Below are positions 1 to 64,000 of a stretch of DNA of 64,000 bases, one piece after another. The translations under genes were made by a program, and so were the position numbers. The DNA comes from an uncultured Myxococcales bacterium (lineage in GTDB: Bacteria > Myxococcota_A > UBA9042). The stretch covers positions 1 to 64,000 of the forward strand of contig CAITYF010000122.1 of assembly GCA_903896545.1 (NCBI GenBank). The letters run 5' to 3'. Positions within the stretch are counted from its first letter, which is position 1. The number at the start of each line of letters is the position of its first letter. Under the pieces are notes generated by a model. It had not been told where the DNA came from. It saw only the letters and a list, made by a program, of their open reading frames with translations, and did no database searches.

Positions 1-317
1 ACACTCCGACCGAAGTTCGAGCTCAAACCTGCCCGAACCGCGGCGTGCCACCGGAGGTGCACGCTCGCGGTCCAGTCCGAGAGGGCAACAGGCTTGACCC
101 ACAGAGCTTGGTGTTGGACAAAGGTCGGACTGTTTAGACAAGCAGCGAGGAGATGAGGACGCGATGGACGGGGAACGCACATGGACCACTCCTGCAGCCT
201 CGGCCGACACACGCCGACGACCAGCCGGTGCATCGGTAGCTGACCCCGACGCATTGGCAAGGTAGGACGCGGGAGCCGCGGCGCTATCCGCTGGAGAACG
301 TGCGGTTCCGGCCGCAG
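1..317. other. Intergenic or unassigned left edge
   Basis: No open reading frame with recognisable protein features covers this stretch on either strand. It lies beyond the 3' end of the minus-strand lipoprotein gene that ends at 318. I see no tRNA-like fold, strong hairpin or repeat. It could hold regulatory sequence for a gene outside the window. Confidence 0.4.
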
Positions 318-1181
318 CTATTTGTCTGCCAACAGGCCAAAAGGCGGCACGCCGTTGGTGAGCCAGCCGCCCACGCACTTCAGGCGCTGCGAGGTGAACG
401 TCGTCCCCGCCTTGTGCGCTGTCCACGTGTAGATGCCCGGAGTCGCGCCGGCAATGAGCACACCGCCGTCGGAGGTGGTCTCGGTCAACGACTTGTCTGG
501 CACCACGCTCGTGTTGAAGTAGTAGGGGCCGTGCTCCGCTGTGAGCGCGGGCTCCGTGGTGACTGTCGCTCCGGGCTCACCAGGTGCCCACCACAGGTTC
601 TGACTGTCGCCATGCGCGGTCACGGTGACGACCATTTGGCATTGCGTCGGGTCGTTGGAATCAAAACCGACCAGGACGCCCAGATACACGGCGATCAGCT
701 GCGTCACGACCTGAAAATTCACGTCCTTCACGTCCTCTTTGCCAATTGCAATGATCGGCGAGAGGCTCGGAAAGTAGTCCGGGTGGACAACAGCCACAGT
801 GAACTCACCGCCTTCGGGCAGGCCGGAAAACGTGAACGCGCCGTCCGGACCGAGAGCCTGCGTGTGGTCGGGGAATTCGAGTAGATATGCAGTGGCGCCT
901 GTGACGTCTTTTTGCTGTTCGATGGCGCCCACACCAGTCGCATTGAAAAAATACGCAGCGCCGCTGAGTTTGCGCTCGCCGCCGACCCAAACAGGGCCGG
1001 AATCGGCAGGTCCGGTGTCCGCAGTGACTGCGTCCGGCGCGCTGACGTCGGTCGTCCCGCCGGAATCCGCGGCGGTTGCGTCGACCAGTGACGCCGCGTC
1101 ATCGGTGTTCGACGTTGTTGTCGTTGCAGTGCCGCAGCCGATGAAGGCGAGAACGAGGGCCCACGGGAAAAAGTGTCGCAT
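318..1181 (-). CDS. Secreted lipoprotein with Ala/Asp/Thr-rich linker
   Basis: 287-residue predicted lipoprotein of unknown function. The N-terminus is a short basic and hydrophobic signal ending in a lipobox (FIGC). A linker of about 45 residues rich in Asp, Ala, Thr and Ser follows. The folded part has a stretch like carboxypeptidase-regulatory or Ig-like modules (GPDGAFTFSGLPEGGEFTV), in which a polar turn precedes a beta-strand edge, and two cysteines near the end could form a disulfide. The reading frame stays open upstream to 1496, but the lipoprotein signal fixes the start at the ATG at 1181. The same kind of linker recurs on unrelated lipoproteins in this window. Anchoring in the outer membrane is inferred from the signal only. 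Confidence 0.75.
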   Translation of the reverse strand: MRHFFPWALVLAFIGCGTATTTTSNTDDAASLVDATAADSGGTTDVSAPDAVTADTGPADSGPVWVGGERKLSGAAYFFNATGVGAIEQQKDVTGATAYLLEFPDHTQALGPDGAFTFSGLPEGGEFTVAVVHPDYFPSLSPIIAIGKEDVKDVNFQVVTQLIAVYLGVLVGFDSNDPTQCQMVVTVTAHGDSQNLWWAPGEPGATVTTEPALTAEHGPYYFNTSVVPDKSLTETTSDGGVLIAGATPGIYTWTAHKAGTTFTSQRLKCVGGWLTNGVPPFGLLADK

Positions 1182-1522
1182 GCTGGATCCGTTTGGCGCA
1201 CGGGGGACGATTGGCAGCCGATCCCGGAAGCTATGCGGAGCACGCGACGCGGTCAACCCGTAGCGCGTCGGGCACGGTCGCATGCGTGCGAGCCACCGAG
1301 GCGGTGGGCAGCATGACCGCACCGTGACAACAGCGCGTTGACGCTCGCTGGAATCGGGCGCCACCTTGAGCCTCCATGTGTTGATCGTCGCAGCGTTCGC
1401 CCGGCAAACACGCTGACCGAATTCCAAGCCGTTGTCCCTCACCAAGCCCTGCGGCTCACCATTCTCCAGTCGTGTGCCCACATCAGCGCGTTTCAACCCC
1501 GTTTCTGTTCTCGTCGCATCCC
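1182..1522. other. Intergenic region between two minus-strand genes
   Basis: 341 bases without a convincing gene. The frame of the downstream lipoprotein is open here but shows no signal or domain. It contains a 19-base sequence at 1409-1427 that recurs exactly at 46415-46433, just after another gene. It should also hold the promoter of the lipoprotein gene, but I see no clear -35/-10 pair. Confidence 0.4.
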
Positions 1523-2815
1523 TTAGCCGCGCAACCCCACCTCAGCATGCGCGGTCCCATCCAGCTGCCAACGCTGCTCGACGTGCCACGCGCCTTTCCG
1601 TCGATGCTCCAGAACGACCGTTGCATCCGCCCGCTCACTGTTGGTGCACGTTGCTGCGCGACCATCCGGGTCCTTGTACCCCACCACAACGCAGCGCTCC
1701 GGCGGCAGTGTCACGTGCACGTTCAGCCGCCGGTCGCCCACTTGGCCTTCCAGCTTCCACTCCGGCAGCGTCGTCTCGCAGCGAAACGCCGTGAGCGCCG
1801 CCACAAGCGGCATGGGCGGCCAATCTTGACCGCCAAAGCGAAGGCGCACAAACGGCAACGGCCGCAGGTTTTTCAGCCCCGGACGCGTCGACACGGCCGC
1901 CACGACATCCAACGCAGCGCCGTCGCCCAGATCCGCGTGCAGCCAGGTCCAGCGTTCCGCACTTCCGTGACCGTAAATCCGCGCCATGCCGGCGTTGCCC
2001 GCGAACAGCACCACTTCGCCGTCGACTTTCAGTTGCCCCGACCAGTGTGCTTGCGGGTCCAAAACCACCATCGCGCCAGGCAGCAGCTCCATTTCCCAGA
2101 GCCACCGCGGGAACACAAAAAGCGGCGGGGTGCGCAGCTTCTGTTGCAGTTGCCATTGGATCCGCGGCGTCTCGCCCTCCCACAGCGTTGGTCCCAGCGT
2201 GCAATCGCTCGTCGCAAACCAGTGCGTGCTCGTGTCGACCGCGTGCGGGCCGAAGTGGGCGATGACGGGCGCGCCCTTTACCGGGAAAAACGCTGCCCAG
2301 CCGTGCGCATACGCGGGCGCGTCGGGAGGCGAAACCGTCTCTGCGTGCAACCAAAGACCGTGGCCGGTCTGCGCGTCAGTCGCCGTTCCATACCACACCT
2401 CCTGGCGCAGCTTCTTGCCGTGCCAACGCGGCCACCCCAATTCCTGACCGTCCTTTAGATCCGGCGTACCCACCGCGAGTCCCCACAGGATCCAGATGGG
2501 GTAGGTGAGGAAAATGAGGAAAGAGAGGAGGTGCGTCAGCCAAGTCGGATGCCGGTAATCAAAGTGGAAAATGCCCGAGTTGAGCATCCAGTCGCGACCG
2601 GTTTCCGCGCCGCACATCTCCCAGAGCCAGCGCGTCCATTCGAGGTCGAAGTACAGCGAAACCGACGTGCCCCAGTACACAATCAACGTGACAATAACAG
2701 TGCCTTTCATCACAACTGGGCGGATGTGTACGCGTTGGCGTGAGAGGAGGAGACTCACGCACCAGCCAGTGAAGAGGAGCAGGAGGGGATCGAGAAGAAA
2801 GCTGTCGTACGGCAT
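1523..2815 (-). CDS. Membrane protein with CrtC/AttH-like C-terminal domain
   Basis: 430 residues. Three hydrophobic segments lie in the first 125 residues (near 5-25, 36-58 and 92-115). A soluble domain of about 290 residues follows, rich in Trp and in beta-strand patterns. A stretch near its middle (IYGHGSAERWTWLHADLG) resembles the lipocalin-like hydroxyneurosporene hydratase/AttH (CrtC-like) fold; this is a family-level resemblance recognised by eye. The ATG overlaps the stop of the upstream GMC oxidoreductase (TAATG), so translation is probably coupled and the two products likely act together, perhaps on a hydrophobic substrate at the membrane. A TTG two codons earlier is a weaker start. 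The reaction is not known. Confidence 0.6.
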   Translation of the reverse strand: MPYDSFLLDPLLLLFTGWCVSLLLSRQRVHIRPVVMKGTVIVTLIVYWGTSVSLYFDLEWTRWLWEMCGAETGRDWMLNSGIFHFDYRHPTWLTHLLSFLIFLTYPIWILWGLAVGTPDLKDGQELGWPRWHGKKLRQEVWYGTATDAQTGHGLWLHAETVSPPDAPAYAHGWAAFFPVKGAPVIAHFGPHAVDTSTHWFATSDCTLGPTLWEGETPRIQWQLQQKLRTPPLFVFPRWLWEMELLPGAMVVLDPQAHWSGQLKVDGEVVLFAGNAGMARIYGHGSAERWTWLHADLGDGAALDVVAAVSTRPGLKNLRPLPFVRLRFGGQDWPPMPLVAALTAFRCETTLPEWKLEGQVGDRRLNVHVTLPPERCVVVGYKDPDGRAATCTNSERADATVVLEHRRKGAWHVEQRWQLDGTAHAEVGLRG

Positions 2816-4743
2816 TACCAAGTCTCCAGAATGCGTTCAGCGGCGCGGTGGGCGAACGCCATGATGGTCACTTGCGGATTGACCGTGAGGGAAGTCGGAA
2901 AGACGCACGCGTCGCAAACGACGAGCCGTTCCATCCCATGGACCGCTCCCCACCCGTCGACGACGCCTTGCCCCGGCTCGCCGATGCGCGCCGTGCCCAT
3001 CGGGTGATACGCAGAGAGTTGGAGGCGCGAAGCGGGCCAATCGCGGGCGAAACAGGCGTCCACGTCGGCCTTGGAGCGCAGCCGACCGACGCCTTCCATC
3101 ATCGGCACGACTTCTTGTGCGCCCGCCGCGAAGAGAATCTCGCACGCCAACTTCATGCCCCGCAGCGTCTTGCGCCGATCGACGTCGTTCAGGTTGTAGA
3201 GCAGCAGCGGCGACCGTGCGCCACCCAAGTCGATGACGCGGCCCTCGGAGGTGTCGGAGACCAGCAGGCCCAGCGTCGCCAGCTGGCTGAAGTGACCCAA
3301 CAGTTGTTTGCGCTCCAGACCGGTCAACGTCATGCCCGCTTCCGCGTAGCCCAGACTCGGCGGCGGAAACGTCGCTTCCAGGAGAACACCTTCGTCGGCA
3401 AGCGTGTCCACGAGATAGCTCTGCAAGACGCCACGCCACGCGCGCACTTCGTGTTTGAAACGCCCCGTGACGCCGGTCGCCGGGTGAATCCGCAAGTGGC
3501 GTCCCAGATCCCGCGGGCGAATGCCCGACGCGCGCAAGAGCCCCGGTGAACCAATTGCGCCGGCCGCAACGACGACCCCGCGCTTGGCGTGTAACGTGAA
3601 CTGACCGGAAAGCGTGCCGTCCACCGCCCGGAAGCGTCCACGGACGCCGGTTGCGCGGGTTCCGGTGCGCAGGACCTCGTCGACGTGTGCTTGTGCGAAG
3701 ATGGTCGCGCCCGCTTCCACGGCTTGCGGCAGGTAGTTCAAGTGGACGCCGCGCTTGGCATCGACAGGACACCCCGCAGCGCATTGCCCCGCGCCGTGGC
3801 AGTTGGGCGCGTTGCGCGGCAGTGGACGGCCGGAAAGTCCCAGCGCATCGACGCCGCGGCGCACGGTTTCCGCGTTGCCGCCCATCACCGACCACGAGGC
3901 GGGCGCCACGCCCAAGGTTCGCTCCACCTCGGCGTAATGCGCACCCAGCGCGTCGGGCGGCATTTGACTGGCAAAGTCGCGCTGCCAACCTGCCGCAACG
4001 CGGTCGGGCGTGCGCAGACAGGTGCCCGAATTGACCACCGTCGTCCCGCCCACCGCGCGTCCCAGTGGCAACAGCACCGTTGGCTTGCCCAGCGTCATCG
4101 TCGCGCCCGCGTCCCGGTAGAGCAGCGGCATGCGGTCCAGCGGCGGTGCGGCGTATTCGTCGCGTGTGTGCGTGTCGCCTTCCTCCACGAGCGCCACCGA
4201 CCAGCCAGCCCGCGCCAAAGTCCGCGCCAGCGGCGCCGCGCCTGCGCCAGAACCGACGACGACGACGTCAAAATCTGCCTGAAAATAACGCGGTAGGTCC
4301 GGTGGCCGCTGCACCGGCAGGTGGTGGACAGGCGGCAACGGCTCCGCCAGCGGCACCTTTTGGCCATTGCCGACGTCCAGCAGTTCCACGACGCGCGGCG
4401 CCTCCAGATACGCGCCCATCGCCAGCATTTTGAGCGGCAGCAGCATGCGGGCGACCAACGGCGACGCGTTTTCCAGAGTGAGCAGCCACGCCGCGCGCTG
4501 AGCACGCGTGAGGTGTGAAAAGCGTGGCTGCACCTTCAGCCACGGCAGGTGTTCAAGCAACCAGAACGACATCTGCAGCAGGCGCTGGTGCAAGGGCGGC
4601 AGGTGTTCCAGGAGCGCGACAATGCGCGTGCCCACGTCGAGGTCTGCGGCGCCGGGCAGCGGATCGCCCGCGCCTTCATCGGCTGGCGGCAAGAGCGCGT
4701 CCGCGGCGGCGGCGAGAAAAGCGTGGAGCGGGGTCGGGCGCAT
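2815..4743 (-). CDS. GMC-family oxidoreductase (long-chain alcohol/sterol oxidase-like)
   Basis: 642-residue FAD-dependent oxidoreductase. An N-terminal helical region of about 155 residues precedes the dinucleotide-binding motif VVVVGSGAGAAPLA near residue 160. The glycine-rich GRAVGGTTVVNSG element follows, then a cysteine cluster (CHGAGQCAAGC) typical of the long-chain alcohol oxidase and cholesterol-oxidase-like branch. The C-terminal GMC signature contains YHPMGTARIG and SLTVNPQVTIM. Such enzymes oxidise primary alcohols or sterols. No signal peptide is visible. The ATG at 4743 is preceded by GAGG at 5-base spacing; a GTG two codons upstream is possible. It is translationally coupled to the following membrane protein. 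The substrate cannot be told from sequence. Confidence 0.87.
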   Translation of the reverse strand: MRPTPLHAFLAAAADALLPPADEGAGDPLPGAADLDVGTRIVALLEHLPPLHQRLLQMSFWLLEHLPWLKVQPRFSHLTRAQRAAWLLTLENASPLVARMLLPLKMLAMGAYLEAPRVVELLDVGNGQKVPLAEPLPPVHHLPVQRPPDLPRYFQADFDVVVVGSGAGAAPLARTLARAGWSVALVEEGDTHTRDEYAAPPLDRMPLLYRDAGATMTLGKPTVLLPLGRAVGGTTVVNSGTCLRTPDRVAAGWQRDFASQMPPDALGAHYAEVERTLGVAPASWSVMGGNAETVRRGVDALGLSGRPLPRNAPNCHGAGQCAAGCPVDAKRGVHLNYLPQAVEAGATIFAQAHVDEVLRTGTRATGVRGRFRAVDGTLSGQFTLHAKRGVVVAAGAIGSPGLLRASGIRPRDLGRHLRIHPATGVTGRFKHEVRAWRGVLQSYLVDTLADEGVLLEATFPPPSLGYAEAGMTLTGLERKQLLGHFSQLATLGLLVSDTSEGRVIDLGGARSPLLLYNLNDVDRRKTLRGMKLACEILFAAGAQEVVPMMEGVGRLRSKADVDACFARDWPASRLQLSAYHPMGTARIGEPGQGVVDGWGAVHGMERLVVCDACVFPTSLTVNPQVTIMAFAHRAAERILETW

Positions 4744-5022
4744 GGACACCTCAACGCGTGAACCTCCACGAGTCTGGTCTCGAAGCGCACGGACTTCAAG
4801 CGTCGCCGCGTCTGACGTTTTGCGTTGTCGTCGGCGCCTCCGATGGGCCGCAGGCGTCGGGCACGCTCCATGACATGATGTTGAGATGTAAAGATCTGTA
4901 AGTCCATGAAGGTGTGAGAATTCAGCCGCTGCGACGCAGTTTTAGAACGCCGGAGGCCTTGTTCCTGCGTGTCTCAAGACTACGCTTCCGGGTCGATACG
5001 ATTTCGCCTTGGGAGGGCGGCA

Positions 5023-6027
5023 ATGGTGTTCAAATTTAGCACGTTTCTGCTCCTCGCCCCGTTGTGCGCGTGCCAAGCAGTCGCGTCGTCTGCGGGAACG
5101 CCAAACGCTGAGACTGCATCGGACGCGCAGGTCGATACCGAGTCGATGGATGCTGACGCGCATGATGCCTGTCCCGCGGTCAACTGTTTGGGCAGCCCGG
5201 ACGGCGATGCATCGTCTGCACAGGGGGAAGACAGCGCTGCCGGTGGGCACGACGCGATGACGACGGCGAACGACGTTGCGGGCCTTGCCGCGAAAGATCC
5301 CGCCTTTGATGCGCCGATGGATCCCAACGTTGATCAGCTGATGCAGGTCCCAGCGTCGGAAATCGACCTGTCCAAGGACTTTGTGCTGACGCCGGACACG
5401 GTGGTCCCCGTTTTGCAGAACTTCTACGCGTGGGGGTTGCAGCCGGGGCAACAGGTTCCCGATTTCACGCTGTGGTCGCTGGAGGGCAAGCTCGTTTCGC
5501 TGAGCGATTGGAAGAACAAGTCGAACGTGCTCGTGGTGATGGGAACGCCGTCGTGCGGCGAATTTCGCAACTCGTTCAGGCCGCGGTTGCCCGCGTTTCA
5601 GGCGTACGTCGACGCCATCACAGCGCAGACTGGTGAAAAGCTGCAAGTGCTCTTGGTGTTGAATAAGGAAGCGCACCCGGCGATCGATCCGAGTCCGTAC
5701 GTCGGTGTCCAATGGACGGGAGCGGACAACGTGGCGGACAAGATTCTGGTGCGGCAGCCGACCACCTACGGCACGCGCGTGCTCAACGGGCGTGCGTACG
5801 TGCAGCGCTACAAGATGAACGCGGCGCAGTTTCTCGTCGATGGGATGGACAACGCGGTGTGGCAGCAGTTCGGGCAGCTTTCCAACACTGCGCATCTGAT
5901 CGACAAGAATGGCGTGCTGGTTTGGAAGGAGCCGTGGGCGCTGCAGGCCGGAAAGTCGGAGCAAGACCCGACCGTCAAACCGGAATTGTACGCTCAGGTC
6001 GCCAAGTTGCTGGGCGCGAAGCCGTAG
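5023..6027 (+). CDS. Deiodinase-like thioredoxin-fold lipoprotein (Cys form)
   Basis: 334 residues. A signal peptide ends at a lipobox-like site (LCAC), followed by an Asp/Ala/Ser-rich linker of about 70 residues and a thioredoxin-fold domain. Three points match iodothyronine-deiodinase-family proteins: the active-site loop GTPSCGEFR, where the Cys falls where deiodinases carry selenocysteine; the EAHP motif after the next strand; and a late LVDGMDN segment followed by HLIDKNGVLVWK. AhpC/TSA-like redoxins are the alternative. The function is probably a periplasmic or surface thiol redox step; iodine chemistry should not be assumed. The ATG at 5023 has GGGAGG upstream; the longer frame from 4969 lacks a good signal peptide. 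It converges on the peroxidase gene, 36 bases away. Confidence 0.7.
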   Translation: MVFKFSTFLLLAPLCACQAVASSAGTPNAETASDAQVDTESMDADAHDACPAVNCLGSPDGDASSAQGEDSAAGGHDAMTTANDVAGLAAKDPAFDAPMDPNVDQLMQVPASEIDLSKDFVLTPDTVVPVLQNFYAWGLQPGQQVPDFTLWSLEGKLVSLSDWKNKSNVLVVMGTPSCGEFRNSFRPRLPAFQAYVDAITAQTGEKLQVLLVLNKEAHPAIDPSPYVGVQWTGADNVADKILVRQPTTYGTRVLNGRAYVQRYKMNAAQFLVDGMDNAVWQQFGQLSNTAHLIDKNGVLVWKEPWALQAGKSEQDPTVKPELYAQVAKLLGAKP

Positions 6028-6063
6028 CCGTCGCGTCTGCAGTCCCAGCGGGGCGTGCCCTGA

Positions 6064-7269
6064 CTATGGCGCGACCAACTCGGTCGCGGCCGACGGGCAA
6101 TCGAGCGCGTGGAGGAAGGCGACCAGGTCGTCCAATTCGTCATCGGGCACGAACACGCCTTGCAGCTGAGGGTCCAGCGCGCCGATCGTCGCGTTCCTGC
6201 CGTCGCGTCCGCCGTCCCGTCCACCCCTGCCGTTCCGGTAGATGTCCTCGATGAAGCCACGCAGCGTCTCCTGGTGGGACGCGTGGCCAAAGAACGTGCG
6301 CTGTCCGGCGCCGCGCAGGCTTGGCGTCTTGAAGGCGCCCGTGGTCGCGGTCTCGGTTGCCGCTTCTGCGAGCTTGACCTGGCCGCTCGTGGTGTCGTCT
6401 GAAAAGAGTCCGGCGCCATTGAAGACGTCGCTCAGCAGTTGCGGGAGGCCTGCCTCACGTCCCGGATCCGTCGAAGGAACGCCGATGTTGTGGAACTCGC
6501 CGTCCGAGAACGCCGGTCCGCTGTGGCAACGCGCGCAACGGTGCTCGACGAACGACCTTGCGCCATTTTCTTCCGCCGTGGTTAGAGACGCCTCGCCGCG
6601 CACCCACTTGTCAAACTTGGTGTCCGCGCAAATCAGCTTGCGTTCGTACGCCTCGAGGGCCTTGCCGACGTTGGCACCGACGCGGTCGATGTCCTCCTGC
6701 GTCGCTGTGGGAAGGGCATCCCACTCCGTCATCCCCGGCTTACCGCGCGTCGGCGTCACATCGAGCTGCGGGAGCACGCCAAAAATCGCCTCGTATTCGT
6801 TGCGGTAGCGGTCGGCAATCACGCGAACCAGCTCCAAACGCGTCAGGTCCATCTCGCGCGGGTTCTCGATTGCCTTCAGCGGCTGCGCCCAAACGGAGTC
6901 GGCGCGACCGTCCCACAGTGTGAACCGCTGGAACGCCGCCGCCGTGATCGGCATCGCGTGGCGCCCACCGAGTTGACCGCGTACGCCGACGGAGAATGCC
7001 CGCGGGTCGGAGAAGCCGTGGTCCGGTGAGTGGCAGCTTGCGCAGGCAATCGTCGCGTCGACGCTCAAGTGCTTGTCAAAGAACAGCCGTTGACCCAGCG
7101 CGGCGGCCGACGCGTTGTTCGCAAACGCGTTGGTCGGCGACTCTGGCAGCATTTTTGCCGTCAGTTCTTGGGAGTTGAGCTCAGTCAAGTCGACCGTGCC
7201 GTTGCAAGCGCTCAGCGCGAGTACAAGCGCCAGCAGGAAGCAGAGAAGGTGCGAGGGGTGCTGCGTCAT
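6064..7269 (-). CDS. Di-haem cytochrome c peroxidase (MauG/CcpA family) lipoprotein
   Basis: 401 residues. The signal peptide ends in a lipobox (ALSAC, Cys22), so the protein should be anchored in the periplasm or outer membrane. Two CxxCH haem c motifs are present: CASCH at 76-80 and CARCH at 245-249, the usual spacing for bacterial cytochrome c peroxidases and MauG-like proteins. LGQRLFFDKHLS before haem 1 and KTPSLRGAGQRTFFGH late in the protein are family features. A Gly/Arg/Asp-rich insert (RNGRGGRDGGRDGRN) lies near the C-terminus. It would reduce H2O2 or oxidise a substrate with electrons from a small cytochrome. The ATG has GGAGG five bases upstream. It lies 93 bases after the anti-sigma gene and may belong to that operon. 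Confidence 0.92.
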   Translation of the reverse strand: MTQHPSHLLCFLLALVLALSACNGTVDLTELNSQELTAKMLPESPTNAFANNASAAALGQRLFFDKHLSVDATIACASCHSPDHGFSDPRAFSVGVRGQLGGRHAMPITAAAFQRFTLWDGRADSVWAQPLKAIENPREMDLTRLELVRVIADRYRNEYEAIFGVLPQLDVTPTRGKPGMTEWDALPTATQEDIDRVGANVGKALEAYERKLICADTKFDKWVRGEASLTTAEENGARSFVEHRCARCHSGPAFSDGEFHNIGVPSTDPGREAGLPQLLSDVFNGAGLFSDDTTSGQVKLAEAATETATTGAFKTPSLRGAGQRTFFGHASHQETLRGFIEDIYRNGRGGRDGGRDGRNATIGALDPQLQGVFVPDDELDDLVAFLHALDCPSAATELVAP

Positions 7270-7362
7270 GGGGACCTCCAGAGAGGGGGGAGCCTTGGCA
7301 TCGCGCCGCGGCTGGCTCTCTCTTGGTGTTGTCCGGCAGTCGAAGAAACCTTCGCAAAATCG

Positions 7363-8277
7363 TCAGAGCGCTTCCGGTCCGGCGATTTTGGATGCTTGGC
7401 GGCGGTGTGCGCCGGTCGGATGCTCCCGCAGGTACCGCTGCGCCGCATCTTGTGCGTCATCGGCACGGCCCGCGCGTTGGAGGGAGATCGCGACCAAATA
7501 GGCGGCCTCATCGACGCGTGGGTCGGAGGGGTAGGTCGCGGCGAATGCGTTGAACCGTGTCGCTGCCAAGCCAAAGTCGCCGCTGCCCAGCGCCGCAACC
7601 GCCGCTGCAAACTCGGCCGACGCGGGCGCGACGACGGGGCGCGGCGCCGCATCGGGGGAAGTCACGGGCGGCGAGGGCGCATTAGCGGGCGCAAGGTCGG
7701 CGCGTGCCAGCGGAGCCTTTGCCGGTGTCCACACGGTTCGACGCGCTGCACCCCTGACCGGCACCTTTGCGACCCCGGCGCCCGGCGTGGGCGGGGTGGG
7801 CTCCGTCGACAAATCGGCAGCTTCAGCGACCGGCGCTTCGACGGACGTCGCGGAGCGCAGGTGACGCGGCTCGGTCGCCGCTCGCGGCCCAACCGCAGTT
7901 GCGGCGTCGGTCGCAGCAGTCGGCTTGGCGACGGGATCCGACTTCGCGGCGGCTTGCCACGCAGCGACGCCGGCCATCGCGGACGCGGCAAACAGCGCGC
8001 CGGCAGCCAGCGCCCAGCGACGCTTGGGTGCGGCGCGCCGTGGATTCCCAACTGCCGCGCGGAGCAGCGACAGGCGCGCGCGCTGATGTTCCAACTGGGT
8101 CGGCTCTTGGCCAGACTCCCGCAACATGTGCCGGATCGCCACGAGTTCCTGCTGGAGCGCTGTGCACGAAGCGCACGCCTGCACATGGCGCGCACAGGAC
8201 GCTTGCTCCACAGGTCCCAAGCGACCGTCGTGCAGCGCTTCAATGAGATTCGCCTGCGGGCAGGGCTTGCCGTTCAT
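7363..8277 (-). CDS. Zinc-finger anti-sigma factor with C-terminal TPR domain
   Basis: 304 residues. The N-terminus carries a ZAS-type zinc site, His31-x3-Cys35-x2-Cys38 (HVQACASC), as in anti-sigma factors that hold ECF sigma factors. One membrane segment spans about 88-107. A long Ala/Pro/Thr linker of about 110 residues leads to a C-terminal TPR/YbgF-like helical repeat (SGDFGLAATRFNAFAATYP), presumably in the periplasm. Its ATG overlaps the sigma-factor stop by four bases (ATGA), which is typical of sigma/anti-sigma pairs and helps fix both identities. The periplasmic TPR is a plausible sensor or partner-binding part, perhaps for the OM-like protein encoded at the head of this operon; that is inference. 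Confidence 0.85.
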   Translation of the reverse strand: MNGKPCPQANLIEALHDGRLGPVEQASCARHVQACASCTALQQELVAIRHMLRESGQEPTQLEHQRARLSLLRAAVGNPRRAAPKRRWALAAGALFAASAMAGVAAWQAAAKSDPVAKPTAATDAATAVGPRAATEPRHLRSATSVEAPVAEAADLSTEPTPPTPGAGVAKVPVRGAARRTVWTPAKAPLARADLAPANAPSPPVTSPDAAPRPVVAPASAEFAAAVAALGSGDFGLAATRFNAFAATYPSDPRVDEAAYLVAISLQRAGRADDAQDAAQRYLREHPTGAHRRQASKIAGPEAL

Positions 8278-8852
8278 GGGTCCATCCCTTTGAGCCTGCG
8301 GGCGAGCTCAGCGCGTGCTTCCGACAAACGGCGCCACACAGTCCCCGGCGGAATGCCGAGCGCCGCGGCAACCTCCACGCCGGACATCTCGCCCAATTCC
8401 ACCATCAACAGGACCTCACGGTGCCTTTCGTTCAGTTTGGCCATCGCGGCGTGGAGGGCCGCGTGGCGTTGGTCTGTCTCGATCGCGTCGCGTTGGGACT
8501 TCGTCGGCTCAGTCGGATGCGAACCAAACGACTCCAACATGCGCCGCAGTCGCGCGAAGCCTCGCTTGCGGCGTCGAACCAGCTGTGCGGCAATACCAAA
8601 GAGGAAGGGCCGCCCCGGCGCGCCCGGCGTGAACGAGCCGGCGGCGCGCGACGCGGTCAGAAACGTCTCCTGCACCAGATCGTCCACTTCCGCCGGATTC
8701 ACGAGCAGACGCAACAGAAAGTGGCGAACGTTCGTGTGGTAGCGGTCAAAAAGCTCGCCCAGCGCCGAGAGGTCTCCGGACGCCATCTGCGCAAAAAGCG
8801 CGTCGTCGTTCGCAGCGGTGAGGTCCGCTTGACGGGCGATCGCGCGGCTCAT
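8274..8852 (-). CDS. ECF-family RNA polymerase sigma factor
   Basis: 192 residues. Region 2 is visible around ALGELFDRYHTNVRHFLLRL and DDLVQETFLTASRAA. Region 4 with its helix-turn-helix is MSGVEVAAALGIPPGTVWRRL. There is no region 1 or 3, as expected for an ECF sigma factor. The ATG at 8852 overlaps the stop of the upstream OM-like gene (ATGA), and its own stop overlaps the anti-sigma start in the same way, so three genes are coupled in tandem. An open frame extends 11 codons upstream but would run further into the preceding gene. It probably controls its own operon in response to the membrane-bound anti-sigma factor. Confidence 0.92.
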   Translation of the reverse strand: MSRAIARQADLTAANDDALFAQMASGDLSALGELFDRYHTNVRHFLLRLLVNPAEVDDLVQETFLTASRAAGSFTPGAPGRPFLFGIAAQLVRRRKRGFARLRRMLESFGSHPTEPTKSQRDAIETDQRHAALHAAMAKLNERHREVLLMVELGEMSGVEVAAALGIPPGTVWRRLSEARAELARRLKGMDP

Positions 8853-9745
8853 AGGCGCACCTCGACGCCGACGCTTGCGCCGCAAGTGAAGAACGGAAAC
8901 GGCGTCAAGGTGTCGCCGTTGGCGGCTGCGGTGACCACCTCACGAGCGCGTCCCAACGCGAGGTCGGCGTCCAGGGTGACGACGGCGTGGAGGCGCGTGG
9001 TGACTGGAATCGCGACCGCCACGAGCGCGCCGACACGGCCATCGATGCGGGTATCCTGCCCGGCTGGACGGGGTAGATCGCGCTGCAGGACCACGGCGGC
9101 CGCGCTCAGCCCGGCGCGCAAGTCAAACGATGAAGCGCGGAAGACACGAGAGAAGCGCGCGCCGACGGCCACGGTGTTCAGGCCAGAGCCGCGTTGAAAG
9201 GCTGCGCCGTCGTACCGCACATGGACTGCCGGGAGCCATGCGTCAAACGGCACGGCAGCGGAGACTTCGCCACCTAACAGGGCAGCACGGGAACCACCGG
9301 CAAGACGGCCGCCGAGTTGACCGGCTACGATGAGGCGCGTTGAAGGCGCGGGGGCAGGGGCAACTACTGTCGGCGATGCAGCCGGTGTTGGGGCAGACGC
9401 AAGCGGCACCGCGCGTTCGCGAGGCAGCGACAGCAGCGCCTGACCCAGCGGCACCACATCTTCCGGAAGCGGCAAGTCGCGCTCGATCGGCTCCTCACCT
9501 TCACGCACCACGATAAGCGTCACGGCGTCGCCACGGACGCGCAGTCCCACCGTTCCACCGCCACAACTCCACGGATGCCCCGCCTGCGTTGTACTCCGCA
9601 CCAGTGCCTCGACCGCGGCGCGCCAAGGTTCGGGGGCGTCCTTCACGTCCGCCTCCGCCGTTGCTGGCGCGCACGCCGACGCAGCGAGCGCGGGGCTCGC
9701 GACGGCGGTCAGAAGCAGAACGAGCAGTTTCACAGTCGGACCCAC
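8849..9745 (-). CDS. Secreted outer-membrane-type protein heading a sigma/anti-sigma operon
   Basis: 298 residues with a cleavable signal (AVASPALA-A). The N-terminal domain of about 100 residues has two cysteines (SACAP and WSCGGG) that could pair. An Ala/Pro-rich linker follows, then a C-terminal half of about 160 residues with alternating hydrophobic and small residues in repeated strands (LIVAGQLGGRLAGGS, LRAGLSAAAVVLQ) ending in VGVEVRL. This looks like an outer-membrane beta-barrel, although the last residue is Leu, not Phe. The GTG start has GAGGAGG four bases upstream. Its stop overlaps the sigma-factor ATG. I do not recognise the family. Position suggests it is the sensor, target or envelope partner of the sigma/anti-sigma pair. 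Confidence 0.7.
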   Translation of the reverse strand: MGPTVKLLVLLLTAVASPALAASACAPATAEADVKDAPEPWRAAVEALVRSTTQAGHPWSCGGGTVGLRVRGDAVTLIVVREGEEPIERDLPLPEDVVPLGQALLSLPRERAVPLASAPTPAASPTVVAPAPAPSTRLIVAGQLGGRLAGGSRAALLGGEVSAAVPFDAWLPAVHVRYDGAAFQRGSGLNTVAVGARFSRVFRASSFDLRAGLSAAAVVLQRDLPRPAGQDTRIDGRVGALVAVAIPVTTRLHAVVTLDADLALGRAREVVTAAANGDTLTPFPFFTCGASVGVEVRL

Positions 9746-10091
9746 GTGGCCTCCTCATCCCTATTCTCCAGATTTCCGCGGATCCTTCGCAAAAAGTTTT
9801 GCGCCCGGAAAGAAAGTTGTGGGCGTCGTCGTTTATCTTGAAAGTGCTGGAGATTTGGATCCGGTTCAGGCAATGGCAAGGCCGTTCACCGTCACAGGAG
9901 CTGAGCCTTTGTCCGCCGGTCTCACTCCGCACGGCGTGTTTCCCGGTTCGTCCGGGTTGCTACGGGCGGAACTGTGTGAGAGTGTGAGCTATTCGACTCG
10001 GTGGACGGTTGCACTGCCATCCTACGAGAGCCGCGATTCACGTCCGGCCGATCGGGCAACTGGCGGTAAAAGAGCGACGAGAGGCGACTTG
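9746..10091. other. Divergent promoter region
   Basis: 346 bases between the sigma-factor operon (minus) and the FG-GAP lipoprotein (plus). It is more AT-rich than its surroundings near 9770-9870. A palindrome lies at 9788-9803, about 43 bases before the minus-strand GTG. A long plus-strand frame covers it but has no protein-like features before the signal peptide of the next gene. Confidence 0.5.
9788..9803. promoter_or_regulatory. Palindrome upstream of the sigma-factor operon
   Basis: Arms CGCAAAA and TTTTGCG are perfectly complementary around a 2-base centre. The site lies in the promoter gap of the OM protein/sigma/anti-sigma operon and could be an operator or part of an ECF promoter. 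No binding protein can be named. Confidence 0.35.
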
Positions 10092-11873
10092 GTGAAGGCG
10101 GCAGTCAACACATTCAAGATGCCGCGGCGACTCACGCGAGTTCGAGCGTTCTTGTTCGCGGTTGCCTTGGCGGCGTGTGCGAAGACCGGGGCGACGGTGG
10201 TCGAGGAAGCGGACTCTGCTGGCCAAGTTCAGCAGCACGACGCCGCAGTCGGGGATGTGCCGACGGACGATGCGGCGGCTGCAGATGCGGCAACGGCGGA
10301 TGAGACAGCGGCCGACGTACTCCTCGCCACGCCGTGTCCGAGTCGTCCTGGCCTCTTCACAGACTGCTGGCCGACCAGCGGTTTTGACATCGGGTCGGTC
10401 AACAGCGACTCCGTGCCGAAGGAACTGCCGGCAACGACGGGCGGCGCGGTTGCTGACATCGATGCAGACGGATGGCCCGACGTTTTCGCTTTCAACCCCT
10501 TTGCTCCCGGCCGCCTCTACCGCAATCAGGGGGCCATGCAGTTCGTTGACGTGACCTTGGCCAGCGGCATCGTCGTGCCAGCCAATGCCATCAGCGACGC
10601 CGCGTTCGGCGATTTGGACAACGACGGCGACTCCGACCTGGTCGTCCTCTTGGGGATGGCCAACGCGCTGAAGTGGTACAACGGCGGACCGCGCAATGGC
10701 CCGATCACCAATAGCTTTTCCATTTGGCGCAACGACGGGCAGGGGCATTTCACGGACGTGACGTCCGCCTGGGGCTTTCACGAAGAACCGATGGCGATCG
10801 CAGCTTTTGGTGCTGGCTTGAGCCTTGTCGACATCAACTTCGATCAGCGCCTGGACATCGTCGAGACGCGGCAGATGGACAAGACGGCCACGGTCCGGGT
10901 CTACCTGAGTCAACCCGATGGCACGTGGCAATTCGCTGGCGATCAGTTCTTTCCCGACTCTACGGGCGTTACCTGGGCTGGCTATTGGAGCGACTTCAAT
11001 GACGACGGGCTGCTCGATTTCGCGCAACTCAACGACAAGAATCCGGGCTACCCGTCGCACCTCTACGTCCGTAAAAGTCCACTGGATCTCACGTTCGTCG
11101 CGACGGACGTGATGGGCTACTTTGGCCAGACGCAAGAGAACGTGCCCATGGGCGCGAGCGCCGCTGATCTGAACGGGGACGGGCAACTGGAGTACCTGAT
11201 CAGCAACGACGGCGACCAGCGCGTGTTGACCCACGTGTTGGCCGGCGTGAAGGATCTGGCTGGCGGCTTGGGGCTGATTCTCAACCCGAACCACGCGGGC
11301 ACGCCGTCAGTTGCGTTTGGCGCGGCGTTCGTGGACGTCGACAATGACGGGCAAGTGGACGTCTTTCTCACCGGCTCGACACTGCCCGATAAGCCCGCGC
11401 TGCCGTACAGCTCGCTGGCGCTGCGTTCGGGGCCGACGTTTCAGGACGCCTTTGCGCTTTTTGGCGACCCGATGTCGTACTCCGAGCGCGGACTTGCGCT
11501 TGCCGATTTCGATCGGGATGGTCGGGTCGACCTGTTGACCGGCGGCTATGGTGAAATTCCGCGGCTGTTACACAACGAGATCGCAGGCGGACATTCGCTT
11601 GCCGTGCAACTGCTAGGCCACAAGTGCAACCGCGCGGGGATCGGCGCCCGCGTGACCGTGCAGATTCCGGGCCTGGCGCCGCAAACGATGGAAATGTTCC
11701 CGGGCGGGCAGTCGTACGGCTACAGCGAAGCGCGGCTCATCTTCGGTGCGGGGGCAGCGACCACGGCGAGCCAAGTGACCGTCTCGTGGTGGGCATGCGG
11801 CGGCCAGCAAGTGCAGGTGCTGACCAACGTGGCGTTCGAGAGCGGCAAGACGGTGGTGATCGAAGAGCCGTGA
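10092..11873 (+). CDS. FG-GAP/VCBS repeat lipoprotein with C-terminal ASPIC/UnbV domain
   Basis: 593 residues from a GTG preceded by GAGAGG at 7-base spacing; an ATG nine codons later (10119) is the alternative. A signal peptide with lipobox (ALAAC) is followed by an Asp/Ala-rich linker. About seven FG-GAP/VCBS-type repeats follow, with Ca2+-loop motifs of the DxDxDG kind (DIDADGWPDV, DLDNDGDSDL, DFNDDGLLDF, DLNGDGQLEY, DVDNDGQVDV, DFDRDGRVDL). The end is an ASPIC/UnbV domain (RAGIGARVTVQIPG, EMFPGGQSYGYSEARL). Such proteins form beta-propellers on the cell surface, and the combination is common in Myxococcota and Planctomycetes. The ligand is unknown. Confidence 0.85.
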   Translation: MKAAVNTFKMPRRLTRVRAFLFAVALAACAKTGATVVEEADSAGQVQQHDAAVGDVPTDDAAAADAATADETAADVLLATPCPSRPGLFTDCWPTSGFDIGSVNSDSVPKELPATTGGAVADIDADGWPDVFAFNPFAPGRLYRNQGAMQFVDVTLASGIVVPANAISDAAFGDLDNDGDSDLVVLLGMANALKWYNGGPRNGPITNSFSIWRNDGQGHFTDVTSAWGFHEEPMAIAAFGAGLSLVDINFDQRLDIVETRQMDKTATVRVYLSQPDGTWQFAGDQFFPDSTGVTWAGYWSDFNDDGLLDFAQLNDKNPGYPSHLYVRKSPLDLTFVATDVMGYFGQTQENVPMGASAADLNGDGQLEYLISNDGDQRVLTHVLAGVKDLAGGLGLILNPNHAGTPSVAFGAAFVDVDNDGQVDVFLTGSTLPDKPALPYSSLALRSGPTFQDAFALFGDPMSYSERGLALADFDRDGRVDLLTGGYGEIPRLLHNEIAGGHSLAVQLLGHKCNRAGIGARVTVQIPGLAPQTMEMFPGGQSYGYSEARLIFGAGAATTASQVTVSWWACGGQQVQVLTNVAFESGKTVVIEEP

Positions 11874-11913
11874 ACGGATCTGAGTCAGTCGGCGGCGGTT
11901 CGACCTACCGGAA

Positions 11914-12483
11914 TCAGTGTCCGAAATAGGGATTTTCACCCGTCGAGTGGTCGGTCACGTCAATAATTTCGCCCAGATCGGGGAATTTCTCGCGCAGCCG
12001 CGTCTCAATGCCGTACTTCAAGGTCGCCGACGAGGACGAGCAGCCGTGGCAGCCGCCGCCAAAACGCAGCAGCACGTTGTTGTCCTGCACTTCCACCAGC
12101 GCGACGGTGCCACCGTGAGACGCGACGCCCGGATTGATCTCGGTGTCGAGGATCCACTGCACGCGTTCAGCCAGCGGCGCATCGTCTTTCGGACCGCGCG
12201 GGGCGTTTGGATTCTCAAAGTGGAAGCCCGCGAAGTCCTTGGATTCCACGTAGTCGATCGTGCCTTCCTTGAAGCGTTCCCAGCTCTTTTCATCGACGTA
12301 GATCGTCAAACCGTCGGCCACGATGGTCTGATCATCGGGCTTGGGCGCGGTCTCAAAGTCGAGATCGTAGAAGAAGCCTTCCGGACCGCCGACGTCGACG
12401 ATGACGCGCAGGCCGTACCCTTCCGGCTGGTTTTTGTCGCCCATTTCACGGACTTTCTGAATGGCAGTGGCGGTGATGTGCAT
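11914..12483 (-). CDS. nfuA: NfuA-like Fe-S cluster carrier protein
   Basis: 189 residues, close to the 191 of E. coli NfuA. The N-terminal half is an A-type (IscA-like) domain without its cysteines, as in NfuA. The C-terminal half is a NifU-type domain with the cluster-binding pair Cys145-x2-Cys148 (FGGGCHGCSSSS). Two molecules would share one [4Fe-4S] cluster and pass it to apo-enzymes such as the radical SAM proteins in this window (ThiC and the SPASM protein are possible clients; this is inference). The ATG at 12483 gives a start matching the family; the frame extends 10 codons further without support. It converges on the FG-GAP gene. Confidence 0.9.
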   Translation of the reverse strand: MHITATAIQKVREMGDKNQPEGYGLRVIVDVGGPEGFFYDLDFETAPKPDDQTIVADGLTIYVDEKSWERFKEGTIDYVESKDFAGFHFENPNAPRGPKDDAPLAERVQWILDTEINPGVASHGGTVALVEVQDNNVLLRFGGGCHGCSSSSATLKYGIETRLREKFPDLGEIIDVTDHSTGENPYFGH

Positions 12484-12561
12484 GATTCTGTTGCCTCGGT
12501 CGGTGTCCGGCATCGGCCGGTTCTTGGTTCAATCCTAAGGCGCGGTGGCGCGGTGTCAATC

Positions 12562-12580
12562 TCGGACTAGGAAGGTCCGA
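12562..12580 (-). terminator. Short hairpin after the exported propeller-like gene
   Basis: Arms TCGGAC and GTCCGA pair perfectly over a 7-base loop, beginning a few bases after the minus-strand stop at 12584. There is no T-run, so this is a weak or Rho-assisted terminator candidate. Confidence 0.35.
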
Positions 12581-12583
12581 CTT

Positions 12584-14062
12584 TCATTGCGTTCCTGCCG
12601 CAGCGGCCGGCGTCGCTGTTTGCGGCAATGCGGGCGTCGGCGTGACGGCGGTCGGCAACGTCACGGGCGCCACGATGGCAGGCGGCTTTGGCGGCGAACG
12701 CTGCGACTTGTCCGAGCGCAAGTCCGCCAAATCCAATTGCAACTCTTCTGAGCGACGGACTCGGACTTCTTCCAGCTTCTTCAGCCGCTGGACGAGCGCC
12801 TTGGCATCACTTTCTTTCACACCCCGCAGCAGCTTGGCCGCGCCATCGATGTCGCCTTGTTCGAGCAACAGCTCTGCGTGGCGGTAGGCAGGGGCCGCGC
12901 TCGCCGGCAGCGATCGCACGCCGGGACGGAATTTCGGCCAAAGCTTCGACGGCGGAGCGATCAACGCGATCGGTCCTCGGAAGCGCGGGGAAGGCTCAAC
13001 GATCACCACACCCCGCGGATCGGCGCCCAAAAGCCGCATTCCGTCCGGTGCCCACTGCAAACCCGCGTGCACGTCTGGCCGCGCGATGTCCAGATTCTCC
13101 GGCGCCGTCCATTCCTGCCAGCCCGTCGCGCCCTGCCGATTGTCATCGCGCCAGACCCGAACACCCGGCCGCTGCCGACACCCGCTGGCCGCCTTCCGCG
13201 GAAACGTCGCCACGACGCCGTCGCTGTCGCGCATCCACTGCAGATCTGCGATGTTGTTGGGCAGTGCGGTGCGATTCAGCTTGAACTGCCCGCCGCCAAA
13301 ACGCGCCGCCGCGTAAAGCGCGCCGCCGTCGATCTGTGCGCGATACTTGGTATTTGGCGAAGTCGGGTTGGTCCGACCAGCTTCCGGCGGCTCTGCCCAG
13401 CCCGGTTGCGCCGCCGCAATCGCCGCGCCGCGTGTTCCCGGCGTGTGCCTCACATGGACCCGTGTCATGTCGCGCCAGCCGGGACAGGTGCCCACAGCGG
13501 GGCCCGGTCCTTTGGCCAGCCACAGCGTGAATTCGTGCTGCGTGATGGAACCGCCTCCCACCAACTCCACGATCACCTGTTCGGCGGCCAACGGCAGCTT
13601 GCCGATCTTCTCGACCGCGGCGGAATCGGGTTCGACAGCAAAAAGATCGCCGTCATTGGTCACCACGTAGAGCCACGCGCCATCGGGCGCAAAGCCAAAA
13701 CCAGCGACGGTTGGACCGTCAAACACGCGACGCCGCTCCAGAGTCAGCGCGTTCGTCAGGCTCAGCTTGACGCCGTCGGTCGTCGCAACCTCTACGCGGT
13801 ACGGCGCGTTCCGGATGAGGTCCGAGACCGCGGAATCGTGGCCGCCCGCTTTCTTCTTCGGCCCTTCACCCAAGCCGCGCCAGTCGATCTCATTGGGATC
13901 GTGCGCGGGCATCGGCCGCACCGGCTGGCCGGGCGTCGTCGGCACGGGTGGCTTCGCCTGCGGCTGGGCAGGGCGCGGCACCACCGGCTGCGCCAGGGCA
14001 ATCGCCGACAGCAAGCAAGATGCTGACATCACGAGATGATTCACGGACAACAAACGGAACAT
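12584..14062 (-). CDS. Exported protein with WD40/propeller-like repeats, function unknown
   Basis: 492 residues. The N-terminus is a signal peptide (ASCLLSAIALAQP) followed by a Pro-rich stretch. The middle has propeller-like strand repeats (VAGFGFAPDGAWLYVVTNDGDLFAVEP, GLQWAPDGMRLLGAD). A helical hairpin resembling a TPR near residues 395-440 (YRHAELLLEQGDIDGAAKLL) leads to a charged helix and a Pro/Ala/Thr tail. The ATG at 14062 has GAGAG upstream. I do not recognise a specific family; a periplasmic scaffold or surface protein is likely. Its upstream neighbour on the same strand is the giant IPT/TIG lipoprotein, 72 bases away, so the two may be co-transcribed. Confidence 0.65.
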   Translation of the reverse strand: MFRLLSVNHLVMSASCLLSAIALAQPVVPRPAQPQAKPPVPTTPGQPVRPMPAHDPNEIDWRGLGEGPKKKAGGHDSAVSDLIRNAPYRVEVATTDGVKLSLTNALTLERRRVFDGPTVAGFGFAPDGAWLYVVTNDGDLFAVEPDSAAVEKIGKLPLAAEQVIVELVGGGSITQHEFTLWLAKGPGPAVGTCPGWRDMTRVHVRHTPGTRGAAIAAAQPGWAEPPEAGRTNPTSPNTKYRAQIDGGALYAAARFGGGQFKLNRTALPNNIADLQWMRDSDGVVATFPRKAASGCRQRPGVRVWRDDNRQGATGWQEWTAPENLDIARPDVHAGLQWAPDGMRLLGADPRGVVIVEPSPRFRGPIALIAPPSKLWPKFRPGVRSLPASAAPAYRHAELLLEQGDIDGAAKLLRGVKESDAKALVQRLKKLEEVRVRRSEELQLDLADLRSDKSQRSPPKPPAIVAPVTLPTAVTPTPALPQTATPAAAAGTQ

Positions 14063-14134
14063 GGGCACTCTCAAGCCCCATCAGGGCGGCGCGAGTCTAG
14101 CGATCGCCGCGTGCATCGGCCAGTCAAACGTCGG

Positions 14135-17100
14135 CTATTTGGGCCACGGGACTGGCGTCGGCACGTCGGGCGGTGGCAATTGCGGGTTGAATGACGACGA
14201 CTTGCCCATCGGAGAAGTCACGGACGTCGTGCCGTATGCCCAAGACACCCAGTATCCTTGGCTCATCAGCTTGGGATTCAGTGCGTCGATCTCCAACTGC
14301 GGCGCGAGAATTCGCCAATGACGGATGTAGAGGGAGCCGGTCGGCAGCGGGCTGAACTGACCAAGCAGCGGGAAATCGGGCAGATCCGCGTGCGTGGCGG
14401 CGCCGTGCAGGTAGATCTCCCAGCGCGTTGTATAGGTCGCGTCGGCGATGCGGATGAGATTGAGCGTCGGCGCGTGACCCGGCGCAACGGTCCAGTCGAG
14501 CGTATGGCCCAGCACGGTATTCGCGGCTGGATTCATCAAGTACGGCATCTCCAAATACGGACCCATCTCGATGATCGGCTCGCCGGCAGCGACCAAGCCA
14601 CCGTCAAACGTCGGGAGCACGCCGCGCAGGTCCACGGGCATATCCGCTACACTGTGATCTTCGACCAGCGTCGGACTCAACACGCGCAGCCACGTTCCGG
14701 TTTGCCCGACGATGTTCAGCGTCTCGCCGGTTGGACCGTAAAACGCGTAGAGGTGCTTGTTCGTGCCCGCATCGCGGACGGTCACCTTTGTGCCATCAAA
14801 CGTCGCCAAGTAGCCGCGATCGCCGGCCAGCCACGTCGTGCCATCCGCGGCCTGAAAGAGCGCGCGGATCGTCGCGCTCGTCCCGGAATTCTGGCCCTGC
14901 CAGACGAAGTTGTTGGTGTTCACGATCGGCTTGCCCAACCACAGCGCGCCGCCGTCGCCCGCGGTCAGGATCTGACCGTTGGGCAGAAGCGCGAGCGCGC
15001 GAAACGCCGCGGTCTGTCCGAACGGCAGTTGCGGGCCCAGTCCGACTTGCCACTTGCCCGGCGTGTTCCCCGTCCAATGGTGCAAAGAGCCGTCTTCATG
15101 CAAGGCCCACACGTCCTGCGCTGTTCGCCCTTGCAGCGCCACGACCGATTTGCCCAGCGACTGCGGCCACAGCGACCAGCCGAGCAGCGAGCGCCGCACC
15201 AACACGCCGCTCTGACCGCCCGCCCAGCCGTCCTGGCCGGCGGTTGTCGGATCATCGTTGACGAGCCACACCGCATTCAGCGGCAGTGCCGTCGGACTCG
15301 CTTGAACGGTGAAATCGCCGCCCGTCCAACTCGCGATATGGCCACTTTCCCCAACGCCGACCCGTGTTTCGCCCGCGACTGCAAAGGCGTGCAAGGCCCC
15401 CGGTGCGGTCTTGGCGTTCACCGGCGCAAACGCGCCCGGTTGCCACACCGCGGCGTGCTCCAAGCCCACCGCCGCTCGACCTGGCGCGCTGGAGGTCGAC
15501 ATGGGCGGACCGCCGTAGGAACTCGCCACGCCGCCGTAGAACTCGTAACGCAGGTTGGCGCCATCGCCTTGAAACAGCGCGTCGCTCGGCTGCCGGGTCA
15601 GCACAAGCGTGTCCGTCATCTCATGGGTCGACGTGTCGCCCATTGGAATGTAGCCATCCGCGCCCAAGTCGATTGCCGCCGTCACATTGCGCTGGCCGCC
15701 GACGGTGTCGGGACCCATCGGCAGCGCGACCATGCGCACGCGAATCTCGCGGTTTAGCGGTACCCGTACGTGTACTTGCACGCCCGTGACGACTTGACCG
15801 GGAATCGTGAATAGGTTGCGGGTAACGCCCAGCGCCAATGCGACGAAGGCCCCGGTGTGCTTGTCCACGTAACCGCTGCGGCAGATGACCGCTGTGGGGC
15901 CGGGCGTGACGCTCAACGAGAAGTGGCCAAACGCGTCGACCGTGCCTCCGGGCTGCAAGCCGCTGCTCCACAGGCCGCCCGATGCGGGTTCGCAGCGGAC
16001 CTGTGGTTGGCCGACCTTCGGGCGACACCCCCAGCGCGCACCGCTGCCAGCGCCGAATTGGCTGCACGTGAAGCCATCGGGGCAGTCGCTGATACTGGTA
16101 CAAGTCGCGGCGCAGTAGCCACCGTCGGTGATGGTCGTGGCGTCGGAAAGGCTGAGCAGCTCGCACTTCGCGCCGGCGCCGCATATGGCGTCCTTGGTGC
16201 ACGGCAGACAGTTGCCGGCAACGGCAGGTTCGCCGCCGCACGTGCCAGCAGGCAGGACCGTATACTTGTCGGCGTCCAACACGGTGCCGGTGATCGTGCC
16301 GTTCGGCGGCGCGACGGGCTGGTCGCCGCCGTTGCCGTTGGAGGGTGTCGTTGACGAGAGTCGGATCGTCGCGTTTTCAGCGGACAACGCGATAAGCGAA
16401 CCCGCCGAGAAGCCGCTCTTGGACGCATGGACGTCGACGGGCGCGGACATGCCAGGCCCGGAAAACGTGATTTGACCGCGGTCGTCGGCAAAGCCTTGCC
16501 AAGTCTTGCCCCCGGAGATGGCGATAACCAGCGCGCCGGGAATCGGCGTCTTGGAGTCGGAGCGACGCACCACGGTGACGTTCAGCGACTCGCCGATCGT
16601 GGGGCCCCATGTGCCGCCGTTGCCAGAACGCGGGTCAAAATAGGTGAAGCCGTTGTGCAGGGATCGGCGGACCTGCGGCGACCACATCGCTTCGACGTCG
16701 ACCGGACCGGGATCGCCCCGCGGTGAACGGACTGTCGCCCAGCCGCCGTCGTGCACCTCGACGTCGGTCGCGAGCGCCGTGCCGAAGCGCACGTGTTGCA
16801 GCCCCGTCAGACCCGTTCCCACGACGTTCACCCACGTGCCGCCTGCTTGCGCACCCACTGCCGGTAGCACGGCAAGAATCGCGTGTGCGTCGCTGGCGTA
16901 CTGCACCGCACCGAAGGCTGTCGTTTGCGTGCCGTCCGCAAGAAGCAGCGTCACGTCCGCTGGCCCAGGTGCACCGGGAGGAGCCACGCCGGTCAGGCTA
17001 CCTGTGCCATCCGTCGCGGTCCCCATTTTGAGCTGACTCGCCATCAGCGCGCCGATGCGCACGCCTGCGGGCTGCGCTTGGTCGGTTGTCCGCGGCGACC

Positions 17101-18538
17101 AAGTCAGGGTAAACGGCGTGCCGCCCGCTGGGTCCAACGCTTGCGGGGCGACCGTGTCGATGTGCAACGCAGCGGGCAGGTACTGGAATCCGGATGCCTT
17201 CTCGACGGTGTGTCCGCCCACCTGGACGTCGACGTTCACGGTTTGGGGCAAGTTGGTCTCGACGGTCAGGGGCGGCTGCACCTGCAACGTCGCGCCGGCG
17301 CCATCGGGATCCACAGCGACGCCGACCACCGTCGCCGGCATCATCCCAAAAGCGACTTGCACCTGTTTCCACTCTGCCGCCGTCGCGTGCCCAGACACGC
17401 CCAGCGCAACCGGTCGGAGTTGATTCACCGCCTGCGCGCCCGGCGTCACTGTCCACAGCGCCCAAGCGGGCAGGGTGTCGTCGGGCGGCGTACCCACGGG
17501 CGGCATCGACACCAGCGCGACCGCCTGCGGCAGTTTGGCCCACCCCTGCGCCTGTTGCACGGTGACATCGTACACGCCTGCCGCGGATTCGGGTCCGAGC
17601 GTCACGACCAGCGTTTGTCCGTCCGTCGACACAATGTCCGCTGCCACCGCGCCGTTTGGCCCTGTCAGCATCACTTTGAGCAGGTTGCCCGACAGCCCGT
17701 GACCGTGCAGCACGAGTTGCGACCCGCCCGCGGGCTTGAACGGCAACACGCCTGGCGTCACCGCGTTCAAAACGGGAGGTTCCGTGTACGTGAACGCGTT
17801 CGCGAGTTGCCCCGTACCATCGCCGTTTGCCGCAGCCACCGCCACCAGACCGGACACGCCCGGCGGCGTCAGAATCGTCGCGGTGTGCTCATCAATGACG
17901 CTTGGCAGCAGCGCGAGTCGGTGACCGACGACGAACTGCGTATCCGCGGTAAAGCCGCTACCAGAAATCGTCACCGCCGTTCCACCACTGGCGGGTCCCG
18001 ATTTGGGCACGACGCCTGTTACTTCCACTTGGCCAACGTAGCGGTAGCCCTTCACGATCTTGCCGTCAGGTATTGGTTTCCCCAGAGGATCCTGCTCCGC
18101 GCGCAAGATGACGTCGACCACGCCTGCCGGATGCGGAGGCGCCACGACTTGAATCGTGTTGTCGTCCAGAATGTCGATCTGCAACGCCGGCGTCTCGCCA
18201 AAAAGAACGGTGTCGAGGTGTCCCAGAAACTGCCCGTAAATCGTGACGAGCTGCATTCCGCTGGTCGGTCCGGCGTTCGGAACGATCTCGGTGGCAAGCG
18301 GCATTTCTCCCGGACCCAGGGCGGGCGTCGGCGCCGTGGCCAGATCCAGGGCAGCATCTTTGCTGACGTCGACGGTGGCGATCGCACCGTCGATGTCGTC
18401 GGGCGCACTCGCCGTCGATCCGGACGCAAAATCGCCGCACGACGTGGCCGCCAGCAGCGCGCACACCACTGCCGCCGCGTGGAGCAGCTGCTTGGGCAGA
18501 CGGGCGTGGGGCGGCAGATGGCGCAAGATTCCCTCCAT
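14135..18538 (-). CDS. Giant lipoprotein with multiple IPT/TIG Ig-like domains
   Basis: 1467 residues. A signal ending in a lipobox (AATSC) precedes an Asp/Ala linker. At least five IPT/TIG modules follow in the first 650 residues, recognisable by turns such as VPNAGPTSGMQLVTIYG, VPKSGPASGGTAVTISG and LPAVGAQAGGTWVNVVG. A carboxypeptidase-regulatory-like module (DDRGQITFSGPG) comes next, then a Cys-rich patch (ICGAGAKCELL, DCPDGFTCSQFG), and a long C-terminal propeller-like region with Trp/Gly repeats (TAGDGGALWLGKP, WLAGDRGYLATFDG). This is a surface adhesin or matrix-type protein; the ligand is unknown. The start is uncertain: ATG 18538 is used, but a TTG at 18526 has GGAGGG four bases upstream and still leaves a signal peptide. 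Confidence 0.8.
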   Translation of the reverse strand: MEGILRHLPPHARLPKQLLHAAAVVCALLAATSCGDFASGSTASAPDDIDGAIATVDVSKDAALDLATAPTPALGPGEMPLATEIVPNAGPTSGMQLVTIYGQFLGHLDTVLFGETPALQIDILDDNTIQVVAPPHPAGVVDVILRAEQDPLGKPIPDGKIVKGYRYVGQVEVTGVVPKSGPASGGTAVTISGSGFTADTQFVVGHRLALLPSVIDEHTATILTPPGVSGLVAVAAANGDGTGQLANAFTYTEPPVLNAVTPGVLPFKPAGGSQLVLHGHGLSGNLLKVMLTGPNGAVAADIVSTDGQTLVVTLGPESAAGVYDVTVQQAQGWAKLPQAVALVSMPPVGTPPDDTLPAWALWTVTPGAQAVNQLRPVALGVSGHATAAEWKQVQVAFGMMPATVVGVAVDPDGAGATLQVQPPLTVETNLPQTVNVDVQVGGHTVEKASGFQYLPAALHIDTVAPQALDPAGGTPFTLTWSPRTTDQAQPAGVRIGALMASQLKMGTATDGTGSLTGVAPPGAPGPADVTLLLADGTQTTAFGAVQYASDAHAILAVLPAVGAQAGGTWVNVVGTGLTGLQHVRFGTALATDVEVHDGGWATVRSPRGDPGPVDVEAMWSPQVRRSLHNGFTYFDPRSGNGGTWGPTIGESLNVTVVRRSDSKTPIPGALVIAISGGKTWQGFADDRGQITFSGPGMSAPVDVHASKSGFSAGSLIALSAENATIRLSSTTPSNGNGGDQPVAPPNGTITGTVLDADKYTVLPAGTCGGEPAVAGNCLPCTKDAICGAGAKCELLSLSDATTITDGGYCAATCTSISDCPDGFTCSQFGAGSGARWGCRPKVGQPQVRCEPASGGLWSSGLQPGGTVDAFGHFSLSVTPGPTAVICRSGYVDKHTGAFVALALGVTRNLFTIPGQVVTGVQVHVRVPLNREIRVRMVALPMGPDTVGGQRNVTAAIDLGADGYIPMGDTSTHEMTDTLVLTRQPSDALFQGDGANLRYEFYGGVASSYGGPPMSTSSAPGRAAVGLEHAAVWQPGAFAPVNAKTAPGALHAFAVAGETRVGVGESGHIASWTGGDFTVQASPTALPLNAVWLVNDDPTTAGQDGWAGGQSGVLVRRSLLGWSLWPQSLGKSVVALQGRTAQDVWALHEDGSLHHWTGNTPGKWQVGLGPQLPFGQTAAFRALALLPNGQILTAGDGGALWLGKPIVNTNNFVWQGQNSGTSATIRALFQAADGTTWLAGDRGYLATFDGTKVTVRDAGTNKHLYAFYGPTGETLNIVGQTGTWLRVLSPTLVEDHSVADMPVDLRGVLPTFDGGLVAAGEPIIEMGPYLEMPYLMNPAANTVLGHTLDWTVAPGHAPTLNLIRIADATYTTRWEIYLHGAATHADLPDFPLLGQFSPLPTGSLYIRHWRILAPQLEIDALNPKLMSQGYWVSWAYGTTSVTSPMGKSSSFNPQLPPPDVPTPVPWPK

Positions 18539-18696
18539 TCGCAGGGTAGCATGTTCAACGGGTCGCACGCACGCGGGAACGGCAAAGGAGCCGTGAAATT
18601 CTGAGGGTTCTGCCGCGCCCGCGCATACAGCGTGACAAAGCCGTCTGATGCCGTTACGTTGCCATGCTGCGCGGTCACGCGATGCAGGTTTACGCC

Positions 18697-19785
18697 ATGA
18701 CGAATACTCCAGAAGCGCAGCGTCCTCCTTTGCCTCGCCTGACGGAATTGTCGGCGACAGCAGGCTGTGCTGCGAAGATCGGCCAGGCCGACTTGCACCG
18801 TGCGCTCTCGCATTTGCCGCAGCACGCGGACCCGCGCCTTGTCGTGGGCCACGCGACGAGCGATGACGCGGCGGTCTACCAGCTGTCCGACGATATTGCG
18901 TTGGTCGAAACGGTCGACATCTTTACGCCGATTGTCGATAACCCCTACGATTACGGACGGATCGCCGCGGCAAACGCGCTGAGCGACGTCTATGCGATGG
19001 GTGCGCGGCCGATTTCGGCCCTGTCTTTCATCGCTTGGCCGATGGCCGAACGCGGTCCCGAAGAGTTGGGAGAGATTCTGCGTGGCGCGGCGGATGTCTG
19101 CAAACTCGCTGAAATTGTCATTGCAGGCGGACATTCGATCGTCGACAAGGAGCCGAAATTCGGTCTCTTTGTCACAGGTTTGTCGCACCCAAAGGCGATT
19201 GTGACCAACGCTGGCGGACGTCCGGGTGACGTGCTTGTGCTGACCAAACCGATTGGGACGGGCGTGTTGACGACTGCGGTAAAGCGCGGCGCGATGGCGC
19301 CTGAGGACCTGCGTCAAGCGATTGAGTCGATGGCGTCGCTGAATCGGGCGGCGTGCGCGGCGATGTTGGCTGTTGGCGTGCAAGCGTGCACCGATGTGAC
19401 CGGATTTGGCCTGCTTGGCCACCTTGGCAACGTACTCAGGGCGTCCAGCATCGCGCGCGGGCAGGCCATCGGCGCGCGTTTGCACATCGATGAGATTCCG
19501 TGGTTGGACCACGCCGTGGACATGGCGGCGGACAACATTTGCCCTGGCGGTTCGCGGCGCAATCTGGAATATGCCGCGCCGAACGTCAGCTTTTCCGCGT
19601 CCATTCCGACCCACATGCAGCTGTTGATGGCCGACGCGCAGACGTCAGGCGGGCTGCTCATCGCGGTTGCGCCCAAGAAGCTCGATGCCCTGCTGATGGA
19701 ACTGTCGCAGCGGGATGTGGCCGTGCGCGCCGTCATTGGCGAACTGCTCGCGGTGGACGACCCCGGCGCCATCGCAGTTGTGTGA
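18697..19785 (+). CDS. selD: Selenide, water dikinase (selenophosphate synthetase), Cys form
   Basis: 362 residues, the family length. SelD makes selenophosphate from selenide and ATP for selenocysteine tRNA or 2-selenouridine synthesis. The catalytic loop TAGCAAKIGQ keeps Cys24 and Lys27, equivalent to E. coli Cys17 and Lys20; the second loop cysteine of E. coli is Ala here. The Cys is encoded by TGT, not TGA. Other signatures are DDAAVY, the DIFTPIVDNPYDYGRIAAANALSDVYAMG block and TDVTGFGLLGHL. The ATG at 18697 places the catalytic loop at the usual distance; ATGs at 18664 and 18682 are possible. No selA, selB or tRNA-Sec is in the window. It diverges from the IPT/TIG gene. Confidence 0.95.
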   Translation: MTNTPEAQRPPLPRLTELSATAGCAAKIGQADLHRALSHLPQHADPRLVVGHATSDDAAVYQLSDDIALVETVDIFTPIVDNPYDYGRIAAANALSDVYAMGARPISALSFIAWPMAERGPEELGEILRGAADVCKLAEIVIAGGHSIVDKEPKFGLFVTGLSHPKAIVTNAGGRPGDVLVLTKPIGTGVLTTAVKRGAMAPEDLRQAIESMASLNRAACAAMLAVGVQACTDVTGFGLLGHLGNVLRASSIARGQAIGARLHIDEIPWLDHAVDMAADNICPGGSRRNLEYAAPNVSFSASIPTHMQLLMADAQTSGGLLIAVAPKKLDALLMELSQRDVAVRAVIGELLAVDDPGAIAVV

Positions 19786-19814
19786 AGCCACCGCGCAGCC
19801 TACCTTGACTGCGC

Positions 19815-19831
19815 GTGACGCACCGCGTCAC
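19815..19831. promoter_or_regulatory. Inverted repeat in the fadI promoter region
   Basis: Perfect 7-base arms GTGACGC and GCGTCAC with a 3-base spacer, just downstream of a -35-like TTGACT (19805-19810). A third half-site GCGTCAC lies at 19859-19865. The position between selD and fadI suggests an operator for the beta-oxidation genes. The regulator is unknown. Confidence 0.4.
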
Positions 19832-19892
19832 ACTCTTGCGCCGCAGGCGTGCTCGCTTGCGTCACGTTCTCCTTCTCACCCGCGAGGACCGT

Positions 19893-21410
19893 ATGCCGCC
19901 ACGTTTGAAATCCGTCACCACCGCCGTTCAGCAGACTTTGCCCGAGGCCAAGCCCGCCGTCGTTGCTGCGCCCAAAGCGCCCAAGGCCGCCAAAGCGCCT
20001 GCTGCGCCTAAGCCGACCGCCGCGCCCAAAGCGCCCAAAGCCGTCGCTGTTGCGCCCGTCGCCGCCGCCCCGGTGGAAACGCCCGCAGCGCCCGCGAAGA
20101 AAACGGTGGCCACTGAACGCACCGTGCGTCCGCTGGGCAACGGCGTGGACCGCATCGCGATTGTCGGTGGTCTGCGTACGCCGTTCTCGCGCTCGTGGTC
20201 GGACTTGAACGACGTGGACCCGGTCGAGTTGTCGACGCAAGTCGCCCGCGAACTGCTGTTCCGCTTGGAAATCAAGCCGCAGGACGTCGACCAGGTGATC
20301 TGGGGCACGGTCATTTCGGTCGTCCGCAGCCCGAATGTCGCGCGTGAAGTCGCCATGAATCTGGGCATGTACAACTGCTCCGGTTTTTCAGTCTCCCGCG
20401 CCTGCGCGTCGGGTTTCCAGGCCATCGCGTCGGGTGCACAGCAGATTTGGTCGGGTGAATGCGACGTCGTGCTCGCGGGCGGCGTGGACGTCACGAGCCA
20501 CGCGCCGGTGACGTACAAGAAGAAAGTCGTCGACCAGCTGCAGAAGCTGCAGAAAGCCAAAGGCATGGATCTGCTGAAGGAAGTGTCGCAGTTGAACCCA
20601 GTGGATTTCTTCCCAACGCCGCCGAGCATCAGCGAGCGCTACACCGGCAAGACAATGGGCGAGCACGCCGAGGAAATGGCGCAGAACTTCGCAATTTCGC
20701 GGCGTTCACAGGAAGAATTGGCGATCGCGAGCCACAAGAAGGCGGCCGCGGCGGTGCAGTCTGGCAAGTTGGCCGGTGAAATCATCACGGTGCAGACGCC
20801 GACGGGTCCGGTGAGCACGGACAATCTCATCCGCACGGACATGGACGCCGGCAAGCTCGCGAAGTTGAAGCCGGTTTTTGACAAGCGCAACGGCACCATT
20901 ACGGCGGCGACCTCGTCGGCGCTGACCGATGGCGCGGGCTGCGTGCTGCTGATGCGGGAAAGCCGCGCGAAGGAACTGGGCTACACGCCTCTGGGCTTCG
21001 TCCGCAGTTGGGCGTTTGCCGGTCAGGACCCGCGCGAGAACATGCTGTTGGGCAACGTGTACTCGACGCCGCTGGCGTTGGATCGCGCCGGCCTGTGGCT
21101 GGGCGACATCGACCTGTTGGAAATCCACGAGGCGTTCGCCGCCCAAGTGCTGTCGAACATCAAGATGTTCAACGACAAGGCGTTCTTCCGCGACAAGCTG
21201 AACCGCGAGAAAGTGCTGGGTGAAGTCGACTTCGCCAAGCTCAACACGCGCGGCGGCTCGCTGGCGTTTGGTCACCCGTTCGCGGCGACCGGTATCCGCA
21301 TTGCCACAACGATGCTGAACGCGCTCAAGCAGGACGACAAACAGTTCGGCCTCGGCACGATTTGCGCCGCGGGTGGTATGGGCACCGCGATGGTTTTTGA
21401 ACGCAATTGA
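19893..21410 (+). CDS. fadI: Acetyl-CoA acyltransferase (FadI-type thiolase) with Lys/Ala/Pro-rich N-terminal tail
   Basis: 505 residues, about 70 longer than E. coli FadI (436). The thiolase part starts near residue 80 with DRIAIVGGLRTPF. The acylated Cys lies in SRACASGFQAI, the catalytic His in GHPFAATG and the second Cys in CAAGGMGTAMV, so the enzyme looks active in the last step of beta-oxidation (cleaving 3-ketoacyl-CoA). The extra N-terminus is low-complexity Lys/Ala/Pro with APKAPKA-type repeats, like histone H1 or AlgP tails. The ATG at 19893 has GAGG five bases upstream, so the tail should be translated. It is the partner of FadJ encoded next. Confidence 0.93.
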   Translation: MPPRLKSVTTAVQQTLPEAKPAVVAAPKAPKAAKAPAAPKPTAAPKAPKAVAVAPVAAAPVETPAAPAKKTVATERTVRPLGNGVDRIAIVGGLRTPFSRSWSDLNDVDPVELSTQVARELLFRLEIKPQDVDQVIWGTVISVVRSPNVAREVAMNLGMYNCSGFSVSRACASGFQAIASGAQQIWSGECDVVLAGGVDVTSHAPVTYKKKVVDQLQKLQKAKGMDLLKEVSQLNPVDFFPTPPSISERYTGKTMGEHAEEMAQNFAISRRSQEELAIASHKKAAAAVQSGKLAGEIITVQTPTGPVSTDNLIRTDMDAGKLAKLKPVFDKRNGTITAATSSALTDGAGCVLLMRESRAKELGYTPLGFVRSWAFAGQDPRENMLLGNVYSTPLALDRAGLWLGDIDLLEIHEAFAAQVLSNIKMFNDKAFFRDKLNREKVLGEVDFAKLNTRGGSLAFGHPFAATGIRIATTMLNALKQDDKQFGLGTICAAGGMGTAMVFERN

Positions 21411-21442
21411 GAGCCGGTGAAAACGCGTTTTCACTGGCTCTC
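21409..21442 (+). terminator. Hairpin directly after fadI
   Basis: The arms at 21409-21424 and 21427-21442 pair over 16 bases with one G-T pair and a tiny loop, overlapping the fadI stop. No T-run follows, so it may be an attenuator or an mRNA-stabilising hairpin between fadI and fadJ rather than a full terminator. Confidence 0.5.
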
Positions 21443-21474
21443 CCAGGCCGCGGATGCGGACTGGCAGCGGCCGA

Positions 21475-21501
21475 AACCGCCTGAATTCACTTCAGGCGGT
21501 T
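21475..21501 (+). terminator. Second hairpin in the fadI-fadJ spacer
   Basis: Perfect 11-base arms AACCGCCTGAA and TTCAGGCGGTT around a 5-base loop, extendable with a bulge to about 21468-21510 (GCGGCC/GGCCGC). No T-run follows. Together with the preceding hairpin it makes the 219-base spacer unusually structured. Confidence 0.5.
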
Positions 21502-21629
21502 CTTGGCCGCTGGACCAAGCAAGGAGCGCAGATGTTGGAAATTCGAAGAATTGACAACTTCTGCTCGGCTCGCTTGATCGGGCAAGGATGCCCGGTCGGC
21601 TGACTTTCCCTCTTCAATCAGGTGATCAG

Positions 21630-23789
21630 ATGGCACAAGCAGCGCAGAATCCAGCAGTCCGCCTTGAAGGACCCGACGGCGACGGCATCGCCACAGTGTG
21701 GATCGACTGTCCTGACAGCAAGGTGAACACGCTTTCCGTGACCTTGTTGCCGGAATTCGAGGCACTTTTTACCAAGATCGGCGCGGACTCGCGCATCAAG
21801 GCCGTGGTCATCGCGTCGGGCAAGGAAGCAGGCTTCATCGCCGGTGCGAACATCGACGACTTGGGCCTCGTGCGCACGGTGGCGGAGGGCTCGAAGATCT
21901 CCAAGAGCGCGCAGGACGCGTTCCGCAAACTGGAGAAACTCGGTATTCCGACGGTCGCGGCGATTCACGGCGATTGTCTGGGCGGCGGACTCGAGCTCGC
22001 GTTGGCCTGCACGGCGCGCGTGGCGTCCGATACCCGCAAGACCAAGCTGGCGCTGCCGGAAGTGATGCTGGGGCTCCTGCCCGGCGGCGGCGGCACGGTT
22101 CGGCTGCCCAAGCTCATCGGTTTGGCTAACGCGCTGGACATGATGCTGACCGGCAAGAACATCCGCGCGAGCAAGGCGCTGAAATTGGGTCTCGTCGACG
22201 CGGCGGTCCCCGAAGGCAAGCTGCTGGACTCGGCGCGCAAACTGGCGGTCGATCTGGCGCACGGCAAGCCCGCGCATGCCAAGAAGAAGCCGAGCGTTCA
22301 AGAAGAAGTGCAGGAATTCCTGTTGGAAGGCAATCAGTTCGGCCGTCGCGTCGTGCTGCATGAAGCGCGCAAGAAAGTGCTGAAGCAGACCAAGGGCCTC
22401 TACCCGGCGCCGCTGAAGATCCTCGACGTCATCGCCAAGGGCACCTACGACGCGGAGGCGCAGGGCTTTGGCGAGCTGTTGCTGACGGCGGAATCGCACG
22501 GCTTGCAGCACCTGTTCCACGCGATTACCGCGCTGAAGAAGGACAACGGTCCGGGCACGGAAGGCATCAAGGGGCCGAAGATTTCACGCGTGGGCATCCT
22601 CGGCGCGGGTTTGATGGGCGCGGGCGTGGGTACCGTGCTGGCTGATCAGGGCTACACGGTTCGCTTGAAAGACCGCGATTTTGAAGCGGTTGGTCGTGGC
22701 CTGGACTACCCGCGCAAGGTCTTTGGCAAAGCCAAGAAGCGCAAAGTCTACCCACAGGCTGGCTACGACGAGCGCATGGCGCGCATCTCCGGCGGCACCG
22801 ACTACAGCGGCTTTGGCCGTTGCGAGATGGTCATCGAAGCGGTGTTTGAAGACCTGGGGCTGAAGCAGCGCATGGTGGACGACATCGAGAACGTGACGCA
22901 GGTCGGCGGCATCTTCGCCAGCAACACGTCGTCGTTGCCGATCAAGGACATCGCGGCCAAGTCGAAGCACCCGGAGCGCGTCATCGGCATGCACTTCTTC
23001 TCGCCGGTTGAGAAAATGCCGCTGGTGGAAATCATCGTGACCCCGCAGACGGCGCCCGAAGTGACCGCGGCGACGGTCGCGGTGGCGCGTAAGATGGGCA
23101 AGCACGTCATCGTGGTGAACGATTGCGCGGGCTTCTACACGACGCGCGCGCTGGTGCCGTACATGACCGAAGCGATCTTCTTGGCCGTGGAAGGCTACGC
23201 GCTGGAGACGATCGACGAAGCGGCGACGACGCACGGCTTCCCGGTTGGCCCGATTACGCTGATGGATGAAGTGGGCATCGACGTCGGCTTGAAAGTCATG
23301 AAAGTGATGAAAGAGCACTACTACGACCGCATGCAGTTCCCGCCGGACATCAGCCAAGCGCTGATCGACGAAGGCCGCCTGGGTCGCAAGAACAACAAGG
23401 GCTTCTTCAAGTACGCGGGCGGCAAGTCGGTTCTTGAAAAGGGCGAGAAAGTCGTCGACGCGACCGTGTACAAGCACCTGCCGAATGGCGAGAACACCAA
23501 GTCGGGCAACCTGCCGGAACTGGCTGAGCGCATGATTCTGGGGCTCTGCAATGAAGCTGCGCTCTGCCTGCAAGACGGCACGCTGCGCGACGCATACGCG
23601 GGTGACCTCGGCGCGGTGATGGGCATCGGTTTCCCGCCGTTTGAGGGTGGACCGTTCCGCTACATGGACCGCGTGGGCCTGAAGACCGTCGTGGAAAAGC
23701 TGAAGGCGCTGGAAGCCAAGCACGGCAAGCGGTTCAAGCCGTGCCAGTTGTTGTTGGACAAGGCGGCGAAGGGCGAGCGGTTTTTTTGA
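21630..23789 (+). CDS. fadJ: Fatty acid oxidation complex alpha subunit (enoyl-CoA hydratase / 3-hydroxyacyl-CoA dehydrogenase)
   Basis: 719 residues, close to E. coli FadJ (714). The N-terminal crotonase domain has the oxyanion-hole segments GFIAGANIDDL and IHGDCLGGGLELALA and the catalytic stretch PEVMLGLLPGGGGTVRLP. The dehydrogenase domain begins with the NAD motif VGILGAGLMGAGVG near residue 325, followed by NTSSLPIKDIA and GMHFFSPVEKMPLVEII. It carries out hydration and NAD-dependent oxidation and hands the product to FadI. The ATG at 21630 has AGGTGA upstream; ATG 21588 is less well placed. The order fadI-fadJ matches the E. coli operon, but the spacer is long and structured. Confidence 0.95.
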   Translation: MAQAAQNPAVRLEGPDGDGIATVWIDCPDSKVNTLSVTLLPEFEALFTKIGADSRIKAVVIASGKEAGFIAGANIDDLGLVRTVAEGSKISKSAQDAFRKLEKLGIPTVAAIHGDCLGGGLELALACTARVASDTRKTKLALPEVMLGLLPGGGGTVRLPKLIGLANALDMMLTGKNIRASKALKLGLVDAAVPEGKLLDSARKLAVDLAHGKPAHAKKKPSVQEEVQEFLLEGNQFGRRVVLHEARKKVLKQTKGLYPAPLKILDVIAKGTYDAEAQGFGELLLTAESHGLQHLFHAITALKKDNGPGTEGIKGPKISRVGILGAGLMGAGVGTVLADQGYTVRLKDRDFEAVGRGLDYPRKVFGKAKKRKVYPQAGYDERMARISGGTDYSGFGRCEMVIEAVFEDLGLKQRMVDDIENVTQVGGIFASNTSSLPIKDIAAKSKHPERVIGMHFFSPVEKMPLVEIIVTPQTAPEVTAATVAVARKMGKHVIVVNDCAGFYTTRALVPYMTEAIFLAVEGYALETIDEAATTHGFPVGPITLMDEVGIDVGLKVMKVMKEHYYDRMQFPPDISQALIDEGRLGRKNNKGFFKYAGGKSVLEKGEKVVDATVYKHLPNGENTKSGNLPELAERMILGLCNEAALCLQDGTLRDAYAGDLGAVMGIGFPPFEGGPFRYMDRVGLKTVVEKLKALEAKHGKRFKPCQLLLDKAAKGERFF

Positions 23790-23820
23790 GCTAGGCGCGG
23801 GCGTTTGGTGAGGGTCGTTT

Positions 23821-23852
23821 GGGCGCATCCGGCCTGAAAGGCCGGACCGGGT
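23821..23852 (+). repeat. Inverted repeat element, left copy
   Basis: 32 bases matching the reverse complement of 24106-24137 at 27 positions. It contains the hairpin CCGGCCT-GAA-AGGCCGG. Where the two copies differ in the stem, both arms change together (T-A here, G-C in the other copy). Confidence 0.6.
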
Positions 23853-24105
23853 CGCCAATCGCCAACGTCGGACGTTGGCGACGGAGTCCCGATGCGGGCC
23901 TCCGCGCGGAGCGTTGGGCCCCTTGCGCAACTGGCGACAAATTCCACGACACCGCTCGTGAACCAAGGCGCGCGCAGCGCGGACGGGTTTGGATTTCCCG
24001 CTGACCGGTGTGCACCACGCGAAAGGGGGCGTCACCCGGATGGGCGGAGACACCGCAGGTGGCTCCGTCCGGAGCGCCGGCGCCAGCCGGTCCGCGAAGG
24101 ATAGC

Positions 24106-24137
24106 ACCCGGTCCGGCCGCTTCGGCCGGATTCGCCC
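24106..24137 (-). repeat. Inverted repeat element, right copy
   Basis: Partner of the element at 23821-23852 in opposite orientation, with the hairpin CCGGCCG/CGGCCGG. It lies about 107 bases before the aldehyde dehydrogenase start. Confidence 0.6.
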
Positions 24138-24243
24138 ACAAAATGCCCGACATTCCCCAGCGTCTCCCGCAAGACTTCTCCCCCATCTTCTGGCAAAGTA
24201 CGCCCTCGCGTCGGCCACATTTCCGGCGCATCGGGAGGCGGAC

Positions 24244-25803
24244 GTGGTTGCTCTTGCACAGACTTCTGGTGACGGTTTTGTCGACAAGCTCGTGATTCAC
24301 TCGCCGTCCAGCGGGGAACTGCTCGGTGAAGCGCCGGTGCAGAGCGCGGACGACGTCAAAGCCGCGGTCGCGCGTGCCCGCAAGGCGCAGGTCGCTTGGG
24401 GCGCGCTGTCGGTCAAAGAGCGCTGCAGTGCATTGCGCGCGTTTCGCCACAAAGTCGCACAGAACGCGGAGGAACTTGCGCGCGCGGTTTCCAGTGAAAA
24501 CGGCAAGCCGGTTCAGGAGGCGCTCACGCACGATATCCTGCCGTTCTGCGACCTGATGGCCTATTTTGAGACCCGCGCGCCCAGGATTCTCGCGCCGCAG
24601 TCGATTTCCCTGCACCTCATGATGCAACGCCGGAGTTACCTGCACTGCGTCCCGCGCGGCGTGCTTGGCATTATCGGACCTTGGAACTTTCCATTCTCGA
24701 TCCCGGTGGGCGACGCCATCATGGCGCTGTTCGCCGGCAACGCGACCGTCATCAAACCGTCGGAGGTGACGCCGCTCATCGCGCTCAAGGCCAAGGCGCT
24801 CTGGGACGAGGCGTGCAAGAACGAGCCACGACTTCACCCGGATCTCATCCAGATTGTGACGGGGCGCGGCTTGACCGGCGCGGCGCTGTGTACGGCGGGC
24901 GTCGATCAGGTCATGTTCACCGGCAGCGTGCCGACGGGGCGCAAAGTCGCGGTCGCGTGTGCGGAGCAGCTCATTCCGTGCGTGTTGGAGTTGGGCGGCA
25001 TCAACCCGGCGATTGTCACGGCGGACACCGACTTGGAACGGACCGCGCACGCGATTCTCTGGGGCGCTTTTGCCAACAGCGGACAGGTGTGCGCGTCCAT
25101 TTCCCGCGTCTACGTGGAGCGGTCCATCGCTGAAGCGTTGACCAACCGCGTCGTGGACCTCGTCGCGACCCTGCAGCAAGGCGACCCGCTGGACCCCGAC
25201 ACGGAGCTGGGCGCGATGACGTTCATGCCGCAGATCGCGATCGGTCAGGCTGTCATGGCGGATACGCTCGCGCAGGGCGGTCGGCTGCGTTGCGGTGGCG
25301 AGCCCAATGGCCGCTATTTTCCGCCGACTATCTTCGACAACGTGCAGCACGGCTGGCAAATTACCCAGGATGAAAGCTTTTCGCCGCTGCTCGCGTTTAT
25401 CGCTGTGGACGACGTGGAAACCGCGATTCGTTTCGCCAACGACAGCGACAAAGGCCTGATGGCCTACGTTTTTGCCGGCGATGAAGAGCAGGGCGCGCGC
25501 ATTGCCGAACGCCTGGAAGCCGGTACGACGATGGTGAACAACGCGGTTGACTCGCACGGCGCTGCGGGCACGCCGTGGCAAGGCATGAAGCAGTCCGGTT
25601 TGGGCCAGGTGCACAGCGCCCAGGGGCTGCGCGATTTGTGCCAGGTGCGCCACGTGCAGACGCGTTCGTGGCTCCCCTGGATGAGCAAGGAGCTGTGGTG
25701 GTACCCGTATTCGCCCCGGATTTACGGCGCATTCGTGACCGCCGTGAAGACGCTCTGGGGCGGCGGCGTCGTGGACCGTGCTGCGCGTCTGATTGGGAAG
25801 TAG
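24244..25803 (+). CDS. Aldehyde dehydrogenase (NAD(P)-dependent)
   Basis: 519 residues of the ALDH superfamily. Features in order: cofactor-fold segment GVLGIIGPWNFPFSIPVG; VIKPSEVTPL; FTGSVPTGRKV; general base Glu in LELGGINPAIV; catalytic Cys in NSGQVCASISR; and DESFSPLLAFI near the C-terminus. The last 50 residues include a Trp/Tyr-rich segment (WLPWMSKELWWYPYSP) that may touch the membrane, as in some long-chain fatty-aldehyde dehydrogenases. The GTG at 24244 has GGGAGG five bases upstream and removes a spurious 85-residue extension. Next to fadIJ it would supply fatty acids from aldehydes; the substrate is inferred from context only. Confidence 0.9.
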   Translation: MVALAQTSGDGFVDKLVIHSPSSGELLGEAPVQSADDVKAAVARARKAQVAWGALSVKERCSALRAFRHKVAQNAEELARAVSSENGKPVQEALTHDILPFCDLMAYFETRAPRILAPQSISLHLMMQRRSYLHCVPRGVLGIIGPWNFPFSIPVGDAIMALFAGNATVIKPSEVTPLIALKAKALWDEACKNEPRLHPDLIQIVTGRGLTGAALCTAGVDQVMFTGSVPTGRKVAVACAEQLIPCVLELGGINPAIVTADTDLERTAHAILWGAFANSGQVCASISRVYVERSIAEALTNRVVDLVATLQQGDPLDPDTELGAMTFMPQIAIGQAVMADTLAQGGRLRCGGEPNGRYFPPTIFDNVQHGWQITQDESFSPLLAFIAVDDVETAIRFANDSDKGLMAYVFAGDEEQGARIAERLEAGTTMVNNAVDSHGAAGTPWQGMKQSGLGQVHSAQGLRDLCQVRHVQTRSWLPWMSKELWWYPYSPRIYGAFVTAVKTLWGGGVVDRAARLIGK

Positions 25804-26277
25804 CGCTTCCGACCTGATCTGCCATTTCGCGCGTGCGCGATCGTCGCGCTAATACACAATTGCTCACGTTTGTCGGCGGAGTTCCCTTCACCGCGCGTCG
25901 TCAAGTCGGCCGCGTGCTACCGTTCTGTCACAATTGCATCGTAGAAAATCGGACGTCATCGTCGTTTGTTTCGCCCCGTGTCTGCCGAAATTGCGCGCGC
26001 CGGCGCTGCGTCTCGATCGGTCGGCGGGTTCGTTGTCGTGTTTACAAATAGACACGCGATGTCGTCTGGGGAACGGCGTCTTCGCGCATCAACTGCACGC
26101 ATTTGTTTGATTTCTTTCGGTCCCTCGGCCGTTTGCCCGGTACACTCGACGCGGGTTCGGTCTACTTGGGTTTGGGTTTTCGACAGGACTCGGCTGCGAT
26201 GGCGTGTACGTGGACGCGCCGTCTCGTTGCCGAGCGGTCGAGGGCCGTGGAAATACCCGACGGACCCGGGAGGCATT
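25804..26277. other. Intergenic leader of the hybrid histidine kinase
   Basis: 474 bases, more AT-rich than the genes on either side (for example around 25840-25960 and 26041-26110). The kinase frame is open through the second half but shows no domain until the GTG at 26278. It probably contains the kinase promoter; I could not assign a -35/-10 pair with confidence. Confidence 0.4.
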
Positions 26278-29200
26278 GTGGCTACTTCATCTGATTTGCG
26301 GCATCGAATTGCCGAGTTGGAAGAAGAGAATCGCCTGCTGCGTCGCCAAGTCGAGGCGCGCGGCGCAGACGTGGAAGCGCGCGCTGCCGAGTGTCGCGCC
26401 CGCAATGAACTGCTCCAGGGGCTTCTGGACGCGATTCCGGGCCCGATAGGGTACTGGGACACGAATCTGCACAGCCGCTTTGCGAACCGCGCCTACACGA
26501 CCTGGTTTAATATTCCCCCTGAGGACCTCCAAGGCGCGCACATCAGTCAGGTCATTGGCGAGACGAGCTTTCGCAATAATCTTAAGTATATGGAGCGCGT
26601 GTTGAGTGGCGAGAGGATGGAGTTCGAGAGCGCGCAACGCAACCCGGACGGGGAGGTCATTCGTTACTCGCTCATCCAGTACATGCCGGACATCGTCGAT
26701 GGCGCGGTGCGCGGCTTCGCAGTTCACGTCTCAGACGTCACGCAGATCAAGCGCGCAGAAGAGGCGCTGCGCGAGAGCGAGAACCGCTTCCGCTTGGTCT
26801 CGGAAGTGACGCAGGAAGCGTTGTGGGATTGGGACGTCCCGTCCGGGCGCGTTTCGCACAATGCACTCTGGTACCAGCAGCTTGGCTTGGATCCGGAATC
26901 CACGGCGAACACAGTCGACGGCTTCATCGCGCTCATTCACCCCGATGATTTGCCCGTGGTGTCCGAGCGCCTCGGTGCCCTGATGCGCGGGGAAACGCCG
27001 CATTACCTCTCCGAACACCGCATGCGTCGCGGTGACGGGTACATCTGGGTGCGAGACCGTGGCGGCGTCGTCAAACGCGATGCGGCAGGCGCGCCGATCC
27101 GCGTGGTCGGGCGTTTTGATGACATCACAGCGACCAAGCGCACGGAAGAAGCGATGCTGGAGAGTCAGCGGGACTTGGAAGAAGCGCAGCGGATCGCGCG
27201 TATCGGCTTCTATGTCACCGACCTCAGCACGGGAATCTGGAAAAGTACTGCGGCCGTGGACGAAATCTTTGGCATTGACGAGACCTTTGCGAAGTCCATT
27301 CCCAATTGGGGCTCGCTGATGGTGCCGGGTGAAGAGCAGGCGGCGGTCGACTACTACACCAAGGTTGTGACGGGCGATGGCGTGTTCAACCGCGAATACC
27401 GCGTCGTTCGCCCTTCCGATGGGCAAGTGCGGTGGGTGTCCGCGCTTGGTCAGTTCATCTACGACGCGGATCACAACCCGCTATTTCTGAAGGGGACCAT
27501 TCAGGACATCCACGAGCGCAAAGTGGCTGAACAGGAACTGCTGCAGCACCGCGACCACCTCGCTGAGCTGGTCCAGCAGCAAACCGCCGAATTGCAGACC
27601 AGCTTGGAGTTGACTGGGCAGGCGCTCCAGGACCTCGCGACGCAGAATCAGGCGCTGCGGCAGAGCGAGAATCGGTTCCGGACGACGGCGGACAATGCGT
27701 CCGTGCTGATTTGGCTGACGGGGCCCGACCAGCAATGCACCTACGTGAACAAGCCGTGGCTCGAATTCACGGGCAAGACGCTGGAACAAGAAGTGAGTGA
27801 CGACTGGCTGGAGTCGGTTCATCCGGAAGACCGTACGCGCGCAGTGGACACCTACGTGGCGGCATTTGACGCGCGCGAGCCGTTCACGATGGAGTACCGG
27901 ATGCGGCGCGCGGATGGCGAGTACCGCTGGCTGACGGACCGCGGGACGCCGCGCTACGCCGATGATGGCGAATTTCTCGGCTTCATCGGTTCGTGCATGG
28001 ACATCACCGATCGCATGCGCGTGGAGGAGGCCGCGCTGGCCGCCAACCGCGCCAAGTCGGATTTCCTCGCGAACATGAGCCACGAGATTCGCACGCCGAT
28101 GAACGCGATCATTGGCCTCTCGCACCTGGTGTTGAAGACCCAGCTCCATCACAAACAGCGCGACGACGTGAAGAAGATTCACTCCAGCGCGACTTCATTG
28201 CTGCGCATCATCAATGAAATCTTGGATTACTCGAAGATCGATGCTGGCAAGATGGACGTGGAGGTCACGCCGTTCGGCTTGGATGACGTCATCGTGAACC
28301 TGACGGCAATGGTGGGAGATGCCGCGCGTCTGAAGCAGCTGGAGTTCCTGATTCACATCGCGCCGGACGCGCCGCGCTCGCTGATGGGGGATCCCGGACG
28401 TCTGGGCCAAGTGCTTGTCAACCTGCTTGGCAACGCGATCAAGTTCACGGAATCCGGTCAAGTCAGCCTGGACGTGCAGGTGGTGGGCCGCGAGGCAGGG
28501 CGTTCGCGCTTGGCGTTCACGGTTGAGGACGAAGGCATCGGCATGACGGAGGAGCAGATTGGTCGGCTCTTCACGTCCTTTACGCAAGCCGACACGTCCG
28601 TGACGCGCAAGTACGGCGGCACGGGCTTGGGACTCGTGATCTCGCGCAGCTTGGTCGAATTGATGGGCGGCGAATTGCACGTCCAGTCGGCGCTCGGAAA
28701 AGGCACGCGGTTCCAATTCGACCTGTGGTTCAACGAGACAGACGAACCCTACGGCAAGTCCCGCGCGCCTTCACCGGCTCGTGGGGATCGCGCACTCGTG
28801 GTTGACGACAACGCGCAGGCGCGGGAGATCCTCACCGAGCTCCTCGACGGCCTTGGCATGCGGGTTCACGCCGTTGCCAGCGGTGCGGCAGCGGTTGCCG
28901 CGATTGCAGCCGCGGACGCGACGAACCCGTTCCGCTTGGTCTTCATGGACTGGCGGATGCCGGGCGAAGACGGCGTTGAAGTCACACGGCAAATTTGCCA
29001 GCAGATGGCGCTGGCGCACACCCCGGCGGTCATCATGGTCACGGCGGGTAGCACGGGCGACGTCGCTGGCGCGGCGCTGGAGGCCGGTGCCTTCGCGACG
29101 CTGGAGAAACCGGTGAACCAGTCGTCGCTCTGGAATGTGGTTGCTGAAGCGTACGCAGGTACGTCGGGCGAGCGGCGGGGCGCATCCGCGCAAACATCCG

Positions 29201-30300
29201 AGCTGGACTACGGACTTCAAGGCGTCAACGCGCTCGTTGTCGAAGACAATGCGATCAATCAGCAGGTCATCACGGAACTGCTGTCGCTGGTCGGCGTGAA
29301 CGTCACCTTGGCCCACAACGGTCAACAGGCTCTGGACCTGCTCCGCAACGCGCCGACCCCGCTGCCGTGGTCGCTCGTCCTGATGGACATTCAGATGCCC
29401 GTCATGGACGGCCACGAAGCGACGGTCCAAATCCGCGCCGACAGCCGGTTTGACGCGCTTCCCGTCGTGGCGATGACGGCGCACGCGATGCAAGAAGAGC
29501 GTGACCGCTGCCGCGCTGAAGGCATGAATGACCACGTGACCAAGCCAATCGACCCGCCCACCCTGTATCAATGCGTGCAGCGTTGGTCGGGGCGGGAACA
29601 GCCCCGTGCGATCTCGGAAGCGCGTGCGGCAGTGGTGGCGTCGACGCAGTCCCCGTTGCCAGGACTCGTGGATCTCGCCATCTCCGGCGTCGACGTTGTG
29701 GTCGGTTTGAGCAACGTCGTGGGTAACGCGAAGCTGTATGTGACGCTGCTCAGGCAATTCGCCGCGAATTACGCGTCGGTCGGTGCGGAGATCACACGTG
29801 ACGCGGAGCAGCAAGACTGGGGGGCGCTCGAACGTGTCGCGCACGCGTTGAAAGGCGTCGCGGGCAACATCGGCGCCCAGCGGCTGGCGACGCTCAGCGC
29901 CGTTGTGGAAAACGGGTGCCGACGGGCGGAACCGGTGCCGGCGCGGTTGAACGCTGCGCGCGCGTTGGGCGACGAACTCTGGGTGGTGCTCACGGGAATC
30001 AACACGGCGTTGACGCGCCTCCCGCAGCCTTCGGCGGCGCCGTCCCGGACGTCTGGCGCGGCGACCTTGCCGTTGGCGCTGCTGGAACGTCTGGACGCGT
30101 TGTTCATCGAGTGCGACGCGGAGGCGGGGCGGCTCTTTGACTCCGAGAGCGTGGTGCTGCGTCAGCAACTGGGGGCCGTGTTCGACGAGATCGCCATGAA
30201 CGTTCGTAACTTCGACTTCGACGCCGCACACGTCGCGTTGGCCACTTGGATGAGCAAGCAGCAGGTGAAGCCCGCAGCTCGACCAGCCTCTCCTCCTTGA
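26278..30300 (+). CDS. Soluble hybrid sensor histidine kinase: 4 PAS, HisKA, HATPase, 2 receivers, HPt
   Basis: 1340 residues from a GTG with GGGAGG four bases upstream. A short coiled coil (about 8-45) is followed by three PAS/PAC modules (about 50-165, 165-285 and 300-420), a second coiled coil and a fourth PAS (about 460-580). The phosphorylated His602 lies in SHEIRTPMNAIIGLSHL. The ATPase N-box is near 716 (VNLLGNAIKF) and the G-box near 781 (GTGLGLVIS). Two receivers carry the phospho-acceptors Asp891 (FMDWRMPGEDG) and Asp1037 (LMDIQMPVMDG). An HPt domain has His1189 in HALKGVAGN. No membrane segment is seen, so it senses cytoplasmic cues, through PAS ligands such as redox cofactors. All phosphorelay residues are present. 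No cognate response regulator lies next to it. Confidence 0.95.
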   Translation: MATSSDLRHRIAELEEENRLLRRQVEARGADVEARAAECRARNELLQGLLDAIPGPIGYWDTNLHSRFANRAYTTWFNIPPEDLQGAHISQVIGETSFRNNLKYMERVLSGERMEFESAQRNPDGEVIRYSLIQYMPDIVDGAVRGFAVHVSDVTQIKRAEEALRESENRFRLVSEVTQEALWDWDVPSGRVSHNALWYQQLGLDPESTANTVDGFIALIHPDDLPVVSERLGALMRGETPHYLSEHRMRRGDGYIWVRDRGGVVKRDAAGAPIRVVGRFDDITATKRTEEAMLESQRDLEEAQRIARIGFYVTDLSTGIWKSTAAVDEIFGIDETFAKSIPNWGSLMVPGEEQAAVDYYTKVVTGDGVFNREYRVVRPSDGQVRWVSALGQFIYDADHNPLFLKGTIQDIHERKVAEQELLQHRDHLAELVQQQTAELQTSLELTGQALQDLATQNQALRQSENRFRTTADNASVLIWLTGPDQQCTYVNKPWLEFTGKTLEQEVSDDWLESVHPEDRTRAVDTYVAAFDAREPFTMEYRMRRADGEYRWLTDRGTPRYADDGEFLGFIGSCMDITDRMRVEEAALAANRAKSDFLANMSHEIRTPMNAIIGLSHLVLKTQLHHKQRDDVKKIHSSATSLLRIINEILDYSKIDAGKMDVEVTPFGLDDVIVNLTAMVGDAARLKQLEFLIHIAPDAPRSLMGDPGRLGQVLVNLLGNAIKFTESGQVSLDVQVVGREAGRSRLAFTVEDEGIGMTEEQIGRLFTSFTQADTSVTRKYGGTGLGLVISRSLVELMGGELHVQSALGKGTRFQFDLWFNETDEPYGKSRAPSPARGDRALVVDDNAQAREILTELLDGLGMRVHAVASGAAAVAAIAAADATNPFRLVFMDWRMPGEDGVEVTRQICQQMALAHTPAVIMVTAGSTGDVAGAALEAGAFATLEKPVNQSSLWNVVAEAYAGTSGERRGASAQTSELDYGLQGVNALVVEDNAINQQVITELLSLVGVNVTLAHNGQQALDLLRNAPTPLPWSLVLMDIQMPVMDGHEATVQIRADSRFDALPVVAMTAHAMQEERDRCRAEGMNDHVTKPIDPPTLYQCVQRWSGREQPRAISEARAAVVASTQSPLPGLVDLAISGVDVVVGLSNVVGNAKLYVTLLRQFAANYASVGAEITRDAEQQDWGALERVAHALKGVAGNIGAQRLATLSAVVENGCRRAEPVPARLNAARALGDELWVVLTGINTALTRLPQPSAAPSRTSGAATLPLALLERLDALFIECDAEAGRLFDSESVVLRQQLGAVFDEIAMNVRNFDFDAAHVALATWMSKQQVKPAARPASPP

Positions 30301-30422
30301 CGGCTGCCTGATTTTGCTGTGATTCCATGTGACTGCGTCGTCGGCGTGGCCTTTCCCTTGCCTCCACTCCCGCCCTCCGCTAAGTTGCCGATCCGCCCGC
30401 GTCCCGGTCGGTCAGGACCCGC

Positions 30423-31436
30423 ATGGACTCGTTTGGCAATCGCATCCGACTCGCCCGCAGCTACCTCGGCAAGCGCGTGTTGGTCGACGGCATGCCGGTC
30501 GATTTCTCCATCGAACTGACCAGCCGCTGCAACCTCAAGTGCGTCATGTGCCCGCGCGATGACAACGCCACGCGCGGCTTGGGCAACATGAAGCTGGAGA
30601 CGTTTCAGCGCATCATCGACGACGCGGCGCAGTACCTGGAATTCGCGCATCTGCACTTGGCGGGCGAGCCGTTGATGCACCCGGATTTCCCTGCGTTCAT
30701 CGATTACGCTGCGCAAAAAGGCGTGCGCACGGAGATTTCCACGAACGGCACGGTGCTGGACGCGACGCGCGGGCAGGCGCTCATCGACTCCAAGCTGACC
30801 AACCTCATCATTTCCATCGACGGCACCGACGCCGAGACCTATCAGCGCATTCGCGGCGCGGACAGTTTTGCCAAGGTTGTGCGCAATGCGGAACAGTTCC
30901 TGACGCAGAAGAAGGCGGCGGGGCGTGGGCCGAACACAATCGTGCAGATGATCTGCATGAACGAAAATGCCTCGCAGAATCAGGAATTTGCCAAACGGTG
31001 GAAGGCCTTGGGCGCCGACGCTGTGCGCCTGAAGCGCTACTTCAACTTTGCCGGCAACGTGGCTGACCGCGGGTATGACCAGCCCGTGCAGAAAGCGGAG
31101 CGCCAGCCGTGTTACCTCCTGTGGCGGCAGATGGCGTTTTACTACGACGGCACTGCGGTTTCCTGTTGCCACGACTTCTTGCATCAGTCCGAGCTGGGCA
31201 ACATTCACACGCAGTCGCTGGCGCAGATTTGGAATAGCCCGGTGATGGTCGCGATGCGGCAGAAGCATCTGGACGGCAAGCAGGCGGAAATCGCGCTGTG
31301 CGCGGGCTGCAATCAGCCGCAAGTGAACGTCCCCGAAGTGCTGGGCACCGCGCTGCTGAACGGCGCAACGGCGAAGCGCGCGCTGGTGACGCTGGAACGC
31401 GTGACGCGGCTCTTGAAGGTGCGTTCGCCGTATTGA
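30423..31436 (+). CDS. Radical SAM/SPASM domain protein
   Basis: 337 residues. The radical SAM motif CNLKCVMCP (Cys-x3-Cys-x2-Cys) lies near residue 38, in the usual first strand. GEPLMHPDF and STNGTVL continue the partial TIM barrel. A C-terminal SPASM-type region has more cysteines (CYLLW, SCCHDF, CAGCNQP) for an auxiliary Fe-S cluster. SPASM proteins modify peptides, proteins or small molecules, and some lie in sugar or surface-polymer clusters. The next genes are a GT-C-like membrane protein and a flippase, so a role in surface glycan or lipid modification is possible but unproven. The ATG at 30423 is preceded by a weak AGGA. Confidence 0.87.
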   Translation: MDSFGNRIRLARSYLGKRVLVDGMPVDFSIELTSRCNLKCVMCPRDDNATRGLGNMKLETFQRIIDDAAQYLEFAHLHLAGEPLMHPDFPAFIDYAAQKGVRTEISTNGTVLDATRGQALIDSKLTNLIISIDGTDAETYQRIRGADSFAKVVRNAEQFLTQKKAAGRGPNTIVQMICMNENASQNQEFAKRWKALGADAVRLKRYFNFAGNVADRGYDQPVQKAERQPCYLLWRQMAFYYDGTAVSCCHDFLHQSELGNIHTQSLAQIWNSPVMVAMRQKHLDGKQAEIALCAGCNQPQVNVPEVLGTALLNGATAKRALVTLERVTRLLKVRSPY

Positions 31437-31490
31437 CCTCGGCCACTGCGCACGTAGACTGCCGACCGCCGTTGCGGCCGGGAGTTCGCG

Positions 31491-33551
31491 TTGCCTCTGC
31501 ACTTTCACCTTCGGAATTCACTGCGCCAACTGACCTTTGCGCTGTTCACGCTGCTTCTGCTCCTGCCCGTGGCGTTTGCGGACGACGGCGGTCGCCCGGT
31601 CATTCTGCGCGGGCGGGAAAGCGCGGTCGAGCACCTGTTTGACCCGTACAAGGACGGTCAGGAGGTCGCGCCGGGCTGGCGGCTGGGCGACATTCACATC
31701 CAGAAGTCGGCGATCGAGGTCGACCTCCACGGCGAGGGCGCGGACGCCAAGCTGCAGTTGCTGCCGTTGCAGGATGCGAAGCCCGATAGCCTGCGGTCGC
31801 AGAGTTTTGCCACGTTGCTGGTCGGTCCAGCGGCCGCCAATGACGCTGCGAAGCGCCTGAGCGCCGCGATTGCACAGAACGACCGGGGCGGCTTTTGGAG
31901 CCAGCCATCCACGCCGCCCGCGCCGCCACCTTCGGTTTGGTCACAAGTACGCCGCCTGCTCACCGACGCGGTGCTCTTCACGGCGTTGGCCATTATCGGG
32001 CTCTTCCTGCATCTGCGGAGCGCCCTCAGGCCGCTGCCGCGCCAAGCGACGTGGCTGCTCATCGCCATTGTCGTCGGCGGGACGGTGCTCCGCGCGCTCA
32101 TCTCCGTGCCCATCATCATGAACGGCTGGCCGTACATGCGCATCGTGCCAGCGGTGCGCATCATGGCCGACGGCATCATTTTCCCGTGGATTCTGCGCGT
32201 CACGGGGACGCATATCGCGGTTTTTGACGCGATGTTTCACTTTGATTTTCTCGTCGCATGTCTCACGCCCGCAGCGATTTTTGCCCACGCACGCTACGTA
32301 CTTGGCGATTGGCGTTCGGCGATGGCTGCTGCGGCCCTGATGGCGGTGCTGCCGCTGCACATCCGCTTCTCCCACGCCGATACGGAGCTGATTCTGACGC
32401 TCGGTCTCTCGTCGTTGTCGTTCCTCGCGCTGTACGCGTGCATGCGGGCGGAGAGCGCGCGCGACCGCTGGCTGGCGCGGCCCGTGCTGCTGATTGCCGG
32501 CATTACCAGCTACTTTGTCCGTCCCGAAGCTGTTGCGCTGGCGGGCGTCGACATGGGCGCGATTCTTTTGACCGCAGGCGTCGGCATTCCGCTGCGTCGT
32601 CGTCTCGTGGCTGCGGGCATCGTATTCGCATCGGCAATCTACCTCTTTGCCTCACAAGGCAACGCGTTCTTCGACCGTGTTCAAGACGCCGGCGAGCACA
32701 ACATCTTCCTCATCGGCATCCAGTCCATCGTCGATCCGCAGCTCAACCCCATTATCGATCCGTGGATCACGCCGCCGCTGCTGCTGGCGCTGATGTTCAT
32801 TGGCCTCTGGCGGTTGCTGGCAGAACGCCTGCGCGGCAAAGCGCTGTACCTGACCGGCTGGCTCGTCGGCATGTTCTTTGTCTATTACGTCCACGGTATT
32901 CCGGCGATGCAGGCGCGCTACCACCTGAGCCTCGCTACGCCGTTTGTGCTCCTGGCGGCGGCGTCGACGCCGTGGATCCTGTCGTGGCAGCGCGCGTGGC
33001 TGCGGTGGCTGGTGATTCTGGGCGTGCTGGCGTCGCCGATCCTGCATCTGAACTTTGAGCGCGATGTCGACTACACCGAGCTGCACGAGTTCCAGTTTGT
33101 GCGCGCCGCGGCCAAGCAGGTGCCGGACGGCTGTACGGTGGTCGAGTACGCGCCGACGCGTGATCCGCAGCACCAACAGACGCACCTGCACGGGCGCTGG
33201 GATGCGGTCGGGCGCGATATCAACGAGAACGGCATGACGCAGCGCTGGCCGATTGTGGACGCCGAAGACTGGCTGCAGAACCCGCCAGCAGAAATGCCCA
33301 AGTGCGTGTACTACTACGACGGCCTGACGTGTCGCAGCCACCGTCCAGTCGACCTGCCGCTCGCGCCGATGTGTACGGCGTTTCGCGCGATGAGCCGGGA
33401 GACCGTGGCTTCGGCAACGCTGCCGTTTCGCTTCTACGACCGACTTCATGCGGGACCGTTCAACCCGACGGCGATGATCAAGCGCAAGGCGGAGAGGCAG
33501 CGGATTCCGCAGGGCGAGCCGACGGTGGTCTCGCTGCGGCGGGTGCGGTAG
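31491..33551 (+). CDS. GT-C-like polytopic membrane glycosyltransferase
   Basis: 686 residues. An N-terminal signal or anchor (FALFTLLLLLPVAFA) precedes a domain of about 120 residues, then roughly ten membrane segments, then a soluble C-terminal domain of about 150 residues. VLPLHIRFSHADTE and a later RPEA follow the pattern of GT-C (PMT/ArnT-like) transferases, which move sugars from polyprenyl-phosphate donors outside the cytoplasmic membrane. The C-terminal domain has spaced cysteines and KCVYYYDGLTC, shared with the protein encoded at 50265-52247, so the two are paralogues. The start is a TTG with GGGAG six bases upstream; no ATG lies close by. The gap to the radical SAM gene is 54 bases, so they are probably co-transcribed. 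Confidence 0.75.
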   Translation: MPLHFHLRNSLRQLTFALFTLLLLLPVAFADDGGRPVILRGRESAVEHLFDPYKDGQEVAPGWRLGDIHIQKSAIEVDLHGEGADAKLQLLPLQDAKPDSLRSQSFATLLVGPAAANDAAKRLSAAIAQNDRGGFWSQPSTPPAPPPSVWSQVRRLLTDAVLFTALAIIGLFLHLRSALRPLPRQATWLLIAIVVGGTVLRALISVPIIMNGWPYMRIVPAVRIMADGIIFPWILRVTGTHIAVFDAMFHFDFLVACLTPAAIFAHARYVLGDWRSAMAAAALMAVLPLHIRFSHADTELILTLGLSSLSFLALYACMRAESARDRWLARPVLLIAGITSYFVRPEAVALAGVDMGAILLTAGVGIPLRRRLVAAGIVFASAIYLFASQGNAFFDRVQDAGEHNIFLIGIQSIVDPQLNPIIDPWITPPLLLALMFIGLWRLLAERLRGKALYLTGWLVGMFFVYYVHGIPAMQARYHLSLATPFVLLAAASTPWILSWQRAWLRWLVILGVLASPILHLNFERDVDYTELHEFQFVRAAAKQVPDGCTVVEYAPTRDPQHQQTHLHGRWDAVGRDINENGMTQRWPIVDAEDWLQNPPAEMPKCVYYYDGLTCRSHRPVDLPLAPMCTAFRAMSRETVASATLPFRFYDRLHAGPFNPTAMIKRKAERQRIPQGEPTVVSLRRVR

Positions 33552-33607
33552 GTCGCGGGGGAACTTCTGCAGACACGGTGCTGGATGGCGTCTCCGTGTG
33601 TGTCTAC

Positions 33608-33635
33608 CCCGCACGTTCAGGAGCCAACGTGCGGG
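33608..33635 (+). terminator. Hairpin after the GT-C-like gene
   Basis: Perfect 10-base arms CCCGCACGTT and AACGTGCGGG over an 8-base loop, 56 bases after the stop at 33551. No T-run follows. It may separate the glycosyltransferase gene from the flippase gene. Confidence 0.5.
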
Positions 33636-33804
33636 CGTCAAGGCGTCCGAGTCGGCGGCAGCGGGCTGGAGTGCCGCGCGTTGGACGCTGCCGGGGAAGG
33701 TTCTTTTCGCCCCGCCTGCATGCACCACCCGTATACATCGCGGTCACCGTGCAGCTAGAATCGTCGCCGCCTGCCTGCTATCTGGCGTAGGGTGACTGAC
33801 CGCG

Positions 33805-35349
33805 ATGACCGACACCCCCGCGCTACGCCACACGCTGCTCAACATCGGTTGGTCGGTCGCCGCCGTGCTGGTCCCGACGATTCTCACTTTGTGGATCACG
33901 CCGCAAGTCGTACGTGGTTTGGGCACGGAGCGGTACGGCATCGTGATCCTCGCGATGACGACCATCGGCTTCTTGGCGCTTCTGGAACTCGGTGTGTCGG
34001 CTGCGGCGGTGCGTGACATGGCCCGCGCACGGACCACCGCGGATCCAGAGGAGGGGCGGCGGATCTTCGCGACGGTCCTCAGTTTCTACACTTGCGTCGG
34101 TGGCGTCGCCGCTCTCTCGCTACACCTCGTCGGACCCTGGCTGATTGGCTCGGTGTTCAAGGTGCCGCCCGGCTTGGAAAGCGAAGCCCGCAGCGCGCTG
34201 TCCTTGGCGGCAATCGGCTTGTTCATCAATCTCGTGTCACCGCCGTTCAACGGCTACCTGCGGGCTGCCGAGCGCTTTGACATCACCAGCCGCGTCTCCA
34301 TCGTCACCGGTGCCATAGGCTCCTTTGGCGCGTGGTACTTTGCAAGACATATGGACCTGTTGGGCGTGTTGCAGGCGCAGGTCGGGACATCCGCTCTGGG
34401 CTGGGCCGCAATGGTCTGGTCGGCCCGTCGCATCGATCCGGCTCGCATCGCCTTCGCCCGTCCGTCATGGCAAGTGCTGCAAAACATGGGTAGCTACGCC
34501 TCGTGGGCGTTCGCCAGTCAGATTTTCTATGCCATTTCACAGTACTCAGGACGCCTCATCATCGCGGCCGCCCTGGGCACCAGCAACCTCGCGTACTTCT
34601 CGATTCCGCTGACGCTCGTCCAACGCGTCCAACAAGTCACGGGCGCCGCCTCGCAATTCCTCTTCCCGCGGGTCGTTTCGCTTGGCAATGACGACTCTGC
34701 AGTCGCGACCTTGTACCGCCGCTCCTGGAAGATCACCGTGGCCGTTGGGCTTTCCATTTGCCTGCCTCTGGCGGCCGCCGGCGGGCCGCTGTTGCGCGCG
34801 TGGCTCGGCGTGACCTTCGAGGAGGCATCCAGTTCCTCGCTCGTCATTCTCGCTGTGTTCTTCGGGTTCGCCCTGATGCAGCACGCGGTCAACGGGACGC
34901 TGTTGGGCGTGGGCGACGCCCGTGCGCACGCGCTGCTTGAAGGCGGTCACTCCATCTTGCACCTCGGCTTGGCGGTGCCCCTCGGCAAGCTACTGGGGCT
35001 CCCCGGTGTCGCACTGGCTTTTGGCATCAGTTATTGCGTGGTTGCGGTCGGACACTGGGTCATTCAGCGCAAGCTCGGCCCGGAGGCGAACAGCGGCCTG
35101 GCGCGCGGTTTGTTGATGTTGCCGGCGGCCGCGCTGCCTGGGACACTGCTGGCTTGGCTGATCGCGCCGTGGCTCGTCCGCTTTGGCGTGCTCGGCCCCT
35201 TGACCGCCGTTGGTCTGGGCGCTCTGGCGACTTGGGCCTTCATCCTCGCGCGCCCCGATTGGTTCCTCGGTCAGGAGGGCGCGTTGCTGTCAGACTTGGT
35301 CGCCCGCACGCAGGCAAAATTGGGATGGCAGCGGCGGCCTGCGCCCTAG
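33805..35349 (+). CDS. Polysaccharide-type flippase (MOP superfamily, Wzx/MatE-like)
   Basis: 514 residues with about 12-14 hydrophobic segments spread along the chain. The start (LLNIGWSVAAVLVPTILTLW) and the conserved GTERYGIVILAMTTIGFLALLELG segment match the O-antigen/teichoic acid export branch. Such proteins flip undecaprenyl-linked oligosaccharides across the cytoplasmic membrane. The ATG at 33805 is used. With the upstream GT-C-like protein and the methyltransferase downstream on the opposite strand, it supports a surface-glycan group here. No Wzy-type polymerase is recognisable nearby. Confidence 0.88.
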   Translation: MTDTPALRHTLLNIGWSVAAVLVPTILTLWITPQVVRGLGTERYGIVILAMTTIGFLALLELGVSAAAVRDMARARTTADPEEGRRIFATVLSFYTCVGGVAALSLHLVGPWLIGSVFKVPPGLESEARSALSLAAIGLFINLVSPPFNGYLRAAERFDITSRVSIVTGAIGSFGAWYFARHMDLLGVLQAQVGTSALGWAAMVWSARRIDPARIAFARPSWQVLQNMGSYASWAFASQIFYAISQYSGRLIIAAALGTSNLAYFSIPLTLVQRVQQVTGAASQFLFPRVVSLGNDDSAVATLYRRSWKITVAVGLSICLPLAAAGGPLLRAWLGVTFEEASSSSLVILAVFFGFALMQHAVNGTLLGVGDARAHALLEGGHSILHLGLAVPLGKLLGLPGVALAFGISYCVVAVGHWVIQRKLGPEANSGLARGLLMLPAAALPGTLLAWLIAPWLVRFGVLGPLTAVGLGALATWAFILARPDWFLGQEGALLSDLVARTQAKLGWQRRPAP

Positions 35350-35505
35350 AACGCCGAGCTACTAACGGATGCTGAGGCTGGCAAAGAGGCGCAAGCAGGG
35401 CAAGGCGCCCGGTTGCAGCGCGCCTGGTGGCCTCGGAAGACCGGGCAAGGAAGTCCTGCGCCGCGCATCTGCGGCCGGCCGACCCGGAGTTGGTGGATGG
35501 GTACT

Positions 35506-36216
35506 CTAGGCTCGTTCGAGCGAATACAACTGAATGCGGCCGTGCTTTTCGCCTTTGGCGAGCACAAACGCCAGACCGCGCAGGGCATTTTGCGCAAACA
35601 CCCGCGGTGCCGCGGATTCGAACTCAAAGATGGGCAACAGCCCGGTGACCTCGGATTCGATGATACGCCAGCCCGTATTGGCGACGATGTTGCGGATCTC
35701 AAAGGGTGAAAGCGGACTGATGTGGCCGTAACTCAGATCCGCTGTGCCAAACCCCGAAAATTCGCCGATTCGCAAGAACGTCAAACGGGACACGAAATTG
35801 GTCGTGTGCGGGGTCGACATCACGAACTTGCCGCCGGGCTTGAGGACGGCATGAATGTCGCGCAGAAACTTCCACGGATTTTCGAGGTGTTCGATGACTT
35901 CAATGCAGCAGACCGCGTCAAATTGACCGGAGACGGACTTGGCCCAGTCGCCATTGAGGTCGGCTTGAATGAACGGCAAGCCAGAAGTCCATTCCGCGGC
36001 GCTCGCGTCCAACCCTGTGACTTGATAGCCACAATCTGCCAAACGCAATGACATCGCACCAGCGCCTGCACCGAGGTCGAGAACGGTCGCACCGGCGGGC
36101 ACGATCCGTTGCATGAGCGCAGCCGCCGCGCCGTGCACCGCAGGATCGGCGTGAATCTCAAGACCTTTGTAGTACTCGGCCTTGCGTGGTCCGGTGCCTA
36201 TCAGCCAATTCCACAT
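35506..36216 (-). CDS. SAM-dependent methyltransferase (UbiG-like class I)
   Basis: 236 residues. Motif I is VLDLGAGAGAMSLRLA, followed by the acidic loop end GLDAS. Motif II/III is CCIEVIEHLENPWKFLRDI and LKPGGKFVMSTPH. This is the UbiG/O-methyltransferase layout that also occurs in methylases of surface sugars and lipids. The ATG at 36216 has AGGTG four bases upstream; a TTG at 36240 would add eight residues. It converges on the flippase gene, so a role in glycan modification is suggested by place only; a quinone or small-molecule substrate is equally possible. Confidence 0.82.
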   Translation of the reverse strand: MWNWLIGTGPRKAEYYKGLEIHADPAVHGAAAALMQRIVPAGATVLDLGAGAGAMSLRLADCGYQVTGLDASAAEWTSGLPFIQADLNGDWAKSVSGQFDAVCCIEVIEHLENPWKFLRDIHAVLKPGGKFVMSTPHTTNFVSRLTFLRIGEFSGFGTADLSYGHISPLSPFEIRNIVANTGWRIIESEVTGLLPIFEFESAAPRVFAQNALRGLAFVLAKGEKHGRIQLYSLERA

Positions 36217-36423
36217 GTTCACCTGAAGCGCTTGCGTCAAATCGGGTCAGCGATGCGCTTCTCCGCCGCTCGCGAAGTATGCGGCACGGGCAGGTGACCG
36301 TCAACGCCAGACCTGAGCCGCGGGGCGACAGCAGGCGTCCGCGTGTCGACGACGGATCGCAGTAGGAAGGTCCAGACGCATCAGGGGAATTCCCGGTCGA
36401 GGCATGAGCCGCTCCGACCGTTT

Positions 36424-37833
36424 CTACTCCGCCACCCACATCTTCCCCTCACTCGCCCCGACCGGCCATTCCCACAGTTCCACCGTGCGCACGCCACCCG
36501 CGCCCGGTCGCACGCGCGCAAATGTCTGCGTGCCCAAGCGCTGTTTGCAGGTCGGATCGGCAAAAGCCGGCGACCAGAAACCGCCGTTGCAGTACGCCAG
36601 CGGCCCAACTTGCGCCACTTCGGGGATGTGCGTATGGCCAAAAACCGCGTTCTTGACGCCGGTAATCCGCGCAATCAACTCGGCGCGCTCCGGTGTCAAA
36701 AGCGGCTCGGTGAACGTCTGCGGCTTTACGCGGAACGAGTAGGCCAAGAAGAGCGGGAACAAGAGACTCAGCGGCACCAGAATCCACCAGATGCTGACAT
36801 GCCGGAAGAAGTTGATGGCGAGGATGATTTCAAAAGCCGCGTACAACGTGAGCAAGAACAGCACGCCGCGGTCGAGCCACAGTTCCTGGATGATCATCAG
36901 CGGGTTGGTACACGCAGACGCGACGTCGACCGCCGCCAATTGCCGCACCATCGCCGGCGTGGCGTTCGCGCGCTCCGCGATGCCCGCGACTTTGTCCTCC
37001 ACCGTCATCGGGTCGCGCATCGGCGGGCGCAGAAAGTCCAGAAACGTGATGACGAGCGTTGCCGCCGCGCCCCAAGCCCAGGTCCAGAGCAGAAGCGGCT
37101 GCGTGACCAGCATGTACCGCAGAAAGAACATCACGTATTGCGGGCCGGTCATGATGTAGTTGGCCGTCGCATGCGGGTTGAAGTAGCCCATGCCGTTGAT
37201 CATGTAGCGGTTGGCGATGTCCCCAAACGGGATCCGCACGCGTGGCCGACCGCCGACCGAGATGAGCGGGTTGATCGCGTCCGGCGTCACACAGTACGGC
37301 TCGTACTGGTGCCCGTGGCTGATGTAGGTGTCGCCGCCCGAGACGTAAAACCAATCGCAGAAGCTGACGCGAACTTGTGCCGCTTCCTCCAGTCCCAGCG
37401 CGGCGCGAATGCGCGTCTGCACCGCTGGCCAGTACATCTCCAAGTCGTGGTTGCCGATGACGAAGACCAAGCGATTGCCCGCGCGCACGAAGGCGCCCAG
37501 GGTATCGAACCACGCTTGGTGGTCGGCGACGATGCACTCCATCTTGAACAGCGACATCCACTCTTCTGAACCGAGCCCGCGCAGGCGCTGTAGCCAGTGA
37601 ATGGGCGAGGGCGGCGGGCTGGGCAGCTTGCACACGGCGTCAAAATCGAAAATATCGCCGTTCAACACGAGCTCCATCGGCTCAGTCGCGTCGGCTTGCA
37701 CCCAGTTGAGCAGCCGCGTCATGTCGGCGTCGACAAAATGCTCGCGGCGCTTGAACGCTTTCCATAGCGGTCGCTTGGGATCGGGCACCTCGGCGTCGGC
37801 CAAGTGAATGTCGCTCAAGATGACCGTTTCCAT
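36424..37833 (-). CDS. Metallophosphoesterase with internal membrane segments (LpxH-like N-terminus)
   Basis: 469 residues. The calcineurin-like metal site is complete: DIHLAD at 7-12, GDIFDF near 59, GNHD near 125, GHQYE near 172 and GHTHIPE near 408. The first half resembles UDP-2,3-diacylglucosamine hydrolases. Between the last two metal motifs is an insertion of about 190 residues with three or four hydrophobic segments (PLLLWTWAWGAAATLVITFL, GVLFLLTLYAAFEIILAI, IWWILVPLSLLFPLFLA). LpxH itself is about 240 residues without such an insert. A membrane-embedded phosphatase acting on a lipid is a reasonable guess. It lies 12 bases after the lipoprotein gene on the same strand. Confidence 0.85.
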   Translation of the reverse strand: METVILSDIHLADAEVPDPKRPLWKAFKRREHFVDADMTRLLNWVQADATEPMELVLNGDIFDFDAVCKLPSPPPSPIHWLQRLRGLGSEEWMSLFKMECIVADHQAWFDTLGAFVRAGNRLVFVIGNHDLEMYWPAVQTRIRAALGLEEAAQVRVSFCDWFYVSGGDTYISHGHQYEPYCVTPDAINPLISVGGRPRVRIPFGDIANRYMINGMGYFNPHATANYIMTGPQYVMFFLRYMLVTQPLLLWTWAWGAAATLVITFLDFLRPPMRDPMTVEDKVAGIAERANATPAMVRQLAAVDVASACTNPLMIIQELWLDRGVLFLLTLYAAFEIILAINFFRHVSIWWILVPLSLLFPLFLAYSFRVKPQTFTEPLLTPERAELIARITGVKNAVFGHTHIPEVAQVGPLAYCNGGFWSPAFADPTCKQRLGTQTFARVRPGAGGVRTVELWEWPVGASEGKMWVAE

Positions 37834-37845
37834 CAGGTTCCAGGG

Positions 37846-38472
37846 CTACGGGAGCAACTGCGCGGCCTTCCACAGCGCGGAATCGCCCAGAATCTTCTCG
37901 CCGAGGCACGCAAAGATCTCGCGGTCCCAACGCTCACCGGCGCGCTCGCAGGAATAAACCTGCTTGAAGTCGCCCAGTTTCAGCTCGACCGACGCGTTGA
38001 TTTGCACGCCTTCACTTGTCGACAAGGTCTTGAAGCTGTCCAAGCGCAGTCGCGCCAAGCGCACGTGAATGCCGGTCGTCGGCAGGCCACCCGCCGGTTC
38101 GCGCCAGCTATAGCTCAGGTCGCCGTTGACCACGTCGTAGGCAAAAACCTGCTGGGCGATGGCTGAAAACCGCTCGTCGTACAGACTGACCTTCGCGATC
38201 GCCTTGTCCATTTGCCGCGCCAGCTCCGTGACCCACTGCGCCCCTGCGACGCGCGTCGTGCCGATTCCGTGGTCCAATTCGACGAATTCAGGGTCCTGAC
38301 CCGGATTGGCGTAGAACGCGATCGGAAAGCCGCGCGAGGCGTCTGCCGCTGCGCCTTTCAGCACAACCGCGTTGAATCGCAGGTCGTCGGTGTCACGCGG
38401 CTGCAGCGCTGCGCCGCAGCCGGTGGCGAGGAACGTGAGCGCCAGTGCGCCAACAAGGACCAGAAGTTTCAT
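37846..38472 (-). CDS. Small lipoprotein of unknown family
   Basis: 208 residues. A signal peptide ends in a lipobox (ATGC). The mature part has a mixed alpha/beta pattern, a short helix around VTELARQMDKAIAKVSL and two cysteines near the end (YSCERAG, FACLGEK) that could form a disulfide. No Asp/Thr-rich linker is present, unlike several other lipoproteins here. It sits between the esterase gene (36 bases upstream) and the metallophosphoesterase gene (12 bases downstream) on the same strand, so it is probably part of one operon. Function unknown. Confidence 0.7.
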   Translation of the reverse strand: MKLLVLVGALALTFLATGCGAALQPRDTDDLRFNAVVLKGAAADASRGFPIAFYANPGQDPEFVELDHGIGTTRVAGAQWVTELARQMDKAIAKVSLYDERFSAIAQQVFAYDVVNGDLSYSWREPAGGLPTTGIHVRLARLRLDSFKTLSTSEGVQINASVELKLGDFKQVYSCERAGERWDREIFACLGEKILGDSALWKAAQLLP

Positions 38473-38508
38473 GGGAAAAGGCCTCGGTCGGGGAAGGACG
38501 GTCGCGGG

Positions 38509-39507
38509 CTACGGCGCGATTTTGCAGTACTTCGGGTAGGACGTGGGCAGCGCGCCATCGGTCTCGTAGGAGCTCTTGTCGCCGTACTTGTGGTTGAACA
38601 TGAACTCGATGCCCGCTTCCACGCCGCCGGACGGAATCGTGTGCGCGTTCAGTTCGTGGTCGCAATCGACCGTGAAGATCTTGTCGGTGCGCAGGTCGCC
38701 GATCAACGTCTGCATCAGCTCGTGGAAGAAGACCATGCCCTGGAACTGGTCGCCCGACTGGCTGCCGTAGAAGCCGATGACCGGGATCGGCCACTTGGGT
38801 GTGACGTACGCGACTTGGCTCGGATCGATGCCGCCGGAGAAGATCGCCACGGAACCGAGGTACTCGGCGCGGTTGATGAGCAGCCAGGTCGTCCACAAGG
38901 CGCCAGCGGAGAAGCCGGTGCTGTAGACACGGCGCGCGTCGATGGTCACTTGCTGGCTGACGCACGAGATGACGTCTTCAAACAGCTTCACGTCGGCGCC
39001 GCCATCGTCGGTCAGGAACGCCCAGCCAAACATCTGCGAGCAACCCGAAGCGCTGCACACGTCCGGCGTGATGACGACCGCGTTGTTGTTCTTGGCGATG
39101 CTGGTCGCGCCGAACGCGGAGCTGAAGTTGGACGCGGAGTCGCCGAGTCCGTGCCACAAGAAGACCAGCCCGTTGTCCGGCGAGGTCAAGTCCTGCGGCA
39201 AGGCGACGCGCACGCTGCGCTTGAAGCCGCCCGACGTGATGGAGACGGTGCCGCCTTTGGTGAAGTCGGGGCAGGTGCCCTCATACGCCGGCGGCGTCGC
39301 GGGTTGCGGCGTCTGCGGGACGTCCGCCGTCGCCACATCTTGCGCCGTCGCCGCGTCATCGGCGGTCGCGTCTGCGCCGGTCGTGGTGTCCGCAGTGGCA
39401 GTCGAACCAGAAGCGGCGGTCGTTGAGCCACAGGCGGCCAGAACGAAGGCGCTCAGTGCGAGGCTGCTCAGCGTGGTCAGAAGGCGGGGAGAAAGGAAAC
39501 GGCGCAT
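38509..39507 (-). CDS. Secreted esterase, PHB-depolymerase/LpqC-like alpha/beta hydrolase
   Basis: 332 residues. A lipoprotein signal (FVLAAC) and a Thr/Ala/Asp-rich linker of about 45 residues precede the hydrolase. The oxyanion-side motif LVFLWHGLGDSASNF and the nucleophile motif GFSAGALWT (Ser) match the polyhydroxybutyrate depolymerase/feruloyl esterase group; CDHELNAH may hold the catalytic His. Several Cys (DVCSASGC, ISCVSQ) suggest disulfides. It would cleave short-chain or aromatic esters outside the cell. The ATG at 39507 has GGAG upstream. The true substrate cannot be read from sequence. Confidence 0.82.
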   Translation of the reverse strand: MRRFLSPRLLTTLSSLALSAFVLAACGSTTAASGSTATADTTTGADATADDAATAQDVATADVPQTPQPATPPAYEGTCPDFTKGGTVSITSGGFKRSVRVALPQDLTSPDNGLVFLWHGLGDSASNFSSAFGATSIAKNNNAVVITPDVCSASGCSQMFGWAFLTDDGGADVKLFEDVISCVSQQVTIDARRVYSTGFSAGALWTTWLLINRAEYLGSVAIFSGGIDPSQVAYVTPKWPIPVIGFYGSQSGDQFQGMVFFHELMQTLIGDLRTDKIFTVDCDHELNAHTIPSGGVEAGIEFMFNHKYGDKSSYETDGALPTSYPKYCKIAP

Positions 39508-39591
39508 GACAACTCCAGAGAATGTTGGGCCCACATCATCGCTGACGGCACGCGATTGCGCAACGATAACACGAGTAACGGTCAGCGCCCG

Positions 39592-40287
39592 CTACACTTC
39601 CAGGCTAGGCGGCACGCTGTGGTCCTGGTCGTCGTCCAACTCGTCCATCGGCCCGTGATCGCCGGCGTGAGCCAGCCAGATCCAGAGCAAGTAGCTGTAC
39701 TCACAAACAATCAGCGACGGCGCCAGCCAGAACGGCAGGGAGCCCAGGGCCATCCGGTCCAAGAACGGGACGACAGGCTCGCCCGGATGCAGAGAAAGCT
39801 TGAGAAACCACGTGACGAGTAAAACGACGAATAGCGGGGCATAGTTACGCAGCAATCGCGCACGTATTGCCTGACGCTTGGCGATGCGAAATCGCGGGCG
39901 CAGCAGGTCGTCGGCGATCCACTCGCCCCAGCGCTCAATCGGGCTTTCCAGATCGCGGCGGACGATCGGACCGTAGAAGTTGCGCTCCAACAGGCGAACA
40001 CGTTGCTGCCACACGAGAAAATAGCGAAACCGTCGCGCTTCGATGACCAGAAAGGTGTGGACAAGCGCCATGCCGACGAGGATGCCGCCGTGCGAATGGG
40101 TCGGATCGCCCAGACTGAACGTCACGAGCGCCATCACGGAGAGGATTGACCAGTTCGTGGTCGTGTCCAAACGCAGGCGCCACTGCGTCGCCCGGTAGAC
40201 TTCGCCGCGGTACAAATGCACAAGCGCAGCGATGTACTCTGCGCGGGAAAGTGGTGTGTCTTCAAAGCGTTTTGGACGATCTGTCAT
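39592..40287 (-). CDS. DUF2270 integral membrane protein
   Basis: 231 residues. The N-terminal stretch EYIAALVHLYRGEVYRATQWRLRLDTTTNW is typical of DUF2270 proteins. Two hydrophobic hairpins follow (SILSVMALVTFSLG with GGILVGMALVHTFLVIEARRF, and LFVVLLVTWFLKLSLH with APSLIVCEYSYLLWIWLA), with a charged central region. The function of the family is not known. The stop of the HAD phosphatase gene and this ATG are separated by one base (TGACATG), so the two are translationally linked. Confidence 0.88.
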   Translation of the reverse strand: MTDRPKRFEDTPLSRAEYIAALVHLYRGEVYRATQWRLRLDTTTNWSILSVMALVTFSLGDPTHSHGGILVGMALVHTFLVIEARRFRYFLVWQQRVRLLERNFYGPIVRRDLESPIERWGEWIADDLLRPRFRIAKRQAIRARLLRNYAPLFVVLLVTWFLKLSLHPGEPVVPFLDRMALGSLPFWLAPSLIVCEYSYLLWIWLAHAGDHGPMDELDDDQDHSVPPSLEV

Positions 40288-40288
40288 G

Positions 40289-40930
40289 TCAGATCACGCC
40301 GAGGAGTTCGAGCGGTGCGTCGATGACGGCGCGCGCGCCGAATTGCGTCAGTTCTTCGCGGGTGCGAAAGCCCCATGTCACCCCAACAGCGAACATTCCT
40401 GCGGCATTGGCAGTCTGCATGTCAATCGCTGAATCACCAATGAACACGCAATCGCCCGCTTTTACGCCGAGATCCAGCGCGATTTGCAGTGCGGCGGTCG
40501 GATCCGGCTTGCGCGGCACCTCGGCGCGTTGGCCGTACACGGCGCGAAACGGCACGTCCGCGAAGAGCGCCGCCACCAGTCGCTGCGTCGAGACGTGCGG
40601 CTTGTTGCTCAGCACCGCCAGCGCGATCGGCTGCTTCCGGAGTTCCGTGAGGAGTTCGGGAATTCCCGCATAGGGCGCGGTGTGACCAAAAAGATTCTCC
40701 CCGTACAACCCGCGGTACGTCGCCAGCACTTCGGCCTGCAAAGTTGGATGGTTGCCGGACGCCTTGCGCGTCAGCACCTCCACCCCTTCACCCACAAACT
40801 GCCGATACGCCTGAATCGGGTGCTGCGGCAGCCCGTGAGCCGCCAGGGCGTTGTTCATCGACGTGCCGATGTCCGCCAGACTGTCGATCAACGTGCCGTC
40901 GAGGTCAAAAATGGCTGCCTGAAAACGCAT
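40289..40930 (-). CDS. HAD-superfamily phosphatase (phosphoglycolate phosphatase-like)
   Basis: 213 residues. The HAD motifs are all present: motif I FDLDGTLIDS, motif II AVLSNKP, motif III Lys in EVPRKPDP and motif IV FIGDSAIDM. The cap domain between motifs I and II is helical (subclass I), as in Gph. The usual substrate would be 2-phosphoglycolate, though HAD specificity is hard to predict. The ATG at 40930 is preceded by GGGAGAAG. It diverges from the CheB/CheR fusion and leads a run of minus-strand genes starting with DUF2270. Confidence 0.9.
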   Translation of the reverse strand: MRFQAAIFDLDGTLIDSLADIGTSMNNALAAHGLPQHPIQAYRQFVGEGVEVLTRKASGNHPTLQAEVLATYRGLYGENLFGHTAPYAGIPELLTELRKQPIALAVLSNKPHVSTQRLVAALFADVPFRAVYGQRAEVPRKPDPTAALQIALDLGVKAGDCVFIGDSAIDMQTANAAGMFAVGVTWGFRTREELTQFGARAVIDAPLELLGVI

Positions 40931-41139
40931 CGACTTCTTCTCCCGCTAGCCGCGTCAAGCGCGCCCACGGCGTGACGGTAGGCATTTCCCGCAAGAAGGT
41001 AAAGAGGCCGAACTTTGCTCGGAATACCTATGTTTCTTTCGCTTGACCGCGCGCCGGGAGGCGAAGAGAATCCTCGACCTCGCGAGGGCGCGGCGTACTT
41101 GGCACGCCAGAACCTCGGAGTGGAGGTCCCACGTCGGCT

Positions 41140-44088
41140 CTGCCTAGCCAGCCTGCAGGCGCTCCCGCGCTTCCCTCGCCCCCGACGGGCCCGCAAGGCT
41201 CACGTCTCCACGCGCCGCGTCCGGGGTTTTCGGTTGCCGGCATCGGCGCGTCCGCGGGCGGACTGGAAGCGTTTGAGGCGCTTTTTCGAAATGTTCCCGA
41301 AGCGAGCGGCATCGCGTACGTCATCGTACCGCACCTCGACCCGGGGCATGCAAGCCTGATGACGCAGATCCTGCCGCGCGCGACCTCGATGCCGGTCGTC
41401 GAGGCGCAGGACCAGATGCTGGTCGAACCGGACACCGTCTACGTTATTCCGCCGAACCGCGACATGTCGATCTTTCACCACAAGCTGCAACTGAGCGTGA
41501 CGGAAGTTCCGCGCAGTCGTCGCATGCCGATCGACGCGTTCTTGCGCTCGCTCGCCGAAGATTGTGGCGAATCGGCGATCGGCGTCGTCCTTTCCGGTAC
41601 GGGTACCGACGGTACGCTCGGACTGCGCGCGATTTTGGGCGCTGGCGGCGTCACGGTGGTGCAGGATCCGCTCACGGCAAAGTTTGACGGCATGCCATCC
41701 AGCGCGATCGCCGCGGGTTACGCGATGCACGTGCTGCCACCGGAGCAAATCGGGGCGGCGCTTGTCCTCGGCAAGCGGACTTTGCCGAGCGTGGGTGACG
41801 ACGGCGTGAAGCTGAACGCGAGCCTCGCGCGGCTCCTGATGCATCTGCGCACCGCGACGGGACACGACTTCTCGCAGTACAAGAAGACGACCATCTTGCG
41901 GCGCATCGAACGGCGGATGTCGCAGCACAACTTGACGGACCTCGACGTCTACGCCCGTTACTTGCGCGAAAACCCGCCGGAAGCCCAAGCGCTTTTTCGC
42001 GAGTTGCTCATCAACGTCACGAGCTTCTTTCGCGATCCCGACGCCTTTCAAGTGTTGGCGCAAGAGGTCCTGCCGGCGATTCTGCAGAACAAGCCAGAAG
42101 ACTACGTGCTGCGCGTGTGGGTGGCAGGCTGCGCGACCGGCGAGGAGGCGTACTCGCTGGCGATGCTGTTCCGCGAGGCGATGGAGGGCGCGCCACACGC
42201 GTTCAAAGTCCAGATGTACGCGACGGACCTCGACGACGACGCCATCGCGGTCGCGCGCGCTGGGTTGTATCCGCCCAATATCGTCACCGACGTCACGCCC
42301 GAACGGCTCCGCCGCTTTTTCCTGAAGGAAGACGCAGGCTATCGCGTGAAGAAAGAAGTCCGCGAGATGGTCGTCTTCGCGGTTCAAAACATCATCAAGG
42401 ATCCGCCGTTTACCAAGCTGGACCTGCTGACGTGTCGCAACGTCCTGATTTATTTGGAGCCGGCACTGCAGGCGCGGCTGATTCCGGCGTTCCATTACGC
42501 GCTCAAGTCCGGGGGCGTGCTGTTCCTGTCGCCGTCTGAGAGCGTTGGCAATCACGTCGAGCTGTTCACGGCGATGAACCGCAAGTGGAAATTCTACACC
42601 GCCGAGCGTGCTGGGGAGGCTTTGCGCACACTGATGACCGGCGGGCTGGCGTGGACAGCCGAGCCCAACGCGCGCGTGCCGGAAAGCGCGTCGAAAAAGC
42701 CCAAGGAACTGAGCGTCGCGGAAGTGACGCGGCGTGTGCTTCTGCAGTCCTACGCACCCGCTTCCGTGGTGACCGACCCCAAGGGCACGATCCTGTTTGT
42801 CCACGGTGAAACCGGCAAGTACCTGCGGCCGCCGCCTGGACAGGCGACGCTGAACGTCGTTGAAATGGCGCGCGACGGCTTGCAGTTGGAGTTGCGCATC
42901 GCCCTGCAGCAGGTCGTTGAGCGGGGGATCGCAGCGAGCGCGCGTGAGACCGTCGTGAAGCTGGCGGACGGCGAATCGAGCGTGTTGCTCAATGTGCGGC
43001 CGCTGGTGGACCCGGACGCGATTCAAGGGATGCTGCTTGTCAGCTTCACCGATATCGCTCCAACCCGTCCCAAGCGACGCGCCCGCACGACGCGGCAGGA
43101 AGCACCCGACGAGGACCGTCGCATCGCCGATCTCGAACGCGACTTGGCCTACACGCGCGAGAACCTGCAGGCGACGATCGAGGAGCAGCAGGCGTCCAAC
43201 GAGGAGTTGAAGTCGACCAACGAAGAGCTGCAGTCGACGAACGAGGAACTGCAATCGACCAACGAAGAGCTGGAGACGTCCAAAGAGGAGCTGCAGTCGG
43301 TCAATGAAGAGCTGATCACGGTGAACGCGGAGTTGCAGGCGAAGATCGAGCAGCTGGGCGGCGTGCAAAATGACATGAAGAACCTGTTCGACAACATCAA
43401 CGTTGGCACAGTGTTCCTGGACCGCAACCTGACGATCCGCCGCTTCACCCGCGAGGCGATGCGCGTGTACCGGCTGGTTGGGACCGACGTGGGACGACCG
43501 CTCGCGGACATCAAGTCGGATCTGGCGGGCGATGACCTGACCGGCGCGGCGCGGCAAGTGCTGGAGACGCTGGTACCCTACGAGCGCGAAGTGCAGGCAG
43601 GGGGCGCCAGCTACTTGGCGCGCGTGCAGCCGTACCGGACACTGGACGACGTAATCGAAGGCGTTGTCCTGACGTTTACCGACATTTCCAAGCGGATGGC
43701 CGCGGAAGCAGCGGAACGCAAAGCGCGGCATCTGGCGGGTTGCATCGTCGACACGGTCACGCAGCCGCTGCTTGTGCTGGACGGCGCGATGCGGGTGGTT
43801 TCTGCCAGTCAGGCGTACTACCGGCGGTTCGCGGCGCTGCCCAAGGAGACAGTGGGGCGCAATTTCTTCGAGCTTGGCCGTCAGCGCTGGAATCTGCCGC
43901 CGCTGCGGGAGCTCCTTGAAACTGTGCTCCCGCGCGATGAGGCTTTTGACGGCTTGGTGATCGAGCAGGAATTCCCCAACGTGGGAACACGCAAGCTCGT
44001 CCTGAACGCACGGCGAATCGTCGGCGATCCAGGTGACACGCCCTTGATTTTGTTGGTTATGGAGGAGCAGGGCGGCGCGCAGACGTGA
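41140..44088 (+). CDS. CheB/CheR fusion with coiled coil and PAS domains
   Basis: A CheB methylesterase domain carries Ser38 in GIGASAGG, His65 in VPHLDPGHAS and Asp157 in GTGTDGTLG. A CheR methyltransferase domain follows (YKKTTILRRIERRM, ELLINVTSFFRD, VWVAGCATGEEAYS, LLTCRNVLIYL). Then come a PAS-like part, a heptad coiled coil built on repeats of STNEELQ, and two further PAS domains. Both chemoreceptor-modifying activities look intact. Start problem: the first ATG in frame, 41359, would delete the CheB Ser and His. Back to the in-frame TGA at 41044 there is no ATG, GTG or TTG. I use a CTG at 41140, 12 bases after GGAGGT; a frameshift is the alternative. The two signalling genes here are probably one operon. 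Confidence 0.88.
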   Translation: MPSQPAGAPALPSPPTGPQGSRLHAPRPGFSVAGIGASAGGLEAFEALFRNVPEASGIAYVIVPHLDPGHASLMTQILPRATSMPVVEAQDQMLVEPDTVYVIPPNRDMSIFHHKLQLSVTEVPRSRRMPIDAFLRSLAEDCGESAIGVVLSGTGTDGTLGLRAILGAGGVTVVQDPLTAKFDGMPSSAIAAGYAMHVLPPEQIGAALVLGKRTLPSVGDDGVKLNASLARLLMHLRTATGHDFSQYKKTTILRRIERRMSQHNLTDLDVYARYLRENPPEAQALFRELLINVTSFFRDPDAFQVLAQEVLPAILQNKPEDYVLRVWVAGCATGEEAYSLAMLFREAMEGAPHAFKVQMYATDLDDDAIAVARAGLYPPNIVTDVTPERLRRFFLKEDAGYRVKKEVREMVVFAVQNIIKDPPFTKLDLLTCRNVLIYLEPALQARLIPAFHYALKSGGVLFLSPSESVGNHVELFTAMNRKWKFYTAERAGEALRTLMTGGLAWTAEPNARVPESASKKPKELSVAEVTRRVLLQSYAPASVVTDPKGTILFVHGETGKYLRPPPGQATLNVVEMARDGLQLELRIALQQVVERGIAASARETVVKLADGESSVLLNVRPLVDPDAIQGMLLVSFTDIAPTRPKRRARTTRQEAPDEDRRIADLERDLAYTRENLQATIEEQQASNEELKSTNEELQSTNEELQSTNEELETSKEELQSVNEELITVNAELQAKIEQLGGVQNDMKNLFDNINVGTVFLDRNLTIRRFTREAMRVYRLVGTDVGRPLADIKSDLAGDDLTGAARQVLETLVPYEREVQAGGASYLARVQPYRTLDDVIEGVVLTFTDISKRMAAEAAERKARHLAGCIVDTVTQPLLVLDGAMRVVSASQAYYRRFAALPKETVGRNFFELGRQRWNLPPLRELLETVLPRDEAFDGLVIEQEFPNVGTRKLVLNARRIVGDPGDTPLILLVMEEQGGAQT

Positions 44089-44154
44089 CCGTGAATCGTG
44101 GCTGAATGGCCCCGGATCGACTCGTTTCGACCGCCGGCCAGAAGAGAGGACCCG

Positions 44155-46422
44155 ATGACCAAGAACCTGCCGTCGCCTGAACCGCCGCTGCTTCGCCACG
44201 TCGCTGAGGAACAGCTTGCAGCGATAGAAGCACCGGTGCTGCTGCCCTCGACCAGCATCGATGCGCTGTATCACGAGCTACAAGTTCACCAAATTGAACT
44301 GGAAATGCAGAATCAGGCGCTGCGCCACGCGCACCTGGAGTTGGAAGAGTCGCGGGACCATTTTGTCGACCTGTACGAGTTCGCACCGGTGGGATACCTG
44401 ACGCTCACGCGGGCTGGGCAAATCGCCGCGATCAACCTGACCGCGTGCACGTTGCTGCTCGACGAGCGGGCGAAGCTGCTGAATCGACGCTTTTCGCGGA
44501 TGGTGGCGGCCACGGTGCGGGATCGCTGGGAAGCGCACTTTACCAGGGCGATGCGGGAAGGCGGCCGGCACACGCTGGAGACCCAGCTGACGCGCCGCGA
44601 TGGCAGTACGTTTCACGCGTGCCTGGAATCGGCGACGACGGGACCGGGCGATGCGACCGCCTCCTTGCGCATCTCGGTGACGGACATCACGGTGCGCAAA
44701 GCGGCGGAGGAAGAGCTGCGGATCGCCGCCATCATGTTTGAGTCCCAGGAAGGGACGATCGTGACGGATGCACAGGGCGTTATCCTACGCGTCAACCGCG
44801 CATTCACGCGACTGACAGGCTACGATCCGGAGGATGTGGTGGGGCGCACCCCAGCGATCCTGCAGTCCGGGCGCCACGACAAGGCGTTTTTTCAAGCGAT
44901 GTGGCAAGGGCTTTTGCGCGACGGCTACTGGCAGGGTGAAATCTGGAACCGTCGCAAAAATGGCGAGTTGTACGCAGAGTGGCTGACGATTTCCGGCGTT
45001 TCTGCCATGGACGGTGGCCGGACGCACTACGTCGGCGCGTTCTCGGACATCACCTTGAACCTGGAAGCCGAAGACAAGATCCACCGACTCGCCTACTACG
45101 ACCCGCTTACAGCGCTTCCGAACCGGCGGCTGCTGCAGGATCGCGTGCTTCAAGCGCTGGTGGTGACAGGCCGTTCGGGTGCGCACGGTGCGCTGTTCTT
45201 TCTCGACCTCGACAACTTCAAGCAAATCAACGACACGCGTGGACACGGGGCTGGCGATCAACTGCTGATGGAGGCGGCACGGCGAATTCAGCACTGCCTG
45301 CGGGCGTGTGACACCGTCGCGCGCCTGGGCGGTGACGAGTTCGTCGTGATGGTGACGGATTTGAGCGCTGATGAGTCCGAAGCGGCTGCGCAGGCGAGTG
45401 CGGTGGGAGAGAAGATTCGTTCGAGCTTGGCGGTCGATTACGACCTGGACGGGCAAACCTTTCACTGCACCGGGAGCCTGGGCGTCGTGCTCTTCAACTC
45501 CACGAAGGAGACACCCGAGTCGCTGCTGAAACACGCCGATTTGGCGATGTACAAGGCCAAGTCCGCAGGGCGCAACGCGATGCGCTTCTTCGATCCAGCG
45601 ATGCAGACTGCGTTGGAGGAGCGCAGTCATTGGGAGCGGGATCTGCGTGGTGCTTTGGCCGAGGAACAGTTGCAGCTGTACTATCAGGCGCAAGTTGGCG
45701 AGCGTTTTGGCATTACTGGCGCGGAGGTCCTGCTCCGGTGGGCGCATCCGCAGCGCGGTTTGGTCATGCCGGACGCGTTCATCGGGCTGGCAGAGGAGAC
45801 CGGGCTGATCGTGCCGATTGGGCTTTGGGTGCTGGAGACGGCGTGTCGGCAGCTGCAGGTCTGGTCGACTTCCATCAAGACACGAATGCTGGAACTGGCG
45901 GTGAACGTGAGCGCGCGGCAGTTCCGCCAGCCGGATTTCGCGGCGCAGGTGCAGGGAATTCTCGCACGCACGGGCGCCGACCCGCGGCGGTTGAAGTTGG
46001 AGCTGACCGAGAGTCTTCTGGTCGAGGACGTCGGCGACATCATCACGCGGATGGAGGCGATGCGCGCGCTGGGCGTGACGTTCTCCATCGACGATTTTGG
46101 CACTGGCTTCTCCTCACTTGTCTACCTGAAGCGCCTGCCGTTGTCGCAGCTGAAGGTCGATCGGCTGTTCGTGCGCGACCTGACGCGTGATTCCAATGAC
46201 GCTGTGATCGCCCACACGATCATCACGATGGGCCGCACCCTTGGTCTTAGCGTCATCGCTGAAGGCGTTGAAACAGAACAGCAATTGGCGATTCTGCACG
46301 ACCTGGGTTGCTTTGCCTATCAAGGCTTCCTCTTCGCCCGCCCGCAGCCCCTCGCCGACTTCATGCTTCAGGTCGAGAGCGGGCTGCCGTTGGGACCGTC
46401 GCCGACACGCCATCCACGCTGA
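44155..46422 (+). CDS. PAS-PAS-GGDEF-EAL cyclic di-GMP turnover protein
   Basis: 755 residues. A short N-terminal segment and helix (YHELQVHQIELEMQNQAL) precede two PAS domains (about 70-185 and 195-310), then GGDEF and EAL domains. The GGDEF motif is intact (RLGGDEFVV, near 391), as is the substrate loop DLDNFKQINDTRGHG. The EAL domain has EVLLRWAHP near 523, LKLELTES, DDFGTGFSS and EGVET, so it too looks catalytic. The protein can make and degrade c-di-GMP; the net direction is unknown. There is no membrane segment. The ATG at 44155 has GAGG five bases upstream. It follows the CheB/CheR fusion by 66 bases. Confidence 0.94.
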   Translation: MTKNLPSPEPPLLRHVAEEQLAAIEAPVLLPSTSIDALYHELQVHQIELEMQNQALRHAHLELEESRDHFVDLYEFAPVGYLTLTRAGQIAAINLTACTLLLDERAKLLNRRFSRMVAATVRDRWEAHFTRAMREGGRHTLETQLTRRDGSTFHACLESATTGPGDATASLRISVTDITVRKAAEEELRIAAIMFESQEGTIVTDAQGVILRVNRAFTRLTGYDPEDVVGRTPAILQSGRHDKAFFQAMWQGLLRDGYWQGEIWNRRKNGELYAEWLTISGVSAMDGGRTHYVGAFSDITLNLEAEDKIHRLAYYDPLTALPNRRLLQDRVLQALVVTGRSGAHGALFFLDLDNFKQINDTRGHGAGDQLLMEAARRIQHCLRACDTVARLGGDEFVVMVTDLSADESEAAAQASAVGEKIRSSLAVDYDLDGQTFHCTGSLGVVLFNSTKETPESLLKHADLAMYKAKSAGRNAMRFFDPAMQTALEERSHWERDLRGALAEEQLQLYYQAQVGERFGITGAEVLLRWAHPQRGLVMPDAFIGLAEETGLIVPIGLWVLETACRQLQVWSTSIKTRMLELAVNVSARQFRQPDFAAQVQGILARTGADPRRLKLELTESLLVEDVGDIITRMEAMRALGVTFSIDDFGTGFSSLVYLKRLPLSQLKVDRLFVRDLTRDSNDAVIAHTIITMGRTLGLSVIAEGVETEQQLAILHDLGCFAYQGFLFARPQPLADFMLQVESGLPLGPSPTRHPR

Positions 46423-46589
46423 CCGAATTCCAATGTCACAGCCGCCGGCACCTCGGCGACAAGAAACGCGCCGCCATTTGCCGCGAATCGGCTTGTCATG
46501 CGCGTTTTTCGCTTTCGTACGTCCCGGAAATCTGTAAGACTATTGCGCTGGCTTAACCGCTCCGGTATGCATTTTGTAAAGAGGTTTCC

Positions 46590-49500
46590 ATGATCCGTCG
46601 CTGTTTCGCTCCCGTCACCGGACTGTGTTTTTGCGTCCTTCTGCTGGCATCCGCGTGTGGCACGACGACGGGCGGCACCGGCGGCGGTTTCCTGAACCCG
46701 GACACGACCGGCAAGGATCTCGGCGTCGCGAGTGACACAACGGCGACCACGGGCGACACGGTCACGAGCAAAGACGGCGTGCTGACCGATGGCGCAGTCA
46801 CTGACGGCGTGGCGACCGACACGACAACGGGCGAGACCGTGATTGGCGACGTGATCACCGATGCCGAGCAGGATCTGGGCCCTGTCGACGGCGGCTGCGG
46901 CGCAAAACCGTGCTGCGCTGCAGTCTCCGACTGCGACGACAGCGACTTGTGCACGACGGATTCGTGTAACGCTGGCTATTGCATCCACACCCCGATCGCC
47001 GGTTGCGGCAACGCCAGCCCGCCGTGCAGCGCCACCACACCGTGCGCGTTTGGCGTGTGCGACACGGCGACCAACGCATGCGTCTCGTGCTTGACCACGT
47101 CCGATTGCCCAGGCGGCGCCGCGCTCTGCATCGACCAGAAGTGCGTGCCGGCCACCGCGTGCAAGTCGGACGTGACGTGCAAGCCGCTGAGCAAGGTCTG
47201 CGACAAGACCGTAGGCGTCTGCGTGGACTGCATCCAAAACGGCGACTGCGGCGCAGACGCGGCGTGCGTCCAGCACACGTGTCATCCGAGCAAGACGTGC
47301 ACCAGCTCCAAAGACTGCCCCAGCGTGTGTGACCTGACCTCTGGCACGTGCGTGGAATGCCTGAGCGCGGACGATTGCCCGAACGAGAAGTTCTGCAACG
47401 CCACGCACCAATGCCAAGCCGACGTGTGCGCGGCGGGCGGCTGCCAACCGGGCGCGTATTTTTCCTGCAAGTCGGACGGAAGCGGCTACAGCGCACCGGT
47501 GAAGTGTGAAGACGGCAATCCGTGCACCGACAACAACTGCGATGGGCAGAAGGGCTGCGTCGTCGTCAACAACACGGTCAAGTGCGACGACGGCAGCGCA
47601 TGCACGCAAAACGACACGTGTGCGTCGAGCACCTGCAAGGGCACGATTCTGAACTGCGACGACAAGAATCCGTGCACGACGGACTCGTGCAACCCGTCGC
47701 TGGGCTGCGCGCACGTCGCCAACACCGGCACCTGCGACGACGGCAACGCGTGTACGCAGAACGACGTCTGCAGCGGCAGCACGTGCAAGGGCGCGGTCAT
47801 TTCCTGCGACGACTTCAACCCGTGCACGGACGACACGTGCGACGCTCAGACCGGCTGCGCGCACGCCAACAACACCGCGCCGTGTAATGACGCCAGCGCG
47901 TGCACGACCGGGGACACGTGCAACGCGGGCATCTGCAAGGGCACCGCGAAGGCGTGTGACGACAACAACCCGTGCACCGCGAACCAGTGCTTGAGCGCGA
48001 GCGGCTGCTCGTACCCGGCGACTTCGGGCAGCTGCGACGACGGCGACGCGTGCACCATCGGCGACGCGTGCTATCTGGGCTACTGCAACAGCGGCACCGC
48101 CAAGAATTGCACCGACAGCAACCCGTGCACCGACGACACTTGCTTTGGCGGCACGTGCAACCACGCCAACAACGCCACGGCGTGCGAGGACGGCGACGCG
48201 TGCACGCTGTACGACGCGTGCGGCAGCGGCAAGTGCGTCAGCGGCTCGACGGCGAAGGTGTGCGACGACAGCAACCCGTGCACGAACGACTCGTGCGTTC
48301 CCGCTGCCGGCTGCAGCTTCAAGTCAAACGCGCTTTCGTGCGACGACGGCAACGCGTGCACAACTGCGGACACTTGCCAGGGTGGCTCGTGCGTCGGCGG
48401 CGCGGCGAAGGTGTGCAACGATTCGGACGGCTGCACGCTGGACTCTTGCAGTGCGACCACCGGCTGCGTCTTCGCGGCGGACAAGGTCAAGTGCGACGAC
48501 AAAGATGTGTGCACGCTGGACACGTGTGTTGGACCTGCGGGCACGTGCACCCACACGGCGATCGGCAACTGCTGCAAGGATCAGGCGACGTGCAACGACG
48601 GCAATGCGTGCACCACCGACGTCTGTGCCGGCAACAGCTGCTACCACCAGACCGACGCGAATTGCTGCGCTGCGGACACCGACTGCAGCGACAGCAACCA
48701 GTGCACGACCGACAGCTGCGTGAGCGGGAAGTGCGGTCACCTGGCGCTTGTTGGCACGCCGACGCCGACCTGGACAGTCGGGTGGGACACGATCGGTGGC
48801 AATGACGGCTTTGCGGGCGACACGGTTCCAGGCGGCTTCCAATGGGGCGAGCAAGTCACCTTGCCGCACGACGGCACGGGCAGCTTCGCGCTCACCGCGA
48901 CTGGCGGCGGCGCGTTCACCGGCGTCAAGACAACCGTCGTGAGTACGGCGGTCGGCCCCGTGGTGCAGGTCCCGGCGGGCGGCACCTACGCGTTCAGCCT
49001 GTGGTACCGCCTCGATCTGACGGCCGGCAGCGGCACGGTCACGATCAACGCGCTGCTGGGCAACGCGGCGCTGGGCAGCTCCGTGGTGCAATTGGCGACG
49101 TCGCCGACGCTCAACAATTGGCAGCAGTTGAAGATCGACGCCACGGCGCTCGCGGGCCAGAAGTTCCTGTTGCAATTCAAAGTGCAGGTCAATGGCACGA
49201 CTTCCACCCCCGCGGCGGGCAAGGGCGCGTTCTTTGACACGGTTTCCCTCGCTGGCGCGTGCCCCAGCAAGACCTGCACGGTCAACACGGATTGCGCAAG
49301 TTCCGTCAGCGGCTGCTTTGTCGCTGCGTGCAACGCCGGAACCTGTGGGTACAGCCGCACGTGCTGCACGGCAGCGACCGATTGCGACGACGGGAACTCG
49401 TGCACAACCGACGCGTGCGGCGTTGCGGGCAGCTGCACCCACACGGCAATCGCCAACTGCTGCGCGAGTTCGGGCGGCTGCGATGACAAGAACGCGTGCA

Positions 49501-50261
49501 CGCTGGATGTCTGCACCAACGGTGCGTGCAGTCACCCCGCCATCGCCGGCTGCTGCTTGACCGCCAGCGACTGCAACGACGCGGACGCTTGCACCAACGA
49601 CGTTTGCGCCGCGGACCACAGCTGCAAGCACCCGGCGCTGTGCTGCAAAGTCGACAAGGACTGCAACGACGGCGACGACAAGTGCACGACGGACACGTGC
49701 ATCGGCAACGTCTGCCAGTACAAGACCAACAGCGCCGTTGCGGGCTGCTGCGATCCCAACGTGTACGCCGAATCGTTCGATGCGACGTTGAGCGGTTGGA
49801 CGTTCACCAACAGCACGGGCATCCCGACGCAGGGCTGGCAAGAATGGCTTGGCGCGACGTACACGGTTTCCCCGACCGGCGTGTTGTACTACGGCGATCC
49901 GGCGGTGAAATCGTACGCGTTCAGCGGCGCCAACAGCGGCACGGCGGATTCGCCCAAGTTCACGATTCCGTTGGGCGCCACGTCGGCATCGTTGTCCATC
50001 CAGCTGTATTACGTGACGGAAACGGGATCGTCTTACGACAACTTCGACATCAGCGTCGTTGGTACGACGACGACGCAGATTTGGAGCAAGGGCACGGCAT
50101 TGCCGACGACGAGTACATGGGTGCCGATCAAGCTCGACCTGACGCCGTACGCTGGGCAGACGATTTCCTTGCACTTCTCGTTTGCGACGGAAGACGGCGT
50201 TTCGAATTCGACGATCGGCGCGCTCTTTGACGATCTGAAGGTGACGCGGAGCTGCCCGTAG
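46590..50261 (+). CDS. Large Cys-rich lipoprotein with Dicty_CTDC-type repeats and jelly-roll domains
   Basis: 1223 residues. A lipobox signal (LLASAC) precedes a Thr/Asp/Gly linker of about 75 residues. Cys-rich motifs of the form CDDGNxCTxDxC then run to about residue 735; six tandem units of about 50 residues cover 332-634. A first beta-rich, jelly-roll/CBM-like domain spans about 740-890 (GTYAFSLWYRLDLT), more Cys-rich repeats follow, and a second such domain closes the protein (AYSF-type edges, ASLSIQLYYVTETGSSYDNFD). The repeats match the slime-mould CTDC family, each probably held by disulfides. It is a long, rigid surface stalk or adhesin. It ends three bases from the convergent GT-C-like gene. 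Confidence 0.88.
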   Translation: MIRRCFAPVTGLCFCVLLLASACGTTTGGTGGGFLNPDTTGKDLGVASDTTATTGDTVTSKDGVLTDGAVTDGVATDTTTGETVIGDVITDAEQDLGPVDGGCGAKPCCAAVSDCDDSDLCTTDSCNAGYCIHTPIAGCGNASPPCSATTPCAFGVCDTATNACVSCLTTSDCPGGAALCIDQKCVPATACKSDVTCKPLSKVCDKTVGVCVDCIQNGDCGADAACVQHTCHPSKTCTSSKDCPSVCDLTSGTCVECLSADDCPNEKFCNATHQCQADVCAAGGCQPGAYFSCKSDGSGYSAPVKCEDGNPCTDNNCDGQKGCVVVNNTVKCDDGSACTQNDTCASSTCKGTILNCDDKNPCTTDSCNPSLGCAHVANTGTCDDGNACTQNDVCSGSTCKGAVISCDDFNPCTDDTCDAQTGCAHANNTAPCNDASACTTGDTCNAGICKGTAKACDDNNPCTANQCLSASGCSYPATSGSCDDGDACTIGDACYLGYCNSGTAKNCTDSNPCTDDTCFGGTCNHANNATACEDGDACTLYDACGSGKCVSGSTAKVCDDSNPCTNDSCVPAAGCSFKSNALSCDDGNACTTADTCQGGSCVGGAAKVCNDSDGCTLDSCSATTGCVFAADKVKCDDKDVCTLDTCVGPAGTCTHTAIGNCCKDQATCNDGNACTTDVCAGNSCYHQTDANCCAADTDCSDSNQCTTDSCVSGKCGHLALVGTPTPTWTVGWDTIGGNDGFAGDTVPGGFQWGEQVTLPHDGTGSFALTATGGGAFTGVKTTVVSTAVGPVVQVPAGGTYAFSLWYRLDLTAGSGTVTINALLGNAALGSSVVQLATSPTLNNWQQLKIDATALAGQKFLLQFKVQVNGTTSTPAAGKGAFFDTVSLAGACPSKTCTVNTDCASSVSGCFVAACNAGTCGYSRTCCTAATDCDDGNSCTTDACGVAGSCTHTAIANCCASSGGCDDKNACTLDVCTNGACSHPAIAGCCLTASDCNDADACTNDVCAADHSCKHPALCCKVDKDCNDGDDKCTTDTCIGNVCQYKTNSAVAGCCDPNVYAESFDATLSGWTFTNSTGIPTQGWQEWLGATYTVSPTGVLYYGDPAVKSYAFSGANSGTADSPKFTIPLGATSASLSIQLYYVTETGSSYDNFDISVVGTTTTQIWSKGTALPTTSTWVPIKLDLTPYAGQTISLHFSFATEDGVSNSTIGALFDDLKVTRSCP
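47583..48491 (+). repeat. Tandem array of about 150-bp units in the Cys-rich lipoprotein gene
   Basis: Six successive units encode 50-52 residues each, all starting with Cys-x-Asp and carrying two ACT/PCT cores per unit. The DNA is similar between units (TGCGACGACGGCAACGCG and variants), which could allow slippage or recombination and so length changes between strains. Confidence 0.75.
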
Positions 50262-50264
50262 CGC

Positions 50265-52247
50265 TCAGCGCTTCCGCTCGACGCGCCAGAGGCGCACGTG
50301 GACCGGCTGGTCGCCAAACGCGTCAAAGTGACTCAATGGCGCGACCTCGGCCTCGCCGCCGGGCATCAAACCCGGCGTCTGCCGCATCGCTTCGCAAGTC
50401 GCTTGGAGTTGCTTGAACTCAGCGGGACGGCGGCGCAACAACTCTGGAGTCGGTTGCAGACCGCACGCGGTGCCTTCGTAGTAGTAGAGGCAATCACCGG
50501 GCAGCGCGAGGAGCGCTTCGGGCGAGTTGGCCACGGCGAACGTCGTCGTCGGGAGCGCGGCGACCAGCGGGCAGTGCGTCAAGTCGAGGCAGCAATCCAC
50601 GTCCGAGTTCGGCCGCCCCGTGTTGCTCACCGGCACCTGCGCGACTGTGCAAGCGTGGCGCTCAACGCTGAGGCGTGACCGCAGCCAAGTGTACTCATCT
50701 GCGAACGCGTAGTGCGCGCGCCAGGCGGGCCAGCCGAGTAGAACCACGCCCAACAGCAACACCGGGATGAGCCAACGCCGTGTCGGCCAGCGTTCAAGCG
50801 CAAGCGCCGCGGGCAACGTCAGCACCGGCAGTACCGGCAGGTAGTAGCGCATCATGATGAAATCGAACGGACTGCGACCGATGCCGAGTGGCACCGCGAG
50901 CAGCGAAATGACCGCCAGTAGGGCAAGCCACGGGGCGCGACCGATGATCAGCCCCACGAGCGCGAGCGTGCCCACGAGCGGTCCGATCCAGCCCGGCAGG
51001 GTGAAAAAGAGTCGGCCAAGCCCGGCAGGAACGTCGTAGAGCGCCTGCGTGCGGTCATGCCACGTGGGCAGCGGGCGACCGCGGTCCTGGACCATCGTCT
51101 GCAGGAGCGGGAGGAGCAGGGCGACCACGAGCGCGAAGACGACGAGCCAAAGCAACGCGGCAACGACGCGGCGACGGAGCGGCGGCGGACCGGCGGTCAG
51201 CACGGGCGGCAGCACCCACAAGGCCACGAGCGCCACGAGCGGCGTGGTGTCGATGCGCGTCAACGCGGTCAGCAGCGCGAGCCCGACTGCCAAAAGCCCC
51301 AGACTGAGCCGTGGTAGCCACACCTCTGCGCGAACGCTCGCTTGCCACGCCGCCAGCGCTGCCATCCACGTGAATGCAGCGAGCACGTGTTCGCTCGCGG
51401 ACGCCGACAACCGCGCGTGCAGCGGCAGCACCGCGACGAAACCGGCGGCGAGCAGCGCCGTCCGGAGCGCCACGCCGCGCTGGAAGAGCACAGTCAGCCA
51501 GAGCGGCACGACGAGCGCGCCCAGAAGCTGATTCGCCGCAAAAAGGAGGCCATCCGACCACGGCAGGACCGACCGCAGGAGCCACTGGAGGGCGACGTGG
51601 CCGGGGCCGTAGAATTCCGCGCGAGGAATCTCGGTGAGCGCCAGAGTCGGCGTGAACCAATTGCTGAGGGCAGGCGGCACGAGGAATCGCACCACGAGCG
51701 CCAACAGCGTGACGGCTGCGCCCGCGCGCCACCACGGCTGCAGGTCCGGCTGGCGCGCCCGCCGCAGCGCAAGGAGGAGCCAAAGGAGCAGGGCGAACGC
51801 CAGCGCGCCTTCGAGCATCGCCGTTGCCTGGACGAGTTGGTAATCCTGACCGAACTGCCGAGGATTTTCTCGCTGTTCCGGCTTGTCCGCTTGCGGCCAA
51901 TCGCGGGCGTCCGCCACCGTTTGAACTGCGGCTGCCAAGCGGGGGCATGCTGTCATCAACGGCCGCAGGTTTTCCGGCACGATGCGCGCGTCAGTGCCGC
52001 CCTGACACGCGCGCGGCGCCCAGGTCACGTCCAGCTGCACGCCGTTATGAAGCCAACGTTGGATGATGGCGTTCCGCTGCGCCGACTGCGCGTCCAACAC
52101 GCAGTGCTCGCCGGTATCGGGCAGCGCGCGCAGGCGGTCGTACACGGTCTGGTTCTGCTGCGGACTGATGGTCCACGCACACGGTTGCGCCAACGCCGGT
52201 GCCGCGAGCAGACTCAGGAGCACGAGCAGCAGCCGTGACCGCGCCAT
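50265..52247 (-). CDS. Second GT-C-like polytopic membrane glycosyltransferase (paralogue)
   Basis: 660 residues. A signal-like N-terminus (LLLVLLSLLAAPALA) leads to an extracytoplasmic domain of about 120 residues with three cysteines, then about ten membrane segments and a C-terminal soluble domain. VLPLHARLSASASEH and TALTRIDTT correspond to VLPLHIRFSHADTE and YFVRPEA in the protein encoded at 31491-33551, and the C-terminal DCLYYYEGTAC matches KCVYYYDGLTC. The two are therefore paralogues. GT-C transferases use lipid-linked sugars on the outer face of the membrane. Here the neighbours are the Cys-rich surface protein and a GH32 enzyme, so it may glycosylate surface proteins; this is inference. 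Confidence 0.72.
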   Translation of the reverse strand: MARSRLLLVLLSLLAAPALAQPCAWTISPQQNQTVYDRLRALPDTGEHCVLDAQSAQRNAIIQRWLHNGVQLDVTWAPRACQGGTDARIVPENLRPLMTACPRLAAAVQTVADARDWPQADKPEQRENPRQFGQDYQLVQATAMLEGALAFALLLWLLLALRRARQPDLQPWWRAGAAVTLLALVVRFLVPPALSNWFTPTLALTEIPRAEFYGPGHVALQWLLRSVLPWSDGLLFAANQLLGALVVPLWLTVLFQRGVALRTALLAAGFVAVLPLHARLSASASEHVLAAFTWMAALAAWQASVRAEVWLPRLSLGLLAVGLALLTALTRIDTTPLVALVALWVLPPVLTAGPPPLRRRVVAALLWLVVFALVVALLLPLLQTMVQDRGRPLPTWHDRTQALYDVPAGLGRLFFTLPGWIGPLVGTLALVGLIIGRAPWLALLAVISLLAVPLGIGRSPFDFIMMRYYLPVLPVLTLPAALALERWPTRRWLIPVLLLGVVLLGWPAWRAHYAFADEYTWLRSRLSVERHACTVAQVPVSNTGRPNSDVDCCLDLTHCPLVAALPTTTFAVANSPEALLALPGDCLYYYEGTACGLQPTPELLRRRPAEFKQLQATCEAMRQTPGLMPGGEAEVAPLSHFDAFGDQPVHVRLWRVERKR

Positions 52248-52250
52248 GGG

Positions 52251-53795
52251 TCACTCCACCCGCGCGGCGCGCGCCAGCATGTGCACCGTCAGGTCGTGCA
52301 GCGTGCCAGCACCGCCCAACGCAAAAGCGGAGAGTCCATGACGCAGTTCGGTCGGGTACACGCTCACGCTCAACACAGCGAGTCCGTCGGCGGCAAAGAC
52401 TTCAACTGAGGTGCGATCCACGTACACGGTCACGGGCAACCGGCCGTCGACTAGCGCCACGGGCACTTCCAGACGTGCGGCGAATGACTCAGGGAGGTCG
52501 GTGCCCGCTGGCAAACCGCGATCGACAAAGAGCGTGCCGCGCACCGCGTCGTAGCCCACCGACGTCGCTTCTGTTGCGCCGCGCAGCACCCGCACGCCGA
52601 CTTCACCCCCTTTCGGCGGTTCCAGATCCACGCGCAGCACGTACGCGTTGCCCAGCGCCGCGGCGAGCGTCACGTCCTGACTCACAGCGACGACGTTCTC
52701 GGACACCAGCGGGCAGGCGCTCTCCAGCGTCGCCAGTTCCGCCACCGGCGTTTGCGTCAGCCGCCAGCCGTCGGGCGTCTGCGCCAACCCCAATTGCCGC
52801 GGTACGCTCTGCTCTCCGCGATAGCCGACCGTCGGCGTGAACATCGCGTAGGACCAGTCGCTCATCCAGCCCAGCCACAGCGTGCGTCCGTCGGGCACGT
52901 TGGCGAACGCCTGCGCCGCGTAGAAATCGGGACCGTCGAACCGCAAGCCGTCCTTGTCCGTCTCCGGTGTGAACGTCGCGCCGTCAAACTGCCCCAGCCA
53001 ATAGCGGCTCGCGCCGGATTGCAGGAGCCCCGGATTCAGGTCCAGCTTCAGCAGCCAGTGCGTCGTGCCGTCCGGCGCGGTCAGCGGCAGCAGGTTGGGG
53101 CATTCGACCGCCGGCCAGCCTTGCGGCGCCAGGCCAAACGAGCTCGTCGGCGTCCAGTGGTTCAGGTCCGGCGAGGTGTAGAAGAGCGCCGTGCCCGTGG
53201 TGCCCACGACCATGACCCACTTGGAAGTCGGCGCGTGCCAGCGCACGAACGGATCGCGAAAATCCGACAGCTCCGCCGTCAACACCGGGTTGTGCGGATC
53301 CAGCTGGAACGTCCGCCCGCGATCCGTGCTCACCGCCAGACTCTGCTTTTGGCTGTTCAAGGCGCCAAACGCGTGCGTGAACACGGCGACGAGGCAGTTC
53401 ACGTTCCCCGCGCACAGCCCGCTCGTATTCTGCGCGTCCACGACCGCGCTTCCGGTGAACGGCATGCCCAGCATCGCGTCGGGCGTCAGCGCGTCGGGCA
53501 AGTCCTGCCAGTGCAGCAGATCCGGGCTCACGGCGTGGCCCCAGCGGACGTCCGACGTGAACACCTCGTGCGGGTCGCGCTGGTAGAAAAGGTGATACTC
53601 GCCGTCCAGCCACACCAGCCCCGCAGGGTCGTTCATCCACGCGGACGGCGGCGTAAAGTGGTAAAAGGGCCGCGTGCCCGTCTCTGGCGCCGTGTGGTCG
53701 CCGCTGATTGTCTCGCACACGTCCACGGGCGTCGCGGGCGAACTGCACGCCGTCAGCACGACCAGAACCATAAGCACATGCAGGCAATCCGGCAT
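52251..53795 (-). CDS. Glycoside hydrolase family 32 lipoprotein (levanase/inulinase/invertase-like)
   Basis: 514 residues. A short signal with lipobox (VVLTAC, Cys17) indicates a surface or periplasmic enzyme. The three GH32 catalytic motifs are present: nucleophile Asp56 in WMNDPAGL, the transition-state Asp181 in FRDPF, and the acid/base Glu231 in ECPNLL. The C-terminal 150 residues form the usual beta-sandwich (YVDRTSVEVFAADG). It would release fructose from sucrose, levan or inulin. The ATG at 53795 has GAGGT five bases upstream; a GTG at 53807 overlaps the yjdM stop but has a poor ribosome site. No fructose uptake gene is adjacent. Confidence 0.93.
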   Translation of the reverse strand: MPDCLHVLMVLVVLTACSSPATPVDVCETISGDHTAPETGTRPFYHFTPPSAWMNDPAGLVWLDGEYHLFYQRDPHEVFTSDVRWGHAVSPDLLHWQDLPDALTPDAMLGMPFTGSAVVDAQNTSGLCAGNVNCLVAVFTHAFGALNSQKQSLAVSTDRGRTFQLDPHNPVLTAELSDFRDPFVRWHAPTSKWVMVVGTTGTALFYTSPDLNHWTPTSSFGLAPQGWPAVECPNLLPLTAPDGTTHWLLKLDLNPGLLQSGASRYWLGQFDGATFTPETDKDGLRFDGPDFYAAQAFANVPDGRTLWLGWMSDWSYAMFTPTVGYRGEQSVPRQLGLAQTPDGWRLTQTPVAELATLESACPLVSENVVAVSQDVTLAAALGNAYVLRVDLEPPKGGEVGVRVLRGATEATSVGYDAVRGTLFVDRGLPAGTDLPESFAARLEVPVALVDGRLPVTVYVDRTSVEVFAADGLAVLSVSVYPTELRHGLSAFALGGAGTLHDLTVHMLARAARVE

Positions 53796-53803
53796 CCGCG
53801 ACC

Positions 53804-54136
53804 TCACGCCTTCTTGACGAACTCCGACTTCAAGCCCATCGCGCCGATGCCCTCGATTTTGCAGTCGATGTCGTGATCGCCGTCCACCAAGCGAATGTTG
53901 CGCACCTTGGTGCCGACCTTGACCGCAAGCGACGAGCCCTTGACCTTCAATTCCTTGATGACCGTGACCGAGTCGCCATTGGCGAGCACGTTGCCGAACG
54001 CGTCCTTGACCACGCGGACCGCTTCCGTGGGCGCGGCTTGAGGCCATTCGTGGCCACATTCGGAGCAGACGAAGTTGGCCTCGTCCTCGTAGGCGAAAGC
54101 GGAGTTGCAAGATGGGCAGGGGGGAATCGTGGACAT
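53804..54136 (-). CDS. yjdM: YjdM/PhnA-family zinc-ribbon protein
   Basis: 110 residues, the family length. An N-terminal zinc ribbon has CPSC and CSECGHEW, followed by the conserved PhnA domain ([45 protein letters not shown]). The role is not well defined in general; in E. coli it sits near phosphonate genes but is not required for their use. It is followed within a few bases by the GH32 gene on the same strand. Confidence 0.93.
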
Positions 54137-54574
54137 GGGACCTCAAAGTGGGGCCAAGCGTTTAGCACAATGGGCGGCGATTGCCCAACGGACCGAACGC
54201 GGATGATCCTTTGGACTGTCATCCGGAACCTGTGGGGCGAAGAATCTCAGGACCTTGCCGCCATTGGGGCAGGTCCGGATGGTGCGCATTCAGTGAGTCT
54301 TCCGCGATGCTGGCCGTTCCTGTACAGAAGTCAGAGACGGGACCCGCTTCGCCTGGCGGTTGTGGGTAAGGCACCGCTTCAGCAGGAGCATCCGCAAGCA
54401 GGGCATCTCCGACCGTAAGCAAGCCAATTCATGGGCTCGGTCCAATCGGACGCAGCGTCGCTTGGCGAATGCGCCCGACCAAAGGCCACTCGCGGCTACC
54501 GTGCCTCTTGCGCAGATTTTCACAACATTGTACCACATTTCCCGTTGGCCGATTAAACCCAGAAAGGTGCGTTC
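54137..54574. other. Intergenic region with a possible degenerate repeat
   Basis: 438 bases between yjdM (minus) and the TrmH-like gene (plus). No credible gene. Around 54218-54258 the sequence GTCATCCGGAACC...GCGAAGAATCTCAGGAC resembles intergenic repeats of the GTCATCCTGAG...GAAGAATCT type seen in many proteobacterial genomes. An AT-richer stretch at 54520-54560 probably holds the TrmH-like promoter. Confidence 0.4.
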
Positions 54575-55453
54575 ATGCGCTACGACAAAGCCCCCCGTCC
54601 GCTCTCCGCCGTCATCGTCGTGCCGCCGCGTCGGGTCAAGGAGACGGATTCCGATGCGACCGCGAACGCGCAGTCGGCGCAGCGCGCTGCAGCACCGCAA
54701 TCCCAGGTTGTCTTTGGGCAAACGGCCGTCTGGAACGCGCTGGCAAAGCACGTCAACGAACTGGAGCAACTGCTCTACAACCGTGAGCAAATCGGCGCTT
54801 TGGCCAACATCTTCCCAATCCTGTCGGCGCGGCAGGTCGTGTGTCGGGAGGTGGATTCGGAGACCCTCGCGCGCGTCGCGCGCAGTCCCGCGCATCAGGG
54901 CTTGGTTGCGGTCATCGGCGCGAAGAGCGCGTCGCCAGCGCTCGACGACCTTGCCGTGACGGCGGTGCGGCCGGGTGTGTCGCTGCTTCTCGCTGGACCG
55001 ATCCACGCGCACGAGCTCGCCGACCTCGTTCGCACCGCGCGCTTCTTCGGCGTTGCGGCTGTCTGGTTGACGCCCGATGCACGGCGATCGGCGAACGCCC
55101 GAACCGTGAATGAAGCGCTGCAGGCGCTCCCGGTCCGCGACTGCACGGCACCGGTTTCGCAAGTGCATGATTTCGTGCAGGCCGGTGGGCGTGCGGTCGT
55201 GCTGGGCACGCACGGGTCACACGGTCTCCCGTCGCTCGCGGGGTTGCGGCGCGACTAGGTGCTGCTGATAGTCGGGGGCGAGCAGCGCGAGGTTGAGCCG
55301 GAGATCGCTCAGGTCGCGTCGTTGCGCGTCCGTCTTGATGGCGAAACGGCTGGCTTGGGACTGCCGCCCTGCGTGCTCGCGGGGCTGGCGTTGCAGGCAC
55401 TGCGGGCACCGTTGACGCCTGGAGTGGGCGTCACTCGGCCGGTGGTGAGGTGA
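54575..55453 (+). pseudogene. TrmH/SpoU-like RNA 2'-O-methyltransferase interrupted by an in-frame TAG
   Basis: The first part (227 codons) has a SpoU substrate-binding domain (VFGQTAVWNALAKHVNELEQ) and the first half of a SPOUT fold (ELADLVRTARFFGVAAVWL). It stops at TAG 55256-55258. The same frame continues at once with LLIVGGEQREVEPEIAQV and GLGLPPCVLAGLALQALR, which match the missing SPOUT motifs 2 and 3, for another 64 codons to TGA. So one methyltransferase gene of about 293 codons is split by a single amber codon. Motif 3 lacks the usual SLNVS core, so the fold may already be degenerate. Recent nonsense mutation, sequencing error or readthrough are the options. The ATG has AGGTG upstream. 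Confidence 0.75.
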
Positions 55454-55471
55454 GCGGGGCGCGTCCGAACC

Positions 55472-56197
55472 CTACGCCTCCCCGTCTCCACCACCCACCA
55501 GCAGTGCGACTTCGTCTTCCGTCAACGCCCGCGTCTCGCCCATCTTCACGTCGTCGGGCAACTTCAGGCCGCCGACCTGTTCGCGGTGCAGTTGCAACAC
55601 CGCCGAACCCAGCGCGACCATCATCCGCTTCACCTGATGGAACCGGCCTTCGCGCAGCGTCAGCTTCACCGTCAGCGGGCCCAGACGCTCCAGCTTCGCC
55701 GGCAGCGTCGGTCCGTCGTCCAGAATAATGCCGCGCGCCAAGCGATCCTCGGCGTTGGGCGCCAGTTCGCGCGCCAAATTCGCGATGTACACCTTGTCCA
55801 CGTGTCGCTTGGGGTGCGTCAGCCGGTGATTCAGCGCGCCGTCCGTCGTGAGGATCAGGAGCCCCGACGTGTCCCGGTCCAGGCGGCCCACGGGCGCCAA
55901 GTCGCGGTGCTGCAGGTCTGGCGGAATCAGCTCCATCACGGTTTGCGAGGCGCCCACTTCTGTCGACGTCACCACGCCCGGCGGCTTGTGCTGCACGAGA
56001 ACGAGGTGCCGAAACGGCCGAACCGCCACGCCGTTCAACAGCACTTCGTCGGTGTCGGCGGCAATGTGCTTCGCCACGTCGCGCACCACCGCGCCGTTGA
56101 CCGTCACATGACTCGCGCGCACGTGCGTCAACGCGTGACTGCGCGGCATGCCGGTTGCCTGACTCAAGTACCGATCCAAGCGCAGGGTAGTCTTCAT
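55472..56197 (-). CDS. RsuA/RluB/E/F-family pseudouridine synthase
   Basis: 241 residues. An S4 domain at the N-terminus (RLDRYLSQATGMPRSHALTHV) is followed by the catalytic domain with Asp107 in GRLDRDTSGLLI and the late motifs HPKRHVDKVYIA and REGRFHQVKRMM. It converts a uridine to pseudouridine in rRNA; by size and layout it is nearest to RsuA (16S position 516) but RluE/F-like targets cannot be excluded. The ATG overlaps the stop of the EamA transporter gene (ATGA). Open frame upstream of it belongs to that gene's strand shadow. Confidence 0.9.
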   Translation of the reverse strand: MKTTLRLDRYLSQATGMPRSHALTHVRASHVTVNGAVVRDVAKHIAADTDEVLLNGVAVRPFRHLVLVQHKPPGVVTSTEVGASQTVMELIPPDLQHRDLAPVGRLDRDTSGLLILTTDGALNHRLTHPKRHVDKVYIANLARELAPNAEDRLARGIILDDGPTLPAKLERLGPLTVKLTLREGRFHQVKRMMVALGSAVLQLHREQVGGLKLPDDVKMGETRALTEDEVALLVGGGDGEA

Positions 56198-57120
56198 GCG
56201 ACGCCGTCCTTCTTGATTTTGCGCACCCACGGCAGGCGGTCCGTCAACGCGACGAGCACGCCGGAACCGACGATGAACGTGCCGCCGATCCAGGTGCCCC
56301 ACGCCGGTTGGTCGCCAAAAACGGCGATGCCGACGAGGACCGCAAAAAGTGGGTTGATGTACGAGTAGATGGATGCCTCGGACGCGTCGAGGAGGCGGTA
56401 GCCGGACGTCATGAGCAGCTGACCGATCGCCGCGGCGACGCCGGTGCCGACGAGGAGCAAGTCGTCAAAGCCGCCGGGAATGGACCACGGTGCATCAAAC
56501 GGGATCGTGAAAAACGAGCCGAGGGTGCACACCGCCGTGAGCGACCAGACGACGATGACGGAGCGGTTGCGGCGGGTGGCGACTTTGAGCGAGAGGAGCG
56601 CCCAGGCAGAGAAAACGGCGGAAAGCGCGCCGACGATGGCGCCCTCTGCTTCCAGCGTGCCCAACCGACCGCGGACCAGAAGCCAGACACCCAGCGTGGA
56701 GCCGACCATCGCCAGCGCCTTTTGCCAGGACATGCGCTCGTTGAGGAGCAACACGGCGCCCAAGGAAGTCAGCGCGGGCGAGGCGTTGTTCAGCAGCACA
56801 GCGTCGCCCAATGGAATGGTGCGCAGGGAGAAAAAGTACGCGCCGATGGCAAAGAAGCCGGCGACTGAGCGCGAGAACAGCATCGGCCGATCCTGAAAAG
56901 TCAGCGGAACACCCGCTCGCCGGCGCACGAGGTCAATGACCAGCAGGGAGACGGCGGAGCGGACGGCGACGAGCTCGAAAGTCGGGACGGCATGGCTTTC
57001 ATACTTCGCCATCGCGCCCATCAACGAGAAGAACAGGCCGCCGACGACCATCAGCGCGATGCCTCGCCACCGCAGGTTGCCGACGGGGATTTCTGCCTGC
57101 GTCGCTGCCTCGTCGTGCAT
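56194..57120 (-). CDS. EamA-family (DMT superfamily) transporter
   Basis: 308 residues with ten predicted membrane segments in two homologous halves, the standard EamA layout. RSVAGFFAIGAYFFSLRTIPLGDAVLLNNASPALTSL in the first half and SYINPLFAVLVGIAVFGDQP in the second are typical, including the small-residue and Pro positions. It exports or imports an unknown metabolite, often an amino acid or nucleotide-type compound in this family. It lies 3 bases after the nudix gene and overlaps the pseudouridine synthase gene, so the three form one operon. Confidence 0.9.
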   Translation of the reverse strand: MHDEAATQAEIPVGNLRWRGIALMVVGGLFFSLMGAMAKYESHAVPTFELVAVRSAVSLLVIDLVRRRAGVPLTFQDRPMLFSRSVAGFFAIGAYFFSLRTIPLGDAVLLNNASPALTSLGAVLLLNERMSWQKALAMVGSTLGVWLLVRGRLGTLEAEGAIVGALSAVFSAWALLSLKVATRRNRSVIVVWSLTAVCTLGSFFTIPFDAPWSIPGGFDDLLLVGTGVAAAIGQLLMTSGYRLLDASEASIYSYINPLFAVLVGIAVFGDQPAWGTWIGGTFIVGSGVLVALTDRLPWVRKIKKDGVA

Positions 57121-57123
57121 CGC

Positions 57124-57690
57124 TCAGGCCTGCCGAAGCGCTTGGATTTTGCCAACCGCGCGGAGCACCGACGCGTCGGATTCCAGCTGCGGGATGTCCG
57201 TCAGGCGCACCCACTGACCAGCATGCGCGTCCGAACCCGCGGAGAACGCCAAGTCGTTGGCCTGAAACAGAAAGCGCACGTCAAAATGGCGGTGTTCCGG
57301 ATCCCGTTTGCGTGCGGGAATCACGTGCACGTCGATGTCGACAATGCCAGTCGCCAGCGGGGAAACCGGCACATTCAGGATGCCAACTTCCTCCGCGACT
57401 TCACGCCGTGCCGCGGCAAGGACGTCGGCGTCTTCAGGATCCACATGCCCACCGGGTTGCAGCCACCGATGCAACTTGCCGTGCAGGATCAGGAGCAAGG
57501 ACGCGCCATCGGGCGAGAGCACAAACGCGCTGGCGGTCACGTGCCCCGGCAGGAAATGGTCGCGCGAGAAGGGATCGCCCGGACCGTCCAACAGCGCGAG
57601 CGTCGCGTCGCGGTGGGCGCGCTCCAGCGCATCGGCGGGGCGGTGGTCCTGAAGGAGCGTGCGGAGGTGCTGGCGGCGATTGGTCATCAT
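57124..57690 (-). CDS. NUDIX hydrolase
   Basis: 188 residues. The Nudix box is GGHVDPEDADVLAAARREVAEEVGI (split here as GGHVDPEDADVLAAARRE then VAEEVGI), with the metal-binding REVAEE core and a 2-residue insertion in the loop. HGKLHRWLQPGG precedes it. An N-terminal region of about 45 residues comes before the fold. It cleaves a nucleoside diphosphate linked to another group; the substrate is not predictable. First gene of the nudix-eamA-rsuA-like operon. Confidence 0.9.
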   Translation of the reverse strand: MMTNRRQHLRTLLQDHRPADALERAHRDATLALLDGPGDPFSRDHFLPGHVTASAFVLSPDGASLLLILHGKLHRWLQPGGHVDPEDADVLAAARREVAEEVGILNVPVSPLATGIVDIDVHVIPARKRDPEHRHFDVRFLFQANDLAFSAGSDAHAGQWVRLTDIPQLESDASVLRAVGKIQALRQA

Positions 57691-57895
57691 GGGCCGCGGA
57701 GTCTACGCAATCGTGCCCAGCAACGCGAGCCTGCCGGACCGCAAGGATCCGTCGCTTCCGGCGCATTCCTGCGTCGCTGCGTCGAAAAGCGCGCTTGACG
57801 CAAGTGAAGAACGCCTGCAGACGCTTTTCTCCTGACTCCTTGGACTGCATCCAGAATCGGCGACGAAGGACGATTCACTGGTGGATTCTGGCCAA

Positions 57896-58501
57896 CTACC
57901 GCACCAACAAGTCCATCACAGCACCGCGACACGCGGCCCGGATCTTGCGTACGTCGTCGGGCCTGTCCGCGTTGGCCAAGGCTTGTAGCAAGAACCCGTC
58001 CGTCATCGCTTTCACCGCCGCCGCCGCGCGCAGACCGTCGGGCGCGTGCCAGCACGCCTGGGCGTGACCGCGTGTGAGCAACTGCCCAAGCCGGTAGATC
58101 AAATTCTTGTCGACGCCCGGCATCGCCAGCTTCACGAATGACGATTCGCGATCCAGTTGCAGCACCCAGACGAGGCGAATCGGCGAGTCGGCGTGCTCCA
58201 CGGCGTCGAATTGCAGGTTCAGCCACGCGCTCAGGTGTTGGCGCGGGTCGCCGTCGACCTGAAACACCGGCAGCTCCAGCACGTGGCGGCTCTGCAGGAG
58301 CGCTTCCGCCGCCAAGGTCAGGAGTCCCTGACGGTCGCCCACGTGGTACACGACGACGCTTTTGGGCATCGCGCACTGCTTGGCGACCGCTTGCATCGAC
58401 AAGCCGCTGACGCCGTTTGCTGCAAGAACGTGCACAGCGGCGCGCGCGATCGCTTCACGTCGTTGCGAGCCCATGAAGGCGTGTTCTTCCTGTTCGGCCA
58501 T
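57896..58501 (-). CDS. TetR-family transcriptional regulator
   Basis: 201 residues. The N-terminal DNA-binding domain has the TetR pattern: EAIARAAVHVLAANGVSGLSMQAVAKQCAMPKSVVVYHV, with the helix-turn-helix around residues 32-55. The C-terminal ligand domain has no recognisable specificity. GGGAGGTCCA precedes the ATG. It lies 12 bases after the CoA-binding protein gene and diverges, with it, from kynU. A perfect palindrome in that divergent gap (58954-58965) is the likely operator, so it probably represses its own operon and perhaps kynU-kmo. Confidence 0.9.
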   Translation of the reverse strand: MAEQEEHAFMGSQRREAIARAAVHVLAANGVSGLSMQAVAKQCAMPKSVVVYHVGDRQGLLTLAAEALLQSRHVLELPVFQVDGDPRQHLSAWLNLQFDAVEHADSPIRLVWVLQLDRESSFVKLAMPGVDKNLIYRLGQLLTRGHAQACWHAPDGLRAAAAVKAMTDGFLLQALANADRPDDVRKIRAACRGAVMDLLVR

Positions 58502-58513
58502 TGGACCTCCCCC

Positions 58514-58921
58514 TTACGCCCAGTTGGCCACGACCATGATGCAGTCGCCTGCCACCACGTGGGCAAAACGCGCTTGGGCGGCGGCGATGACCGCGTCGTC
58601 AAAACTGCCGGGCTGAAACCAAACGACGCCGACCTGCTGCGGGTCCAGATCCGCCACGACCGAAAGCGCCACCGCGGGCGGGACCACAAGGTTCGCGATC
58701 GCAATCGGTCCGACGATGTCGGCGACGCGCGCGTGCGCCTTGAGCCCGGCGATTTCTGCTTCACGCGGGTGAATCGGCAGCACCGAGTAGCCGTGACGCA
58801 GCAAGTTCCGGATGATGATGTTGCCGTACTTGGATGGATCGTTGGACGCGCCGATAACGGCGATTCGCGTCTCCGGGCTGTGAACATGCAGCGCGGCAAG
58901 GGCAGGTTGGGCGATGGACAT
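58514..58921 (-). CDS. CoA-binding domain protein (YccU-like)
   Basis: 135 residues, the length of YccU-type single-domain CoA-binding proteins. The Rossmann start is IAVIGASNDPSKYGNIIIRNLLRHGYSVLPIHP, and VGVVWFQPGSFDD with DCIMVV near the end complete the pattern. These proteins bind CoA or a related nucleotide and have no known enzyme activity. AGGAG lies six bases before the ATG. First gene of the pair with tetR. Confidence 0.9.
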   Translation of the reverse strand: MSIAQPALAALHVHSPETRIAVIGASNDPSKYGNIIIRNLLRHGYSVLPIHPREAEIAGLKAHARVADIVGPIAIANLVVPPAVALSVVADLDPQQVGVVWFQPGSFDDAVIAAAQARFAHVVAGDCIMVVANWA

Positions 58922-58953
58922 GCGGGACTCCTGCAGGAACTCTCGGCCGATTC

Positions 58954-58965
58954 GACCGATCGGTC
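58954..58965. promoter_or_regulatory. Likely TetR-family operator
   Basis: Perfect 12-base palindrome GACCGATCGGTC in the 135-base gap between the yccU-like gene (start 58921) and kynU (start 59057). Palindromes of this form are common TetR/AcrR-family sites, and a tetR gene is the second gene on the minus-strand side. It could control both directions. Confidence 0.6.
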
Positions 58966-59056
58966 AAGATCGCGTTTGCTGCAAATTGTGCAGTTTCTAT
59001 GGGCTTGCCGCGGCGAAAGCTTGCCCAGATCCGTGGAAATTGCTACTCAGGCTGCC

Positions 59057-60361
59057 GTGAATGCGACCAACTACAGTCTGCTTGATGCGTCGTTCGCCGA
59101 GGAAGCTCAACGGTTCGATGCCACCGATCCGCTGGCGGCGTATCGCGCGGAATTCCTACGCCCGGTGACGCCGGAAGGAAAGCCGATCCTGCATTTTGCC
59201 GGTCATTCCCTTGGCTTGCAGCCGCGTCAGGTGCGGGAATCGATCCAGGAAGTGCTGGATGACTGGGCGAATCTGGGCGTGGAAGGCCACTTCGCCGCGC
59301 GACGCCCGTGGGTCACGTACCACGAGCTGATGACGGACGCGACGGCGCGTCTGGTCGGCGCCAAGCCAGAAGAAGTCGTGGTGATGAACACGCTGACGGT
59401 GAACGTTCACCTGATGATGGTGTCGTTTTACCGTCCAACTTCCAAACGGTTTCGCATTCTGATTGAAGGTGGTGCATTTCCATCTGACCAGTATGCGGTT
59501 GCTTCACAAGCGCAATTTCATGGTTTTGACCCAGCAGTCGCGATCCAGGAGCTTCGACCGCGGCTGGGTGAGACCACGCTGCGAGACGCGGACATCCTCG
59601 ACACCATCGCGCGTGACGGTGAACACATCGCGCTGATTCTGCTGGGCAACTGCAATTACTTGACCGGTCAGAGATTTGACATGGCAGCGATCACCCGCGC
59701 CGGACACGCGCAGGGCTGCTTCGTCGGTTTCGACCTCGCGCACGGCGCGGCTAATCTGCTTTTGAACTTGCACGACGATGGACCGGACTTCGCCGTGTGG
59801 TGCAACTACAAGTACCTGAACGCGGGCCCCGGTGGACTAGGTGGTGTGTTTGTTCACGAACGCCACTTGAACCGCACAGATATACCGCGTTTTGCCGGAT
59901 GGTGGGGGCACGATAAGACGGCGCGATTCCAGATGGGCCCAGAATTCCAGCCGATGCCGACCGCTGACGCCTGGCTGCTTTCCAATCCGCCGATTCTCGC
60001 GCTTGCGGCGTTGCGCGCGTCGATGGCGCTGTTTGACGCCGCCGGCATGCCCGCGCTGACGAAAAAAGCGGCGTGGCTCAGCGATTTTCTGTATCGACAA
60101 CTGCAGACACTGCCGGACGGCGCCGTCACTGTGCTCACGCCCGCGGAGCCGAACCGCCGCGGCACGATGTTGACCCTGCGCGTGCCGGGTAAGGCAGCAG
60201 AACTCGTTGGCTTCTTGCAACGGCACGGCGCGGAAGTCGATTTGCGTCGTCCGGACATCGTGCGCATTGCCCCCGTCCCGCTGTACACCGCGGCGCGCGA
60301 CGTCGCTGAGCTTGGCGTGCTTCTGCGTGCCTTTTGGAGCGAAGATGGCGAATCCCACTGA
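59057..60361 (+). CDS. kynU: Kynureninase
   Basis: 434 residues. A PLP enzyme that cleaves kynurenine or 3-hydroxykynurenine to anthranilate or 3-hydroxyanthranilate plus alanine. Family signatures: HFAGHSLGLQPRQV near the start, GFDLAHGAANL with the PLP-binding Asp, and CNYKYLNAGPGG with the Schiff-base Lys252; GWWGHDKTARFQMGPEF and DLRRPDIVRIAPVPLY follow. The frame is open far upstream, but that is a shadow of the minus-strand genes; GTG 59057, with AGG five bases upstream, gives the usual length, and GTG 59033 is possible. It overlaps kmo by 17 bases. Confidence 0.93.
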   Translation: MNATNYSLLDASFAEEAQRFDATDPLAAYRAEFLRPVTPEGKPILHFAGHSLGLQPRQVRESIQEVLDDWANLGVEGHFAARRPWVTYHELMTDATARLVGAKPEEVVVMNTLTVNVHLMMVSFYRPTSKRFRILIEGGAFPSDQYAVASQAQFHGFDPAVAIQELRPRLGETTLRDADILDTIARDGEHIALILLGNCNYLTGQRFDMAAITRAGHAQGCFVGFDLAHGAANLLLNLHDDGPDFAVWCNYKYLNAGPGGLGGVFVHERHLNRTDIPRFAGWWGHDKTARFQMGPEFQPMPTADAWLLSNPPILALAALRASMALFDAAGMPALTKKAAWLSDFLYRQLQTLPDGAVTVLTPAEPNRRGTMLTLRVPGKAAELVGFLQRHGAEVDLRRPDIVRIAPVPLYTAARDVAELGVLLRAFWSEDGESH

Positions 60362-61763
60362 CATCACGCTGATTGGCGCAGGTCCCGTTGGCAGCTTGCT
60401 GGCGCTCGCGCTGGCGCAACGCGGTTTGAATGTGGAGGTGTTTGAGCGCCGCCACGACATGCGCCGCCACACGATTTCTGCGGGTCGATCGATCAATCTG
60501 GCGGTCTCGGCTCGCGGTTTGCACGCGCTGCACAAGGTGGGGCTGGACGACGCTGTGCTCGCGCAGACGGTGCCGATGTTCGGCCGTTCCTTGCACGCTC
60601 TCGACGGCACCACCCGCGTGTTGCGCTATGGTCGTGACGACTCCGAACACATCAACAGCATGTCGCGCGGCGGTCTGAATCAGCTGCTGATGACCGAGGC
60701 GGAGAAGACTGGCCGCGTCCAGTTCCATTTTCGCCAGCGGCTTCAGGCGGTCGATTTGGCGACGCGCACGCTGACGCTGGTCGACGAGTATGCCGGCACG
60801 CAGCGCGATCTCGTCGCGCCTGTGGTGATCGGCACAGACGGCAGCGCCTCGGTGTTGCGCGCGGCGCTTGTCGCGCAGGCGGGCGCCGAGGTCAGCGAGT
60901 CGTTGCTTTCGGCCGGCTACAAAGAACTCACGATGCCCGCGCTGCGGCACCGCATGGGCGATCCCTTTGCGGATGGCAAGTCGATCGGCCACTTTGCGAT
61001 GTACCCCAACGCGCTGCACATCTGGCCGCGCGGTCGGTTCATGCTGATTGCGCTCGCTAATCCGGACGGCACGTTCACTTGCACACTTTTCCTGCCGCAC
61101 AGCGCGGGTCCCGACCCGTCGTTTGCCGATCTGACCGATGACGCGTCGGTCGAGGCGTTCTTCGCCCGCTGGTTCCCCGATTTCGTCGCGCTCGTGCCGG
61201 ACCTCCTCACGCAGTTCCGCCAAGCGCCTCTCGGTCAAATGGTGACGGTGAAGGCGGCTCCGTGGACCTCCGGTGCGTACGCCCTCTGTGGCGACGCGGC
61301 GCACGCCATCGTTCCGTTCTTTGGGCAGGGCATGAACGCTGGCTTTGAGGACGTCGACGTGCTGACTGATCTTCTGGATGCCGCGCCGCAGCCGACCGAC
61401 TGGACGGATCTGCTCGGCCGATTTGGCGCAGCACGCAAGCCCAACACCGACGCCATCGCGGACCTCGCGGTCGAGAATTTCATCGAAATGCGCGACAAGG
61501 TCGCCGATCCGGCGTTCCTCGTGCAGCGCGCTGTGGAAGCGGAACTCGACAAACGGCTGGCCGGACGCTATCGCTCGCGGTATCAGCTCGTGGCGTTTAC
61601 CCGCGTGCCTTACCGCGTAGCGCTGGAAGCGGGCGCGATCCAGGCCGAAGTGCTCGCCGCTGTCTGTGCTGGCAAAGCGTCCGCGGCAGAAGTGGACTTG
61701 GACGCGGCTGAGGCCGCCATGCGCGAGAAGCTGTTGCCGTATCTGGCTGCGCACGGCCTGTAA
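60345..61763 (+). CDS. kmo: Kynurenine 3-monooxygenase
   Basis: 472 residues. The FAD motif is LIGAGPVGSLLALALAQRG, followed by GRSINLAVSARGLHAL with the substrate Arg and the second FAD motif YALCGDAAHAIVPFFGQGMNAGFEDV. It hydroxylates kynurenine to 3-hydroxykynurenine with NADPH and O2, the step before kynureninase. The C-terminus ends at KLLPYLAAHGL and lacks the membrane anchor of eukaryotic KMO, as expected for bacteria. GGAG lies five bases before the ATG, within the end of kynU. The order kynU-kmo is translationally coupled. Confidence 0.95.
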   Translation: MANPTDITLIGAGPVGSLLALALAQRGLNVEVFERRHDMRRHTISAGRSINLAVSARGLHALHKVGLDDAVLAQTVPMFGRSLHALDGTTRVLRYGRDDSEHINSMSRGGLNQLLMTEAEKTGRVQFHFRQRLQAVDLATRTLTLVDEYAGTQRDLVAPVVIGTDGSASVLRAALVAQAGAEVSESLLSAGYKELTMPALRHRMGDPFADGKSIGHFAMYPNALHIWPRGRFMLIALANPDGTFTCTLFLPHSAGPDPSFADLTDDASVEAFFARWFPDFVALVPDLLTQFRQAPLGQMVTVKAAPWTSGAYALCGDAAHAIVPFFGQGMNAGFEDVDVLTDLLDAAPQPTDWTDLLGRFGAARKPNTDAIADLAVENFIEMRDKVADPAFLVQRAVEAELDKRLAGRYRSRYQLVAFTRVPYRVALEAGAIQAEVLAAVCAGKASAAEVDLDAAEAAMREKLLPYLAAHGL

Positions 61764-61778
61764 CAGGAGACCGATCGA

Positions 61779-62516
61779 ATGGATTTGGCGATTACGGGCA
61801 AGCGCGCGCTGGTTTTGGGCGCGTCGGCGGGCTTGGGAAGGGCGGTTGCTGAGGCGCTTGTGCAAGAGGGCGTACGTGTGGCGATTGTCAGCCGCGATGC
61901 CGCACGCATCACGGCGACGGCAGCTGCGATCGGGGCCGAATGCGCGTTTGCATTGGACCTGGACGCACCGCGCGCCGGGCGCGATGCCGTGGAACGCGCG
62001 ATTGCGGCTCTGGGCGGCCTCGACATCGTCGTGGTCAACACGGGCGGGCCGGCCAAGGCGCACTTTGCCGACGTCACCGTTGGCGCCTGGGAAGCCGGCT
62101 TTCAGAGCCTCTTTGTGAGCGCCGTCGAGACGATTCAGACCGCGTTGCCGGGCATGCGCGCGCAAAAATGGGGGCGCATCCTCCTGGTCACCTCGGTTGC
62201 CGCCAAAGAGCCGATGCCCGCGCTGACCGTTTCCAACGCGCTTCGCGCCGGGCTTCTGGGCCTCACCAAGTCGCTTTCCGATGAAGTGGCGTGCGACGGC
62301 GTCACCGTCAACGCGCTGCTGCCCGGATTCACGCGCACGTCGCGGATGGCGCAACTCGGCATCGTCGACGCGCACATCGCGGCGCAAGTTCCGGCGCGGC
62401 GCATGGGGGAACCAGCCGAATTTGCCGCGCTTGCCGCATTTCTCGCTTCCCAGCCAGCTGCGTACATCACAGGTCAGGCCATCGCGTGTGATGGCGGCTG
62501 GCTGCGCTCGACCTGA
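61779..62516 (+). CDS. SDR-family oxidoreductase with altered active site
   Basis: 245 residues. The Rossmann motif is LVLGASAGLGRAVAEAL and NTGG takes the place of the usual NAG block. VTSVAAKEPMPALTVSNALRAGLLGLTKSL carries the Ser, but the catalytic YxxxK pair appears as Ser and Arg. GFTRTSRM and CDGGW near the end are ordinary SDR. The Y/K loss is seen in one known SDR branch whose members are still often annotated as reductases; activity here is uncertain. It starts 15 bases after kmo and may share its transcript; a role in the kynurenine pathway is not implied by sequence. Confidence 0.85.
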   Translation: MDLAITGKRALVLGASAGLGRAVAEALVQEGVRVAIVSRDAARITATAAAIGAECAFALDLDAPRAGRDAVERAIAALGGLDIVVVNTGGPAKAHFADVTVGAWEAGFQSLFVSAVETIQTALPGMRAQKWGRILLVTSVAAKEPMPALTVSNALRAGLLGLTKSLSDEVACDGVTVNALLPGFTRTSRMAQLGIVDAHIAAQVPARRMGEPAEFAALAAFLASQPAAYITGQAIACDGGWLRST

Positions 62517-62539
62517 CCTCGCCAATTCCTGGGTGTCTC

Positions 62540-63562
62540 ATGCGTATTCTCTTCACATCCTGTTGTGTTCTGAGCCTCCTTTTGCCCGCATTTCTCGGTG
62601 CGAGACCTGCCCGCGCAGACGACGACATCGCGCCCGAAGACCTGCGTGAAAAGGCCCTGGCCGCCTCAAGCGCTGCCGAAGGCTGGAAGGCGAACGCCAC
62701 GTTTGGCTCCACGTTTTCCTTCAACCAATCGTCCAGCGTCGTCGGCTCACCGGACGGCGTCTCCTTGCAACTCGGCCTTCTCGTTGACGGTCAAGCGGCC
62801 TACGTTTCCGGTCGCCACACGTGGACAAGCACGCTGAAGGGCGTCTACTCCGAGTCCAAGACGCCGGTCCTCGATCGCTTCGTCAAATCGTCCGACGGCC
62901 TGGACCTGACGACGACCTACACGTTTCGGCTCGAGGCCATCAAGTGGATTGGTCCGTACGCGCGCGGCCGGTTCTCGACGCAGATGGCGCCCGGCTACCT
63001 CGTCAAGCCTGCGGACTACAAGGTGAAGTGGCAACAGACCGATGGTTCATCGACCGTTTCCTCCTACGGCGCGCAGGAATTTGTCCAGCTGACCGGCGCG
63101 TTTGATCCCATGCTCATCGGCGAATCTGTTGGTCTTTTTGCCAATCCGACCGAGTCTGAAGCGGTGACGGTGAAGCTGAAGCTCGGCGTCGGTACGCAGC
63201 AGTTGATCTCGTCCTGGGGCTATGCGCTGGTTGATGACGCGAAGACGCCGGAAGTGGAAGTCAAGGCGATCCACGCCGCGGTTCAGGCGGGCGGAGAAGC
63301 CGAAGCGCAGGCGTACGGTCAGGTCTCCGCTGAGTTGAAGTGGAAAGCCAAGGCCTCATTCTTCATGCCTGTTTACACGAGCATCACCGGCACGCCGACG
63401 GGGCTCGACGCCTTGAACAGCGACTTCAGCGTCAGTGCGTCGTACAAGCTCGCCAAGTGGCTGTCGCTGGACTACGTCTTCTCCGCGAAGCGCGTTCCAC
63501 TGGTGAGCGACAAGTGGCAGGTACAAAACGGCGCTGTCGTGACGGCTGGATTCAATCTGTAG
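62540..63562 (+). CDS. Outer-membrane beta-barrel-like protein (DUF3078/DUF481-like)
   Basis: 340 residues. A signal peptide (LSLLLPAFLGARPARA-D) precedes a chain of alternating hydrophobic and polar strands: WKANATFGSTFSFNQSS, VSLQLGLLVDGQAAYVSG, HTWTSTLKGVYSESK, and so on to LSLDYVFSAKRVP and VVTAGFNL. Aromatic residues at strand ends suit a porin-like barrel. The early FSFNQSS/DGQAAYVSG segment resembles DUF3078-type proteins; the resemblance is moderate. The channel or adhesin role is unknown. It follows the SDR gene by 23 bases. Confidence 0.65.
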   Translation: MRILFTSCCVLSLLLPAFLGARPARADDDIAPEDLREKALAASSAAEGWKANATFGSTFSFNQSSSVVGSPDGVSLQLGLLVDGQAAYVSGRHTWTSTLKGVYSESKTPVLDRFVKSSDGLDLTTTYTFRLEAIKWIGPYARGRFSTQMAPGYLVKPADYKVKWQQTDGSSTVSSYGAQEFVQLTGAFDPMLIGESVGLFANPTESEAVTVKLKLGVGTQQLISSWGYALVDDAKTPEVEVKAIHAAVQAGGEAEAQAYGQVSAELKWKAKASFFMPVYTSITGTPTGLDALNSDFSVSASYKLAKWLSLDYVFSAKRVPLVSDKWQVQNGAVVTAGFNL

Positions 63563-63640
63563 CGTCGCGAACACTGGTAAACCTGCTAGACTCGCGCGCC
63601 TGCGATCGCTACCGCGCGATGCCGCAGTGAGGAGAAGTGA

Positions 63641-64000
63641 ATGGTTGAGAATGAGAATCGCCTATTTAGCACCCGTGCCCCCGTCGCCGCTGAAGACCCG
63701 GTGCCTGACGCGTTGCCGCCCGTGGAAGCGCACTTCCCGTCTTCGCAGAAGGTGGAGGTAGGTGATCTGAAGGTGCCGTTCCGGCAAATCTCCCTCACCG
63801 ACGGTTCGCAGCTCGACGTGTACGACACCACCGGTCCGCAAGGCTGTGACATTCACCAGGGGCTGCCCAAGCGTCGCGCGCCGTGGGTTGCCAAGCGCAA
63901 GGACGTGGAAGCGCCGACGCAGCTGTGGTTTGCCCGCAACGGCATCATCACCGAGGAAATGCAGTTCTGCGCGCTGCGTGAAGGCGTCGAGGCAGAATTC
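63641..64000 (+). CDS. thiC: Phosphomethylpyrimidine synthase ThiC (N-terminal part, cut by window edge)
   Basis: First 120 codons of ThiC, the radical SAM enzyme that makes the thiamine pyrimidine from AIR. LTDGSQLDVYDTTGPQGCDIHQGLPKRRAPW and TQLWFARNGIITEEMQFCALREG are unmistakable ThiC N-terminal features. The catalytic CxxCxxxxC and the rest lie beyond the window. The start ATG at 63641 is preceded by GGAGAAG. In the 78 bases between the upstream gene and this ATG I see no TPP riboswitch core (no CTGAGA-type element), which is unusual for thiC. Confidence 0.95.
   Translation, partial: MVENENRLFSTRAPVAAEDPVPDALPPVEAHFPSSQKVEVGDLKVPFRQISLTDGSQLDVYDTTGPQGCDIHQGLPKRRAPWVAKRKDVEAPTQLWFARNGIITEEMQFCALREGVEAEF

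Follow-up and report, generated by a model that had tools for sequence, protein, structure and literature searches.

The gene at positions 5023–6027 (+ strand) of the 64,000-nucleotide stretch of DNA analysed here (the window) encodes P0001, a 334-residue Cys-form deiodinase-like protein that is probably a lipoprotein. As judged by profile and tree comparisons, P0001 is a bacterial relative of the iodothyronine deiodinases, yet it is not a classic deiodinase. Our reading, to which we give a probability of roughly 0.58, is that it acts as a surface-anchored 1-Cys thiol oxidoreductase and, outside the cytoplasm, reduces a small molecule of electrophilic character. The family, the Cys at the selenocysteine (Sec) position, the conserved anchor residues, the Sec machinery of the genome and the absence of the clamp are direct results of the computation; export, the nucleophile, the class of substrate and the reductant are inferred.

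Gene layout, family and fold

The open reading frame is intact, running from the ATG at 5023 to the stop codon at 6025–6027 (+), and it carries in frame the motifs SCGEFR, EAHP and LVDGMDN, as the sequence-only reading had reported. The most upstream start in this frame is a GTG at 4969; a probable ribosome-binding site, GGGAGGG (5011–5017, +), lies 5 nt before the ATG at 5023. A crude motif check suggests a signal peptide with the lipobox-like sequence LCAC at residues 14–17 (5023–5073, +), which departs slightly from the consensus in having Cys at −2. There follow an Asp-rich linker (residues 18–130; 5074–5412, +) containing Cys50 and Cys55, the latter shared with a 69% paralogue in the same genome (G000:C108), and a thioredoxin-type deiodinase-like domain (residues 131–334; 5413–6024, +) delimited from alignment, an AlphaFold2 model and VIA-align. 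Residues 18–100 include 16 acidic residues against one basic residue, and the cysteines are at positions 15, 17, 50, 55 and 178, with Cys178 alone within the domain. P0001 is probably exported and lipid-anchored, and the secreted lipoprotein layout with an Asp-rich linker that was proposed earlier is likewise probable.

Comparison of residues 94–334 of P0001 with the paralogue gave a dN of 0.17 and a dS of 1.41 by NG86 (0.18 and 1.21 by LWL85), a dN/dS of approximately 0.12 to 0.15; on these estimates the region is under purifying selection between this genome's two copies. The GC3 of P0001 (0.782) lies between the extremes of the ten other window genes for which it was determined (0.735–0.868), so there is no sign of a recent foreign origin.

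PF00837, a profile suggested earlier as a check of the family, does not match P0001: a Pfam search returned no row for it up to an E-value of 10, and a search of the genome with the same profile gave 0 matches, the controls in that search being likewise unmatched. AhpC-TSA (PF00578), the second profile suggested, matches weakly at 22.0 bits (domain alone, 23.7; gathering score 26), as does Redoxin (PF08534) at 23.7 bits (domain alone, 25.7; gathering score 26.6); both matches are below the gathering scores and limited to residues 140–193. The NCBIfam model NF038285 ('deiodinase family protein') scores P0001 at 63.7 bits (E = 2e-17; cut-off 250) over residues 140–304, corresponding to model positions 177–328 of 347. 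Among the relatives, PF00837 gives 119.4 and 130.9 bits for two classic Sec rows, 60.6 bits for a Sec protein of a second branch (L052) and 26.1 bits, just below the cut-off of 27, for L062, a member of the same clade as P0001.

Against a profile of eight clade members, from which P0001 and its paralogue had been left out, P0001 scored 102.0 bits; the corresponding values were 64.4 bits for the second branch (three Sec and three Cys rows), 52.3 bits for 12 classic Sec deiodinases and 15.7 bits for seven redoxins. Shuffled P0001 domains reached at most 5.0 bits across the profiles. With 200 shuffles of residues 95–334 and the classic Sec profile, 104 were reported and the best scored 2.8 bits, and the best shuffled copy on the redoxin profile scored 4.5 bits. 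The deiodinase match, at 52.3 against 2.8 bits, is therefore not due to chance. Alignment of the clade of ten with the classic Sec deiodinases using hhalign gave 99.9% (E = 4.1e-37), and an hmmsearch of the PDB with the ten-row clade profile placed mouse Dio3 (8.3e-14) and Dio2 (1.7e-12) first, with the best redoxin at 1.3e-7. A PDB search with P0001 as a single sequence returned redoxins only, and these weakly (best 4.5e-4).

The structural model of the active-site domain that had been proposed was made with AlphaFold2 from 30 aligned sequences (residues 94–334; mean pLDDT 84.7, pTM 0.84). The model aligns best in VIA-align with Dio3 (Z = 18.0 over 166 residues) and Dio2 (17.3), followed by DsbE (15.7). 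Foldseek also places Dio2 and Dio3 at the top, by a narrow margin over exported thioredoxins. With the paralogue as the sole companion sequence the pLDDT was 36. Because the alignment behind the model included deiodinase-like rows and the two-row control did not fold, it is the sequence evidence that counts as independent.

Relatives were sought in 377 genomes of the phylum, themselves drawn from a larger group. Up to five first-look candidates per genome were scored in the NF038285 search and up to eight in the clade-profile search, so the counts from both are lower bounds. At 1e-6, NF038285 matched at least 84 genomes, many of the rows having one in-frame TGA; several genomes have two to four deiodinase-like matches. 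Part of the matches were aligned, giving 56 domains (49 deiodinase-like and seven redoxins), a set which leans to deiodinase-like proteins through its selection with NF038285. Two sequences were kept out of the tree: L053, which is incomplete with two in-frame stops, and L072, which is without the active-site half. The 49 deiodinase-like rows separate from the seven redoxins with support of 100/99, and P0001 and its paralogue fall in an all-Cys clade of ten rows (support 92/77, not starred). The stem of this pair is long (2.01) and the tree program flags the letter make-up of P0001 as odd; its exact position is therefore less sure than its place on the deiodinase side.

The alternative that P0001 is an ordinary periplasmic thioredoxin or ResA-like disulfide exchanger that merely resembles deiodinases draws on the weak Redoxin and AhpC-TSA matches, the redoxins found by the single-sequence PDB search, a redoxin-profile score above that of the shuffled copies, the closeness of ResA/DsbE in Z and the narrow Foldseek lead of Dio2 and Dio3. 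Such an exchanger is quite improbable, given that P0001 has no CxxC motif (the residues are CGEF, with a single Cys in the domain), that the redoxin profile gives 15.7 bits against 52–102 bits for the deiodinase-like sets, that the tree split from the redoxins is supported at 100/99 and that the clade profile, among the up to eight first-look candidates scored per genome, returned none of the seven outgroup redoxins at 1e-8. As a family assignment, the ordinary redoxin is largely refuted by these scores, the sub-threshold Pfam matches and the split, and it was rejected. The outcome that would speak against the sequence-only reading had been named there: ordinary redoxins as the clear best match, with the deiodinase C-terminal segment lacking. 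Profiles, tree and structure favour the deiodinases; the single-sequence PDB search yet finds only redoxins, and weakly, and the C-terminal segment is absent. The kinship to iodothyronine deiodinases itself stands, on the evidence of NF038285, the profiles, hhalign, the tree, the PDB profile search and the structure.

The active site and the Cys clade

Cys178, encoded by TGC at 5554–5556 (+), occupies the Sec position, where helix α1 begins, as placed by the tree, the alignments and the model. Its column is an in-frame TGA in 35 of the 49 deiodinase-like rows and Cys in the other 14, which confirms the earlier call of Cys at the Sec position. For the 49 rows the best tree needs four switches between the Sec and Cys states, of which only two are forced by well-supported branches. 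The column is invariant in alignment A1, with TGA read as Cys, and in the ten-row clade alignment A2.

A search of the 377 genomes with the clade profile at 1e-8 listed at least 73 rows in at least 56 genomes. The ten members score 222–270 bits, by construction since the profile is alignment A2 of the same ten, and after a gap the remaining 63 rows score 101 bits or less. By a hand count, in which some genes contribute two rows, 54 of these 63 have one TGA and nine have none. Three of the nine are C-terminal pieces (G319:C160:14093, G063:C95:23815 and G305:C726:1438) of genes in which the first piece has the TGA, the matches in G038 and G316 stop short of the active site, and four are Cys forms (G372, G261, G319:C166 and G138). 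The all-Cys clade of ten comprises at least ten genes in at least nine of the 377 genomes. Across 52 genomes of the class, its own included, a search with P0001 found P0001 itself, the paralogue, a truncated relative in G038 and, in G026, one weak match resembling a redoxin, and nothing else.

The 45 nt after the TGA fold into a hairpin in 11 of 11 Sec relatives, and the same stretch of P0001 gives a hairpin too (−11.6). As the Cys form behaves alike, the hairpins were not used as SECIS evidence. Two convergent Sec deiodinase matches are present at G280:C238:16534–17689, and a similar convergent pair is possible at G055:C473:144–1140, where the second match is partial. By eye, the deiodinase-like domain of L059:145–2031 is fused to an EF-hand-like insert and to a tail similar to thioredoxin; in L021:1162–3807 EF-hands lie ahead of the deiodinase-like domain.

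The pairing of P0001 with Dio3 and the P0001 numbering come from the present alignment, and the roles of the loop-anchor residues in Dio3 are as given in passages of PMC7506546 and PMC11592359. Thr175, Ser177 and Cys178 align with Ser167, Thr169 and Sec170 of Dio3. The EAHP motif (5668–5679, +) provides Glu216, His218 and Pro219 as counterparts of Glu200, His202 and Pro203 (numbering as in a passage of PMC7506546), and Arg252 (5776–5778, +) corresponds to Arg225 (EDRV) of Dio3. Cys178, Glu216, His218, Pro219 and Arg252 are invariant in all ten clade rows. Cys178 is without a following Pro, the sequence being SCGEF as against TCPxF/TUPPF. Counterparts of Dio3 Tyr197, His219, Tyr257, Phe258, Glu259, Arg260 and Arg275 are absent from P0001 in the alignment. 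The classic deiodinase C-terminal segment, which the sequence-only reading had treated as a mark of the family, is also missing: past LVDGMDN, SNTAHLI...KEPW stands in place of ERLY...GGxGP. Substrates of the thyroid-hormone type are unlikely, given the loss of both the ERLY/GGxGP segment and the thyronine clamp; with the loop anchor kept and the hormone clamp lost, we therefore read P0001 as a thiol enzyme acting on some other substrate.

Were P0001 a true extracellular reductive dehalogenase, Cys178 would remove the iodine or bromine of halogenated phenols or of further organohalides in the manner of the animal enzymes. The closest solved relatives are indeed deiodinases, the loop anchor on which Dio activity depends is retained and a non-selenoprotein deiodinase of amphioxus has been reported to be active on triac (Klootwijk 2011, as cited in a passage of PMC8699336). 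We nevertheless consider this unlikely, because neither the seven Dio3 residues named above nor GGxGP has a counterpart, and a dehalogenase gene was sought and not found among the Pfam-scanned neighbours (20 proteins from the relatives, the paralogue, the tRNA-Sec contig and the window, covering the surroundings of part of the clade, with neighbour genes called by a crude script).

By eye, each of the ten Cys-clade proteins has the look of an exported or lipid-anchored protein. In eight of the ten the crude check flagged a hydrophobic stretch ahead of the domain, the exceptions being the paralogue, with the sequence LYAC, and L064, which has a lipobox-like site; the stretch flagged in L051 possibly precedes the true start. 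Signal or anchor sequences are seen, on the same reading, in the Sec forms L031, L039, L040, L044, L049, L059, L066 and L068 as well, and export and Cys are therefore only loosely linked. In the first five of these Sec deiodinases the hydrophobic stretch is N-terminal, a layout like that of the animal deiodinases.

A lipoprotein homologue from the same family of genomes (L072:1946–2686; G038:C907) lacks the active-site half, its acidic linker continuing in frame directly into the EAHP half. It could be a pseudo-enzyme, a deletion or an assembly fault, as it is seen on a single contig of a fragmented genome; with the active-site half missing, the half that remains there may be non-catalytic. 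This homologue and the patchy spread of the clade are what one might expect if P0001 were a binding or sensing protein (for metal or haem, or as a thiol switch) in which the fold serves no turnover. We regard that as very unlikely in view of the invariance of Cys178, Glu216, His218 and Arg252 and the purifying selection on the domain, and L072 may itself reflect faulty assembly.

Selenium machinery and gene neighbourhood

The selD gene (selenide, water dikinase; 18664–19785, +) noted earlier in the window is verified by TIGR00476 (372.7 bits, cut-off 125) and forms a separate locus. The selenium metabolism that it implied is corroborated by the three further components proposed for a search, all of which were found in the genome: a tRNA-Sec with the anticodon TCA, selA (482.7 bits) and selB (268 bits). 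With this set present, a lost Sec machinery does not account for the Cys of P0001. The machinery is complete, yet selenoproteins were not found among the FdhA matches and 30 AhpC-TSA matches of the genome, in which an in-frame TGA was sought. At L070:12116–13598 (G000:C185) the tRNA-Sec gene is directly followed by an ORF that by eye resembles an integrase, as if the tRNA gene were the target of an integrative element.

P0001 is flanked by a divergent upstream gene for a GMC oxidoreductase (2815–4749, −; Pfam) and a convergent downstream gene for a MauG/CCP-type di-haem protein (6064–7269, −; PF03150, 1.2e-41). The sequence-only reading had linked P0001 to the latter. The di-haem gene is real, but the partnership is unsupported, as the two genes converge and tblastn found no relative of the di-haem protein within 18 kb around the paralogue; it was set aside as a supported link. 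The paralogue is adjoined by genes for a prolyl oligopeptidase and an alpha/beta hydrolase.

A GMC gene adjoins P0001 in the window and another lies approximately 2.7 kb downstream of the paralogue (L071:12321–13835; G000:C108). Identity between the two GMC proteins is only 34%, the genome has at least ten GMC matches and, by rough post hoc arithmetic, the chance of one falling in the 18 kb around the paralogue is about 1/40; GMC near both copies is a weak lead. Some GMC-family enzymes make H2O2. The GMC gene of the window is found at 79–81% in all four other species of the genus and P0001 in none of them, which counts against our main reading, the context giving at most the GMC lead. In the three relatives compared for synteny (the fourth, at a contig end, was left out) the GMC gene and the gene before it are kept. 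Each of the three has different content on the side of P0001, and the synteny is therefore uninformative about when P0001 arrived.

Elsewhere in the clade, L062 and L065, from two species of one genus, have three neighbours in common; outside it, neighbours are weakly shared by L067 with L055 and by L054 with L058. At L063:2918–5556 a DUF3604 gene overlaps the end of the Cys-clade gene by 4 bases, which suggests that the two are on one transcript.

Proposed reaction and comparison with known systems

As a surface-anchored thiol oxidoreductase, P0001 would be exported and held at the membrane through a lipid on Cys17, and its C-terminal deiodinase-type thioredoxin fold would represent a branch beside the bacterial Sec deiodinases, not an ordinary redoxin. 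Cys178 would be the nucleophile, placed by the kept loop anchor (the adjacent Ser/Thr, Glu216, His218 and Arg252). Its thiolate may attack an electrophile, most likely a peroxide, another oxidant or an activated halogen species, and would be left as a sulfenic acid, a sulfenyl halide or a mixed disulfide. Because the domain is without a second Cys, the reductant that returns Cys178 to the thiol would be an outside thiol or linker Cys55.

A more specific proposal, which we find quite doubtful, is that a Cys-only surface-anchored deiodinase branch in one phylum reduces extracellular halogen oxidants or organohalides and has the sulfur form despite the Sec machinery. If so, deiodinase chemistry would have served extracellular halogen and oxidant detoxification in bacteria, apart from hormones. 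Expression of a Cys form does not require Sec insertion, and the branch is therefore convenient for testing the role of the family beyond thyroid hormone; its single-Cys domain and conserved anchor make it a handy test case for family function, and the phylum is also rich in Sec forms, making a direct comparison of Sec with Cys possible.

Bacterial deiodinase-like proteins in Sec and Cys forms were described in 2005 from the Sargasso Sea, with a redox role suggested as possible (in a passage of PMC1088965). The family is listed, with no function given, in passages of reviews from 2022 and 2026, the later one grouping it with families of largely open function, and the cited passages hold no tested function for these proteins. 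A paper on the exported, clamp-less Cys branch was not found in the openly licensed literature. The kind being known from 2005, this branch is a variant.

P0001 has the fold family in common with the bacterial deiodinase-like selenoproteins (PF00837; a passage of PMC1088965), Cys178 aligning with the Sec of the relatives, and the EAHP and VDGMD region is common to P0001 and the relatives studied here. It differs from them in its exported lipoprotein layout with an Asp-rich linker, in scores under the PF00837 and NF038285 cut-offs and in the replacement of ERLY/GGxGP by a segment ending in Trp. The NF038285 family is matched only over part of its model and far below the cut-off score. Exported redoxins of the ResA/DsbE/Etrx type have a CxxC active site. 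P0001 shares with them the thioredoxin fold and would probably share export or lipid anchoring, and it differs in its single domain Cys and in the EAHP motif, which is absent from the six aligned redoxins inspected. The animal enzymes Dio2 and Dio3 (9h48 and 4tr3) are the best PDB matches by clade profile and structure. Counterparts of Glu200, His202, Arg225, Ser167 (as Thr) and Thr169 (as Ser) are kept in P0001, whereas Sec is replaced by Cys and Tyr197, His219, Arg260, Arg275 and the clamp are lost. A thyronine substrate is accordingly not expected, and a predicted lipid anchor takes the place of the transmembrane helix.

Follow-up and report, generated by a model that had tools for sequence, protein, structure and literature searches.

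Whether a TrmH-like gene that appears split by one in-frame stop codon is decaying, miscalled or read through is the question raised by a short region of the window, the whole 64,000-nucleotide stretch of DNA analysed here from an uncultured Myxococcales bacterium. Translation of positions 54575–55453 on the forward strand gives 227 amino acids, a TAG (55256–55258), a further 64 amino acids and a TGA (55451–55453). A preliminary description of this DNA had proposed a single gene broken once, and had left a fresh pseudogene, a sequencing error and amber readthrough as possible causes.

An in-frame amber codon in a TrmH/RlmB-like gene

The upstream part (54575–55258, forward strand; 227 codons and the TAG), identified as TrmH/RlmB-like from its translation and a Pfam SpoU_sub_bind match, is laid out in order as an N-terminal peptide, a linker, the SpoU substrate-binding domain and the start of the SPOUT domain. 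The TAG (55256–55258, forward strand) is codon 228 and lies in frame; the corresponding codon is TCC (Ser) in the intact orthologue described below, while the canonical copies of the five genus members have Pro. The 64 codons and TGA that follow (55259–55453, forward strand) encode the C-terminal part of the SPOUT domain, as judged from translation and the match to the orthologue. The open frame beyond the TAG is weak evidence when taken alone, because, after 12 kb of the region had been base-shuffled, open stretches of at least 64 codons still followed about 19% of positions. That both parts belong to one gene is instead decided by homology. The 64 downstream codons by themselves match the C-terminus of the intact 293-amino-acid orthologue (41% over 58 amino acids; tblastn E 9e-8), and the parts on either side of the TAG align collinearly with it and without a frameshift, so that the reading of one gene in one frame, interrupted solely by the TAG, was borne out. 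The frame is thus disrupted relative to an intact orthologue. At the same time, the TAG is the single lesion in the upstream frame, a ribosome-binding-like AAAGG precedes the ATG, and GC3 is 0.78–0.79 in both parts, each of which looks protein-coding.

Relatives and genomic setting of the paralogue

The window genome (G000) is available as a single assembly of 272 contigs, estimated to be about 95% complete. It carries, on a separate contig (C204), an intact canonical RlmB/TrmH-family gene that is 36% identical to the window paralogue, possesses the full motifs NPHNVGAIAR, LGSEENGL and ESLNVSVAA, and itself ends in TAG. This canonical copy is present in all five genomes of the genus. By contrast, the window paralogue has an orthologous set of only two among 22 family genomes and two among the five genomes of the genus, its own genome included in each count. 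The other member comes from a second genome of the genus (G003; loci L031 and L004), which also has the canonical copy; it is about 47–48% identical over 285 residues and has 293 codons with no internal stop. The preliminary description had suggested examining the codon that relatives carry at the TAG site, and the one found there, TCC, is indeed a sense codon. When 84,980 species genomes were scanned, the sole orthologous locus was CAIPXZ010000768.1, from an uncultured Myxococcales bacterium; this record appears to be identical with that of G003. Viral contigs and plasmids yielded no relatives of the pair.

A tree of 27 proteins joins the two paralogues with support 100/100; their stem measures 1.39 changes per site, and the pair adjoins the canonical copies from the five genomes of the genus (90/81), a placement that indicates common descent with the canonical gene, although the position of so long a branch is not certain. 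These data fit rapid divergence after a duplication within the genus or close to it; absence of the paralogue from the other three genomes of the genus would reflect later loss, transfer or incomplete assemblies. Judged by these comparisons, the window gene is a genus-restricted, divergent extra paralogue and not the main RlmB/TrmH-family gene of its genome. The preliminary description had missed both this status and the intact normal gene elsewhere.

The neighbourhood of the paralogue differs between the two genomes. In G003 and in a further genome (G002), a convergent gene for a Cys-rich protein comes after an RsuA-family gene at a distance of no more than about 100 bases. In the window, the RsuA-family gene (55472–56302) and the Cys-rich gene (46590–50261) lie about 5.2 kb apart, and the intervening segment (50262–55471) holds genes for a membrane protein, a GH32 glycosidase, YjdM/PhnA and the TrmH-like paralogue. 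The segment may be a lineage-specific insertion or rearrangement; a search for repeats around it found none that clearly bound it or mark an insertion element. Since the G003 paralogue sits between RidA-like and aspartokinase genes (names assigned by reading the sequences), the position of the paralogue is variable and there is no conserved operon. The Cys-rich repeat protein of the window (1223 amino acids) shares, along most of its length, 76% identity with its counterpart in G002. Elsewhere in the window genome, a fragment at G000:C77:4424-4654 (L061) matches part of the RsuA-family protein at 62% identity and contains a TAG in the matching stretch. At G000:C12:837-864 (L099), 28 bases exactly reproduce the 3' half of tRNA-Arg(TCT); a complete tRNA is absent from this place, and the sequence resembles an attachment-site fragment.

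Domains, catalytic motifs and constraint

The SpoU substrate-binding domain (PF08032) was identified at amino acids 45–116 with E 1.4e-7 and 32.1 bits, above the cut-off of 22.8. The SpoU methylase domain (PF00588) scored below its cut-off of 29.7 bits, both for the upstream part alone (15.1) and for the sequence read through the TAG (23.8). The best NCBIfam match of the window paralogue was TIGR00186 (RlmB), for which the upstream part scored 39.9 bits and the intact orthologue 50.4, against a curated cut-off of 160. A structure prediction for the intact orthologue from a two-row alignment was too poor to use (pLDDT 43). Among PDB sequences nothing matched the 227-amino-acid part, and the intact orthologue weakly matched one TrmH-family enzyme.

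Alignment placed degenerate forms of all three SPOUT motifs on the forward strand: motif 1 at 54998–55033 (PIHAHELADLVR; canonical VGNPHNVGAIAR), with Asn changed to Glu, Gly to Ala and Arg kept; motif 2 at 55271–55294 (VGGEQREV; canonical LGSEENGL); and motif 3 at 55352–55378 (LGLPPCVLA; canonical ESLNVSVAA). The expectation that the downstream codons supply the missing SPOUT motifs therefore held as to their location, motifs 2 and 3 both lying there, but not as to their state, since both are degenerate, as is motif 1 upstream of the TAG. Activity of Thermus thermophilus TrmH needs Asn35, Arg41, Glu124, Ser150 and Asn152 (PMC5372735). By motif position, Asn35 is replaced by Glu in the window paralogue and Ala in the orthologue, Ser150 by Gly and Thr, respectively, and Asn152 by Pro, while Arg41 and Glu124 are kept; the window paralogue thus lacks the complete required set. 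Retention of Arg and Glu is no evidence of function on this comparison, because two of five residues would be expected at about 35% identity. The motif 3 change of Asn to Pro, together with a change of Ser to Cys two residues further on, is common to the window paralogue and its orthologue, and so would predate the separation of the two lineages and, in consequence, the stop. Most simply, then, the motif loss would be older than the amber codon, and the paralogue was probably without methyltransferase activity already before the stop. The preliminary description had taken the degenerate motif 3 as a hint of relaxed selection; as a sign of decay after the break it is not supported, since the uninterrupted sister orthologue is equally degenerate.

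Rates of change were compared on both sides of the TAG, using NG86 estimates that are rough, with dS saturated at about 1. Between the paralogues of G000 and G003, dN was 0.47 upstream and 0.70 downstream (dS ~1), against 0.18 for the canonical copies of the same two genomes (dS ~1.0); by this measure the paralogue is under weaker constraint than the canonical copy. In the upstream part, variability is significantly highest at third positions (p 9e-6), so that the gene was under some constraint over much of its history; downstream, over 63 codons, the pattern was not significant (p 0.13). The canonical gene shows the reverse trend, its downstream part being slightly more conserved (0.82 versus 0.77). 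With the canonical copies as reference, a relative-rate test gave 16:17 upstream and 10:5 downstream (p = 0.30), with no significant acceleration. The rates fit a paralogue whose C-terminal part is under relaxed constraint in general, and do not date the stop.

The 5' end of the coding sequence (MRYDKAPRPLSAVIV...; 54575–54630, forward strand) stands apart. From the ATG, these 56 nucleotides align with 91% DNA identity, third positions included, to the orthologue (L004, 2216–2271, minus strand). Only two of 16 third positions differ, against a gene average of 57%; the probability by chance is about 3e-4, uncorrected for having looked. Similarity to the orthologue was not found upstream of the ATG. 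The DNA form of the N-terminal peptide occurs without mismatches only in these two of the 22 family genomes, a search of 52 class-level genomes gave no convincing match to the peptide elsewhere, and no RNA family was found at the paralogue locus. The conservation, recorded here without explanation, may reflect a functional N-terminal peptide together with mRNA constraint around the start.

Probable decay and its alternatives

The reading that we consider probable is that an extra RlmB-like paralogue decayed catalytically and then acquired a nonsense codon in the window lineage, as ordinary gene decay and not recoding. Under this proposal, the ancestor of the genus, or of part of it, would have duplicated an RlmB/TrmH-family ribose methyltransferase. 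One duplicate stayed canonical, while the other would have diverged quickly, losing AdoMet-binding and catalytic motif residues and gaining an N-terminal extension, to become a probable pseudoenzyme. The window lineage would then have acquired the amber stop at codon 228 of a dispensable copy, and termination there would yield a 227-amino-acid protein without the C-terminal part of SPOUT. Because the truncation removes the part carrying motifs 2 and 3, the window copy has probably lost its function and is an early pseudogene. What speaks for decay is the collinear orthologue without a stop, the canonical copy, the common motif loss and the failure to find amber-decoding machinery. Counted against it are the lack of a second lesion upstream, the AAAGG before the ATG, the coding-like GC3 of both parts and a downstream relative rate that is not significantly raised, together with a reliance on one 272-contig assembly that allows a base error.

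The main rivals to decay are an error in base calling and a short form that functions. A consensus miscall, with the gene intact in the organism, would account for a single lesion followed by an open, coding-like frame in so fragmented an assembly. However, the local sequence has no error-prone feature such as a homopolymer, and the TCC of the orthologue is two bases from TAG, though the codon immediately ancestral to the TAG may have been another; we regard a miscall as unlikely and infer that the TAG is real. It is rather improbable that the 227-amino-acid product serves as an RNA-binding or regulatory protein, with the SpoU substrate-binding domain and part of SPOUT but no catalysis. The catalytic residues were gone before truncation, in the intact orthologue too, the N-terminal peptide is highly conserved, and divergence is somewhat lower upstream than downstream; yet the sole known orthologue has its full length, the paralogue occurs in only two genomes, truncation takes part of the SPOUT core, and by relative rate the upstream and downstream parts do not contrast significantly. 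Decidedly doubtful is a broader version, in which the genus kept a SPOUT pseudoenzyme that binds RNA or pairs with the canonical RlmB-like protein, the mark of that role being its strongly conserved N-terminal peptide, or else an RNA element where the mRNA begins, and the window species reduced it to the useful 227 amino acids.

Programmed readthrough or recoding to a 292-amino-acid protein has in its favour an open and homologous downstream frame, but is highly improbable, and of the causes first proposed it is the one that is not supported. The suppressor tRNA or pyrrolysine genes that the preliminary description had proposed seeking did not turn up in the ~95% complete assembly. None of the 43 tRNA genes that the tRNA search found there has a CUA anticodon; ARAGORN, applied to sequences covering every listed place, read a sense anticodon in them, and a pattern search for CUA-type tRNAs gave fewer matches than its reversed-pattern control, none of them a CUA tRNA by ARAGORN. 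No match to PylS was found in the window genome, so that a tRNA-CUA with its synthetase, as expected for a readthrough or pyrrolysine gene, was not seen, while RF1 scored above its cut-off. TAG is an ordinary stop here, ending several neighbouring genes (such as that at 46590) as well as the canonical copy, and an amber codon is not conserved at the site, the sole orthologue having a sense codon.

Decay of an extra copy would make this locus a clean example of a seeming 'split enzyme' that is an expendable paralogue whose active site decayed before the stop; the stop is then no evidence of recoding or of a lost rRNA modification. For annotation, the gene on the other contig is best named the RlmB-like enzyme and the window gene a disrupted paralogue. 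Among known systems, the window paralogue resembles the RlmB-type SpoU (TrmH-family, COG0566B) 2'-O-ribose methyltransferases in the order of SpoU_sub_bind and SpoU methylase domains, in having TIGR00186 as its best match and in its collinearity with the canonical copy of its own genome. It differs from them in scoring far under the TIGR00186 cut-off, in the replaced Asn/Ser/Asn motif residues, in its extra N-terminal peptide and in its truncation. YfiF-like paralogues form a second COG0566B lineage, derived from RlmB duplication in Gammaproteobacteria (PMC1829167); they too are extra paralogues beside a canonical RlmB, whereas the window paralogue has a separate, genus-level origin and degenerate motifs. 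No direct precedent for SPOUT pseudoenzyme paralogues was found in the literature searched. Candidate inactive SPOUT subunits have been suggested, for example yeast Ymr310c (PMC1829167), which, like the window paralogue, is a SPOUT-fold homologue predicted to lack catalysis, but belongs to a different SPOUT family (COG2106).
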